Shown: one piece after another, positions 1 through 36,118 of the stretch | Position numbering within the stretch: position 1 is the first letter of the stretch | Layout: each line of letters begins with the position of its first letter | Program-made: the position numbers and the translations under genes | IMG/VR virus record: IMGVR_UViG_3300043437_000170 | Span: 1 to 36,118 of that record | DNA length: 36,118 nucleotides | Source of the DNA: a virus | Strand: one strand, 5' to 3' | Notes under the pieces: model-generated | The model's input: only the letters and a program-made list of their open reading frames with translations | Databases searched by the model: none | What the model was told of the DNA's origin: nothing

Positions 1-495
1 AAGATTTACAGCCAGTCGCAGACCATTGTGAGCAGTGAGCGCAAGTATGCAGAGCTTGAGAAGATCAACGCAGCACTTGGCATTAAAGCAAGCCAAGCGG
101 TGCAATACAGGACCAAGACAGTGATTCAAACCGAGTTCGAACTTGGTGACACGGTGTACATCGATAGCTTTCCGCACTTGCGCCTGCCAAGATCATTCGG
201 GCGTGAAGGTAAATGGCTATCCATAGGAGGCACTATAAACCGCGTAGGAAGGCTTCAGATTGATTCATTAATAATTCCGGTATCTTATACCGTTGCCATC
301 GGAGATACGCTGCGTAAAGGCTCTATTTTGCGAAAGCGTGACAAGGTTGTCCGCATTGCAGTTGACAATCCTTATGTTAGCGTCACCGGCATCAGCAATG
401 TTGTGATTCGCCAGGACAAAAAGTGGTGGCAAACCGATGCGGCCAAGATTGGGCTCGGGGCGTTTATTGGTTTCGGCCTGACACGCATAAAATAA
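1..495 (+). CDS. Membrane-anchored coiled-coil (spanin-like) protein, C-terminal part
   Basis: The reading frame is open from base 1, so the 5' end is cut by the window edge. It encodes the last 164 residues of the protein found complete at 35241-35900, with identical amino acids. What remains starts inside the coiled coil (KIYSQSQTIV), continues through a probable beta-rich region (VYIDSF, PVSYTV, NPYVSV) and ends with a Gly-rich hydrophobic stretch and LTRIK. A GTG at 28 could be mistaken for a start but lies inside the gene. For function see the full copy: it lies at the end of the lysis cassette and is probably an Rz-like or otherwise membrane-tethered lysis accessory. Its family is not certain. 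Confidence 0.85.
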   Translation, partial: KIYSQSQTIVSSERKYAELEKINAALGIKASQAVQYRTKTVIQTEFELGDTVYIDSFPHLRLPRSFGREGKWLSIGGTINRVGRLQIDSLIIPVSYTVAIGDTLRKGSILRKRDKVVRIAVDNPYVSVTGISNVVIRQDKKWWQTDAAKIGLGAFIGFGLTRIK

Positions 496-561
496 TTGGC
501 TTGATTTTCAGGCACTTGCGTTTTTTTACGCTGGTGGTTTATTGTTTTCTTTGTTTTTCGC

Positions 562-591
562 TTGCGAATTCAAAAAAGGGGTGTACATTTG
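562..591 (+). promoter_or_regulatory. Bacteroidota-type promoter (TTG-N19-TACATTTG)
   Basis: TTG at 562-564 and TACATTTG at 584-591 match the -33/-7 pattern of the primary Bacteroidota sigma factor with 19-bp spacing. The element stands in the 125-bp gap before the 621 gene and probably starts the early/replication operon. Both boxes are unchanged in the second copy (35967-35996), although flanking positions 549 and 613 differ. Confidence 0.65.
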
Positions 592-620
592 CCTCAACAA
601 AACAACGAAACATAAACGCC

Positions 621-815
621 ATGACAACTCAAGTAACAATCGAAACCGAATGGAAACGCAGAATGGATTTAGTAGAAAGCCCTGCATTTGTTAAACTTTG
701 CGCAAAATACGCTAAAGAATTAGGGGTAACAGCAAAAGAATGGAATGAAAATCGCGCAGGACTTGTGTTATTTTTTGCAAACGAAATGTGCGCTAAAGAA
801 AACCAAACTGCATAA
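621..815 (+). CDS. Small hypothetical protein, first gene of the early operon
   Basis: A 64-residue protein starting MTTQVTIETEWKRRMD. The frame is open upstream, but ATG 621 is preferred because it follows the promoter at 562-591 and the upstream extension would be Cys/Phe-rich noise. The product is charged and mostly helical (PAFVKLCAKYAKELG, RAGLVLFFANEMCAKE), without membrane segment or known motif. Being first after a strong-looking promoter suggests early expression, perhaps host takeover or regulation, but that is only inference from position. A hairpin with a short T-rich tail (824-841) follows. The start of a second copy appears at 36026. I do not recognise the family. Confidence 0.75.
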   Translation: MTTQVTIETEWKRRMDLVESPAFVKLCAKYAKELGVTAKEWNENRAGLVLFFANEMCAKENQTA

Positions 816-823
816 TACATAAC

Positions 824-841
824 GGGGGCCTAACCGCCCCC
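824..841 (+). terminator. GC-rich hairpin, possible attenuator/terminator
   Basis: GGGGGC at 824-829 pairs with GCCCCC at 836-841 around a 6-nt loop, followed by ATTTCTTTCT. The stem is strong but the T-run is interrupted, so it could be a leaky terminator or a processing/stability hairpin behind the first small gene. Confidence 0.5.
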
Positions 842-874
842 ATTTCTTTCTAAACACTTCAAATCTAAATAATC

Positions 875-1183
875 ATGCAAAAACCACTATCAACAGCAAC
901 GACCTTCAAGAATTGGAAGGGCACTGAATTTTTTCACTACAATCACTTAACCGGCACGATGGTTATGATTGTAAACGATGGCCCAATCAAAGGGCTTTAC
1001 ACTCGCTGCGATTCGCAGGCCGCAAATCTTTCACGTCAGTACCACCGCTCAATGGAGCACGGTACAGCACCCGAGAAACGAATCTATGATCCTTGCGACA
1101 TGGAAGAATTCCACAACAACTTCGCAATTGTAACAGAGCAATTGCACTACCAAGCAACAGACGCATTAATCACTAATCTTTAA
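875..1183 (+). CDS. Hypothetical protein
   Basis: A 102-residue soluble protein starting MQKPLSTATTFKNWKG. I do not recognise the family. It contains aromatic and His residues (GTEFFHYNHL, RQYHRSMEHG, EQLHYQ) and a short beta-like segment (TMVMIVNDGPIKGLYTR), and no membrane segment or signal peptide. It lies 17 bp upstream of the ssDNA-binding-like gene and probably shares its transcript, which suggests an accessory role in DNA metabolism. That is inference from location. The spacing before the ATG is A-rich and lacks a Shine-Dalgarno sequence, as in the other genes here. Confidence 0.7.
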   Translation: MQKPLSTATTFKNWKGTEFFHYNHLTGTMVMIVNDGPIKGLYTRCDSQAANLSRQYHRSMEHGTAPEKRIYDPCDMEEFHNNFAIVTEQLHYQATDALITNL

Positions 1184-1200
1184 TCCTTAATCTTTTAAAC

Positions 1201-1857
1201 ATGAAAGCACCAGTAAACAGTTCAACAGGCGGCACACGCCAAATCGCTCCCGAGGGGGCTTACCCAGCAGTCCTAATTCAAATCATCGACAAGGGCACAA
1301 CCCTCGATGAAAAGTGGGGCAGCAAAAAACGCAAAGTTCAATTCGTATTTGAACTGCCAACAGAGACCGCAATCTTCAAGGAAGAGAATGGCGAGCAGCC
1401 CTTCATCGTGAAGACAATCTTCAACCTCAACATGGGCGAGAAGTCATCCATGCGCAAGTTCATCGAATCATGGGCTGGCAAGAAGATGACCGACAAGCAA
1501 GCAGGCGAGTTCGAGATCTTCACACTACTTGGCAAAAGTGCATTGGTAAACATCGCACACAACGGCAAAGAAGATAAGACCTATGCCAACATTATGAGCG
1601 TGTCTCCAATGCCTAAAGGCATGCAGTGCCCTCCAGCCTACAATGAGCTTCTTGCTTATGATTCAACCGAGCACGATGCAGAAGTATTCGGCAAGCTGCC
1701 AGAATTCATCCAAGAAGACATTCGCAAAAGCGATGAGTGGATTGCTCGCGTAAGCAAGCCTGCAAAGGTTGCCGCTCCAGTGTACCAATCATCTGCAAGC
1801 GATGCTTTGGATGTTGACCTGGATGCATTATTCTCAAACGACTCAACCCCTTTCTAA
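1201..1857 (+). CDS. Probable phage single-stranded DNA-binding protein
   Basis: A 218-residue protein. The core (about residues 20-135) alternates strands and basic residues (KRKVQFVFELP, KTIFNLNMGEKSSMRKF, LLGKSALVNIAHN), as expected of an OB-fold ssDNA-binding protein. The end (about residues 200-218) is acidic and finishes SNDSTPF after DVDLDALF, resembling the acidic tip with a terminal Pro-Phe that SSB proteins use to recruit partners. It stands at the head of a recombination/replication gene set and is closed by a strong terminator at 1867-1901. Family membership is inferred from layout and tail, not from an unmistakable motif. It could instead be a recombination mediator. Confidence 0.6.
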   Translation: MKAPVNSSTGGTRQIAPEGAYPAVLIQIIDKGTTLDEKWGSKKRKVQFVFELPTETAIFKEENGEQPFIVKTIFNLNMGEKSSMRKFIESWAGKKMTDKQAGEFEIFTLLGKSALVNIAHNGKEDKTYANIMSVSPMPKGMQCPPAYNELLAYDSTEHDAEVFGKLPEFIQEDIRKSDEWIARVSKPAKVAAPVYQSSASDALDVDLDALFSNDSTPF

Positions 1858-1866
1858 CATAAAAAA

Positions 1867-1901
1867 AAAGCCGAGCCCCACTTCAAAAAGGCTCGGCTTT
1901 T
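1867..1901 (+). terminator. Intrinsic terminator (bidirectional form)
   Basis: AAAAGCCGAGCC (1867-1878) and GGCTCGGCTTTT (1890-1901) form a perfect 12-bp stem with an 11-nt loop. The A-run on the left and T-run on the right would allow termination on either strand. It directly follows the stop of the ssDNA-binding-like gene and ends 3 nt before the first possible ATG of the next gene. Confidence 0.85.
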
Positions 1902-1916
1902 ACTATGCATACACAC

Positions 1917-2558
1917 ATGAACAGCATTGCAAAGATACAAATTCCTATTCAGAATCTATACGCTGCGATTAATTCGCCAAAGGTTCTGCAAGCTCATGCA
2001 CTAATCGATACCATGAGCATCGATGGCGATTGCTTCAGCGTTTCCAACGTGAGCGATTACAACAACACAAGCCAAGCAATCAAAGAAGCCAACGATGCCA
2101 TCAAGGCCATTGAGGAAGCTCGCAAGATTGTCACCATCCCGATTGACCAGTACAAGAAGCAGCTCATGCAAGTAGAGCAAGAAGCAACCGAGCCGCTCAG
2201 GTCCTTCATCGCATCGGCCAAGTCCAAGATGCTGGAGTACACCAACGAACTGGACCGCAAGCACGAAGAAGATCAGAAGCGCATAAAAGAGCAAGCCAAG
2301 TCAATGGCGGCCCTTACCGATGAGCTCGCTGAGGTTAGCATCCAGCACAGCCACATAAAAGGCATTCGCACCATCCGTAAGGCTCGCATCAATGGCGAAG
2401 TAGATTGGGTGACAGTGCTTGGCGTGCTGTTCTCATCAGGCAACCTTAAGCAACAAACCTTGCTTACTGGCCTGCCAAAAGCAATGCAAGAGCTCGGCGT
2501 GGAACAGATCGCCGGCATTGAGATTTACGAAGAAAAAATTCAAACTATAACACGATGA
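1917..2558 (+). CDS. Coiled-coil protein of the phage recombination cassette
   Basis: About 213 residues from ATG 1917 (MNSIAKIQIPIQ). An in-frame ATG at 1905 would add four residues but sits almost on the terminator. The middle (about residues 55-140) is a long charged helical region (KAIEEARKIVTIPIDQYKKQ, LDRKHEEDQKRIKEQAK). The C-terminal part has KGIRTIRKARI then GEVDWVTVL and ends GIEIYEEKIQTITR, a layout common in phage proteins placed beside recombination exonucleases and SSBs. No catalytic motif is visible. It probably acts with the exonuclease at 2772, for example as a recombination accessory. Its stop overlaps the next start (ATGA). Confidence 0.6.
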   Translation: MNSIAKIQIPIQNLYAAINSPKVLQAHALIDTMSIDGDCFSVSNVSDYNNTSQAIKEANDAIKAIEEARKIVTIPIDQYKKQLMQVEQEATEPLRSFIASAKSKMLEYTNELDRKHEEDQKRIKEQAKSMAALTDELAEVSIQHSHIKGIRTIRKARINGEVDWVTVLGVLFSSGNLKQQTLLTGLPKAMQELGVEQIAGIEIYEEKIQTITR

Positions 2559-2785
2559 AAACACCAGTGCAACAACTAATAACCGAACTCAGAGAATTGC
2601 ATCCCGAATTCTTTGACGTGCATAGCGACAAGGGCAGGCAGTTCCTAAACAACTTTCACAAGTACATTGCAATCGAGAAGAAATTGATAGTTGAAACCTA
2701 CAACGAAGGAGCACTTGACGGCTTACAGTTAGGGGAGGAGTATTACAAAATCACTTTTAAGCCATTAGACTATGACACGAGATGA
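2555..2785 (+). CDS. Small YY.ETY-family protein, copy 1
   Basis: A 76-residue acidic protein. Its second half (IEKKLIVETYNEGALDGLQL, then EEYYKITF) closely matches three genes at 4159, 4386 and 4612: the shared pattern is EKE.I..AYN.G....., a short spacer, then YY.ETY. The N-terminal half is variable and helical. Small proteins of this pattern are, to my knowledge, frequent in Bacteroidota phages and have no assigned role. The gene is translationally coupled on both sides, overlapping the coiled-coil gene by 4 nt and the exonuclease gene by 14 nt. No membrane segment is present. Confidence 0.75.
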   Translation: MKTPVQQLITELRELHPEFFDVHSDKGRQFLNNFHKYIAIEKKLIVETYNEGALDGLQLGEEYYKITFKPLDYDTR

Positions 2786-3362
2786 ATACATCACCTACCC
2801 AGCCGTAAGTGCAAGCCGAATCAAACGGTTCTACACGGGCGACATCAGCTACGCAAAGGCATCGCTGAACTATGGCAAGGACTTTCACTACTCGCTGCTT
2901 GAATGCGAATACGAGACAATGGGCACGCCAGTGCGCAACACCTACGATGCAATTCACCAGGTTGAATTGCTTGGCGAGCTCTTCGACAAAAGCGAAAAGG
3001 AGCGCATCGTGGTGAGCGAGCTAACAATTGGAGATAAGACCGTGCTCGCAAAGGGTGCGATGGATATCTGCTGGGATGAGATGAAGATCATCGCTGATGT
3101 TAAGACCACAACAGCCAAGAATCTGCAAGCCTTTGCCGATGACATGATCAAGCACTTCAACCATGTGCAAGCGGTGTGGTATTCCATGCTAATGGGATGG
3201 GATCCGCACAACTTCTACTACATCGGCGTGCCTCCAAAGGTCAAGAAGTCTGGGCAGTTTACGGACCTCTACCTCTACCGGCACAACCAGCAAGAGCTCG
3301 ACCATGCTTACGAGCTCATCGCTGGCTTTTTGAATCAATTCGATGGCAACTATGGCAAGTAA
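2772..3362 (+). CDS. PD-(D/E)XK exonuclease (RecE/RecB-like)
   Basis: A 196-residue protein with the order expected of phage recombination exonucleases of the PDDEXK superfamily: SASRIKRF near the N-terminus, GKDFH at residues 35-39, the metal site AMD (D98), ADVKTT (D109, K111) and the QAVWY helix (Q133, Y137). Such enzymes resect double-strand ends during phage recombination or break down host DNA. At 196 residues it is shorter than typical RecE-type domains, so it is a compact version. It starts inside the end of the small 2555 gene and overlaps the HNH gene by 20 nt. The superfamily call is secure; the exact subfamily is not. Confidence 0.8.
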   Translation: MTRDEYITYPAVSASRIKRFYTGDISYAKASLNYGKDFHYSLLECEYETMGTPVRNTYDAIHQVELLGELFDKSEKERIVVSELTIGDKTVLAKGAMDICWDEMKIIADVKTTTAKNLQAFADDMIKHFNHVQAVWYSMLMGWDPHNFYYIGVPPKVKKSGQFTDLYLYRHNQQELDHAYELIAGFLNQFDGNYGK

Positions 3363-3969
3363 ATTCTCACAGCTCCAGCTCGACTTCATCGCTGAATACT
3401 ACCCAAAGACCAAGACCGCAGAGATTGCCAAGATCATTGGCGTGTCTGAGTCATCCATATACAACATTGCATTCAAGCTTCGCCTGAAGAAATCCGCTGA
3501 ATATCTCAGAGAAGTGCATGGCAGCAGAGTCAAGGAAGTTGGCATGAAGTATCGATTCACCAAAGGCCAACAACCTTGGAACAAGGGCATCAAAGGAAAG
3601 AACAACGCACCAGAGCACACGCTATTCAAGAAGGGCCATGTGCCTGTCAACTACAAGCCAATAGGCTGGACTCGCATCGATGTCGAAGGCTATCACTGGA
3701 CCAAGGTTGAAGAAGGGCTCAACGGCTGGGTGCTGACTCATCGCCTTGCCTGGGAGATGGAGAATGGCCCAATCCCGAAAGGCGCAATCATCCGATTTAA
3801 GGATGGCAACAAGCTAAACTTTCACATCGACAATCTATTCATCATCGACACAAAGCAGAACATGGAATTAAACACCATCCATCGCTATCCGGAAGAGATG
3901 CAATCAACAATGAAAACAATTTCTAAACTCAAAAAAATAATCAAGAATCATGGCAAGGAACAAAATTGA
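3343..3969 (+). CDS. HNH endonuclease with N-terminal helix-turn-helix
   Basis: A 208-residue protein (alternative ATG at 3352). Residues 22-48 (TKTAEIAKIIGVSESSIYNI) form a helix-turn-helix. A basic linker with repeated NKGIKGKNN/FKKGH patterns follows, then an HNH nuclease at about 110-175: H133 in THRLAWE, GPIPKG, DGN at 154-156 and HIDNL. Many HNH enzymes have HID or HHID before GN; here it is RFKDGN, a variant I know from other phage HNH proteins. Such free-standing enzymes often behave as homing endonucleases. It sits between the exonuclease and small genes with overlaps at both ends, so it is now part of the operon. Confidence 0.8.
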   Translation: MATMASKFSQLQLDFIAEYYPKTKTAEIAKIIGVSESSIYNIAFKLRLKKSAEYLREVHGSRVKEVGMKYRFTKGQQPWNKGIKGKNNAPEHTLFKKGHVPVNYKPIGWTRIDVEGYHWTKVEEGLNGWVLTHRLAWEMENGPIPKGAIIRFKDGNKLNFHIDNLFIIDTKQNMELNTIHRYPEEMQSTMKTISKLKKIIKNHGKEQN

Positions 3970-4162
3970 ACACCTAAGGGATCACCTCTTCGAAGTCATC
4001 GAAATGCTCAAGGATGGTGACATGGAAATCGACAAGGCTAAGGCCATCACTGATGTGGCCCAGACCATAATCAACTCAGCAAAGGTTGAGGTTGACTTTA
4101 TCAAGACCGTGCATGGCAACGGATCGGACTTTATACCAATGGATAAAAGACTTGAGGCATGA
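3950..4162 (+). CDS. Small conserved phage protein of unknown function
   Basis: A 70-residue soluble helical protein (MARNKIEHLRDHLFEVIEML, then KAKAITDVAQTIINSAKVEVDF). Small proteins with the pattern EHLRDHLFE...AKAI..VAQ.IINSAKVEV.F are recurrent in phages near replication genes, as far as I know without a demonstrated role. It overlaps the HNH gene by 20 nt and the next gene by 4 nt (ATGA), so the set is translationally coupled. No catalytic or metal-binding motif is visible. Confidence 0.7.
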   Translation: MARNKIEHLRDHLFEVIEMLKDGDMEIDKAKAITDVAQTIINSAKVEVDFIKTVHGNGSDFIPMDKRLEA

Positions 4163-4389
4163 AAAAGCAGACAGCAGTTGAGTGGTATCATACAAAATTA
4201 GCAGAGCCAACAACTCAAGCAAAAGATGTAAATACAATATTCCTATTAGCCAAAGCAATGGAAAAGGAGCAGATAATAGAAAGCTACAACGAAGGCGCAA
4301 TTGATGGACTTGAGCTTGGAGAGAAATATTTTGAAGGATTGCAACTGGGAGAAGAATACTACAACGAAACATACGGAGGTAACATATGA
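4159..4389 (+). CDS. Small YY.ETY-family protein, copy 2
   Basis: A 76-residue protein, the second of four related small genes. The shared block is MEKEQIIESYNEGAIDGLEL followed by GEEYYNETY. Within it the LELGEKYFE and LQLGEEYYN units look like a short internal duplication, which lengthens the spacer compared with copy 1. The DNA is AT-richer than the neighbouring helicase and exonuclease genes. It overlaps both neighbours by 4 nt. Function is unknown; the dispersed and tandem paralogues argue that the fold is useful, perhaps as small inhibitors or adaptors, but nothing in the sequence proves this. Confidence 0.75.
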   Translation: MKKQTAVEWYHTKLAEPTTQAKDVNTIFLLAKAMEKEQIIESYNEGAIDGLELGEKYFEGLQLGEEYYNETYGGNI

Positions 4390-4622
4390 AAACAGCAATG
4401 ATGGAACATATACAATGGCTATATGAAGTCATTGATAATGCCAAGGCACAACAAATGAATGCAGATATAATACAAGCCATTGAATACGTTATAGAAGGTG
4501 CAAAGGCGAAGCTGCCAATGGAGAAGGAGCATTTGATGATGGCTTTTAATGATGGTAAAGTAAATTCAGTATTAAATAAAAGAAATTCAGAACAATACTA
4601 CACCGAAACCTATGGAAAATAA
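4386..4622 (+). CDS. Small YY.ETY-family protein, copy 3
   Basis: A 78-residue protein, third member of the family: MEKEHLMMAFNDGKVNSV, a divergent spacer, then EQYYTETYGK. The N-terminal half (MKTAMMEHIQWLYEVIDNAK) is helical and amphipathic. Compared with copies 1 and 2 the GLxLGE spacer is replaced by NSVLNKRNSE, so this copy has diverged in the linker but kept both ends. It overlaps copy 2 by 4 nt and copy 4 by 11 nt. Confidence 0.75.
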   Translation: MKTAMMEHIQWLYEVIDNAKAQQMNADIIQAIEYVIEGAKAKLPMEKEHLMMAFNDGKVNSVLNKRNSEQYYTETYGK

Positions 4623-4812
4623 AACCGCATTGCAACAAATGTTAGATGAGTTAATGGCTCATGAATACACTATACCTCTTGAATTGATTGTTAAGTGTAA
4701 GGAGTTGATTGAGTTGGAGAAGGAGCAGATAATTGAAGCTTACAAAGCAGATATTTACCCTTGCTCAGATGAAGATGCAGAACAATACTACACGTCAACC
4801 TACGAATCATGA
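4612..4812 (+). CDS. Small YY.ETY-family protein, copy 4
   Basis: A 66-residue protein, the shortest member: LEKEQIIEAYKAD, then DEDAEQYYTSTYES. It starts inside the last codons of copy 3 and its stop overlaps the helicase start by 4 nt, so translation of the helicase is probably coupled to it. The conserved Asn-Glu-Gly of copies 1-2 is lost. No motif points to a function. Confidence 0.72.
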   Translation: MENKTALQQMLDELMAHEYTIPLELIVKCKELIELEKEQIIEAYKADIYPCSDEDAEQYYTSTYES

Positions 4813-6326
4813 CCCTCCGCCCCTACCAGGAACGATTCATCAATAACATCGCTGCGAGTCTGCGCACACATCGCAAGGTGGTTGCGCAGCTCGCAACTGG
4901 TGGAGGCAAGACGGTGTGTTTTTCTGCAATATGTGACCGCTACTGCACGAAGTCCTCTCAAGATATACTAATCCTTGTGCATCGTGAAGAACTCCTCGCA
5001 CAGGCCACGAAAGCCATCAAGCTCCGCACACAAGCCGTGACCGCCGGCATGAAGTCAATTCCACATGCTCGCGTTTATGTGGCAATGGTTGAGACGGCTT
5101 ACAAGCGGCTCGACAAATTTCAAAACATCGGGCTTGTGATTGTGGATGAATGCCACATCGGCAACTTCACCAAGGTCATCGAGCACTTCACTGATAGCTA
5201 CATCATCGGCTTCACAGCAACGCCATTGGCAGCTCGCAAGACCAATCCTTTGAAGAACTACTTCGATGATATCGTGTGCGGCATCGACATCCCAGAGCTC
5301 ATCGAGCAAGGCTACCTTTGCCAAGAACTTACCTACTCAGCGAAGTCAATTGTTGACCGTGCAAGGCTTAAGATGAAAGCTGGAGACTTCGACACAGCAC
5401 AGATGGCAGCGGCCTACAAGAATCCCAAGTACATCGACACAACAATCAATGCCTACAAGAAGCACTCACTCGGCCAAAAAACAATCATCTTTAATTGCAA
5501 TGTTGAGCACTCTATCGCAGTCAACGCCGCGTTTCAAGCAGCAGGCTTCAACTCTCGACATCTCGATGCTGACTCGCCTGATCGGGCTGAGGTGCTCCAA
5601 TGGTTCGCCAACACACCAGATGCAATCCTCAACAACATCGGAATCGCCACAACAGGATTCGACCAACCCGACATCGAAACCGTAATCGTTAACAAGGCCA
5701 CAGCATCAATGCCCTTATGGCTTCAGATGTGCGGACGTGGAGCAAGGCCGCATCCAGTGAAGCTCGCATTCACCATCATCGATCTTGGTGGCAACTGCGA
5801 AACACATGGCCTCTGGTCATCGCCTCGCAATTGGCAAAGCATCTTCCACAATCCAAAGAAGCCAGGCGAAGGCGTGGCTCCAGTGAAGTCGTGCCCTGAA
5901 TGCGAGGCCCTGCATCACACAGCCAAGATGGTCTGCGATGCCACACCAGTAGGTGAAATATTCCCTTGCGGCTATATCTTCCCGAAAGTCGTGTCCAAAG
6001 ATGAAGGCATTGATGAGTTTATCCAAATCGGGCGCAAGATTGATGTAAAAAAACTCATCGAAGCAAAGGCCCATCACAAGACCTATCACTCTCTTCATGT
6101 GCTGGTTGAGAAGGTATTCACCTCAGCAATTGGAGTGCTCAAAAAAATTAATGAATCACACATGCCCATAATTCAGAAAAAAAATCATGAACTTGCAAGG
6201 CTCTGGTGCCACGAGCACAATAAGCGATTCGATGCTTGGCACAGGGAGTTCGTAGACAATAAACTTAAAACACTTCTAAATGATCATCTCACAGTACAAC
6301 AGCATCTACAACACCAAAGACTCTGA
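4809..6326 (+). CDS. SF2 DEAD/DEAH-box helicase (DECH) with zinc-binding region
   Basis: A 505-residue helicase with the ordered superfamily 2 motifs: Walker A GGGKT (residues 31-35), Walker B DECH (113-116), FTATP (135-139), the C-terminal ATTGFDQP (about 280-287) and motif VI QMCGRGARP (306-314). Four cysteines (C362, C365, C376, C387) likely bind zinc, as in phage relatives of the UvrB/type III restriction-like helicases. It should unwind DNA during phage replication or recombination using ATP. It precedes the primase-helicase and overlaps it by 47 nt, an unusually long overlap that suggests coupled translation. The family call is secure; whether it is the origin-melting or a recombination helicase cannot be decided here. 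Confidence 0.9.
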   Translation: MTLRPYQERFINNIAASLRTHRKVVAQLATGGGKTVCFSAICDRYCTKSSQDILILVHREELLAQATKAIKLRTQAVTAGMKSIPHARVYVAMVETAYKRLDKFQNIGLVIVDECHIGNFTKVIEHFTDSYIIGFTATPLAARKTNPLKNYFDDIVCGIDIPELIEQGYLCQELTYSAKSIVDRARLKMKAGDFDTAQMAAAYKNPKYIDTTINAYKKHSLGQKTIIFNCNVEHSIAVNAAFQAAGFNSRHLDADSPDRAEVLQWFANTPDAILNNIGIATTGFDQPDIETVIVNKATASMPLWLQMCGRGARPHPVKLAFTIIDLGGNCETHGLWSSPRNWQSIFHNPKKPGEGVAPVKSCPECEALHHTAKMVCDATPVGEIFPCGYIFPKVVSKDEGIDEFIQIGRKIDVKKLIEAKAHHKTYHSLHVLVEKVFTSAIGVLKKINESHMPIIQKKNHELARLWCHEHNKRFDAWHREFVDNKLKTLLNDHLTVQQHLQHQRL

Positions 6327-8403
6327 CATCGAGCTCGAATCCTTCATCGAAGGCGTGCGCACCGGAAAATGGCAAGACATCGTCCTCCAAGTCAGAGCAA
6401 CAGAAGACAAGGACGAACGCGATAAAAAAAAGAAATCAGCACCACTGGTAACAGTTAGCGGATTATTCTCAGCACGAAAGGATGAAGCACTCAGAGCACA
6501 CTCAGGCTTCATTGCAATCGACATCGACAACATCGAGAATCCTGAAGAGACCAAGAAGCTAATCGCAGCCGATGCCTACATCTATGCAGCATTCACATCC
6601 ATCAGCGGACATGGCTTATGCCTGATCATCCGCATCGATGGCACGCGACACCTCGATGCATTCAACGGTATCGCATCGTATCTCTACAATGAGTATCAGC
6701 TCATCGTGGACCAATCAGGCAAGAACGTCTCCAGAGCGCGGTTCATATCCTACGACCCTTGGATCATCATCAACACAAAGGCGGTGCTCTTCAAGAAGTA
6801 CCTGCCCAAAAAGAAGGAGCAGAAGCTTGCAAGAGTCGCAGTAATCAAAACCGACTTCGATGCCATGATTGCAGCGATGGACCGCAAAGGACTCAACCTG
6901 TGCGAGGACTATTCCGACTGGATCCAAATCGCTTATGCACTCGTATCTGAGTTCGGGGAAATTGGTCGTGACTACTTTCACACATTGTCTTCACACTCAT
7001 CAAAGTACAACTCCGATGACTGCAATGCGCAGTACACCGCATGCTTAAAGAATCACAGCGAGTCCAAAGGCAAAAGGTCAACCATTGCGACCCTGTACTA
7101 CCACGCCAAGAAGAACGGCATCGAGACCTACTCCGAGCAAAGCAAGGCTATTCTCAGGGCTGCAAGCTCGCAGCGTGCCGCTGGACTTTCGCCCGAAGCC
7201 ATCGTGCGCAGCCTCGAAGTATCTGGCATCAGCCCAGAGGAAAGCACGAAAGTTGTCAATGAGATAGTAGCAAAGGATATTAAATTCAAATCAGAGAATG
7301 TAAGTGCTGATATTGCGGCATTTATAAACACTTACGACCTCAAAAAAAATGTAGTAACTCGCAAGATTGAACTCAATGGAAGGGCCATCGATGACAGTGA
7401 CCTCAACTCGATTTATCTCGATTCCAAGGCAGTGTTCAAAGAATCGACAAAAGAACTGGTAACCGCCATAATTTTCTCGAATCGCGTCCAGACATACAAC
7501 CCGTTGCATGAATTCTTTGAAGAGGAACTGCACACCGATGACCTTTGCCCAAACCTCACCCACCTGCTTAACAGCGTTGTTACTGACACGCCAAACGCGC
7601 ACAAGTGGATCACCAAATGGCTTATCTCTGCCGTGGCCTCAGCCTATGGCAATCACTCGCCTCTGGTGCTTATCTTCTGCGGTCAAAAGCAAGGCACCGG
7701 AAAGACGCACTGGTTTCGCTATCTTCTGCCAAAGCGATTGCGATACCTATATGCCGAGTCGAAGATGGATGGCGGCAAGGATGACGAGATCCTGATGTGC
7801 CTCAAGTGGTTCATCATGGATGACGAGTACGGAGGGAAGTCCAAGAAGGAAGAGAAGCGACTTAAGGAGCTAACATCGAAGGAATTTATAAACGTGCGTG
7901 AGCCTTATGGCCGCGTGTCTATGGACCTCAGAAGGCTTGCCGTGTTCTGCGGAACATCGAACGAAACGCAGATACTCAACGATCCGACTGGAAACCGCAG
8001 GCAGCTACCCATCAACATCCTTGACATCAACAAAGATGAGTACAACAAGTGCGACAAGGAAGGCTTATGGCGTGAGCTCTATGCCATGTACATCAACAAT
8101 TGGGATTACACCGTGCTGCATGAAGATATCCAAGAGCTGAACGAATCGACCAATACCTTCAAGCACTCGACACCTGAAGAGGACTTGATTCACAAGAAGC
8201 TTCAGCCTGGCAATTCTTCATCCTATGGCGAGTGGATGTCGCTCACTGACATCCAGCAGTACCTGATGATTGAAACCAAGTTTAACTACCTCAACATCCA
8301 GCGCATTGGCTCGATACTTAGCAGCCTTGGCTTTGAGAAGGATCGCAAGCGCAGAGGCAATTCTTTGGTCACAATGTACTTTGTAACCAAGAATCCGATG
8401 TAA
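6280..8403 (+). CDS. Primase-helicase: BT4734-like primase, PriCT and VapE/D5-type ATPase domains
   Basis: A 707-residue replication protein. Residues 1-180 resemble the BT4734/BF3469-type primase domain of Bacteroidota elements: the metal motif IAIDID (D81, D83), SGHGL (109-113) and SRARFIS. Residues about 190-285 look like a PriCT primase C-terminal domain. Residues about 400-640 are a VirE/VapE-type ATPase with Walker A GQKQGTGKT (468-476), Walker B MDDE (513-516), a sensor GTSNE (558-562) and GNRR (571-574) as the probable arginine finger. It should prime and unwind phage DNA. The origin-like region lies directly downstream. Translation starts inside the helicase gene. Domain identification is strong, exact primase chemistry is inferred. 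Confidence 0.9.
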   Translation: MIISQYNSIYNTKDSDIELESFIEGVRTGKWQDIVLQVRATEDKDERDKKKKSAPLVTVSGLFSARKDEALRAHSGFIAIDIDNIENPEETKKLIAADAYIYAAFTSISGHGLCLIIRIDGTRHLDAFNGIASYLYNEYQLIVDQSGKNVSRARFISYDPWIIINTKAVLFKKYLPKKKEQKLARVAVIKTDFDAMIAAMDRKGLNLCEDYSDWIQIAYALVSEFGEIGRDYFHTLSSHSSKYNSDDCNAQYTACLKNHSESKGKRSTIATLYYHAKKNGIETYSEQSKAILRAASSQRAAGLSPEAIVRSLEVSGISPEESTKVVNEIVAKDIKFKSENVSADIAAFINTYDLKKNVVTRKIELNGRAIDDSDLNSIYLDSKAVFKESTKELVTAIIFSNRVQTYNPLHEFFEEELHTDDLCPNLTHLLNSVVTDTPNAHKWITKWLISAVASAYGNHSPLVLIFCGQKQGTGKTHWFRYLLPKRLRYLYAESKMDGGKDDEILMCLKWFIMDDEYGGKSKKEEKRLKELTSKEFINVREPYGRVSMDLRRLAVFCGTSNETQILNDPTGNRRQLPINILDINKDEYNKCDKEGLWRELYAMYINNWDYTVLHEDIQELNESTNTFKHSTPEEDLIHKKLQPGNSSSYGEWMSLTDIQQYLMIETKFNYLNIQRIGSILSSLGFEKDRKRRGNSLVTMYFVTKNPM

Positions 8404-8415
8404 AAGTATCAACCT

Positions 8416-8445
8416 GTCTCAACTTACTTTTTAGCAAGTTGAGAC
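8416..8445 (+). repeat. Inverted repeat (10-bp arms)
   Basis: GTCTCAACTT (8416-8425) and AAGTTGAGAC (8436-8445) are exact reverse complements around a 10-nt loop, 13 nt after the primase-helicase stop. It could act as a terminator-like hairpin for that transcript, although no T-run follows, or as part of the origin structure. Confidence 0.7.
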
Positions 8446-8523
8446 TGCTTAGACCTACGGAAATAACCATTACAACCAAAAGTATCAACTTACAACTTAC
8501 TTTTATACCTTAACAATATATAT

Positions 8524-8557
<34 letters not shown>

Positions 8558-8655
8558 TATATACTATGGAGGCTCTTTTTTGCACAAGGTTGATACATTG
8601 CCCTCAAGCCCATGAGAGAGTAAGCATACAGCCGATTTTGGGACCTAATTTGTAT

Positions 8656-8669
8656 CAACCTTAAGGTTG
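8656..8669. repeat. 14-bp perfect palindrome overlapping an iteron
   Basis: CAACCTTAAGGTTG is perfectly self-complementary and overlaps the fourth GTATCAAC copy (8652-8659). The inverted iteron at 8586-8596 is AAGGTTGATAC, the reverse complement of 8652-8662. It ends 14 nt before the 8684 start, so it could be a dimer binding site that controls this gene or part of the origin. Confidence 0.75.
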
Positions 8670-8683
8670 TAACATGATACTTT

Positions 8684-9010
8684 ATGAGCGAAGTAAAAAC
8701 ACAATCGAAGGCATTCACAAACCTCTGGAATGCGCGTCCTGACTTGCGAGGAAGGATTTTTGCCATCAATAACAACAGCCCGAACGGAATCAAGGGCGCA
8801 ATGAACAAAGCAATGGGTGTTGTGCCTGGAGTGGCCGACATGTGCTTTTTGAGACCTGAAGGCAGAACGTGCTGGATCGAATGGAAGACCGAGACCGGAA
8901 GGCAGTCGGAGGACCAGAAGCGATTCCAAAAGCTTTGCCTATCACTTGGCCATGACTATGTGATCGTAAGATCGGAAGAGGAATTCTTGAAGGTTATAAA
9001 TCATGACTAA
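8684..9010 (+). CDS. VRR-NUC (PD-(D/E)XK) nuclease
   Basis: A 108-residue protein matching the VRR-NUC fold of viral replication-repair nucleases: PGVADM with D52, then WIEWKT with E66 and K68, then SEDQKRFQ with Q78, and a closing strand DYVIVRSEEEF. Members cut branched or flapped DNA, and phage copies are often treated as Holliday-junction resolvases. Length is normal for the stand-alone family. It follows the origin-like region, starts 14 nt after its palindrome and overlaps the next gene by 8 nt. It is the second PD-(D/E)XK enzyme here, beside the 2772 exonuclease. Confidence 0.85.
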   Translation: MSEVKTQSKAFTNLWNARPDLRGRIFAINNNSPNGIKGAMNKAMGVVPGVADMCFLRPEGRTCWIEWKTETGRQSEDQKRFQKLCLSLGHDYVIVRSEEEFLKVINHD

Positions 9011-9239
9011 CTACGAAAAGATAATTCACTACATGACCGAGAAGCTTCCAGAGGAGGCAACGGTTGTGGATGGGCCGACAACATACACATCAACCACAAG
9101 ATCTCACGAAGCACTTGCCAGATACCTGATGGCAACGGATAAGCATGCGCCTGTGCATCGGACTTATATGCTCAAGGCATTCAATTGGCTTGTGCTTCTG
9201 AAAAAAAAGAACATCCAATTGCGTAACACAATCAAATAA
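9003..9239 (+). CDS. Hypothetical protein
   Basis: A 78-residue soluble protein starting MTNYEKIIHYMTEKL. I do not recognise it. A central helical part (EALARYLMATDKHAPVHRTY) and a basic C-terminus (LLKKKNIQLRNTIK) are visible; no metal or catalytic motif. It overlaps the VRR-NUC gene by 8 nt and is followed by a promoter-like element, so it probably ends the replication operon. Confidence 0.65.
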   Translation: MTNYEKIIHYMTEKLPEEATVVDGPTTYTSTTRSHEALARYLMATDKHAPVHRTYMLKAFNWLVLLKKKNIQLRNTIK

Positions 9240-9251
9240 TAAATACATTTG
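9219..9251 (+). promoter_or_regulatory. Promoter-like element (TACATTTG)
   Basis: TACATTTG at 9244-9251 matches the Bacteroidota -7 box, with TTG at 9219-9221 (22-bp spacing, slightly long). ATG 9257 lies 5 nt after the box, so the transcript would be nearly leaderless. It separates the replication genes from the packaging genes. Confidence 0.5.
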
Positions 9252-9256
9252 CACAG

Positions 9257-9451
9257 ATGGAACAGCAAAAAAAAGGCAGAGGAGGCAAGCGCATAGGCGC
9301 AGGCCGCACTCATAAGTATGGCGAGCCGACCATAAACATCACATTCAGAGTGCCGATTTCAAGCAAGGAAGCAATAAGAAAACTTGTTAACGGTTATCTT
9401 GACAGCCTTGTGGCTCCAAAAAAGATTCATGAACCTGAAGGCGGTTGCTGA
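9257..9451 (+). CDS. Small basic DNA-binding-like protein
   Basis: A 64-residue protein. It starts MEQQKKGRGGKRIGAGR, the glycine/arginine-rich tag seen at the start of many phage proteins near terminase genes. INITFRVPISSKEAIRKLVN then fits a ribbon-helix-helix-like strand and helices. It may bind DNA and regulate the late/packaging genes or assist the terminase. It has its own promoter-like element. The precise family is not certain. An alternative function as a simple structural accessory cannot be excluded. Confidence 0.65.
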   Translation: MEQQKKGRGGKRIGAGRTHKYGEPTINITFRVPISSKEAIRKLVNGYLDSLVAPKKIHEPEGGC

Positions 9452-9495
9452 ACTTTGGCATGATAAATGCAATACACAATCAAAACATACAAACC

Positions 9496-9666
9496 ATGAT
9501 GACACTTCAAGAAATTAACCAAATCTCAGAAAGGCTCCTAAGAGAGTTTGAATTTTTGAATTTAAACAACAATGATGAAAATGAAGAGCATGATGAATGC
9601 TACGAAAAGGATTCGATTGACTTAGATTGCGAACGCTATCATGCCAAGAAAGATGACGGATTTTAA
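9496..9666 (+). CDS. Small acidic hypothetical protein
   Basis: From ATG 9496 (or 9499) the frame encodes about 56 residues, MMTLQEINQISERLLREF, then a strongly acidic Asn/Asp/Glu-rich end (NNNDENEEHDECYEKD). The frame is open upstream to a TTG at 9445, but the extra residues look random. The acidity could mean a DNA mimic or inhibitor, but nothing specific is seen. It overlaps the next gene by 26 nt if that starts at 9641. Confidence 0.5.
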   Translation: MMTLQEINQISERLLREFEFLNLNNNDENEEHDECYEKDSIDLDCERYHAKKDDGF

Positions 9667-10054
9667 TTCTATGCAGACAACACGCCGGCTCAGAGCTGGC
9701 GTGTTTGTCGATTCGAAGTACATGCAAGACCATTGCTTCTTTGGATACCTAACACACCCTGGCCTTGAGTATGACATCGCCATCGCCATCAACATCGATG
9801 AGATCCACAAGTTCTCGAAGGTGAACAAGCTGGTGCTCGATAAGCATGCAGGCATCGATTACAGGTTCGGCGTTCTGATATCCACGGAAGACAAGAACGG
9901 CCTTGAGGGCTTTACTTTCAAAGCATTCATTGAAGGCAAGCTTCATGATATGTTCATTTATTACTCGCAGTATAAAGACATTGTCTTCAGAGGCCATGCG
10001 GTAAACATCGACCACGAAGGCGAGATATTTGAAAGATTACTAAATTTAAACTAA
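9641..10054 (+). CDS. Hypothetical protein
   Basis: A 137-residue protein, with ATG 9641 as the longest start and in-frame ATGs at 9653 and 9671. The sequence alternates strands and helices (AGVFVDSKYMQDH, YDIAIAINIDEIHKF, DYRFGVLIST, FTFKAFIEGKLHDMFIYYSQ) and looks like a compact alpha/beta domain. I do not recognise a family. A promoter-like TAATTTTG covers its stop codon, so the next genes are likely transcribed separately as well. Confidence 0.65.
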   Translation: MPRKMTDFNSMQTTRRLRAGVFVDSKYMQDHCFFGYLTHPGLEYDIAIAINIDEIHKFSKVNKLVLDKHAGIDYRFGVLISTEDKNGLEGFTFKAFIEGKLHDMFIYYSQYKDIVFRGHAVNIDHEGEIFERLLNLN

Positions 10055-10059
10055 TTTTG
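10028..10059 (+). promoter_or_regulatory. Promoter (TTTG-N20-TAATTTTG) for a leaderless transcript
   Basis: TTTG at 10028-10031 and TAATTTTG at 10052-10059 are spaced by 20 bp. ATG 10064 begins 4 nt after the -7 box, where the transcript itself should start. The box includes the stop of the upstream gene. Confidence 0.6.
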
Positions 10060-10063
10060 TAGT

Positions 10064-10204
10064 ATGCCACTATTCCAAGGCGATAGCCAAACCGTCATCA
10101 GCATGAACATCCGCAAGCTAATTGGTGAAGGATATACACCTCAGCAAGCTGCTGCAATCGCACTGGCAGAGGCTGAGAAGTACAAATCAAAGCGCGCAAG
10201 GTAA
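10064..10204 (+). CDS. Small conserved phage protein (MPLF.G.S...IS.NI type)
   Basis: A 46-residue gene below usual length cut-offs. The product begins MPLFQGDSQTVISMNI, then RKLIGEGYTPQQAAAIALAE and a basic tail KSKRAR. The pattern MP...G.S..VIS.NI..LI..G..P.QA.AIAL is that of a very common small phage protein found near terminase or portal genes, of unknown function. It has its own promoter and an apparently leaderless start. A TAA stop and a 19-nt gap separate it from the terminase-small-subunit-like gene. Confidence 0.75.
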   Translation: MPLFQGDSQTVISMNIRKLIGEGYTPQQAAAIALAEAEKYKSKRAR

Positions 10205-10223
10205 ACTCGTAAAAACTCGTGAA

Positions 10224-10526
10224 ATGAGAGAAGGCAGAAACGGCGGCAAATTGAAATCAGGCAACACCAAGAATGTTGGAAGGCCAAAGCTTCCTGAGAT
10301 CGCTTTGCTTCTTGCCAACGTGCTTGGCAAGGAGGGCAAAGATGGCTTGACTGCCGCTGAAGAGATACTTATGGCACTGCATGCCAGAGCGAAGAAGGGC
10401 GACACACGGGCGGCTGAGGTATTACTTGACCGTGCTTACGGCAAGCCAAAGCAAACGACCGACACCAACATCACAAGCACAGAGCCCTTGGTGATCATAA
10501 AGACGAAAGAGGATGGCAATTCTTAA
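10224..10526 (+). CDS. Terminase small subunit-like protein
   Basis: A 100-residue protein from ATG 10224. The frame is open to a TTG at 10122, but that region belongs to the 10064 gene in another frame. It has a basic start (MREGRNGGKLKSGNTKNVGR), then helices with AAEEILMALHARAKKGDTR and AAEVLLDRAYGKPKQ, ending in a strand-like LVIIKTKEDG. Proteins with KGD.RA...LLDRAYGKPKQ are regularly found just before large terminase genes and probably recognise the packaging site. Function is inferred mainly from location and this motif. It overlaps the next small gene by 14 nt. Confidence 0.6.
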   Translation: MREGRNGGKLKSGNTKNVGRPKLPEIALLLANVLGKEGKDGLTAAEEILMALHARAKKGDTRAAEVLLDRAYGKPKQTTDTNITSTEPLVIIKTKEDGNS

Positions 10527-10644
10527 GACATTGGCAGTTGCAACTCTGATGGCTGTACTTATTTTGGGTGCTGCGTTTTTGCTTTACTATTTTGTGCGAA
10601 ACATCATCGACTGCCTGCCTAATGCGAACGATGAGGAAGATTGA
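10513..10644 (+). CDS. Small single-pass membrane protein
   Basis: A 43-residue frame that exactly fills the gap before the large terminase. The product is MAILKTLAVA, a hydrophobic segment (LMAVLILGAAFLLYYFV, about residues 12-28), then RNIIDCLPNANDEED. It starts inside the preceding gene (14-nt overlap) and its TGA shares a base with the terminase ATG (TGATG), so it looks translationally coupled. It is below the length usually called. A membrane protein between terminase genes is unusual; possibilities include a superinfection-exclusion peptide or a small holin-like protein. Confidence 0.6.
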   Translation: MAILKTLAVATLMAVLILGAAFLLYYFVRNIIDCLPNANDEED

Positions 10645-11921
10645 TGGACTTCGAACTATTTGAAAGGCAGTCCATAGCACTCGAGGCTGTTGAGTCTGGG
10701 CAGTACCGTGTAATCGTGTTTGGGGGGAGTATACGAGGTGGCAAAACGACTTGGCTGCTTATTACACTTGTTTACCTCGCACTGCAATATCCGCGCAGCC
10801 GCTGGGTGATTATTCGCCGTAGTCTGCCAGATCTGAAGCGCACAACCTTCCCGAGCTTTAGTTCCATCCTGAATGATGGCATCGACCAATATGTTAATAG
10901 CTGGAACCGTGACACGCAAGTGGTGACATTTATCAATGGAAGCGAATTGATATTTATGGCTGAGAGTTACGATGACGATAAAGACCTCAACCGATTCAAA
11001 GGACTCGAGGTGAACGGCGCTGGATTGGATGAAGTAAATGAATTACAAGATGTCACGTTCTACAAAGTTCAGGAACGCATCGGCAGTTGGAACAAGGCAA
11101 TAGGACAGCCGCCGATCGTATGCTTGGCAACGTGCAACCCGGCCAACAACTGGGTGAAGGATATAATCTACAACCCATACCGGGAAGGTAGATTGCCAGA
11201 GCGTTGGACCTTCATCCCTTCCAAGATCACTGACAACCCTCACATCCCTGCCGAGTACCTGGAGAGCTTGAAGGAGCTGCCGCCAGTTCAGTACGCACGA
11301 TTCGTGGAGGGCGATTGGGATGTCATGGATGACGTGGCCAATCCATTCTTGTACGAGTGGGATGACAGCAAGCACATCGATGACAGCGTGCAGCTGAATC
11401 GCAATATGCCGGTGCACATCAGCGTTGACTTCAACATCAATCCGCTTTGCGCCTTGGTCATCCAGCACGTTGGCAGGGGCGCAGTGATTGTGGACGAAAT
11501 CAAGATTGATAAGGGCAGCGTGGATGCGTTCTGCGATGCGGTGCTTGCCTTGGGCGTGCCGATGGGCCTGATTAGGATTACGGGCGATGCGATGGGCAAG
11601 GGAGGCACAGTGCAGCAGCGTGACAACTCAAGTGCGTACACGATGATTAAGCGCAGGCTTGGCATGAGCGACAGCCAGTTTCTCATTCCAGCCAATCCAA
11701 CGCACTACAACAGCCGCATCGATTGCAATGCTGCGCTGCGCAAGTTGGACATCAGGGCCAACAGCAAGCGGTGCAAGGGCTTCGTATTCGATGCGAAGCA
11801 GGTGCAGTGCGATGCGAATGGCAGCATTATCAAGACCAATCGAAAAAACATTGCCGAGCGTGCTGACTTCTTAGATTGTTTTCGTTACTTTGTCAATGCA
11901 ATTCTAAAGCGATACTTATGA
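10644..11921 (+). CDS. terL: Terminase large subunit
   Basis: A 425-residue packaging motor, starting at ATG 10644 rather than the TTG one codon upstream. The ATPase carries Walker A GGSIRGGKT (residues 27-35), Walker B GAGLDEVNE (D129, E130) and the coupling motif CNPANNW (164-170). The RNase H-like nuclease carries D262 (ISVDFN), D315 (ITGDAM) and D408/D411 (RADFLDCF). The protein cuts concatemeric phage DNA and drives it through the portal. Length and motif order are normal for the family. The cleavage mode cannot be read from it, although the circular overlap of the window would fit headful packaging or cohesive ends. Confidence 0.95.
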   Translation: MDFELFERQSIALEAVESGQYRVIVFGGSIRGGKTTWLLITLVYLALQYPRSRWVIIRRSLPDLKRTTFPSFSSILNDGIDQYVNSWNRDTQVVTFINGSELIFMAESYDDDKDLNRFKGLEVNGAGLDEVNELQDVTFYKVQERIGSWNKAIGQPPIVCLATCNPANNWVKDIIYNPYREGRLPERWTFIPSKITDNPHIPAEYLESLKELPPVQYARFVEGDWDVMDDVANPFLYEWDDSKHIDDSVQLNRNMPVHISVDFNINPLCALVIQHVGRGAVIVDEIKIDKGSVDAFCDAVLALGVPMGLIRITGDAMGKGGTVQQRDNSSAYTMIKRRLGMSDSQFLIPANPTHYNSRIDCNAALRKLDIRANSKRCKGFVFDAKQVQCDANGSIIKTNRKNIAERADFLDCFRYFVNAILKRYL

Positions 11922-12256
11922 GCGTATGTTCTCCTTGCTTTGATTCCGGCATCAGCGTGGCAGCTTGCAATGCTGGCATTAGCTTTGGCGTTGTCTCACC
12001 AGAGACTGAGTACAGTGTGACCATAACGCACAATGCAACCAAGAAGGTGCAGAGCTTTGTGGCCGAGTCGGATGTCGATGGCATCTTGACAATCATTGGC
12101 GCAAAGATTGACGCATTGCAGGGCTACACCATCGCCTTGAAGAATTGCGAGAAGTTCACCATCTGCGAGGTTGAGTACGACTGCATATCTTTCAGCGTGG
12201 TGAATACTGATGAGGAACCCGAAGTCATAAACCTACTCGAATGCGTAAGCTGCTAA
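11918..12256 (+). CDS. Cysteine-rich hypothetical protein
   Basis: A 112-residue protein from ATG 11918, which overlaps the terminase stop (ATGA). It has nine cysteines (MSVCSPC at the start, LLECVSC at the end, and FTICEVEYDC between) and beta-rich spacing (YSVTITHNATKKVQSFV). The pattern suggests a small beta-sandwich virion protein with bound metal or disulphides. No family is recognised. It lies between the terminase and a zinc-ribbon protein. Confidence 0.65.
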   Translation: MSVCSPCFDSGISVAACNAGISFGVVSPETEYSVTITHNATKKVQSFVAESDVDGILTIIGAKIDALQGYTIALKNCEKFTICEVEYDCISFSVVNTDEEPEVINLLECVSC

Positions 12257-12459
12257 ACAAGATTAAGAGCATCGCACACGGCTGGGCGTTGTGGGCGTTT
12301 GACACGAAGGAAAGCAGAGAGGTGGCAAAGCCTCGCATGGCAATCTGCAAAGAGTGTCCATACCGAATCAAGCTGACCGATACTTGCCGCGAGTGCGGAT
12401 GCTTCCTACCAGCCAAGACCAGAGTTGTTGATGAGTCGTGCCCATTGCTACGTTGGTGA
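12241..12459 (+). CDS. Small zinc-ribbon protein
   Basis: A 72-residue protein with CKECPYR and, after 9-10 residues, CRECGCFLPAK and a final SCPLLRW. The CxxC...CxxCxC...C set is a likely zinc-binding site. A basic amphipathic helix precedes it (MRKLLNKIKSIAHGWALW). Small phage proteins of this form sit near tail genes and have no proven role. It overlaps the preceding gene by 16 nt. Confidence 0.7.
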   Translation: MRKLLNKIKSIAHGWALWAFDTKESREVAKPRMAICKECPYRIKLTDTCRECGCFLPAKTRVVDESCPLLRW

Positions 12460-12460
12460 C

Positions 12461-12715
12461 ATGCTTACAGGCTTCATCTTGCTCGATATCTTAAAGGCAA
12501 CTGATGAGGTTGATGAGCTGCTCAACAAGGATGACGAGTGGATGGATGGCATTATCAACACATCAGACATCAGCCTGATTTATGAAGATACCGAAAGCAA
12601 GAACTGCGTGATCATGTTGATGAGTAGCGAAAGGGAAATAACAGTAAAGCAATCACTGGATGAAATTATTCAAAAGATTAAACGAGCAACTGCGATCACG
12701 TTTATCACGCAGTAA
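12461..12715 (+). CDS. Hypothetical protein before the tail chaperone
   Basis: An 84-residue acidic protein from ATG 12461, one base after the previous stop. The frame continues upstream to 12425, but that part overlaps the zinc-ribbon gene. It starts MLTGFILLDILKATDEVDEL, followed by strand-like NCVIMLMSSEREITVKQ and a helical end. It overlaps the next gene by 56 nt. No known family is recognised. Position suggests a small tail or head-tail component. Confidence 0.6.
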   Translation: MLTGFILLDILKATDEVDELLNKDDEWMDGIINTSDISLIYEDTESKNCVIMLMSSEREITVKQSLDEIIQKIKRATAITFITQ

Positions 12716-13286
12716 ACAGCAGAAGCCATTGCGGCCAATGGTCGAATTGTTCAAGGACGCAACACACAAGTACTACCGTTTCCCGAAAGAATTGAATCTG
12801 CCACTTGAGCGGTTCAGCATGTCGATGGGCCTAATGGAGCGCATCAGCTCGGGGCTATCGGGTAGCGAGATGGACAAGATATTGTCTGGCATGGAGAAGG
12901 CATTGAGTGCTGGCTTGAGCAATCCAAAGAATGCAGCAGTTGTGGCCGCTTACATCCATGTGATTCGCGAGCGGCAAGACACGGTTATCCATCGAGACCT
13001 ATTGCTCAACCTTGCAGCAACATGGGTGGTGAGGGATGACGAAGATCCTGGAATCATTGACCCAGAGATCCACAAGCAGAAACTTGAATTATTCGAAGGG
13101 ATGTGCAAGGAGGCTTCCCACGATTTTTTTACTCTCTTGGATATCGATCCTCTGATGCCCTTGCTAACTATGTCTCCACAAGACTTTCAGATCTTATGGG
13201 AGTACAACGTGGAGGCGCAGCGAAAGCTGACTCAAGTGCTCCAGCACTTAACTACTCACCTGGATACAGGGCGAAAAAAGCAGTAG
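12660..13286 (+). CDS. Tail assembly chaperone candidate (gpG-like)
   Basis: A 208-residue mainly helical protein two genes before the tape measure, the usual position of tail assembly chaperones. A basic start (MKLFKRLNEQLRSRLSRSKQ) is followed by MSMGLMERISSGLSGSEMDK, an IHVIRERQDTV helix and a C-terminal helix EAQRKLTQVLQHL. An in-frame ATG at 12738 is an alternative start. Inside it lies a run of seven T (13124-13130) placed as GAT TTT TTT ACT, which would let ribosomes slip -1 into the overlapping frame at 13103-13429, as in lambda G/GT. The role is inferred from position and this architecture; no chaperone-specific motif is visible. Confidence 0.6.
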   Translation: MKLFKRLNEQLRSRLSRSKQQKPLRPMVELFKDATHKYYRFPKELNLPLERFSMSMGLMERISSGLSGSEMDKILSGMEKALSAGLSNPKNAAVVAAYIHVIRERQDTVIHRDLLLNLAATWVVRDDEDPGIIDPEIHKQKLELFEGMCKEASHDFFTLLDIDPLMPLLTMSPQDFQILWEYNVEAQRKLTQVLQHLTTHLDTGRKKQ

Positions 13287-13429
13287 ACGATATTCGCGTG
13301 CAGGCCATGAATCTTTGCGGTGGCAACATTGTCGAGTTCAATACATTGATGGCCTCAGATGTTTCAACTTATTTGCTTAAATTTGAGCTGTTCATAAAGC
13401 AGCAAAAAGATGGCTCAAGCAGAAGTTGA
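13103..13429 (+). CDS. -1 frame continuation of the tail chaperone (GT-like) or separate overlapping gene
   Basis: An open frame in the -1 register of the 12660 gene, ending at 13429, 20 nt inside the tape-measure gene. If entered by slippage at 13124-13130 the fusion would have about 156 residues of the upstream protein plus about 98 new ones (YSLGYRSSDALANYV, DDIRVQAMNL, YLLKFELFIKQQKDG). If independent, it could start at GTG 13103 or, more plausibly, ATG 13196 (MGVQRGG). Bases 13131-13286 are open in both frames. The part beyond 13286 must be read in this frame, since otherwise 120 bp before the tape measure would be empty. Confidence 0.6.
   Translation: MQGGFPRFFYSLGYRSSDALANYVSTRLSDLMGVQRGGAAKADSSAPALNYSPGYRAKKAVDDIRVQAMNLCGGNIVEFNTLMASDVSTYLLKFELFIKQQKDGSSRS
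13124..13130 (+). promoter_or_regulatory. Candidate -1 ribosomal frameshift site (T7 run)
   Basis: Seven T in the zero frame as ..T TTT TTT A.. fit the X XXY YYZ slippery pattern, with perfect re-pairing of both tRNAs after -1 slippage. It lies at about residue 156 of the 12660 product. No clear downstream stem was identified by eye. Confidence 0.45.
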
Positions 13430-16154
13430 GATTATTTACAAAGCCAATGCGCAAGGTCTTGAAGTTGCGGTAAATAAGATAACTCAGACCAATGACGAAC
13501 TGGTAAAGGGCGCAACGGACACCTCCAAGAAAGTGGCCGATGAGTTCAAGAAGATAGGCGGTGCTGCTGCGGCGGCCTTTGGGAGCCAGCAAGTGAAGGC
13601 TGCATTGGACCAGCTCAACAAAGAATCGGACAAGCTAACCACGAATTTGAAGGAATTGCAGAAGGAGCAAGTGCTTCTTGTGGCTTCCGGCAATCGCGTG
13701 AGCAAGGCTTATCAGGATAACGTGAAGGCGCAGCAGGCATTGAAGGTGCAGATTAGCCAGGTGAATGCCGAGCAGCAAGAACTGAATCGCACCTATGGCG
13801 AGACTGAGACAAAGCAAAAGAGTTTGACCGGTCAGCTAAGAGCATTGAAGCAAGAGCTTTCATTGCTTGAGTCTCAAGGCAAGGAGAACACCGAAGAGTT
13901 TGAGAATTTATTATTCACAGCGGCAAGGCTCGAAGATCAGATTGGAGATACGAGGGAGCGAGTGCGCGTATTGGCATCGGACACGTTCAAGTTCGATGCA
14001 GCGGTAGGCGCAACGCAAGCACTGGCATCAGGCTTCGAGGTTGCGCAAGGTGCGGCTGCGTTGTTCGGTTCGGAAGGTAAGGAGTTGCAAGAAGTGATTG
14101 CTAAGACAACGGCTGTGACTGCCATCGCCAACGGTGTGAATGACCTTGCCCAGCAGATAACAGGGCAAGGCGCATTGAAGCTTGCATTGCTTGCGGCTGG
14201 GCAAAAGGCGGTTGCTGTTGCCACTGCCATCAGCACTGGAGCAATCAGCGCATTTAGGGTGGCACTGGCTGCGACTGGGATTGGCTTGTTTGTGACAGGG
14301 ATTGCTTTGCTTGTAGATCGGTTGAAGGATGCGGCAGATAATCAGGCAGCATTTAATCGCGTGTTGGAGTTATCGAAGCAAGCGGCAGAAGGTACACGAA
14401 AGGCGATTAATGATTTATCAAATTCGACTTTAGATACAGCCACTAAGATAAGAATTGCCAATGGTGACTTAACACAATCAGAAGCAGATAGAAGAGCTGC
14501 TGTTGCAGAAACGCAAAAGTCAGTTGAGTCATTGCTTAAAACTGAAACCGGCATAAGAGAAAAAGCAGTGGAACAAGTGAAGCGATTGTCTGCTGATCTT
14601 GCAAAATCAGAAGAATCTGATCGCAGAGCCAGTGCAAAAACAGGACAAGACCTTGTAACGCAACAAACAAAGAACTTGGCAGCACAGTTGCTAATTCAGG
14701 AAAATGTAATTAAGGACAGCGAGAAGCGAGTTCAGACATTAAGGGAAAGCGGACAAGTACAAATAGCAGCAACGAATAAACTATTCGCAGCCGAGGAGAA
14801 TGCAGTAAGAAGAGAAGAGGCAAAGAAGCGTGCAGAAGACGCAAAGAAGGCAGCGGAAGATGCAGCGAAGGCAGAACTGGAAGCAAGGAATGCAGCCAGA
14901 GAAAAGCTAAGACAGTTGGAGCTTGATGCACTTGCTACCCAGTTGGATGACCGTGAGAAGGTGTTAAGCGATAGCAATGCAAAGATTGCCGAGCTCGAAG
15001 CAACATTTGCTGCATCAAAGTTTGCAAAGGGCAGCGTTGAGGAAAAGAAGCTACAAGAATCAATTACATTAATCAAGGAGCAAGCCACAAAGGATATTGC
15101 TGAGATTGATCAGAAGGCACTTGATGACAAAGCAGCCAAGGAAAAAGAAGCAGCGGAAAAGGCGAAGCAAGAAGCCGAGAAGTTGGCACAAGAAAAAACA
15201 AGACTGGCTATTGCAGGCATCGATGCTGAAATAGATGCTCTTAAAACATTAGAGATAAGTGAAGGGACCAGCCTTGATAGAAGGATTGAACTTATTAGGC
15301 TTAATGGCAAGAAGAGGATTGAAGAAGCACAGGGCAATGCAGCAAAGATAAAACTTATCAATGCGGAGACCGAACAAGCTATTCAAGAAGAACGCGACAA
15401 GTCAACTCAGAAAGCAATCGACAATGCATTCGCGGTTGCACGAACTGTTGCCGATACATTGGGCAGCATAATTAGTTTGCAAGGCGAGCAATCGGCATTG
15501 CGTATTGAAGAGATTGATGCAGAAAGCCAAAAGCAAGCGGAGGCAATCGAAAGGTCAACAGAGACAGAGATAAACAAGCAGAGACAACTTGATGCGCTTC
15601 GATTAAGGACTCAGCAAAAGATCGCACAAGAGAAAGCAAGGCAGGCGCAATCAGAAAAGACATTCGCAATCTTCACTGCTGTGATAAACACGGCTGCTGA
15701 GGTGACAAAAAACATTGCCAATCCTGTGCTTGCTGCCATCACTGCCGCTGCTGGTCTTGCACAGATTGCCATCATATCTGCACAGCCAGTGCCGAAGTTT
15801 AAGAAGGGTGGTCCGGTAGGAGGCAAAAGCCATGAGGCTGGAGGTACATTGATTGAAGCAGAGAAAGGCGAGTATGTTGTAAACAAGAGCTCAGTGTCGC
15901 AGCATCGCAAGGCATTGGATGCGATGAACACATCGAGTGCTGCATTTAAGAAGTTCATTGATGAGAAGTATGTTCGCCCTGCCATCGCTGGCTATGCGAT
16001 GAACAACAAGCGCGATGGCATCACCGTGAATGCATCGCTTAACAGCAAGAGCATGGAGAGAGAGTTGAAAGGATTGCGAAAGGATATGCGAAACAAGAAC
16101 ACAGTGATTAATTTTAACGGCAGCGATTCGCGATACTCATGGCAGCAGAATTAA
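13410..16154 (+). CDS. Tail tape measure protein
   Basis: A 914-residue protein, the longest in the window. After a short structured start (MAQAEVEIIYKANAQGLEVA) come long Ala/Lys/Glu/Gln-rich coiled coils (about residues 60-190 and 330-750). Hydrophobic segments lie at about 281-305 (LAATGIGLFVTGIALLV) and 770-795. The KKGGPVGGKSHEAGG and KGEYVVNKSS blocks near 800-830 are typical of tape measures. At about 0.15 nm per residue a tail near 135 nm is expected, so a siphovirus. Parts of the gene (about 14,380-14,800) are AT-richer than the rest, suggesting module exchange. It overlaps the next gene by 16 nt. Confidence 0.92.
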   Translation: MAQAEVEIIYKANAQGLEVAVNKITQTNDELVKGATDTSKKVADEFKKIGGAAAAAFGSQQVKAALDQLNKESDKLTTNLKELQKEQVLLVASGNRVSKAYQDNVKAQQALKVQISQVNAEQQELNRTYGETETKQKSLTGQLRALKQELSLLESQGKENTEEFENLLFTAARLEDQIGDTRERVRVLASDTFKFDAAVGATQALASGFEVAQGAAALFGSEGKELQEVIAKTTAVTAIANGVNDLAQQITGQGALKLALLAAGQKAVAVATAISTGAISAFRVALAATGIGLFVTGIALLVDRLKDAADNQAAFNRVLELSKQAAEGTRKAINDLSNSTLDTATKIRIANGDLTQSEADRRAAVAETQKSVESLLKTETGIREKAVEQVKRLSADLAKSEESDRRASAKTGQDLVTQQTKNLAAQLLIQENVIKDSEKRVQTLRESGQVQIAATNKLFAAEENAVRREEAKKRAEDAKKAAEDAAKAELEARNAAREKLRQLELDALATQLDDREKVLSDSNAKIAELEATFAASKFAKGSVEEKKLQESITLIKEQATKDIAEIDQKALDDKAAKEKEAAEKAKQEAEKLAQEKTRLAIAGIDAEIDALKTLEISEGTSLDRRIELIRLNGKKRIEEAQGNAAKIKLINAETEQAIQEERDKSTQKAIDNAFAVARTVADTLGSIISLQGEQSALRIEEIDAESQKQAEAIERSTETEINKQRQLDALRLRTQQKIAQEKARQAQSEKTFAIFTAVINTAAEVTKNIANPVLAAITAAAGLAQIAIISAQPVPKFKKGGPVGGKSHEAGGTLIEAEKGEYVVNKSSVSQHRKALDAMNTSSAAFKKFIDEKYVRPAIAGYAMNNKRDGITVNASLNSKSMERELKGLRKDMRNKNTVINFNGSDSRYSWQQN

Positions 16155-18139
16155 GATTCTTGATTGATGGCATCGACCGAGGCCAGCCATTGAATCCGGA
16201 GGACTTTGGCATCACGATAAATGAAGATGACAGCATTGGAGCTCGCATAGTTTCCTACGATGCGGACCTAATCTTTGGAGGCGATGTATTCACCTACCTA
16301 TACAGCAAGCTCGCAAGTTCGGGCTACTGCGAACTGGTGCGAGTGAATGTTCAATACTTGTGTGCGTCTGGTAACTGGCTCGGCTTGGTCAATGGGTACA
16401 TCATTGCAACCGAATCAACATTCCTATTGGACCGCTGCGAGGTTAAGACTAAGATCTATGATGAAAGCTTTAGCACCAAAATCAACAACAACAAGGCGAT
16501 TCCATTCTCGATGGATCTCACAACGTCAAAGAATGGCGCAGTAATCACACCTCCGACAAAGTATGAGCTGTGGGTGTTTAGAGCTCAGCCAACTGTATCA
16601 TTCTATCCGCCAGCTTTTGGCTATACTGTTTATGATGTATTCAAGCATTTAGTTGCTTGCATGAGCGATGGCTTGATTGACTTTGATTCGAACTACTTTG
16701 CTGCAAACTATCCGCAAAATGAAGTGCTGTTCTATACCAGCGGTGAATCGATTAGGATTAAGCAAGACGTTGAGGTGCTTGCTTCATTCGAGACTCTTTA
16801 CAACGCATTAAGGCTGAAGTTGAACCTTGGCCTTGGCATCGAGAATCAAGGCAATGGAAGGCCATTGCTGCGTATCGAGCCTGCTGCATACTTCCAGCAA
16901 TCGGTTGCTTCTACAACCTTGATTGATCAGCCAGACATCGAAATGAAGTTTGACACGAAACGACTATATCAAGCGGCTCAGTTTGGAAGTGACTTGGTGC
17001 TTGAGGCTGGCCAATGCGATAACGGTGACACGCCTTGCGAGTTTGTTCAAACGCCATTCAGAGGCTTCAGGGATGAGAAGTTCGGATTCATTGGTCAGTG
17101 CAACACAAGCAATGTATTGCAACTAAAGACATCAGATATTGTATTTGATACCAATGTGATTCAGGATATTGTGGTATTCAACAACACTGGCTATGATACC
17201 AATGGCGTTGTTATAATGGCGAACTGGGATGGATACTACGGAGCATTTACTGCCAGGGCAAAAATATATGATCCTTATGGAATCGGTAATGCTATTTATA
17301 ACGGAAACTTTACAAACGAATTTGTTTCTGCCAATTGGCTGAGTGGTTTCCCGAATAGCCTTGAGTCATTCCTTCAACCATTCAATCCGGCAACAACTGT
17401 GTTCTTAGCAAGGGCAACGGTTGACACGCAGTGCTGGAATGTCGATGATGACCAGTTCTATTCTTATGCGACTGCCACTGCAACCTTCTTGAATTATCCA
17501 AATGAGATCACTGATGCTGGCAACAACTTCAGCGGCTCTACTTATGTGGTGCCATTCACAGGCATCTACACATTTAATGCGAAGATTCAGCTCGATGGCT
17601 TGACACTTGTGACAGGCAACAAGATTGGCTTTGCAAGTATAAAGCACTATGATGCAGCGGATGCAGAGATTCAGACTATCGATGGTCCGCAGATCACATC
17701 GGTTGCAATTAACTTCAGTGAGCTGACTGTGACCGCAACGATTGTGTGCAATGCCGGTGACTTGGTGCGCACGGATGCATCTGTGAAGATTGTCACCCCT
17801 GGTCCGATTGCCAGTCAGTGTGTGTTGTTTCAATGGACCGACATTCCAAGCGGCACGGTTTATCGCACTGAGTTCTCAGGCTCTGGACTTCCGCTTGCGC
17901 CAACTACATTGGAGCCCGTTGACATCAACGACGTGCAAGCCTACCTATACAAGTTTAAGCGCCCGTTAACGATGGCAGAGATAAACGCCATCACAAGTGA
18001 GACATCGAAGCCAATCTTATTGGGTAGGCAAGATGATATCATTGCGGTTTCTCCGACCTACATCAAAGCAATTAACATTGAATCAGTGATGCGCAAGAAT
18101 GCGCAATTCGAACTAAGATCCAACAAGCTACTGCCATGA
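16139..18139 (+). CDS. Large distal tail / baseplate protein
   Basis: A 666-residue protein directly after the tape measure, where distal tail and tail-tip proteins are encoded. Residues 1-110 (AAELRFLIDGIDRG, ARIVSYDADLIFGGDVFTYL) are beta-rich and fit a tail-hub-like start. Around residues 430-560 (TYVVPFTGIYTFNAKIQLDG) is a C1q/TNF-like beta-sandwich pattern, which in phages often binds carbohydrate or trimerises. The end (ILLGRQDDIIAVSPTYIKA) is again beta-rich. I see no enzymatic motif. It overlaps both neighbours (16 and 4 nt). Tail location is secure from context; the specific role is inferred. Confidence 0.7.
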   Translation: MAAELRFLIDGIDRGQPLNPEDFGITINEDDSIGARIVSYDADLIFGGDVFTYLYSKLASSGYCELVRVNVQYLCASGNWLGLVNGYIIATESTFLLDRCEVKTKIYDESFSTKINNNKAIPFSMDLTTSKNGAVITPPTKYELWVFRAQPTVSFYPPAFGYTVYDVFKHLVACMSDGLIDFDSNYFAANYPQNEVLFYTSGESIRIKQDVEVLASFETLYNALRLKLNLGLGIENQGNGRPLLRIEPAAYFQQSVASTTLIDQPDIEMKFDTKRLYQAAQFGSDLVLEAGQCDNGDTPCEFVQTPFRGFRDEKFGFIGQCNTSNVLQLKTSDIVFDTNVIQDIVVFNNTGYDTNGVVIMANWDGYYGAFTARAKIYDPYGIGNAIYNGNFTNEFVSANWLSGFPNSLESFLQPFNPATTVFLARATVDTQCWNVDDDQFYSYATATATFLNYPNEITDAGNNFSGSTYVVPFTGIYTFNAKIQLDGLTLVTGNKIGFASIKHYDAADAEIQTIDGPQITSVAINFSELTVTATIVCNAGDLVRTDASVKIVTPGPIASQCVLFQWTDIPSGTVYRTEFSGSGLPLAPTTLEPVDINDVQAYLYKFKRPLTMAEINAITSETSKPILLGRQDDIIAVSPTYIKAINIESVMRKNAQFELRSNKLLP

Positions 18140-19782
18140 GTTATACATCTCTACCTTATCAACCGATTATCTTCAACTCAACTTTGCCTGAAGGCTGCGA
18201 AGGCTGTGGCTCGGAGTATTCGCAGTTGGTGGATTTCAATGACCAACTATTCTGGCAGCTCGAGGCTGGGCAGTGCGGCGAAGTTGAGTTCTTTGACGAG
18301 ACATTGGTAGGGCCTTGGACACAGGATGGCAGCACCATCACAGGCGGTGGCACAAGCACAGGCGGCTACATAGCAAGCTACTTGCGGTATGATGTGGTTC
18401 CTAACTTTATTGTGACCATAACCGTAAGCGATATTATTGGCGTGCTTCGGGTATTAATAAACGGCGGCTCGTTTCTCGATGTGTCAACACAAGGCACGCA
18501 TTCGCTATACTTAACGACATCAGACCTAACAAGCAATGCAATACTGATAGCCTTTAGCAATGGCGGGCAGCCATTCGATGGTTCTTTCGTTATCGACAGC
18601 GTTGTACCAGTTCCAAACGGCGGCTTATTTGCCGGCATTGTAGATGCGCAGACCTTGGCAGTTGTTGAGCGGCTTGATCCAGTAATCACAACAAGCCAGC
18701 AATATTTGACTGCTGCCATCGACATGGCTGATGTGGATATCGAGCCTGGCTGCTATCGATTAGCGATTGCGGATTACTGCACCAATACTTGCGGCCAGTA
18801 TTTTATTTACAACCCTTATTTCAATGGCAACCCTTTATGCCTCGATTGCTTGCCTATCGGTTGGACTTCCACACCCGTAACGGGTTCTAATAATTGGAAC
18901 GTAGGTAACGGTGAAGCGACCATTGATTTAACGGCGATAGGCAATGCTACAAATTTGGTTTCAGTAACAGAGCTTTGCGAAGACACGGACTATTATGTCG
19001 AGATTGAAGTGGAATCGATAATCAATGCACGCCTTCGCTTGCAAGTTGATGGCAATAATTATGGCACCGCAATAACTACGGCAGGCACTTACAACTTCAC
19101 AATCACAGTGACAGACAGCGGCCCACTAAGTTTGTTCGGCTCTCAGTTCGGTGCTTCGCTCGATGGCGAAATAGTTGTTAAGCGTGTAACCGTGCGAGCT
19201 GATAAGAACTGGGTAAGCTACGACCAATACAGCGACCTTATCACCGTTGGCGATTACTCCGACAATTGCAAGTTCTTCAAGATCGAAGGCTGCAATGCGG
19301 AGAATCAATTCGGCCTTGCATTCAATGGCACATCGTTCTTGCCAGGCATCCGCTTGGAGGGCCGCAGATTCCGCGCTCAGTACAACTCGGATGTTGACTT
19401 GTTTAGATATGCAAGCGGCAAGGCTGTGACATCTTATGCAGATATTCGCAAGCGCGTATCTTACTTCTTTGGGCAATTGCCTGAGTATGTATTTGACTTC
19501 CTTTCGATCATCACATACTTTGACAACTTGTATGTAAACGGCGAGCTTTACTCGCCTGCTGAGGCTGACTTCCCAGACATCGAGTACAACGATGGGAATA
19601 ACCTTGGCTCGATTACCATCGACTTGTATAAGAAGAACGAGAAGGTGCGTAAGACGGTTTGTACGGCAGCGGATGCCAACTGCCTACCTTCGATATTGGA
19701 TTTAGGTGACGAGCCTTTTATACTGGCTCAGGATGGGGATAGGCTACTAACACAAAACAACATCAACTTGTATCAGGAATAA
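18136..19782 (+). CDS. Tail protein with two carbohydrate-binding-like modules
   Basis: A 548-residue beta-rich protein. Two segments look like related jelly-roll modules: residues about 55-155 (WTQDGSTITGGGT ... VTITVSDIIGVLRVLINGG) and about 240-350 (WTSTPVTGSNNWNVGNG ... VEIEVESIINARLRLQVDG). Both begin with GxW-type turns and share the sequence of V.I.V..I...LR..V.G followed by a G-T..F/L.. strand. Cysteine pairs occur (CEGCGSEY, CTNTCGQY, LCLDC). It ends LAQDGDRLLTQNNINLYQE, a closing style typical of this phage group's virion proteins. Probably a tail-tip or adhesin component binding surface glycans. Start overlaps the previous stop (ATGA). Confidence 0.65.
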   Translation: MSYTSLPYQPIIFNSTLPEGCEGCGSEYSQLVDFNDQLFWQLEAGQCGEVEFFDETLVGPWTQDGSTITGGGTSTGGYIASYLRYDVVPNFIVTITVSDIIGVLRVLINGGSFLDVSTQGTHSLYLTTSDLTSNAILIAFSNGGQPFDGSFVIDSVVPVPNGGLFAGIVDAQTLAVVERLDPVITTSQQYLTAAIDMADVDIEPGCYRLAIADYCTNTCGQYFIYNPYFNGNPLCLDCLPIGWTSTPVTGSNNWNVGNGEATIDLTAIGNATNLVSVTELCEDTDYYVEIEVESIINARLRLQVDGNNYGTAITTAGTYNFTITVTDSGPLSLFGSQFGASLDGEIVVKRVTVRADKNWVSYDQYSDLITVGDYSDNCKFFKIEGCNAENQFGLAFNGTSFLPGIRLEGRRFRAQYNSDVDLFRYASGKAVTSYADIRKRVSYFFGQLPEYVFDFLSIITYFDNLYVNGELYSPAEADFPDIEYNDGNNLGSITIDLYKKNEKVRKTVCTAADANCLPSILDLGDEPFILAQDGDRLLTQNNINLYQE

Positions 19783-19795
19783 ATTCGTATATTTG
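19768..19795 (+). promoter_or_regulatory. Promoter (TTG-N17-TATATTTG) before the tail tube gene
   Basis: TTG at 19768-19770 and TATATTTG at 19788-19795. The mRNA would have a leader of about 75 nt before ATG 19877, containing TAGTGAG (19823-19829) and CCGGCA (19843-19848); similar words occur in the capsid leader. A separate promoter fits a need for high expression of this structural gene. Confidence 0.6.
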
Positions 19796-19876
19796 CACAG
19801 ATCATCATAGAGACGTAGGACTTAGTGAGCCATCCTATTCAACCGGCATCACACCAACAAATTAAATCTCTATACT

Positions 19877-20416
19877 ATGGCTTGTGTAAGCTACTGCGAC
19901 TCTTCGCTACTTGATCACAACTTAGTAAACTGCAACGAATACAAGCTCGGTGGTGTTTCTGCGATTATCGTTGGAGCCTGCGGCACAGAATTGGTTGACC
20001 CTTCACTTGCGGAAGATGTACAGGATCTTTTAGATGCTGGAACTGCGAAGCTTATTGAAGACATCCGTTTCGCTTTGCCTGCTGGTTCTCCGGTAACTGT
20101 TGACAGCCCAATCGGATGCGGTACTCCAATTCGTATCAACGAAGACCGTACTGCAACCCTGTATGATGCAAACGTAACTGATGAAAACAATGCTTTCTGG
20201 AATGATGTAAACAACCGCCGAATTGGATGGATACTCGCGTATATGTGCGATAGCGGTAAGGTGATCTACATCGACCCACCACAAGGATTGACTACATCAG
20301 CACAGTTCATCTTGCCTGAGCAGAACAATGAATTGCAGCGTTACGAAGTGACATTTTCATGGCGCGACAAGAACATCCCTGAACAATACGATGCCCCTGC
20401 TGGCATCTTTGGATAA
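19877..20416 (+). CDS. Probable major tail (tube) protein
   Basis: A 179-residue beta-rich protein (MACVSYCDSSLLDHNLVNCN, LQRYEVTFSWRDKNIPEQYD). It has its own promoter and a 94-bp upstream gap in a genome that otherwise overlaps its genes, which suits an abundant virion protein. Codons are biased to GCT, CGT and ACT compared with neighbouring genes, as also in the capsid gene. Size, location after the tail genes and the EVTFSW closing strand make tail tube the best guess. A head decoration protein is the main alternative. Its stop shares a base with the next start (TAATG). Confidence 0.55.
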   Translation: MACVSYCDSSLLDHNLVNCNEYKLGGVSAIIVGACGTELVDPSLAEDVQDLLDAGTAKLIEDIRFALPAGSPVTVDSPIGCGTPIRINEDRTATLYDANVTDENNAFWNDVNNRRIGWILAYMCDSGKVIYIDPPQGLTTSAQFILPEQNNELQRYEVTFSWRDKNIPEQYDAPAGIFG

Positions 20417-21366
20417 TGGATAGTTCTACCAAAAAAGAAAGCCAAGGCACTACCTCGCAAGGGGTTGTGCTTTTGGCATTCGGTAAGCCTCAGTATTACT
20501 GGGCTGCTTACAATCTTGCTTTTAGTATTAAGAAGCACAACAAGGATATAAGAATATCAGCATTCTTTGAAAGCAAAGACAAGGCAATAATGCATTGCCC
20601 TGATATTGTTGAATATGTTGAAAAAATTGGAGAGATAGATATCAATGACATCTACACCAATAAGAATCTTGACCCATTAAAGGTCAAGATTAATCTTTAC
20701 AAGTATTTGCAATACGATCGCAACCTCTACCTTGATGTTGATGCAGTTGCGCTCAAAGATATTCAACCATTGATTGATGAATATATTCAATCGGGCAAAA
20801 ATTACATAAGCCATACAGTAGGCTATCACACCATCGATAAGGGTAGAGACTTCAAAGAAATGCAATGGGCATGGGCTGACAAGCTATGGGAGCATTTTGA
20901 ACTTTCTGCCGATACTGTTGTGCCTGCAATTAACAGCTCCATTCAATGGATAGTAAAAGGCAAAGAAGCTGAAAGCATATTCAATGAAGCCATGCATTTG
21001 TATTTTGACAAGACAATGCCATTAAAGGACTTACGGATGAAGTGGGGCGGTGGACAGCCTGATGAGCTTTACATGAATGTTGCACTGGCAAACCTCGGCA
21101 TTGATCCAGCTCTTAAACATTATGAGCCAATCAAAGGCAGCGAAGGCGGTGTTGTTCACTTCTGCATGCAGAGAGTGCAAACGATTCAAGAGATTACTGA
21201 AAATTATTATTTCCAGAGCTACTATGGTGGGGCTGGGTTTACTCCAAGATTTTACATCGAATGGCTCGATAGGATGTTAAGTGCAGATCACAAAGCTCTT
21301 AACAAAAGGCATAATTATTTGATTGGTAGAATCGTACAAAATAAATTTGTTGATGGAAAACGCTAA
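20416..21366 (+). CDS. Glycosyltransferase (GT-A fold, GT8-like)
   Basis: A 316-residue enzyme with a Rossmann-like start (GVVLLAFGKPQYYWAAYNLA), the helix before the metal site (KINLYKYLQYDRNLYLDVDA) and the DxD motif D107-V-D109, which binds the metal and nucleotide-sugar. A later WGGGQPDELYMN block (from residue 210) resembles the acceptor/catalytic loop of GT8-like enzymes. It probably adds sugars to a phage tail or capsid protein or alters the host envelope; the substrate cannot be read. It begins on the stop of the probable tail tube gene. AT content is higher than in the flanking structural genes, suggesting acquisition. Confidence 0.82.
   Translation: MDSSTKKESQGTTSQGVVLLAFGKPQYYWAAYNLAFSIKKHNKDIRISAFFESKDKAIMHCPDIVEYVEKIGEIDINDIYTNKNLDPLKVKINLYKYLQYDRNLYLDVDAVALKDIQPLIDEYIQSGKNYISHTVGYHTIDKGRDFKEMQWAWADKLWEHFELSADTVVPAINSSIQWIVKGKEAESIFNEAMHLYFDKTMPLKDLRMKWGGGQPDELYMNVALANLGIDPALKHYEPIKGSEGGVVHFCMQRVQTIQEITENYYFQSYYGGAGFTPRFYIEWLDRMLSADHKALNKRHNYLIGRIVQNKFVDGKR
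21318..21349 (+). promoter_or_regulatory. Promoter (TTTG-N20-TAAATTTG) inside the glycosyltransferase gene end
   Basis: TTTG at 21318-21321 and TAAATTTG at 21342-21349 lie within the last codons of the glycosyltransferase gene. ATG 21353 follows the -7 box by 3 nt, so the methyltransferase message would start essentially at its start codon. Confidence 0.5.
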
Positions 21367-21919
21367 GAAACGAGGCCGAAAGCCTAAGCAAAAAGAAGTA
21401 GTTGAGACCGAAATAGTTGAAAGACATTCATGGAATTCTGAAGATGAGTGCGGTGCTTTTATGGCAAGCCTTGTCAAGATGAATAAGATTATGACGGTAC
21501 TTGAGATTGGAGTCTTTGAAGGTGAAACAGCACAGCACCTTATCAATGCTCTGCCACAAGGAGGGCAGTATATTGGTATCGATGTTGTTGACTATCGCAC
21601 ACAAAAGACAATTGAAGCCATGAACACTGGAGGCAAGTCGATTGACTTTATATTAGGCAGCTCACTTGATGAAATGCCTAAGTTGCCGCCGCATCATTTT
21701 GACCTTATCTTTATTGATAGCCTTCATGAATTTGATCATGTCTTGCAAGAGTTTAAGATTGCTGAAAGTCTTATCTCCAAAGATGGTTTGATTATACTAC
21801 ATGACACCATTCATCTTGAAGGACCCAAGCAGCTTGTAGCTTACGCAGCTTATTATAAGTATAACACAATCACGCTTAATACCACAGAAGGTAGAGGCAT
21901 TTCAATTTTAAAAAGATGA
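21353..21919 (+). CDS. Class I SAM-dependent methyltransferase, copy 1
   Basis: A 188-residue enzyme (start ATG 21353; an upstream TTG at 21323 falls within the promoter). Motif I VLEIGVFEGETAQ (about residues 49-61), the acidic IGIDVVD strand and DLIFIDSLHEFDHV match the Methyltransf_24/TylF-type class, which often O-methylates sugars or small molecules. The N-terminus has an AT-hook-like KKRGRKPKQK (residues 5-14), unusual for this class. It is homologous to the next gene along its whole length (EIGVFEG, FDFIFVD/FDLIFID, HDTIHL, RGLSI/RGISI). With the glycosyltransferase it probably decorates a glycan. Confidence 0.8.
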   Translation: MENAKKRGRKPKQKEVVETEIVERHSWNSEDECGAFMASLVKMNKIMTVLEIGVFEGETAQHLINALPQGGQYIGIDVVDYRTQKTIEAMNTGGKSIDFILGSSLDEMPKLPPHHFDLIFIDSLHEFDHVLQEFKIAESLISKDGLIILHDTIHLEGPKQLVAYAAYYKYNTITLNTTEGRGISILKR

Positions 21920-22449
21920 GTGATAAAATAGTAACAACAAAAACATTCAAAGAAATTCCAATGCCTTGGTGGACAAGCGAGGTTGATGTATATGATTTCA
22001 TATACTCACTTATTAAAATGACAGGCGCAAAGAATGTCATGGAGATAGGAGTTTTTGAAGGTTATACATCTGTAAAGATGATTGAAGCTTTGCCAAAAGA
22101 TGGCAAATTTACTGGCATTGACATTAACAATTATTTGAAGAATGATCTAAACTCATTTGGCGTTGAGGTTGATTTTATCCTTGGTGAATCCATCAATGTA
22201 ATGAAAGCTATGGAGCCAAAGCAGTTTGATTTCATCTTTGTAGATGGAGATCATAGCTGGGCGAATATCTTGCCGGAGTTCAAAGAGGTTCGAAAATTAA
22301 TCAAACCAGGTGGGATCATAGCATATCATGATACAATACATCTTCCAGATGTTAAGAATCTTATGAACTATATTTCTAAACAAAATTATAATGTCATAAC
22401 ATTGAAAACATCTGAAATGCGTGGTCTTTCTATAATTCAGGAAAAATGA
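21916..22449 (+). CDS. Class I SAM-dependent methyltransferase, copy 2
   Basis: A 177-residue paralogue of the preceding enzyme. Motif I VMEIGVFEGYTSVKM (about residues 41-55), FTGIDINNY and FDFIFVDGDHSWANI, and the shared closing block GGIIAYHDTIHLPDVKNL. It lacks the AT-hook-like start of copy 1 and instead has MPWWTSEVDVYDFIY. Two diverged copies suggest two positions or acceptors on one glycan. Start overlaps copy 1 by 4 nt; stop overlaps the next mini-gene by 4 nt. Substrate unknown. Confidence 0.82.
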   Translation: MSDKIVTTKTFKEIPMPWWTSEVDVYDFIYSLIKMTGAKNVMEIGVFEGYTSVKMIEALPKDGKFTGIDINNYLKNDLNSFGVEVDFILGESINVMKAMEPKQFDFIFVDGDHSWANILPEFKEVRKLIKPGGIIAYHDTIHLPDVKNLMNYISKQNYNVITLKTSEMRGLSIIQEK

Positions 22450-22526
22450 AAAAACTAAACTTTTGCCGCACTAAGTCTTGCGGCTCGCACATCATAAACC
22501 AACCAACCACTAAAGCAACTGCGTAA
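22446..22526 (+). CDS. 26-residue mini-gene linking methyltransferase and portal
   Basis: The frame reads MKKLNFCRTKSCGS and ends in PTTKATA. It starts in the preceding stop (ATGA) and its TAA overlaps the portal ATG (TAATG), so it fills the gap exactly. This is the same overlap style as all real neighbours, which argues for translation, at least as a coupling leader that hands ribosomes to the portal start. Two cysteines and a basic start could bind metal. It is too short to judge by composition. Confidence 0.45.
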   Translation: MKKLNFCRTKSCGSHIINQPTTKATA

Positions 22527-24433
22527 TGGCACTTACTACTGATGAGATTGACAAGATTGTAAACAAGTTCGCTTATCTGCACAAGGGATGGGAGAATGCG
22601 GCCACTAAGAGCCCGATCAATCCCATCACAAAGGAGCGCACTGGTGTTACACAATATCCAGAATACTGGCCGGGCTATAACTATGCCGCTAAGATGTATG
22701 ACAGCATCTTGCCGCATACCCGGCCAGACATTTACCCTGCACATCTTCTCAGCGTGAGAGCTCCAAATCAGACCGATGCACAGGCTGAATACATCCGAGC
22801 TAACTACAAGCCCACAACACTCAGCGTGTTTGAGGACTTCAAGGCTACGATTAGTCGTGCGTTCGCAGATCAGAATTGGAGCATTCGATACAGCCAAGAG
22901 CTCGAGCCAATCTTTGGGCAAGATACTTTCCAGCGTTTTGTGAACGAAGAGATTGCAAAGTTTGGATCGCTTGAGATGTTCATCAAGAACATGGTGCCGA
23001 CATTGAAGCTCATTGATCCCAATGGCATCATTGCAATCGAGCCTGATGACATCGACACAGTGATGGATGATGAAGGCGAAGAGATTGTCTCTAATGAGCT
23101 AATTCGCCCGATGCCTGAATACTATTCTTGCAAGAGCATAGTTGGTCAGCAATTTGGCGAGTATTACATGGTCATTACTGATGACAGGACCGAAGTAAAG
23201 GTGGGCACAAAGACTGAAAAGAGCGGCATTGTGTTGGAGATTTATGACAACATGAACATCTGGAAAGTTTACCAGGTGGGCAAGAAGTCAGACATGACCT
23301 TCAGCGAGCCAGTGCTTTACTTCGCACACAACCTTGGCTATGTGCCATGCCACAAGCTTGAAGGGATGCCGCAATTAGTTGGAGGCGAGATTGCATTTCA
23401 ATCGCCATTCATCACAGCGGTGCCATTACTCGATCAGGTTATTCTCGATGAGTCATACTTGCAAATCAGCAAGGCAACAAGTGCCTTCCCTTTTATGGTG
23501 GCCCTTGGTGAGATTTGCGAGTTCGTGGATCGTGAAGGCAACAAGTGCCAGGACGGCCAAATCTTTGATCCAATCAATGGCGGTTACAGGACTTGCGGTT
23601 CATGTAACGGGTCCGGAGTGAAGTCAAGATTTTCGCCTACTGGCATGCTTTTGATTAAGCCAAAGACATCCTTAAGCGAAGGTGACAGTTCACTAAGCGG
23701 AGAATACTTGAAGTTTGTTTCACCTCCAATGGATACATTGACATTCTTGCGAGGCGAGATTGAGCAGCAGATGTCAAAGGCAAGACGGATATTGCATTTG
23801 CCTTCATCAGACGAAGCGTCAACTATTGGCGAGGCATCGACTGCAACAGGATCATTGAACAAGGTGCGTGCGCTGTATGCATTCATTAAGCCTATCTCTG
23901 ACCAGATATTCAACTTGTATGAGTTCTGCTTGGTGACAATGGGGAAGATGCGCTATGGCGAAAACTTTGGAGGGGTGAACTTGGTTTATCCAACAAGCTT
24001 CGACATCAGCACTCCATCAGATTACTTGTCAATCATTAGCGAAGGTGTGAAGGCTGGAGTGCCTCCATCGATTACATTCAGCAATGTTTACAACTACATT
24101 CGTGCGATTCACTATACCGATGAAGAAACCTCAGCAGTGTACGACCTTATCATCAATGCCGATGAGTTGCTCCTGATGAGCAGCGCGGACATCGTGGCAA
24201 GGATTGCAAATGGCACGGTTGAGCGTTACCAAGATGTGATTCACCACAGTGCACCTCAGCTCATCATGGAATTGATTCGCAACTTCATCCCTACTGAAGA
24301 TGCGCAAAGATTCATCGACCTTCCAATGGACGAGCAAGTGGCAGCACTTAACCGATTGGCATCCGAGCGTGTGGCAGTTAAGTTGGACCCGATACAACAA
24401 GCACAACAGGATCTTCTGAATGGCATCATTTGA
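22526..24433 (+). CDS. Portal protein
   Basis: A 635-residue protein with portal features: long helices (YSILPHTRPD region, GYNYAAKMY), the DQVILDESYLQISK stretch, the GEIEQQMSKARRILHLPSSD segment and a helical C-terminus (EQVAALNRLASERVAVK). It precedes the MuF-like and scaffold genes, the normal portal context. Unusually a four-cysteine site (C331, C341, C357, C360) with CGSCNGSG interrupts the middle, like the zinc modules of DnaJ. The dodecameric portal ring is the DNA entry and exit gate. Length is on the large side. The call rests on context and helical pattern rather than one catalytic motif. Confidence 0.75.
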   Translation: MALTTDEIDKIVNKFAYLHKGWENAATKSPINPITKERTGVTQYPEYWPGYNYAAKMYDSILPHTRPDIYPAHLLSVRAPNQTDAQAEYIRANYKPTTLSVFEDFKATISRAFADQNWSIRYSQELEPIFGQDTFQRFVNEEIAKFGSLEMFIKNMVPTLKLIDPNGIIAIEPDDIDTVMDDEGEEIVSNELIRPMPEYYSCKSIVGQQFGEYYMVITDDRTEVKVGTKTEKSGIVLEIYDNMNIWKVYQVGKKSDMTFSEPVLYFAHNLGYVPCHKLEGMPQLVGGEIAFQSPFITAVPLLDQVILDESYLQISKATSAFPFMVALGEICEFVDREGNKCQDGQIFDPINGGYRTCGSCNGSGVKSRFSPTGMLLIKPKTSLSEGDSSLSGEYLKFVSPPMDTLTFLRGEIEQQMSKARRILHLPSSDEASTIGEASTATGSLNKVRALYAFIKPISDQIFNLYEFCLVTMGKMRYGENFGGVNLVYPTSFDISTPSDYLSIISEGVKAGVPPSITFSNVYNYIRAIHYTDEETSAVYDLIINADELLLMSSADIVARIANGTVERYQDVIHHSAPQLIMELIRNFIPTEDAQRFIDLPMDEQVAALNRLASERVAVKLDPIQQAQQDLLNGII

Positions 24434-25331
24434 TTCCTTAGTTCGCGATAAGATTCGGCTATTCGAGGAAGTTCCCAAGCGACTCGAAACGGCAGCAATT
24501 AAAACTCAGGCAGAGGCATGGCGCAAGATCAAGCCTCTGCTTGAGGATATGGATGTATCTGCTGATGGCAACATTGAGCAAACAGAGGACAACATCAGGC
24601 GCATCGGATTAATATCAGATGAGCTCAAGAAGGTACTTGCAGGCAGTGAATATCGCCAAGCCGTGAAGGACTTTTTGGATTCGATTGATAAGGGCGTGGT
24701 CCTGACCAATGACATTGCCAGAACATTTGAGGAAAGCTTTGAGCCCAATGAGGTGCAGAAGCAATTGCTCCAAATATCCAAGCAGAATGCAATCAATGCA
24801 TTCTTTGGCAGCGGACTGGATCAGCGATTCACTCAGCCATTCCTTGAGCAGCTCACAACAAACATCGCAGCAAGGGCCCCACTAAGAGAAGCAGTCAATG
24901 CATTGGAAGGATTAGTCACCGGCACGGAAGCAAATGATGGAAGGCTGCTTGCCAATATCAAAACCACAGCAACCACAGCACAGGCCGTTGCAGATAGAAG
25001 CTATTCGGCAGCGGTAAATGAAGAGCTCGGCATCGAGTGGTTTGAATACCTTGGCGGTGAGATACCAACAACACGCCCATTCTGCGAGCATCGCGAAGGG
25101 GAGATATTCCACCGCAAGGAGATTGAAGCATGGGGAGCTGGTAAGAATTCTGCTGGAATAAATGACATTAGGAACGGCACATGGGCCGGGCGCATTGATG
25201 GCACAGATAGTAAGTCGATATTTACATTTGTAGGGGGTTGGAACTGTCGGCACTATCTTGTGCCTGTGCCTGATCGCAAAGTGCCTGAGACTGTCAAGGC
25301 AAGAGCAAGGGCAGAGGGATTTATTGATTAA
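24420..25331 (+). CDS. Minor head protein (Mu gpF / SPP1 gp7-like)
   Basis: A 303-residue protein. The N-terminal two-thirds are helical (AAIKTQAEAWRKIKPLLEDM, AFFGSGLDQRFTQPFLEQL). The C-terminal part (about residues 200-290) has the MuF pattern: WFEYLGGEIPTTRPFCEHRE, GEIFHRKEIEAW, a W..R..GTD spacer and FVGGWNCRHYLVPV. Such proteins bind the portal and are injected or aid procapsid assembly. It overlaps the portal gene by 14 nt. The conserved Cys/His residues may bind a metal. Confidence 0.85.
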   Translation: MASFDSLVRDKIRLFEEVPKRLETAAIKTQAEAWRKIKPLLEDMDVSADGNIEQTEDNIRRIGLISDELKKVLAGSEYRQAVKDFLDSIDKGVVLTNDIARTFEESFEPNEVQKQLLQISKQNAINAFFGSGLDQRFTQPFLEQLTTNIAARAPLREAVNALEGLVTGTEANDGRLLANIKTTATTAQAVADRSYSAAVNEELGIEWFEYLGGEIPTTRPFCEHREGEIFHRKEIEAWGAGKNSAGINDIRNGTWAGRIDGTDSKSIFTFVGGWNCRHYLVPVPDRKVPETVKARARAEGFID

Positions 25332-25342
25332 TTAAATTTGAT

Positions 25343-25350
25343 TACCTTTG
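25343..25350 (+). promoter_or_regulatory. Promoter -7 box (TACCTTTG)
   Basis: TACCTTTG ends 4 nt before ATG 25355, a leaderless arrangement. A TTG at 25324-25326 is the best -33 candidate (16-bp spacing, short). It would start the scaffold/capsid region transcript. Confidence 0.5.
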
Positions 25351-25354
25351 ATTC

Positions 25355-25621
25355 ATGAGACACCTTATTCTAAGTAGTGGCCGTATCATTGAAGCCTCTG
25401 ATATGGTGGCCGAGCACCTTCTTAAAAAGAAAGGCGCACGAGAGTTGACATTGCAACCAATTAACACACCTACAATATATGCCGATCAAACCGGAGGAAG
25501 CACTGGAACTGGTGAACTTCCTAAATCTAAACGAAGTAGAAAACCTGGAGGAAGCGAAGGAAAAGTTTCAGGAGAACTGGGTAAACAGCAAGGAGCTAAA
25601 CGACAAGCTCGGAAAGATTAA
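25355..25621 (+). CDS. Small head-region protein overlapping the scaffold gene
   Basis: An 88-residue protein. Its first half (MRHLILSSGRIIEASDMVAE, then HLLKKKGARELTLQPI) looks like a normal small fold and fills 25355-25478, where no other gene exists. Its second half is read from the same DNA as the start of the scaffold gene in another frame for 143 nt and is low-complexity and basic (GELPKSKRSRKPGGSEGK). Either both frames are used or a shorter functional N-terminal domain is followed by a tolerated tail. It has a promoter right before the ATG. Confidence 0.6.
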   Translation: MRHLILSSGRIIEASDMVAEHLLKKKGARELTLQPINTPTIYADQTGGSTGTGELPKSKRSRKPGGSEGKVSGELGKQQGAKRQARKD

Positions 25622-26303
25622 TGGAACAATTGCTCATGTTGCTAAAAGAGCATTTGAGCCCTTTGGAGTTACGCTCACTGAGGAAGATTTCAAAGACAAG
25701 AAGGCGCAAGATGTCCTACGCATGGCCTCGGAGCGTGCTCGTGATGCTTATGAAAAGCAGCAAGAAGAGTGGCAGCAAAGAGCTGACAAGTCTGGAAGCG
25801 AAGAGCTGGTGAAGGAGTGGGAGAAAAAGCACAAGAGCCTTGAGAAGAAATTGACTGAGGTTGACACTGCACGCCAAGAAGCAATCAACCAATTCGAGCA
25901 GTTCAAGAATAAGATGGTTGAGGAGCAGAAGCAAAGCAAGATTAATCATACTTTCGAGCGCGAGCTTTCATCCATCAAGCTTGATCCTTCTGTGAATGAA
26001 TTCACCATTAAAGGCTTTAAGGCTACCATTGGCGAGAAGTATGCAATAGACTTGGAAGATGATGGCAACATCTATGTAAAAGACCGCAACAGCGGAGAGC
26101 GATTGAAGAGCAAGGAGAAGGCTGGCTCATTCCTAAACTTATCTGATGTTCTACTTGCGGAAGCAACTGCTGCCGGTATTATCATGAAGAATCCATCAGC
26201 AGGGCAAAGAGTGCCAAGACCAGGTGCGCCAATGATGCCGCAATTGGAGGGGCAGTCTGATAAGAAGATCAAAGGCATCAACCCAAGATTCTTTTCGAAG
26301 TAG
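25479..26303 (+). CDS. Capsid scaffold protein
   Basis: A 274-residue protein between the MuF-like and capsid genes. A long charged coiled coil covers about residues 20-160 (EEALELVNFLNLNEVENLEE, QQEEWQQRADKSGSEELVKE, KKLTEVDTARQEAINQFEQF). A C-terminal globular part follows and it ends QSDKKIKGINPRFFSK, where a short basic segment could bind the capsid, as in other phage scaffolds. No separate head protease is recognisable in the window. It shares 143 nt with the previous gene in another frame. Confidence 0.78.
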   Translation: MPIKPEEALELVNFLNLNEVENLEEAKEKFQENWVNSKELNDKLGKINGTIAHVAKRAFEPFGVTLTEEDFKDKKAQDVLRMASERARDAYEKQQEEWQQRADKSGSEELVKEWEKKHKSLEKKLTEVDTARQEAINQFEQFKNKMVEEQKQSKINHTFERELSSIKLDPSVNEFTIKGFKATIGEKYAIDLEDDGNIYVKDRNSGERLKSKEKAGSFLNLSDVLLAEATAAGIIMKNPSAGQRVPRPGAPMMPQLEGQSDKKIKGINPRFFSK

Positions 26304-26305
26304 CC

Positions 26306-26578
26306 ATGCCAATGTATGAAGGTTATAATGTGACTGCATCAGACCGTGCTGACAAGAAGTACAAGGCGGTTGATGAAGATGGCAATGAGATTCACTTTGG
26401 TGCATCAGGCTATCGCATCAACCCTGGTACTGATGCAGGCAATAACTACTGCGCAAGAAGCAACGGCATTCCATCGCCAAGGGGCTCGGCCAATTGGTGG
26501 GCTCGCCAGCTTTGGAGCTGCGAGGGTAGAAGGTCAGTAAGCGACAAACCTTTTTTTGGTAGAATCGAATTGCCTTAA
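26306..26578 (+). CDS. Small conserved phage protein (FGASGYR type)
   Basis: A 90-residue protein with a strand pair (KYKAVDEDGNEIHFGASGYR), a small loop (NPGTDAGNNYCARSNGI) and WWARQLWSCEGRRSV. The FGA.GY...R....YC.R...GI....W.R.LW pattern resembles a small family (I would compare DUF5754) found in large viruses and phages. No function is known to me. It is the last gene of this block; a promoter, hairpins and a terminator follow. Confidence 0.65.
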   Translation: MPMYEGYNVTASDRADKKYKAVDEDGNEIHFGASGYRINPGTDAGNNYCARSNGIPSPRGSANWWARQLWSCEGRRSVSDKPFFGRIELP

Positions 26579-26586
26579 TATATTTG
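26555..26586 (+). promoter_or_regulatory. Promoter-like element (TTTG-N20-TATATTTG)
   Basis: TTTG at 26555-26558 and TATATTTG at 26579-26586 fit the Bacteroidota pattern. A transcript from it would run about 110-120 nt into the terminator at 26686-26711. Confidence 0.5.
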
Positions 26587-26592
26587 TCAAAG

Positions 26593-26711
26593 TTTCATAC
26601 ATCGATATGATTTGGGCGAAGGGCTGGCAGGGATGCTGGCCCTTCATGTAGATAGTTGTTTTGTTTCATTGTTCTTTTTTGTTAGAGCCAGTAGCAATAC
26701 TGGCTTTTTTT
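26593..26711 (+). ncRNA. Candidate short RNA with a 12-bp hairpin and terminator
   Basis: The stretch has no credible gene. It has a 12-bp hairpin (26618-26629 with 26634-26645, GGGA loop, two G-T pairs) and then the intrinsic terminator at 26686-26711. Together with the promoter at 26555-26586 this is the layout of a small RNA gene. The alternative is a double terminator that shields the capsid promoter. The start at 26593 is an estimate from the promoter position. Confidence 0.35.
26686..26711 (+). terminator. Intrinsic terminator upstream of the capsid gene
   Basis: AGCCAGTA (26686-26693), loop GCAA, TACTGGCT (26698-26705) form an 8-bp perfect stem followed by a T-run to 26711. The next promoter-like box begins 4 nt later. 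Confidence 0.85.
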
Positions 26712-26714
26712 GTT

Positions 26715-26722
26715 TATCTTTG
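26715..26722 (+). promoter_or_regulatory. Capsid promoter -7 box (TATCTTTG) and leader
   Basis: TATCTTTG stands directly behind the terminator. No good -33 box was found. The leader to ATG 26821 is about 95 nt, with a 5-bp hairpin GTGCC/GGCAC (26745-26749 / 26758-26762) and an AT-rich end. Confidence 0.55.
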
Positions 26723-26820
26723 CGGCTCTATGATGATGTAGTGAGTGCCAACTTATCGGCACAAAGTAGGCGCAACTTTCGGCCTTTTAAATTGAAAGCA
26801 ATTCCAAACTACATTTTATC

Positions 26821-27870
26821 ATGTCTATATCTCGCATTCTATCGGAGTGTCCTAATGTGCAAATGTCACTTAGCGAACTCTTTATTGAAGTTGGTCAGCG
26901 TGAGCAATTGCCTTTCTTAGAGTTTTTGCTTTCACCTGAAAACACTAAACTTATCCGCACTGAAGTTTCTCCAGGCGGTGGAAAATTAAAAACCGTTCAA
27001 GCTCGTTGGATTCAGCGTTTGCCTGAGACCGAAGTTGAAGACGATGGTGACATCCTTGCTTGTACTTCAACCAACACTTACGGTGACAGCACAACAACTT
27101 ACACAGTTGATGTGACTGATACTTACCAAGCATCGCAGTTGATCAATGCTGCTGACATCGCTCGTCATTGCCAAGAGAACTCTCGCTATGTGCTTGAGTC
27201 GGTTATGCGTTTGATGGATGTTCTTGATCGCAAGGTTGCTTCTGTTGCTGCTGTTCAGGCTGTTGCTGACATCGGAGAATGGGGTACTGAAGTATCAGGT
27301 TACTACACTGTGTCTGGTGACTGCTTGCGCATTGCTACTCGTCAGAGTGGCGGTCAAGCATTGAATGAGTTCGCACTTGCTGACATCCTTCAAGCAACTC
27401 GCATGGCTAACTATCCAGGTGCGCCTGTGGTATTTGGTGGTGCTGAGATGCAGCGTTATGCTAATGCGGTGCAAGCTGGTTGCTGCACGCAGTTCGGCAT
27501 CGACTTGTTGGCTATCAGCCAGCAGAACGGATTCGGCTTTGCTTACGATTCTCGCGTTGCTGCTGCTCAAGGTTCGCAGCTTAAAAACTTGGTGACAACT
27601 GCCGGAGCAATCCAGTGGTTATCATTCAACTTGGCTGATTGGAACACAGGCATCACTCCTGTTGCTGGATCAAACTACTCTAAGACTTTGGTGTTTACAC
27701 CTGCTGGTCTTCCAGTTGATTTGACCATGAAGGATGATTGCGGTAACTTGTCAATCGTGTTGACTACAACTGGAAAGATTGTAACTCTTCCGACTGACAT
27801 TTACGAGTCTTCTGACAAGTATGCTGGTGTTAATTATGTGAACTGTGTTGAGATTGTAAACCCGTCATAG
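26821..27870 (+). CDS. Major capsid protein
   Basis: A 349-residue protein after the scaffold gene, with a private promoter/leader and the strongest codon bias of the window (GCT, CGT, ACT, GTT), both signs of heavy expression. The start MSISRILSECPNVQMSLSEL and long middle (SRYVLESVMRLMDVLDRKVA, GAPVVFGGAEMQRYANAVQA) fit a mixed alpha/beta HK97-type capsid. It ends VNYVNCVEIVNPS with TAG at 27868-27870. The -1 frame stays open from just before this stop to 27947, 3 nt before a terminator, and codes a typical virion C-terminus; see the extension entry. The capsid call rests on context, length and expression signals. Confidence 0.85.
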   Translation: MSISRILSECPNVQMSLSELFIEVGQREQLPFLEFLLSPENTKLIRTEVSPGGGKLKTVQARWIQRLPETEVEDDGDILACTSTNTYGDSTTTYTVDVTDTYQASQLINAADIARHCQENSRYVLESVMRLMDVLDRKVASVAAVQAVADIGEWGTEVSGYYTVSGDCLRIATRQSGGQALNEFALADILQATRMANYPGAPVVFGGAEMQRYANAVQAGCCTQFGIDLLAISQQNGFGFAYDSRVAAAQGSQLKNLVTTAGAIQWLSFNLADWNTGITPVAGSNYSKTLVFTPAGLPVDLTMKDDCGNLSIVLTTTGKIVTLPTDIYESSDKYAGVNYVNCVEIVNPS

Positions 27871-27947
27871 GGTCGGTGAGTTTACTCTCGCAAGCCGATG
27901 AGGACTTATTGACCCAGAGCGGATTGGATAATCTAACCACGCAATAA
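27851..27947 (+). CDS. -1 frame C-terminal extension of the capsid protein
   Basis: After TGA at 27848-27850 the -1 frame is open to TAA 27945-27947, which lies 3-5 nt before the terminator stem at 27950. Beyond the slip site it reads VIGSVSLLSQADEDLLTQSG then LDNLTTQ, about 27 residues. LLTQ plus flanking acidic residues resembles the end of the 18136 tail protein (DGDRLLTQNN). This argues that the DNA is translated, giving a long minor capsid form, as T7 gp10B does. A simple indel (real or assembly error) near the capsid stop is the main alternative. No start codon is proposed for it. Confidence 0.5.
27858..27864 (+). promoter_or_regulatory. Candidate -1 frameshift heptamer A AAC CCG
   Basis: In the capsid frame the heptamer is split A AAC CCG, i.e. 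X XXY YYZ with XXX=AAA and YYY=CCC, three codons before the stop. Downstream are CGG (27874-27876) / CCG (27895-27897) and GAGT/ACTC (27878-27881 / 27884-27887) pairings and GGGTC (27870-27874) / GACCC (27911-27915), any of which might stall ribosomes. Confidence 0.4.
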
Positions 27948-27949
27948 AG

Positions 27950-27979
27950 AAGGGCGGCTAAATGGCCGCTCTTTTTTTT
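27950..27979 (+). terminator. Intrinsic terminator after the capsid gene
   Basis: GGGCGGC (27952-27958) pairs with GCCGCTC (27965-27971, one G-T pair) over a 6-nt loop, followed by eight T (27972-27979). The last T is the first base of the next -7 box. Confidence 0.85.
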
Positions 27980-27986
27980 ATCTTTG
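27979..27986 (+). promoter_or_regulatory. Promoter -7 box (TATCTTTG) fused to the terminator
   Basis: TATCTTTG begins in the T-run of the terminator. ATG 28001 lies 14 nt beyond the box. No -33 TTTG is visible. Confidence 0.5.
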
Positions 27987-28000
27987 TAAAAACTAAAAAG

Positions 28001-29038
28001 ATGTGCATTGAATCACTTGTAGGATTAAGAGACTGCGAAGGCTTTGAGCCATCGACTGGCCTCTACATCGATGACCTCGGAATCAACACTACATTCTTGG
28101 GCCAGCTAATCACTGACCAATACAACAACGGTGCTGAGTTATTTGCAGACAAGCGAGCCTTTGCATGGCGCAAGCTTTCATCTGATGTGCTTACCAAGCT
28201 TTCGCCAATGATGAAGAGCGACACTGTGATTGAGGGGCGAAGGATTGGACAAGTTGTGTCCAACTATATAAACATGCAGACTGCACTTGGTGCCGGCAAT
28301 TACGCAGGCATCAGATTGAAGATTGATCCTAATACAATTTCATATCTTAACTTTTACTTAGCGGACATCAACATCGCAATCACATCTGGAAATACCAATG
28401 TGCCGATCTTGATTTTCGACATGACCACAGGCAAGTTGCTTGAGTCATTTACTTACTTCCAAGGATCCCTTGACCAGTACCTTGGAAAGACATTCACATC
28501 AGCACGGCGCAAGATGGACATTGCCATCGTGTATGAGTCAACCATGAATGCTGTCAAGTTCACGCCAAAGAAGGGCACTTGCACAAGTTGCGGAGGCGGT
28601 CCAAAGGAATCGCACATCTGCCCTTTTGTGGATGCGATCGGCATTGAGCTAACAACAGATGGCACGAATGTGCTGACAAGCAAATCGAGTAGGTACACCG
28701 CTGGCATGAGCCTCAACTATTCAGTGAGCTGCGACCGGCAAGGATGGATCTGTTCGATTGGTGGCACGATGGCATTGTCATTAGCCTATGCCACAGCCGT
28801 TGAGATTTACAACTATGCACTCACAGTAAGCCCAAATCAAAGGGTGAACACAACAGTGATTGTGAATCGTGGGTCTAACAAGACCGAGTTGCAAGAGGGC
28901 CTTATGGCAGCTCGTGACATCGCAGCAACCAGATATGCAGACGAACTTAGTGCGATGTTGCAGAACATGCGCTTACCTGATGACACGCACTGCTGGGATT
29001 GTAGGCGCAACATGAAGTACGTCACAGCACTTCCATAA
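28001..29038 (+). CDS. Virion structural protein, head region
   Basis: A 345-residue protein. ATG 28001 (MCIESLVGLRDCEGF) is chosen although the frame is open to 27962, because the upstream part lies in the terminator and promoter. Cysteines cluster at GTCTSCGGGPKESHICPF (about residues 193-210) and near the end (CWDCRR), giving two likely metal sites. The rest is mixed, with helices at the end (ELQEGLMAARDIAATRYADE). It sits between capsid and neck-like genes, so a head-completion or vertex protein is likely, but no family is recognised. Confidence 0.6.
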   Translation: MCIESLVGLRDCEGFEPSTGLYIDDLGINTTFLGQLITDQYNNGAELFADKRAFAWRKLSSDVLTKLSPMMKSDTVIEGRRIGQVVSNYINMQTALGAGNYAGIRLKIDPNTISYLNFYLADINIAITSGNTNVPILIFDMTTGKLLESFTYFQGSLDQYLGKTFTSARRKMDIAIVYESTMNAVKFTPKKGTCTSCGGGPKESHICPFVDAIGIELTTDGTNVLTSKSSRYTAGMSLNYSVSCDRQGWICSIGGTMALSLAYATAVEIYNYALTVSPNQRVNTTVIVNRGSNKTELQEGLMAARDIAATRYADELSAMLQNMRLPDDTHCWDCRRNMKYVTALP

Positions 29039-29598
29039 TGGCTGCAACTGCTGAAGAGGTAAACAAGAATCTTGATCTGCTCTTTGAAGGCTGGAAGAGC
29101 AAGTTCACTGCTTTGTATGGCCCTGTTCGTGAATTGAAGCGCATCATGTTTAAAAGGATATTTGGAACAGGCTCAAGGGGTGGGAGCAATACGGCAGGCG
29201 AGAAGCTACCTACCAAGCCATACAGCACTACGCCAATCTATGTCAGCCCTCGCAGCCTAAGAAATGCACCATCGAAATTCAAGGTCGGCAAGAGAGGCGA
29301 GCCAATTGAGTCGCTTTACTTTCCAGGTGGTTATGCGCAACTAAAGCAAGGCACATCTGCCAAGCTTCCGCTGGAGCTAACCGGAAGATTGAAAGGTGGA
29401 TTCCTAACATCTGAGGTGATCACTGAAGGACTTAATGCAGCGATCACAGTGCCAACATCCGAGCTGGGCAAGATCGAAGGATTGGAAGCCAAGTATGGAA
29501 TAATTTTTCTGCCGACCAAAGAAGAGCAAGAGGCGATGCTTGAAGAGCATGCCATCCTACTTGCTGAACAAATAACCAACGCAATGAACAAATCATGA
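29038..29598 (+). CDS. Neck / head-tail completion-like protein
   Basis: A 186-residue protein. A helical start (VNKNLDLLFEGWKSKFTALY) precedes a basic flexible region (GTGSRGGSNTAGEKLPTK) and the block LPLELTGRLKGGFLTSEVIT with AITVPTSELGKIEGLEAKYG, similar in layout to HK97 gp10-type connector proteins (TGxL...F...). It ends in a helix (EEHAILLAEQITNAMNKS). Starts on the stop of the previous gene (TAATG) and overlaps the next by 4 nt. Confidence 0.6.
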   Translation: MAATAEEVNKNLDLLFEGWKSKFTALYGPVRELKRIMFKRIFGTGSRGGSNTAGEKLPTKPYSTTPIYVSPRSLRNAPSKFKVGKRGEPIESLYFPGGYAQLKQGTSAKLPLELTGRLKGGFLTSEVITEGLNAAITVPTSELGKIEGLEAKYGIIFLPTKEEQEAMLEEHAILLAEQITNAMNKS

Positions 29599-31868
29599 AT
29601 CTACTTTCTACCATACTGGACAGACTCAACCAACGCATTGAAGTCGGCAATATCTTCGATCAGATTTACGGCCTTAGCGAGCCCGTAGGCGAAGGCAATG
29701 ACAAGGCGTGGGCCTTTTACATTGGCAATGGTCAGGCGATTCCTGTGACGAACTTTGATGCGAAGCAAGGCACATTGTTCTGGGCCAAACGTGGCAAGAT
29801 CACAGTGGCCAAGAATGACTCTTTGAGGTTAGCTGGATGCAAGTCTATTTATGAGACACGCTATTCAATGACGGCCTATGCAATGGTGCGCAAATCGCAC
29901 TTGCCTTGCGACTCAGCCGATGCACAGGATTGGATTGCATCGAGAGTGCTGAGGTTAATCAGTGGAACGGATCCGCAATTCAAGGCTGCCATTGGCGTGA
30001 TTGCTTATGAGGTTGTACCAAGTGGCTACCAGAATGAGATTCGATACTTGCCGGTGAACTATGAATGGGCCGCTGTTGCGATTGATGTGGATGTAAATGT
30101 CAGCACCTCAAGCGAGGACGGCTGCTATGACACTTGCGCAACTGGTGACATTCCGCTGCCCGATTTCGAGCCATGCGAGCCTTGCATCACATCAGTGGCT
30201 GTCGATGGCATTACCATAACAGGCAACGGCACACCAGCGGATCCGCTTGTCGCAATTGGTGGCGGTGGTGGAACACCACTGCGCACTCAAGAAGAAGGCA
30301 CCAACGTAAGCACCAACACCACAACGCTGAACTTCACTGGAGCTGGCGTGACTGCTTCACTAACTTCGCCTGGTGTGGTTCAGGTGAATGTGCCTGGCGG
30401 TAGCGGTGTGACATCAGTAACTGGCACAGCTCCGATTGCATCAAGTGGTGGGGCTACTCCAGACATTTCAATCAGTCAGGCAGGGGCAGCAAGCGACGGC
30501 TACCTCAGCTCGGCGGATTGGACTACCTTCGATGGTAAGTTCGATGTGCCGACAGGCACGAGCTCGGACTATCTCGATGGCACGGGAACACCTACGCCGT
30601 TTCCAACGCTTACAAATGGCACGGTTACATCGGTAGACCTAACAATGCCTGCTGCATTTTCAGTTAGTGGCAACCCAGTAACAAGCAGCGGAACTTTAGC
30701 GGTAGCAGCGGCAGGACTTTCAAGCCAATATATTCGAGGCGATGGGCAACTTGCAAACTTCCCAACATCAAGCGGTGGCGGCTCATCAGTTAGCTACTAT
30801 CTCAACGGCTCAGTTACGCAAGATGTAGCAACTTATAAGGAGATGAGTAGAACTCCAATTTTAGGTGCAGGCACTGACTTTCAAAGAACAAATGCTCAAG
30901 GCAATGGATTGATTGCTCAATTTATCACAGATGCAAATGAACCTAATTTGTTATCTATACCCGCAGGAAATTGGAATTTAGAATTATTTTTTAGCGCATC
31001 TTCGGGGGGTGGTAACCCTTCATTTTATGTTGAACTATATAAATATGATGGTGTTACATTTACTTTAATTGCAACGGATTCTGCAACACCCGAAGGCATT
31101 ACAAACGGAACTACAATCGATGCTTACTTTACTGCTTTGGCAGTTCCTGCAACAACGCTAACTGCTGCCGATAGACTTGCAATAAGAGTGTTTGTAACTA
31201 CATCAGGTAGAACAATCACATTGCATACAGAGAATAGTCATCTCTGCCAAGTGATAACAACTTTTTCAACTGGCTTAACTGCGCTAAATGGCTTAACTGC
31301 GCAAGTGCAATCGTTAGCAGTTGGAACTTCGGGCACTGACTTTGCGATAAGCTCCGCAACTGACACCCACACATTCAACCTACCAACTGCCAGCGCAAGC
31401 AACAGAGGTGCATTAAGCAGCGGCGATTGGACTACATTCAACGGCAAGTTTAACACGCCAAGCGGTACGACCGCGCAATACGTGCGCGGCGATGGCTCGC
31501 TTGCTTCATTGCCTTTCGAGCTTGTTGTGGCTGCATCGGATGAAACAACAGCACTAACGGCAGGCACGGCGAAGATTACATTCAGGATGCCTCGAGCTGT
31601 TACCCTTACAGCCGTTCGCGCATCGCTCACCACAGCGCAAGCATCGGGTAGTATCTTTACAGTTGACATCAATGAAGCAGGCACAAGTATCCTAAGCACT
31701 AAGCTAACGATTGACAATACCGAAAAGACAAGCACCACGGCAGCAACGCCACCAGTAATAAGCGACACCGCTTTAGCCGATGATGCTGAAATCACAATCG
31801 ACATCGACCAAATCGGAAACGGCACAGCAACAGGATTGAAGGTTGCATTAATAGGTACTTACGCATGA
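29595..31868 (+). CDS. Tail-terminator-like domain fused to a tail fibre
   Basis: A 757-residue protein with two different parts. Residues 1-195 (MNLLSTILDRLNQRIEVGNI, EYVV-like AYEVVPSGYQNEIRYLPV, IDVDVNVSTSSEDGC) look like a tail-completion/terminator domain and fit the preceding neck gene. From about 196 fibre-type Gly/Ser/Thr repeats start, with YLSSADWTTFDGKF (303-316), QYIRGDGQLANFP (378-390), LSSGDWTTFNGKF (607-619) and QYVRGDGSLASLP (628-640). Between them, residues 397-560 form a jelly-roll-like receptor domain (IPAGNWNLELFFSASSGG) coded by AT-richer DNA (about 30783-31265). Overlaps the neck gene and the next fibre gene by 4 nt. Confidence 0.75.
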   Translation: MNLLSTILDRLNQRIEVGNIFDQIYGLSEPVGEGNDKAWAFYIGNGQAIPVTNFDAKQGTLFWAKRGKITVAKNDSLRLAGCKSIYETRYSMTAYAMVRKSHLPCDSADAQDWIASRVLRLISGTDPQFKAAIGVIAYEVVPSGYQNEIRYLPVNYEWAAVAIDVDVNVSTSSEDGCYDTCATGDIPLPDFEPCEPCITSVAVDGITITGNGTPADPLVAIGGGGGTPLRTQEEGTNVSTNTTTLNFTGAGVTASLTSPGVVQVNVPGGSGVTSVTGTAPIASSGGATPDISISQAGAASDGYLSSADWTTFDGKFDVPTGTSSDYLDGTGTPTPFPTLTNGTVTSVDLTMPAAFSVSGNPVTSSGTLAVAAAGLSSQYIRGDGQLANFPTSSGGGSSVSYYLNGSVTQDVATYKEMSRTPILGAGTDFQRTNAQGNGLIAQFITDANEPNLLSIPAGNWNLELFFSASSGGGNPSFYVELYKYDGVTFTLIATDSATPEGITNGTTIDAYFTALAVPATTLTAADRLAIRVFVTTSGRTITLHTENSHLCQVITTFSTGLTALNGLTAQVQSLAVGTSGTDFAISSATDTHTFNLPTASASNRGALSSGDWTTFNGKFNTPSGTTAQYVRGDGSLASLPFELVVAASDETTALTAGTAKITFRMPRAVTLTAVRASLTTAQASGSIFTVDINEAGTSILSTKLTIDNTEKTSTTAATPPVISDTALADDAEITIDIDQIGNGTATGLKVALIGTYA

Positions 31869-32677
31869 GCTTTATAGTTAATCCTTATTGGTATGCACAA
31901 GCCTGCCCTGATGCAGATGCTAATGCTTTCTTGACTGCAACAGGCATAACAGACCCAACAATTTCATCGGCTATTTGCACGCTTGTAACTTCAATGAAGG
32001 CGAACGGAACTTGGGCTAAATGCAATGCCATTTATCCTATGGTAGGCGGTACTGCTACAACTCATAAATTCAATTTAAAAAACCCAGCTGATACAGATGC
32101 AGCATTTAGATTGTCATTTGTCGGTGGGTGGACTCATTCTGCAAACGGCGCGCAGGCAAATGGCACAAATGCTTATGCAAATACTTTTTTAATTCCTAAT
32201 ACAACCCTAACATTACTTAACACTCATTTATCTTTTTATTCGCGAACATCGGCAATAGGAAATCTTCAAAGAGATTTATCGGCTTTTACTAATGGTACAT
32301 TTCCTTCATTTTCTTTGGGTACTAATACAGGGGTTTTGGTCTCAGACCATTATTGGTTTACAAATAATAGAATAAGTAGAACTATACCTAATGCTCAAGG
32401 CTTAATGCTTACAAGTAGAACCAACGACACTACGCATAAATCCTACCGAAATGGTTTGCAGTTAGGAGCGACTGATACAATTTCAAATAGTGGTAGGTCA
32501 ATGCCATTGATTCCACTATTCTTAGGAGCGGCAAATGTCGCACCTCAATCGGTATCTAATTTCTCTAATAAACAATTTGCCTTTGCAACAATCGGCTCGG
32601 GCTTTACGGATGCAGATACGCTTAACTTTTACAATACTATTCAAACATTCCAAACCACCTTAGGACGGCAAGTATGA
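31865..32677 (+). CDS. Lectin-like fibre / receptor-binding protein
   Basis: A 270-residue protein with a short helical start (SFIVNPYWYAQACPDADANA) and a beta-sandwich of ConA-lectin style: VGGTATTHKFNLKNPADTDA, FRLSFVGGWTHSANGAQANG, HLSFYSRTS, and the late FATIGSGFTDADTLNFYNTI. Such proteins in Bacteroidota phages occupy the fibre region and probably bind surface glycans. The DNA is AT-richer than the head genes, as expected for exchangeable receptor-binding modules. It overlaps both neighbours by 4 nt. No catalytic motif is visible. Confidence 0.7.
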   Translation: MSFIVNPYWYAQACPDADANAFLTATGITDPTISSAICTLVTSMKANGTWAKCNAIYPMVGGTATTHKFNLKNPADTDAAFRLSFVGGWTHSANGAQANGTNAYANTFLIPNTTLTLLNTHLSFYSRTSAIGNLQRDLSAFTNGTFPSFSLGTNTGVLVSDHYWFTNNRISRTIPNAQGLMLTSRTNDTTHKSYRNGLQLGATDTISNSGRSMPLIPLFLGAANVAPQSVSNFSNKQFAFATIGSGFTDADTLNFYNTIQTFQTTLGRQV

Positions 32678-32877
32678 TAACAGTTTACCAACTCACACCC
32701 GAACAAGCCAAGCAGTTAATAGGCGTTCAGTATGTCGCTGATATGACTTTTAACCCGATTCAAGATGCAAATGGTACTTGGGTAATTAGCAACGAGGAAG
32801 TAAGCAGCACGACCATCGACTGGGTTAAGCAATTGCCAGCGATTAAATATATTCCAAAAGAAACACTACCTTTGTAA
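32674..32877 (+). CDS. Small fibre-linked protein
   Basis: A 67-residue acidic protein, MITVYQLTPEQAKQLIGVQY, then MTFNPIQDANGTWVISNEEV and a short helical end. It is coupled to the lectin-like gene by a 4-nt overlap, so it may chaperone or cap that fibre; there is no recognisable motif. A promoter-like box overlaps its last codons. Confidence 0.6.
   Translation: MITVYQLTPEQAKQLIGVQYVADMTFNPIQDANGTWVISNEEVSSTTIDWVKQLPAIKYIPKETLPL
32867..32874 (+). promoter_or_regulatory. Promoter -7 box (TACCTTTG)
   Basis: TACCTTTG lies in the last codons of the small fibre-linked gene, with ATG 32896 21 nt beyond. No -33 box at the usual spacing was found. Confidence 0.4.
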
Positions 32878-32895
32878 AAACCTAAAGCATTAACT

Positions 32896-33375
32896 ATGGC
32901 AGGCGTTAAAGTAACCGATTTACCAGTATTAGGAGCAGCAGCTTCAGACGATGTATTGTACATTGTTGATACGAGCAGTAATACAAGCAGCCAGATTGAG
33001 GTGTCAAGCCTTTTGCCTGTTGTACCTGTTTTAGATAGCGGAACATGGACACCGACTTTAAGTGATTTTAATGGATGTGTTGTAGATGCCACTTTGCTTT
33101 CTGCTTACTATTCAAGAATTGGCAATATTGTAACTTGCACAATTTATGGAAGTATTGATTTAGATTTTAGTTTATCAAGTGGTACTGGTTACCTTGATTA
33201 TACACCACCAATAGCAACAACTAGTTTTGACCCAATTGGATTAGGTCAATTAAAAGAAAATTCAACAAATTGCAATATAGCATCTGCTGCTTCAAAGATG
33301 TATTTTTATTCAACATCAAGTGCTAATGTAGGAGTTACAGAATTTACCTTTTCATTCCAATACGAAATCAACTAA
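32896..33375 (+). CDS. Second fibre / receptor-binding candidate
   Basis: A 159-residue protein. Residues 1-45 (MAGVKVTDLPVLGAAASDDV then LYIVDTSSNTSSQIEV) are the attachment-type start seen in phage fibres: VTDLP...A.SDD.LYIVDTS. The rest (WTPTLSDFNGC, YYSRIGNIVTCTIYGSIDLD, EFTFSFQYEIN) is beta-rich, probably a trimeric C-terminal binding domain. AT-rich DNA suggests exchange. It shares TAATG with the lysozyme start, joining receptor-binding and lysis regions. Confidence 0.68.
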   Translation: MAGVKVTDLPVLGAAASDDVLYIVDTSSNTSSQIEVSSLLPVVPVLDSGTWTPTLSDFNGCVVDATLLSAYYSRIGNIVTCTIYGSIDLDFSLSSGTGYLDYTPPIATTSFDPIGLGQLKENSTNCNIASAASKMYFYSTSSANVGVTEFTFSFQYEIN

Positions 33376-33833
33376 TGCGCAGCACCTCGATTCTCGGACT
33401 TAACTTAATTAAGAAGTACGAGGGCTTGAGGCTCACGAGTTATCTTTGCCCTGCTTCCGTGGCTACGATAGGCTACGGCTCGACACGATACCCAAATGGC
33501 AAGAAGGTAATACTCGGCGAAAAGCTGACAAGCGAAAAGGAAGCAACGCAATTGCTACTTGCAACGCTTGAGCCATTTGAGGCGGCGGTAAATAAGCACC
33601 TACCAAATATCAACCAATGTCAGTTCGATGCGTTGGTGTGCTTTGCTTATAATGTCGGCACAGGCGCACTCATTAAATCCACGTTGCTAAGAAAGGCAAA
33701 AGCCAACAACGCCGACCCAAGCATATTGGACGAGTTCCTGAGATGGAACAGGGCAGGCGGCAAGGTGCTTGCAGGGCTAACCAATCGCAGACGCGAAGAG
33801 GCGAATCTCTATTTCTCACTTTGTAAAGTTTAG
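33375..33833 (+). CDS. Endolysin: GH24 T4-type lysozyme
   Basis: A 152-residue muramidase. The catalytic block contains E16 (KKYEGLRL), then YLCPASVATIGYGS with T31. At the position of T4 Asp20 there is C25, giving a Glu-Cys-Thr triad, a variant known from some GH24 endolysins and active in the engineered T4 D20C enzyme. Later conserved blocks are QFDALVCFAYNVG, STLLRKAKANN, FLRWNRAGGKVLAGLTNRR. No signal peptide is seen, so release would need a holin. It cleaves the glycan chain of peptidoglycan. Confidence 0.92.
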   Translation: MRSTSILGLNLIKKYEGLRLTSYLCPASVATIGYGSTRYPNGKKVILGEKLTSEKEATQLLLATLEPFEAAVNKHLPNINQCQFDALVCFAYNVGTGALIKSTLLRKAKANNADPSILDEFLRWNRAGGKVLAGLTNRRREEANLYFSLCKV

Positions 33834-33879
33834 GGCGCAATTGCCCCAACGCTGGCAATGCTTTCGCGTATTTTAAACT

Positions 33880-34086
33880 ATGCGAAAACGTGCTACCAAA
33901 CCAAGGCGAATCATAGACATAATTGTCAAGCATTGGCGTAGCACTATCGGAAGCCTTATGATTTTAGTTTCAATATTTTTGCTAATCTTTAAAGTCATTT
34001 CAACCGAAACCCTCGCGGCAATTGTAGCAACGCTAATCGCCGCTGGTTATATTCCAAAAGCCAAAGACGATGCAGCAGATTCGTAG
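33880..34086 (+). CDS. Holin-like membrane protein
   Basis: A 68-residue protein with a basic start (MRKRATKPRRI), a strong transmembrane segment at about 20-40 (TIGSLMILVSIFLLIFKVIS) and a second at about 43-57 (ETLAAIVATLIAAGY), then a charged tail KAKDDAADS. Size, two segments and position right after the lysozyme fit a class II holin. It lies 46 nt after the lysozyme and overlaps the next gene by 17 nt. Confidence 0.65.
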   Translation: MRKRATKPRRIIDIIVKHWRSTIGSLMILVSIFLLIFKVISTETLAAIVATLIAAGYIPKAKDDAADS

Positions 34087-34471
34087 AGATACCGTCAAGA
34101 TTGCACGCCATAACAAGGTGAATGTAGACACCATGAGCTGGGAGATTGCAAATGCCGACACGAGCTTTCAGCAAGCTAACCGCGAAAGCTTCGAGTTCGT
34201 CATGGCACAGCCAAAGCCAGTGCGTGAACTTACCGCCTTTGATACCATTCAGCCATGCGATGTATCTTTATACCCAGCACCAACGTACTACACCCTCAAA
34301 CCTCAGCCTGTAAGAAACACGCAAGATATTGAAGAGCCTATGAATTACGATATACTCCTAAATGGTGTTGTGTTTAGCTTTGCCCTGTGGATGAGTGCGA
34401 AATACTTGATTGGATGTGGTGCTGCCTGGATCAATTTATTTAACGATCTGAGAAGCGAGCTAAGGGCATAA
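34070..34471 (+). CDS. Hypothetical protein with C-terminal membrane segment
   Basis: A 133-residue protein (ATG 34070, alternative ATG 34133, MSWEIANADT). The first 90 residues are soluble, Pro-rich in part (VSLYPAPTYYTLKPQPV). Residues about 97-118 (LLNGVVFSFALWMSAKYLIG) form one membrane segment near the end. A tail-anchored protein inside the lysis cassette might regulate the holin (antiholin) or help lysis, but this is inferred from location only. Confidence 0.6.
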   Translation: MQQIRRDTVKIARHNKVNVDTMSWEIANADTSFQQANRESFEFVMAQPKPVRELTAFDTIQPCDVSLYPAPTYYTLKPQPVRNTQDIEEPMNYDILLNGVVFSFALWMSAKYLIGCGAAWINLFNDLRSELRA

Positions 34472-34475
34472 GGCT

Positions 34476-34483
34476 TATCTTTG
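34476..34483 (+). promoter_or_regulatory. Promoter -7 box (TATCTTTG) for a leaderless transcript
   Basis: TATCTTTG ends 4 nt before ATG 34488 of the PAS-HisKA gene, in a 16-bp gap. No -33 TTTG was found at the usual distance. The arrangement matches the other start-proximal boxes here (10052, 25343). Confidence 0.5.
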
Positions 34484-34487
34484 TCTT

Positions 34488-35054
34488 ATGGCATCACTGC
34501 ACATCCTCGAGGCGAGCATCGACCTCTTCTATGTGATTACCGATAAGGACGGGAATATTGTGACCTCCAATGATTTATTCAAAGAATACAGCAGCCACAT
34601 AAAACCCGGCAATATTCTGGACATTGCAGCCAATGACAGTGATCGTGATGAGATGCTTACTGCGATCAGGAAGTCGCAAAAGAAAGCACCGGATCCGATT
34701 AGGGTTTATTCAAGGACACGCCAGAAGATGTCATCTGAGCGTTACAATATGTGGAATGTTTACTGCATTATGAACAGCATTCACATGATTGGTATCCAGT
34801 TGGTCGATGTGACATCTATCAGCTCGCATGAGCATGAGCGGCAGAAAATGCTTTTGGAAGAGTTTCGTTTCATGTTGAGCCACGAGCTTCGCCAGCCATT
34901 GACTTCAATTGGCGGCTTGGTGCAGATGATAATGGAGCACAAAGAAATAACAGAGGAAGAGCGAAAGGGCGTAATGGAGATGATAGCAGACAGCGTGCAG
35001 AAGCTTGATGAAGTGATCAGGCTACTTGTAAAGAAAGCAACAAGACAGCTATGA
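34488..35054 (+). CDS. PAS-HisKA protein lacking an ATPase domain
   Basis: A 188-residue protein in the lysis cassette. Residues about 7-110 have the PAS fold pattern (IDLFYVITDKDGNIVTSND, then MIGIQLVDVTSI closing the domain). Residues about 120-185 are a HisKA dimerisation helix pair with the phosphoacceptor box SHELRQPLTSIGGL (H132). No N- or G-box ATP-binding domain follows, so it cannot phosphorylate itself. It could act as a decoy phosphoacceptor or dimerisation partner of a host sensor kinase. It has its own start-proximal promoter. Its stop overlaps the next gene (ATGA). Domain calls come from motifs; role is inference. Confidence 0.8.
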   Translation: MASLHILEASIDLFYVITDKDGNIVTSNDLFKEYSSHIKPGNILDIAANDSDRDEMLTAIRKSQKKAPDPIRVYSRTRQKMSSERYNMWNVYCIMNSIHMIGIQLVDVTSISSHEHERQKMLLEEFRFMLSHELRQPLTSIGGLVQMIMEHKEITEEERKGVMEMIADSVQKLDEVIRLLVKKATRQL

Positions 35055-35254
35055 ATGAAGCACACACCTACTTACCAAGCACTGATGAAGAATGTGACGA
35101 GCGGCTGGTGAAGGTGCTTGCGATTTACATCTTAGAAAGGGCCATGCCGCTGAAAGTTGCGAGCCAGATACTGCTTTCAAACTTGCGAAACAAAGACCTT
35201 TACATGGTGCGTTTTAACGAAGTAATGCAATTTGTAAGCAATGGAACAACCTAA
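35051..35254 (+). CDS. Small hypothetical protein
   Basis: A 67-residue protein, MNEAHTYLPSTDEECDERLV, then helices (AIYILERAMPLKVASQILLS, RFNEVMQFVSNG). It overlaps the PAS-HisKA gene by 4 nt and the spanin-like gene by 14 nt, so it is coupled to both and may act with the former. I do not recognise it. Confidence 0.65.
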   Translation: MNEAHTYLPSTDEECDERLVKVLAIYILERAMPLKVASQILLSNLRNKDLYMVRFNEVMQFVSNGTT

Positions 35255-35900
35255 CTTAAGCAGGCTTTATTTGGTGACAATTACGGTTGTCCTTGCATTG
35301 ATGCTGATCAGGACTTGCGGAAGCTTGGCCTCAACCGAGCTTGAACTGGAGAGGCTTGATAATGCCAATGCCGAGTTTACCATCCGCATTGCTAATGACT
35401 CGGCCAAGATTTACAGCCAGTCGCAGACCATTGTAAGCAGCGAGCGCAAGTATGCAGAGCTTGAGAAGATCAACGCAGCACTTGGCATCAAAGCAAGCCA
35501 AGCCGTGCAATACAGGACCAAGACAGTGATTCAAACCGAGTTCGAACTTGGTGACACGGTGTACATCGATAGCTTTCCGCACTTGCGCCTGCCAAGATCA
35601 TTCGGCCGTGAAGGTAAATGGCTATCCATAGGAGGCACGATAAACCGCGTAGGAAGGCTTCAGATTGACTCATTGATAATTCCGGTATCTTATACCGTTG
35701 CCATCGGAGATACGCTGCGTAAAGGCTCTATTTTGCGAAAGCGTGACAAGGTGGTCCGCATTGCAGTTGACAATCCTTATGTTAGCGTGACCGGCATCAG
35801 CAATGTTGTAATTCGCCAGGATAAAAAGTGGTGGCAAACCGATGCGGCCAAGATTGGACTCGGGGCGTTTATTGGTTTCGGGCTGACACGCATAAAATAA
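35241..35900 (+). CDS. Membrane-anchored coiled-coil (spanin-like) protein, complete copy
   Basis: A 219-residue protein with an N-terminal membrane anchor (about residues 8-24, LYLVTITVVLALMLIR, followed by TCGSLAS), a coiled coil at about 28-80 (LELERLDNANAEFTIRIAND), a beta-rich part and a hydrophobic Gly-rich end (GLGAFIGFGL). Placement at the end of the lysis genes and an inner-membrane anchor plus periplasmic coiled coil recall Rz-type spanins or Bacteroidota DUF6549-like proteins. No overlapping outer-membrane lipoprotein (Rz1) gene was found. The last 164 residues are identical to the partial gene at 1-495. Confidence 0.7.
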   Translation: MEQPNLSRLYLVTITVVLALMLIRTCGSLASTELELERLDNANAEFTIRIANDSAKIYSQSQTIVSSERKYAELEKINAALGIKASQAVQYRTKTVIQTEFELGDTVYIDSFPHLRLPRSFGREGKWLSIGGTINRVGRLQIDSLIIPVSYTVAIGDTLRKGSILRKRDKVVRIAVDNPYVSVTGISNVVIRQDKKWWQTDAAKIGLGAFIGFGLTRIK

Positions 35901-35966
35901 TTGGCTTGATTTTCAGGCACTTGCGTTTTTTTGCGCTGGTGGTTTATTGTTTTGTTTGTTTTTCGC

Positions 35967-35996
35967 TTGCGAATTCAAAAAAGGGGTGTACATTTG
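35967..35996 (+). promoter_or_regulatory. Second copy of the early promoter
   Basis: TTG at 35967-35969 and TACATTTG at 35989-35996 repeat the element at 562-591 unchanged. In a circular genome these are one and the same site. Confidence 0.65.
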
Positions 35997-36025
35997 CCTC
36001 AACAAAACAACGAAACAAAAACGCC

Positions 36026-36118
36026 ATGACAACTCAAGTAACAATCGAAACCGAATGGAAACGCAGAATGGATTTAGTAGAAAGCCCTGCATTTGTTAAA
36101 CTTTGCGCAAAATACGCT
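36026..36118 (+). CDS. Start of the small early gene, 3' truncated by the window
   Basis: Thirty-one codons of the protein described at 621-815 (MTTQVTIETEWKRRMD). Every base matches the left copy across 621-713, so this part is identical between the two ends even though the flanking DNA differs at three non-coding positions. The gene runs off the window edge. Confidence 0.75.
   Translation, partial: MTTQVTIETEWKRRMDLVESPAFVKLCAKYA

Follow-up and report, generated by a model that had tools for sequence, protein, structure and literature searches.

The capsid gene of this virus very probably ends in a programmed −1 frameshift cassette, through which a minority of ribosomes would make a longer, minor form of the shell protein; we put the probability of this reading at roughly 0.88, the product itself not having been seen. 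The window, by which we mean the whole stretch of 36,118 nucleotides analysed here, carries at the 3′ end of this gene a heptamer, a short spacer and a hairpin (Table 1), an arrangement that is, as far as sequence can tell, a standard −1 frameshift cassette. The heptamer lies in the context GTA AAC CCG TCA TAG, and a slip at CCG would append VIGSVSLLSQADEDLLTQSGLDNLTTQ, a tail of 27 residues that ends at the TAA at 27945-27947. The last stop upstream in the −1 frame is the TGA at 27849-27851, so the shift must fall between 27852 and 27870. A first-pass annotation, made from this sequence alone, had described a capsid stop at 27870, a −1 frame that stays open to 27947, shortly ahead of the terminator, and an A AAC CCG at 27858-27864 in the overlap between that frame and the capsid end. 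All of these coordinates hold, and the heptamer is in the right frame. The −1 frameshift that it had predicted is supported by the −1 tail, heptamer, covarying stem and −1 coding signal kept in relatives, without proof at the protein level; the hairpin at 27870-27915 was not among its observations.

Table 1. Features of the window that bear on the capsid gene and its putative extension.
Feature	Position	Strand	Basis	Remark
TAnnTTTG box	26715..26722	+		promoter-like for Bacteroidota; upstream of capsid gene
Portal gene	22526..24433	+	phrog_7376, E 1.2e-18	upstream; backs capsid assignment
Capsid gene, 349 aa	26821..27870	+	ORF; AlphaFold model	downstream of portal gene
−1 frame ORF	27852..27947	+	open to TAA 27945-27947	purifying selection in relatives
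Slippery heptamer A_AAC_CCG (putative)	27858..27864	+	sequence	AAACCC kept in relatives
Spacer, 5 nt	27865..27869	+		heptamer to stem
Frame-0 stop TAG of short form	27868..27870	+	sequence
Hairpin, 19 base pairs, presumed frameshift stimulator	27870..27915	+	fold, covariation	encodes part of tail
Intrinsic-terminator-like hairpin + T run	27946..27979	+	fold; T run in sequence	stem about 27946-27977
Tail-region protein	18136..19782	+	weak profile match, E 0.17	in-frame C-terminus FILAQDGDRLLTQNNINLYQE resembles capsid tail

The 349-residue product is treated here as an HK97-fold major capsid protein on the strength of a structure model and of gene order. By sequence it matched no PHROG or Pfam family and no PDB capsid, and a search of 50,697 phage records returned no capsid match at E ≤ 1e-5 and, with the limit relaxed to 10, just one (E 0.8). 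Comparing profiles with gp17 of Polaribacter phage P12002L and with the major capsid protein of Flavobacterium phage 11b gave nothing useful. The first AlphaFold model was unusable (pLDDT 31); the second, which included more distant relatives (28 sequences, identity down to 65%), reached moderate confidence (pLDDT 50) and permitted a fold call. The PDB structure matches shown for this second model by VIA-align were HK97-fold capsids and encapsulins, with Z 12.9 against mycobacteriophage Douge and about 10 against HK97, and its top match among predicted viral proteins was the major capsid protein of an uncultured phage (E 5.5e-7). The neighbourhood is that expected of a capsid gene: the upstream portal was identified by PHROG, and between the two genes lies a scaffold-like candidate (25479-26303), a charged protein of coiled-coil appearance that was judged by eye only. 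The box upstream of the capsid gene follows the Bacteroidota promoter consensus, TAnnTTTG.

Relatives were collected from IMG/VR in seven scans; the window capsid, the portal, an alignment and capsids of more distant relatives served as queries. Because five of these scans took the best 80 of 205, 157, 82, 187 and 182 relatives, the census is a sample. At least 422 records had a capsid match; 12 of them lacked the 3′ end, and the remainder represent 155 distinct capsid 3′ ends including the window, with capsid relatives 65-98% identical to it. A −1 tail of 25-28 residues was found in 117 of the 155, of which 115 were recognized by a regular expression and two (L254 and L266) were assigned by hand because their frame, their heptamer and their kin L321 match. 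AAACCC, in frame and followed by G or A, is present in 112 of the 117 tail carriers. The tail is absent from 32 of the 155 ends, and 27 of these 32 also lack AAACCC, which is replaced in varied ways (GTT AAC CCT, AAC GCT, AAC TCA, AAT CCT and others). The heptamer test for programmed −1 frameshifting, namely the right frame, an open overlap and conservation, is therefore met at the sequence level. The A that precedes AAC was kept in 78 of the 81 carriers examined; given that 6 of the 137 fourfold columns of the capsid gene reach 95% conservation, its conservation alone is not exceptional. In the other five of the 32 tail-less ends (L040, L304, L073, L311 and L313), AAACCC is retained and the tail is gone, possibly through recent losses. 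In six loci (L246-L249, L269 and L280), a similar tail follows a UGA in frame 0.

This comparison also bears on the alternative left standing by the first-pass annotation, an indel: the capsid gene might once have held the tail in frame and then been broken, through an error of sequencing or assembly or through a recent mutation. Such an event could not be excluded from a single genome; however, the 117 distinct 3′ ends, which come from many separate metagenome contigs, hold the tail in the same −1 frame, and in no case among the 155 does it follow the capsid in frame with no intervening stop. The indel is thereby excluded for practical purposes, with next to no chance remaining, and the non-conservation of the −1 peptide that would have refuted frameshifting did not materialize. 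L302, with 65% capsid identity, still has GTA AAC CCG TAA, followed by the tail VTSNTNLLLENGDDLLLQNGDLLIL, and L254, L266 and L321 keep ACA AAC CCG TAA in front of a very different tail (...FQDGFDFQFQSGEDYDFQ in L254). The tail of the latter three is an unlike FQ-rich repeat of similar length behind the same heptamer, which suggests that the cassette can be swapped.

The history of the tail was followed on a tree inferred by maximum likelihood from 141 capsid genes; the last 36 nt were excluded, and the 14 of the 155 genes with an incomplete 5′ end were omitted. Tail presence or absence needs 16 changes on this tree, at least 14 of them on supported branches, and such repeated gain or loss implies that the tail is not essential in all these phages. 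Among 14 independent pairs that differ in the tail, the heptamer agreed in 10.5 (mean over random pairings), opposed in none and was unchanged in 3.5 (sign test with the UGA loci excluded: median p 0.001, range 0.001-0.008); an earlier tree of 107 rows had given agreement in 6 of 8 pairs (p 0.031). That heptamer loss accompanies tail loss argues against the tail being a small protein in its own right, translated through reinitiation or coupling once the capsid ORF has ended. The window does contain an in-frame GTG before the motif, and ATG, GTG or TTG occurs in 22 of the 83 carriers examined, but in the other 61 none of these codons lies between the end of the capsid ORF and the motif, and any start there would be masked by a stable stem. 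We consider a separately initiated peptide improbable.

The hairpin that follows the heptamer provided further support for frameshifting. In the window its minimum free energy is −23.2 kcal/mol (z −3.49), and none of 200 shuffles was as good. When the window structure was placed on 69 distinct relatives, 84.8% of the cells were paired (74.0% in shuffled sequences), 123 cells showed double changes (40.6 shuffled) and covariation was 0.380 (0.216 shuffled); the pairing, double-change and covariation measures were each reached by none of 500 shuffles, and two of the five covariation measures were not significant against shuffles (39/500 and 80/500). Sliding the structure by 1-3 columns lowered pairing to 30-53%. 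RNAalifold recovered the outer stem without being given a structure, with double changes in 7 of 9 pairs, and the stem arms of relatives include GGGTC/GACCC, GGGTTAA/TTAACCC, GCGTC/GACGC, TGCACCAATA/TATTGGTGCA and TGCTCCAATA/TATTGGAGCA. Over 86 distinct −1 regions, z was ≤ −2 in 75, with a median of −3.7 (60 shuffles each). The spacing commonly studied for stimulators is 5-9 nt, according to the accessible text of PMC5009743, and the 5-nt spacer of the window falls inside this range. By these comparisons, a conserved, covarying and putatively stimulatory structure at about 5-9 nt is met, the exceptions being L012 and L251, which have no significant stem (z near 0), and L254 and L266, in which the stem begins about 3 nt past the heptamer.

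We then considered whether the peptide itself is maintained. The pN/pS sample comprised 98 of the 115 loci, only those with a stop directly after AAC plus one further codon, and yielded 71 distinct tails, 44 of 27 residues and 27 of 26 residues. For these two length classes, pN/pS beyond the capsid stop was 0.30 and 0.37 in the −1 frame, as against 0.92 and 0.67 in frame 0 and 1.84 and 1.78 in frame +1. The −1 frame was free of stops in every one of the 71, all of which contained stops in frame 0 and also in frame +1. Purifying selection, as inferred from these ratios, is confined to the −1 frame. These data also speak to the possibility that only the RNA hairpin matters, for mRNA stability or processing, and that the open −1 frame is a by-product, as might be supposed from a strong, covarying hairpin located just before a terminator. 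The last nine tail codons, which lie essentially outside the stem, remain constrained in the −1 frame (pN/pS 0.31 and 0.27), indicating that RNA structure alone is insufficient as an explanation, and the −1 frame is open in every tail tested. A purely structural role is very improbable.

If the cassette operates as proposed, most ribosomes would stop at the TAG at 27868 and release the 349-residue capsid protein. With tRNA-Asn and tRNA-Pro on A_AAC_CCG, the hairpin 5 nt ahead would pause the ribosome and the two tRNAs would re-pair with AAA and CCC; both steps are inferred, and a tandem slip is the simplest reading. A minority of ribosomes would thus read 27 more codons, stop at 27947 and produce a 375-residue form (348 capsid residues plus 27), which may be built into the shell alongside the short form. 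That the shell contains some longer subunits, in the minority, is inferred by analogy with T7. The accessible text of PMC5009743 reports that U_UUC_CCG is over-represented in enterobacterial genomes, which suggests that sites with CCC in second position, such as A_AAC_CCG, may shift little in E. coli.

The tandem character of the slip is less settled. Five carriers (L124, L130, L136, L275 and L281), belonging to two groups of relatives, have GTC CCG TAA or similar, without AAA, and retain the tail. In L124, L130 and L136 the −1 frame is closed three codons upstream, which leaves CCG as the only codon able to slip in the open stretch. The core event may thus be a slip of tRNA-Pro that AAA assists. 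Taken further, these carriers would allow tRNA-Pro alone to slip on C_CCR while the stop is read slowly, A_AA being merely helpful. We regard this version as unlikely, since AAACCC is kept in 112 of 117 carriers and the window, with some relatives, has a sense codon between CCG and the stop. The tandem slip on A_AAC_CCG remains our preferred reading for the window.

The six loci with the tail behind UGA appear to reach it by another route. They have no heptamer; the capsid ORF ends with UGA, followed by A, and the tail continues in frame 0 (ITELNLLTEDGSDLTTEDNTNLLV in L246). The stem begins 4 nt past the UGA; two compensatory changes preserve it in L280 as compared with L246. When scored with an HMM of the extension, five of the six peptides outscored all 1000 shuffles of the L246 peptide; that of L280 did not. 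In four of these loci, UGA ends 5 or 6 ORFs of at least 120 aa per locus (a mechanical six-frame count, capsid ORF included), which makes it probable that UGA acts there as an ordinary stop. The tree includes five of the six, and they group as a single clade (100/100) within a set of 23 rows (100/100) that also has 15 −1 carriers and 3 tail-less rows. These observations suggest UGA readthrough as the natural reading, its product not having been shown; reinitiation is not excluded, because an in-frame TTG, or an ATG in L249, is a possible start. A wider proposal would be that selection keeps the long form by interchangeable routes, namely the A_AAC_CCR slip in most lineages, a slip of tRNA-Pro alone ahead of a stop in a few, and UGA readthrough in a single clade nested among frameshifting kin, that each route is driven by a hairpin a few nucleotides past the recoding codon whose sequence itself encodes the tail, and that the tail is a portable surface repeat of the virion, shared with the C-terminus of a tail-region protein. 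Taken jointly, we give these suppositions an even chance.

The capsid tail is a repeat of about eight residues. The first-pass annotation had noticed its likeness to the closing residues of the protein encoded from 18136; the likeness is visible, but by score it is weak. When 1041 window ORFs were searched with the extension HMM, the C-terminus of this protein was the sole other match, at E 0.17, and at this value we do not claim homology. The similar repeat, at 19720-19779, is kept in 45 of the 50 fetched relatives (L162-L211), those reaching the stop. These include L196 and L197, whose contigs carry tail-less capsids (L055 and L038). Our favoured inference, at low confidence, is that some of the subunits display the capsid tail as an exposed patch for binding or stabilisation.

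Several other features of the window were recorded. The closest named records were Polaribacter phages for the portal (22%) and Flavobacterium phage 11b for the terminase (30%), and TAnnTTTG boxes numbered 22 on the coding strand versus 10 on the opposite strand; from the nearest named phages and these boxes, a Bacteroidota host is likely but not shown. With the patterns used, genome contigs yielded no relative of the capsid or the portal. The gene that precedes the tape measure gene (12660-13429) ends with CGA AAA AAG CAG TAG; a canonical A_AAA_AAG is present at 13274-13280, and the −1 frame is open to 13429. The arrangement resembles the frameshift typical of tail-assembly chaperones (G/G-T type), which would probably give this phage two −1 shifts. 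Direct terminal repeats of 713 bp (1-713 and 35406-36118, 97.6% identity) indicate that the contig probably closes on itself, although the copies differ. A search of Rfam gave five matches, every one under its gathering score.

A few cultured phages are known to make frameshifted capsid forms, whose purpose is unclear. The present family is varied, with at least 117 distinct carriers, repeated tail loss and one apparent change of recoding mode, and it permits comparative tests of the role of a minor capsid form and of how one ribosome-facing hairpin serves different recoding events. Gene callers that run from the start codon to the frame-0 stop, as is standard, would miss the tail, which matters for proteomics searches. 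A search of titles and the beginnings of abstracts, with most subscription papers outside its reach, found nothing on this capsid family.

Recoding at the 3′ end of capsid genes is itself established. As far as the available portion of PMC5009743 goes, it is known from T7, T3, Lactobacillus phage A2 and Listeria phages, A118 and A500 shifting by −1 and PSA by +1. In T7 (gene 10A/10B) and T3, as proposed here, the capsid end is read by a −1 shift that gives a minor form with a C-terminal extension. The accessible part of PMC3185693 describes the T7 minor form as about 10%, with 52 extra residues, and T7 capsids without the long form as equally stable. T7 has a G_GU-type site with the terminator CCCC over 200 nt away (PMC5009743, seen in part), whereas the present family has A_AAC_CCR with a covarying stem next to it and a repeat tail of 27 residues, and no sequence kinship between the two was found. 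PSA, according to the same partial source, shifts at a proline codon, by +1; here a short repeat tail would be added by −1. A2 and T3 add an Ig-like domain, which the window family does not. An Ig domain is larger than 25-28 residues, and the tails of the carriers are too short to hold one. In E. coli dnaX, the hairpin follows the heptamer at short spacing. The dnaX signal likewise combines an X_XXY_YYZ heptamer with such a hairpin, but its heptamer is different, here the stem lies inside the tail coding sequence, and, unlike in dnaX, inspection by eye revealed no conserved upstream Shine-Dalgarno-like element. The A1 protein of Q-beta is made by UGA readthrough of the coat gene. It resembles the L246 clade only, in which a coat stop UGA is also followed by an in-frame extension; the clade differs in being tailed dsDNA phages with a short repeat tail and an adjacent stem, and its readthrough is only inferred. 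The principle is known; what is new is that it appears in an unmatched capsid family, whose tail is of another type, whose heptamer is unusual and whose covarying stem lies within the sequence encoding the tail, and that the mode of recoding has apparently switched in one clade.

Follow-up and report, generated by a model that had tools for sequence, protein, structure and literature searches.

What can a phage do with the front half of a sensor kinase? The question is raised by a small gene at one end of the window, as we call the whole stretch of 36,118 nucleotides analysed here (positions 1 to 36,118 of the IMG/VR virus record IMGVR_UViG_3300043437_000170). The protein, named PASHK here, joins a PAS sensor to the histidine-bearing hairpin of a kinase and stops there. 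Its domains make it a fragment of a PAS-HisKA kinase; without the ATP domain it does not count as a histidine kinase. The original prediction put its gene in the lysis cassette, between holin-like and spanin-like genes, and suggested that the protein could intercept phosphate or pair with a host hybrid kinase, and connect host state to lysis timing. The genes concerned are the following.

33375..33833, plus strand: endolysin, a phage lysozyme (Pfam Phage_lysozyme 1.1e-38; PHROG endolysin 3e-50)
33880..34086, plus strand: two-TM holin-like protein (two hydrophobic segments; weak PHROG holin match, 0.06)
34070..34471, plus strand: 133-aa protein with a C-terminal hydrophobic stretch (no Pfam or PHROG family match; position conserved)
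34488..35054, plus strand: PASHK, CA-less PAS-HisKA protein of 188 aa (ATG start, intact ORF)
35051..35254, plus strand: 67-aa small partner of three helices (overlaps the PASHK stop codon by ATGA)
35241..35900, plus strand: 219-aa protein with an N-terminal hydrophobic segment, spanin-like at best (one TM peak; no match naming spanin)

Within this group the endolysin assignment is certain; the holin and spanin labels are plausible only. A search for the same neighbourhood in related phages, as the original prediction had proposed, found the order tail protein, endolysin, two-TM holin-like protein, 133-aa protein, PASHK, 67-aa protein, 219-aa protein kept almost everywhere. The lysis neighbourhood therefore stands, with a correction: the immediate upstream neighbour of PASHK is the 133-aa gene, and the holin-like gene lies one further upstream. 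The gene downstream is an obligate partner. The start of the 67-aa gene overlaps the PASHK stop as ATGA in 218 of 223 loci, an arrangement of translational coupling, and neither protein was seen without the other in 93 further viral loci. The model of the 67-aa protein is a set of three helices (pLDDT 87), with no PDB match to its fold at E 0.001.

PASHK itself divides into parts as follows.

34512..34814, plus strand: PAS domain, residues about 9-109, with the D107-V108-T109 motif at its end (model and Z 13.2 to ARNT PAS-B; DVT invariant)
34824..35051, plus strand: signalling helix and DHp (HisKA) hairpin, residues 113-188 (Pfam HisKA; model helices 113-150 and 156-187)
34881..34883, plus strand: codon of the predicted phosphoacceptor H132, in the H-box SHELRQPL (143 of 143 distinct homologues)

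Both halves of the predicted sensor-HisKA architecture were borne out. The Pfam family HisKA (PF00512) matches residues 129-178 with E 2e-8 and 34.6 bits, against a curated cut-off of 26.9; H132 is the histidine of its H-box. PAS gave no Pfam match by sequence; residues 8-182, however, align along the PAS and HisKA domains of the PAS kinase 3a0r (phmmer, 8e-7). An AlphaFold2 model built with 24 relatives (mean pLDDT 79, pTM 0.55) has a PAS fold at residues about 9-107, followed by a long two-helix hairpin. In this predicted model the PAS fold matches ARNT PAS-B with Z 13.2 and rmsd 2.2 over 100 residues (VIA-align), and the best whole-chain matches are LOV-histidine kinases (Foldseek, 4e-7).

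A sensor histidine kinase carries HisKA with its phosphoacceptor histidine, present here, and HATPase_c in the same protein, absent here: as had been claimed, there is no ATP-binding domain, for the chain gives out with DHp helix 2, at residue 188, just where a CA domain would be expected. HATPase_c was found neither in the window phage nor in five relatives at E up to 1, and was found in all 14 control genomes; the receiver domain, likewise found in all 14 controls, was not found in the window. The features of a lysis protein are also missing: PASHK is a soluble protein with no hydrophobic segment above threshold, and has no cell-wall hydrolase match in Pfam or PHROG.

This short form is no oddity of one record. 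Two queries of IMG/VR in viral scans gave at least 387 and at least 305 related stretches (overlapping sets); 143 distinct PASHK proteins, down to 49% identity, make up the conservation set. The most distant lineage, at 49-53% identity, consists of two viral contigs (L141 and L142) and one Bacteroidota MAG (L140). The protein is 188 aa long in 139 of the 143; H132, E133, P137 and 41 other positions are invariant in all of them, as are the DVT motif and the distance of 25 from D107 to H132. Relatives lacking the histidine, which would have spoken against the HisKA claim, were looked for, and the claim holds. The most conserved patch is residues 126-145; by segment, the H-box is least variable (entropy 0.29 bits), followed by PAS (1.02) and the helix end and loop (2.0). 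Over ten pairs of relatives the dN/dS of PASHK, 0.062, is the lowest of six cassette genes, the others being endolysin (0.107), the holin-like gene (0.117) and the remaining three (0.157, 0.174 and 0.187).

When contigs were selected by capsid protein instead, PASHK was present in all 57 that extend far enough; the ten with lysis genes and no PASHK break off at the endolysin or holin-like gene or shortly beyond it. On this evidence PASHK belongs to the core genes of a phage group that is widespread and uncultivated. Three alternatives were rejected: a chance ORF or pseudogene, given the hundreds of relatives of constant length and the dN/dS of 0.06; a longer kinase hidden by annotation error, given the conservation of the PASHK stop inside the ATGA overlap; and a prophage or host gene, given the single match in 198 Bacteroidota genomes and the absence of an integrase from six phage records. 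Those 198 genomes gave no close cellular homologue at E 1e-12. Isolate phages yielded no PASHK match at 1e-3, and their HisKA matches, at E up to 10, were chance-level only. In one contig (L246:2401-2760 and L316:3151-3510) the frame is broken after about 100 residues, by assembly error or in a single disrupted copy.

The reading favoured here, tentatively and at somewhat less than even confidence, is that PASHK is a CA-less phosphoacceptor that enters host two-component signalling, gated by its PAS domain and by the 67-aa partner. The protein would dimerise through DHp in the host cytosol; H132 would be phosphorylated in trans by the catalytic domain of a host kinase, or by a host receiver domain working in reverse; this step would be under the control of PAS and partner; and during infection the phage would thereby divert or rewire a host two-component pathway. 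With no ATP domain of the phage's own, the donor would have to be a host protein; 40 HATPase_c places were counted in the Bacteroidota MAG with a PASHK relative. The phages of this group thus probably tie into host signalling around the time of cell takeover or bursting.

The residues around the histidine point the same way. In HisKA kinases, autophosphorylation or kinase activity alone depends on the Glu or other acidic residue at H+1, and the phosphatase alone on the Asn or Thr at H+4; in CrdS, N375Q abolishes the phosphatase (PMC3510030). These rules derive from mutagenesis of full-length kinases of other bacteria; applied to PASHK, in which E133 is always kept and H+4 is Q in 139 homologues, S in 3, H in 1 and Asn or Thr in none, they predict a phosphoacceptor and not a phosphatase. 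The phosphate-interception half of the original prediction gains from this, and from the invariance of H132; pairing with a hybrid kinase in particular gains nothing. Against the phosphoacceptor reading count the absence of a close cellular homologue from the 198 genomes and the fact that H132 would be invariant too if the H-box served only structure or binding.

That last point opens the way to the main rival, in which PASHK is a decoy without chemistry. Here it would bind and block host kinases, by forming DHp heterodimers, or response regulators, acting as a dominant negative with the histidine as part of the binding surface. DHp proteins without CA are able to mimic kinases or form dimers with them, PIT4 is an example of a phage protein that binds host kinase domains, and a binding surface could be what is conserved in residues 126-145. 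The difficulty lies in the particular residues retained: H132 and E133 are kept in all 143 proteins, while the histidine is lost from pseudo-kinases, DivL among them, and the position of E133 is one that matters for the chemistry of HisKA phosphorylation. A decoy is possible, and distinctly less probable than the phosphoacceptor.

When the protein might act is a separate matter, which turns on the host, the promoter and the map. The host is probably one of the Bacteroidota, to judge from sequence clues that agree with one another: the type of promoter box, primase domains that are BT4734-like and DUF3874, a nearest terminase in Flavobacterium phage 11b, and the L140 relative in a Bacteroidota MAG. 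The box is the following.

34476..34483, plus strand: TATCTTTG, which fits the TAnnTTTG of a Bacteroidota sigma-A -7 box and lies at -12 to -5 from the ATG

In Bacteroidota the -7 box TAnnTTTG occupies -12 to -5 of the transcription start (PMC9723704; PMC6847099), and leaderless transcripts make up 5.5% of mRNAs in F. psychrophilum (PMC9723704). As the box before PASHK lies at -12 to -5 from the ATG, the mRNA is predicted to be leaderless, starting at the ATG itself. The start-proximal promoter of the original prediction holds in the sense of a conserved box. Across 40 unique upstream sequences the box keeps seven of its eight positions unchanged, while adjoining columns vary; over 35 unique contexts identity is 98.6% in the box versus 37% in the flanks. 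In 102 unique contexts the box stands at -12 in 49, at -13 in 2 and at -15 in 1, and is absent in 50, all of the MSSLFIL lineage; where it stands at -12 the free nn is TC, AA, TT, AC or CC, and the start codon ATG or GTG. Among the cassette genes PASHK alone has a box at -12; a conserved -33 element did not show up with it.

The box might instead have been coding sequence (Y-L-C in frame) of a PASHK extended upstream. This was rejected: in the window no start codon stands between PASHK and a stop nine codons upstream; any upstream start is missing from 20 of 35 unique contexts; the box of L047 contains TAA; and the variation at the two nn positions is what the promoter consensus permits.

Two lineages lack the box at the PASHK start, MSSLFIL and L140-L142. 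In the first, the PASHK gene overlaps its upstream neighbour where the box is missing. At L144-type loci of this lineage a fixed TATCTTTG lies inside the upstream gene, 318 bases before PASHK, in 46 unique sequences; its wobble positions are invariant, but the surrounding stretch is generally conserved, and it might be a relocated promoter. In the second, TAAATTGC occurs about two dozen bases before the PASHK start (just upstream of L140:1484, L141:6001 and L142:6001; three sequences only) and resembles TAnnTTGY, a box that belongs to an alternative sigma motif in F. psychrophilum.

The map adds a further element. The window ends, 1-713 and 35406-36118, overlap over 713 bases at 97.6% identity (17 mismatches), so that the genome map is probably circular, of about 35.4 kb, with PASHK near the join of late and early regions. 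The imperfect identity points to two sequence variants joined in one record. Given its own predicted leaderless promoter and a place beside the early region in the circular map, PASHK may act early and not at lysis.

This bears on another explanation, in which PASHK and the 67-aa protein form a lysis-timing switch that senses the state of the cell through PAS and holds or releases lysis, by way of the holin-like or neighbouring membrane proteins or of host envelope signalling. PASHK does keep a fixed place after the endolysin, holin-like and TM genes in all lineages. That position, however, is the one thing that speaks for a link between host state and lysis timing; the predicted promoter of most lineages and the nearness to early genes fit early action equally. 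Moreover, L140-L142 have a spanin-like lipoprotein upstream of PASHK and no relative of the 219-aa protein downstream; the lysis genes end before PASHK, which is thus at the end of the lysis region there and not inside it. Location inside a lysis cassette accordingly applies to most lineages and, in view of the weak holin and spanin labels, with some reserve; a timing switch is rather improbable. The lipoprotein-like genes (L141:5411-5929, L142:5417-5929 and L140:886-1344) encode a lipoprotein-like signal and a C-terminal TM, and resemble a unimolecular spanin. A broader version of the phosphoacceptor reading would take the stripped-down kinase, the leaderless mRNA and the 67-aa partner together as a phosphate-accepting input from host two-component signalling to the phage programme, lysis decision included; this too is unlikely, to about the same degree as the switch.

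Two further explanations fare worse. DHp fragments without CA can act as phosphatases, as in EnvZ, and on that precedent the hairpin alone might strip phosphate from a host regulator; this is very unlikely, as the required Asn or Thr at H+4 is absent in 143 of 143 homologues and is mostly Gln, the change that abolished the CrdS phosphatase. Split kinases are known in Mycobacterium, but an ATP domain encoded elsewhere in the phage in an unrecognised form is scarcely credible here, given the empty HATPase_c search set against its 14 positive controls and the small size of the three-helix 67-aa protein.

The interest of the locus is that no described counterpart came up for a gene more constrained than its holin-like and endolysin neighbours. 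Should the phosphoacceptor role be true, phages tap host two-component signalling by supplying the kinase half, a form of host-virus signalling that none of the papers found describes. A host-type promoter predicted to give a leaderless mRNA is unusual in front of a late-region gene, and directly testable. Newly recognised are the ATGA coupling to an always-present 67-aa protein and the -7 box 12-15 bases before the start in most lineages.

Comparison with known systems sharpens the distinction. Viral proteins annotated as histidine kinases (A0A6J5L941 of uncultured Caudovirales, and others from giant viruses) match the PAS/DHp fold of PASHK in BFVD; most are larger, and no record of a conserved CA-less form beside lysis genes came up. 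Nor did the open-licence literature searched yield phage lysis kinases or CA-less phage kinases, and the original remark that no phage lysis gene of this kind had been described still applies, for isolate phages as well. PIT4, from Pseudomonas phage LSL4, is like PASHK phage-encoded; it is reported as an early gene that inhibits motility through host histidine kinases, acting on their domains, and not as a phosphoacceptor. PAS-HisKA sensor kinases (3a0r; the LOV-histidine kinases 4gcz and 8a52) share with PASHK the PAS domain, the DVT motif, the signalling helix and the H-box hairpin; PASHK differs in lacking CA/HATPase_c, in being phage-encoded, and in having neither Asn nor Thr at H+4. In Spo0B and ChpT a DHp-type histidine serves phosphotransfer; these proteins, whose type is a dimer with a DHp four-helix bundle, retain a degenerate CA domain, whereas PASHK has no residual CA segment in sequence or model and carries a PAS domain. 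A DHp-type histidine is likewise used for phosphotransfer in PhyT (PMC5898713), and it is such phosphotransferases that PASHK may resemble in its working principle.
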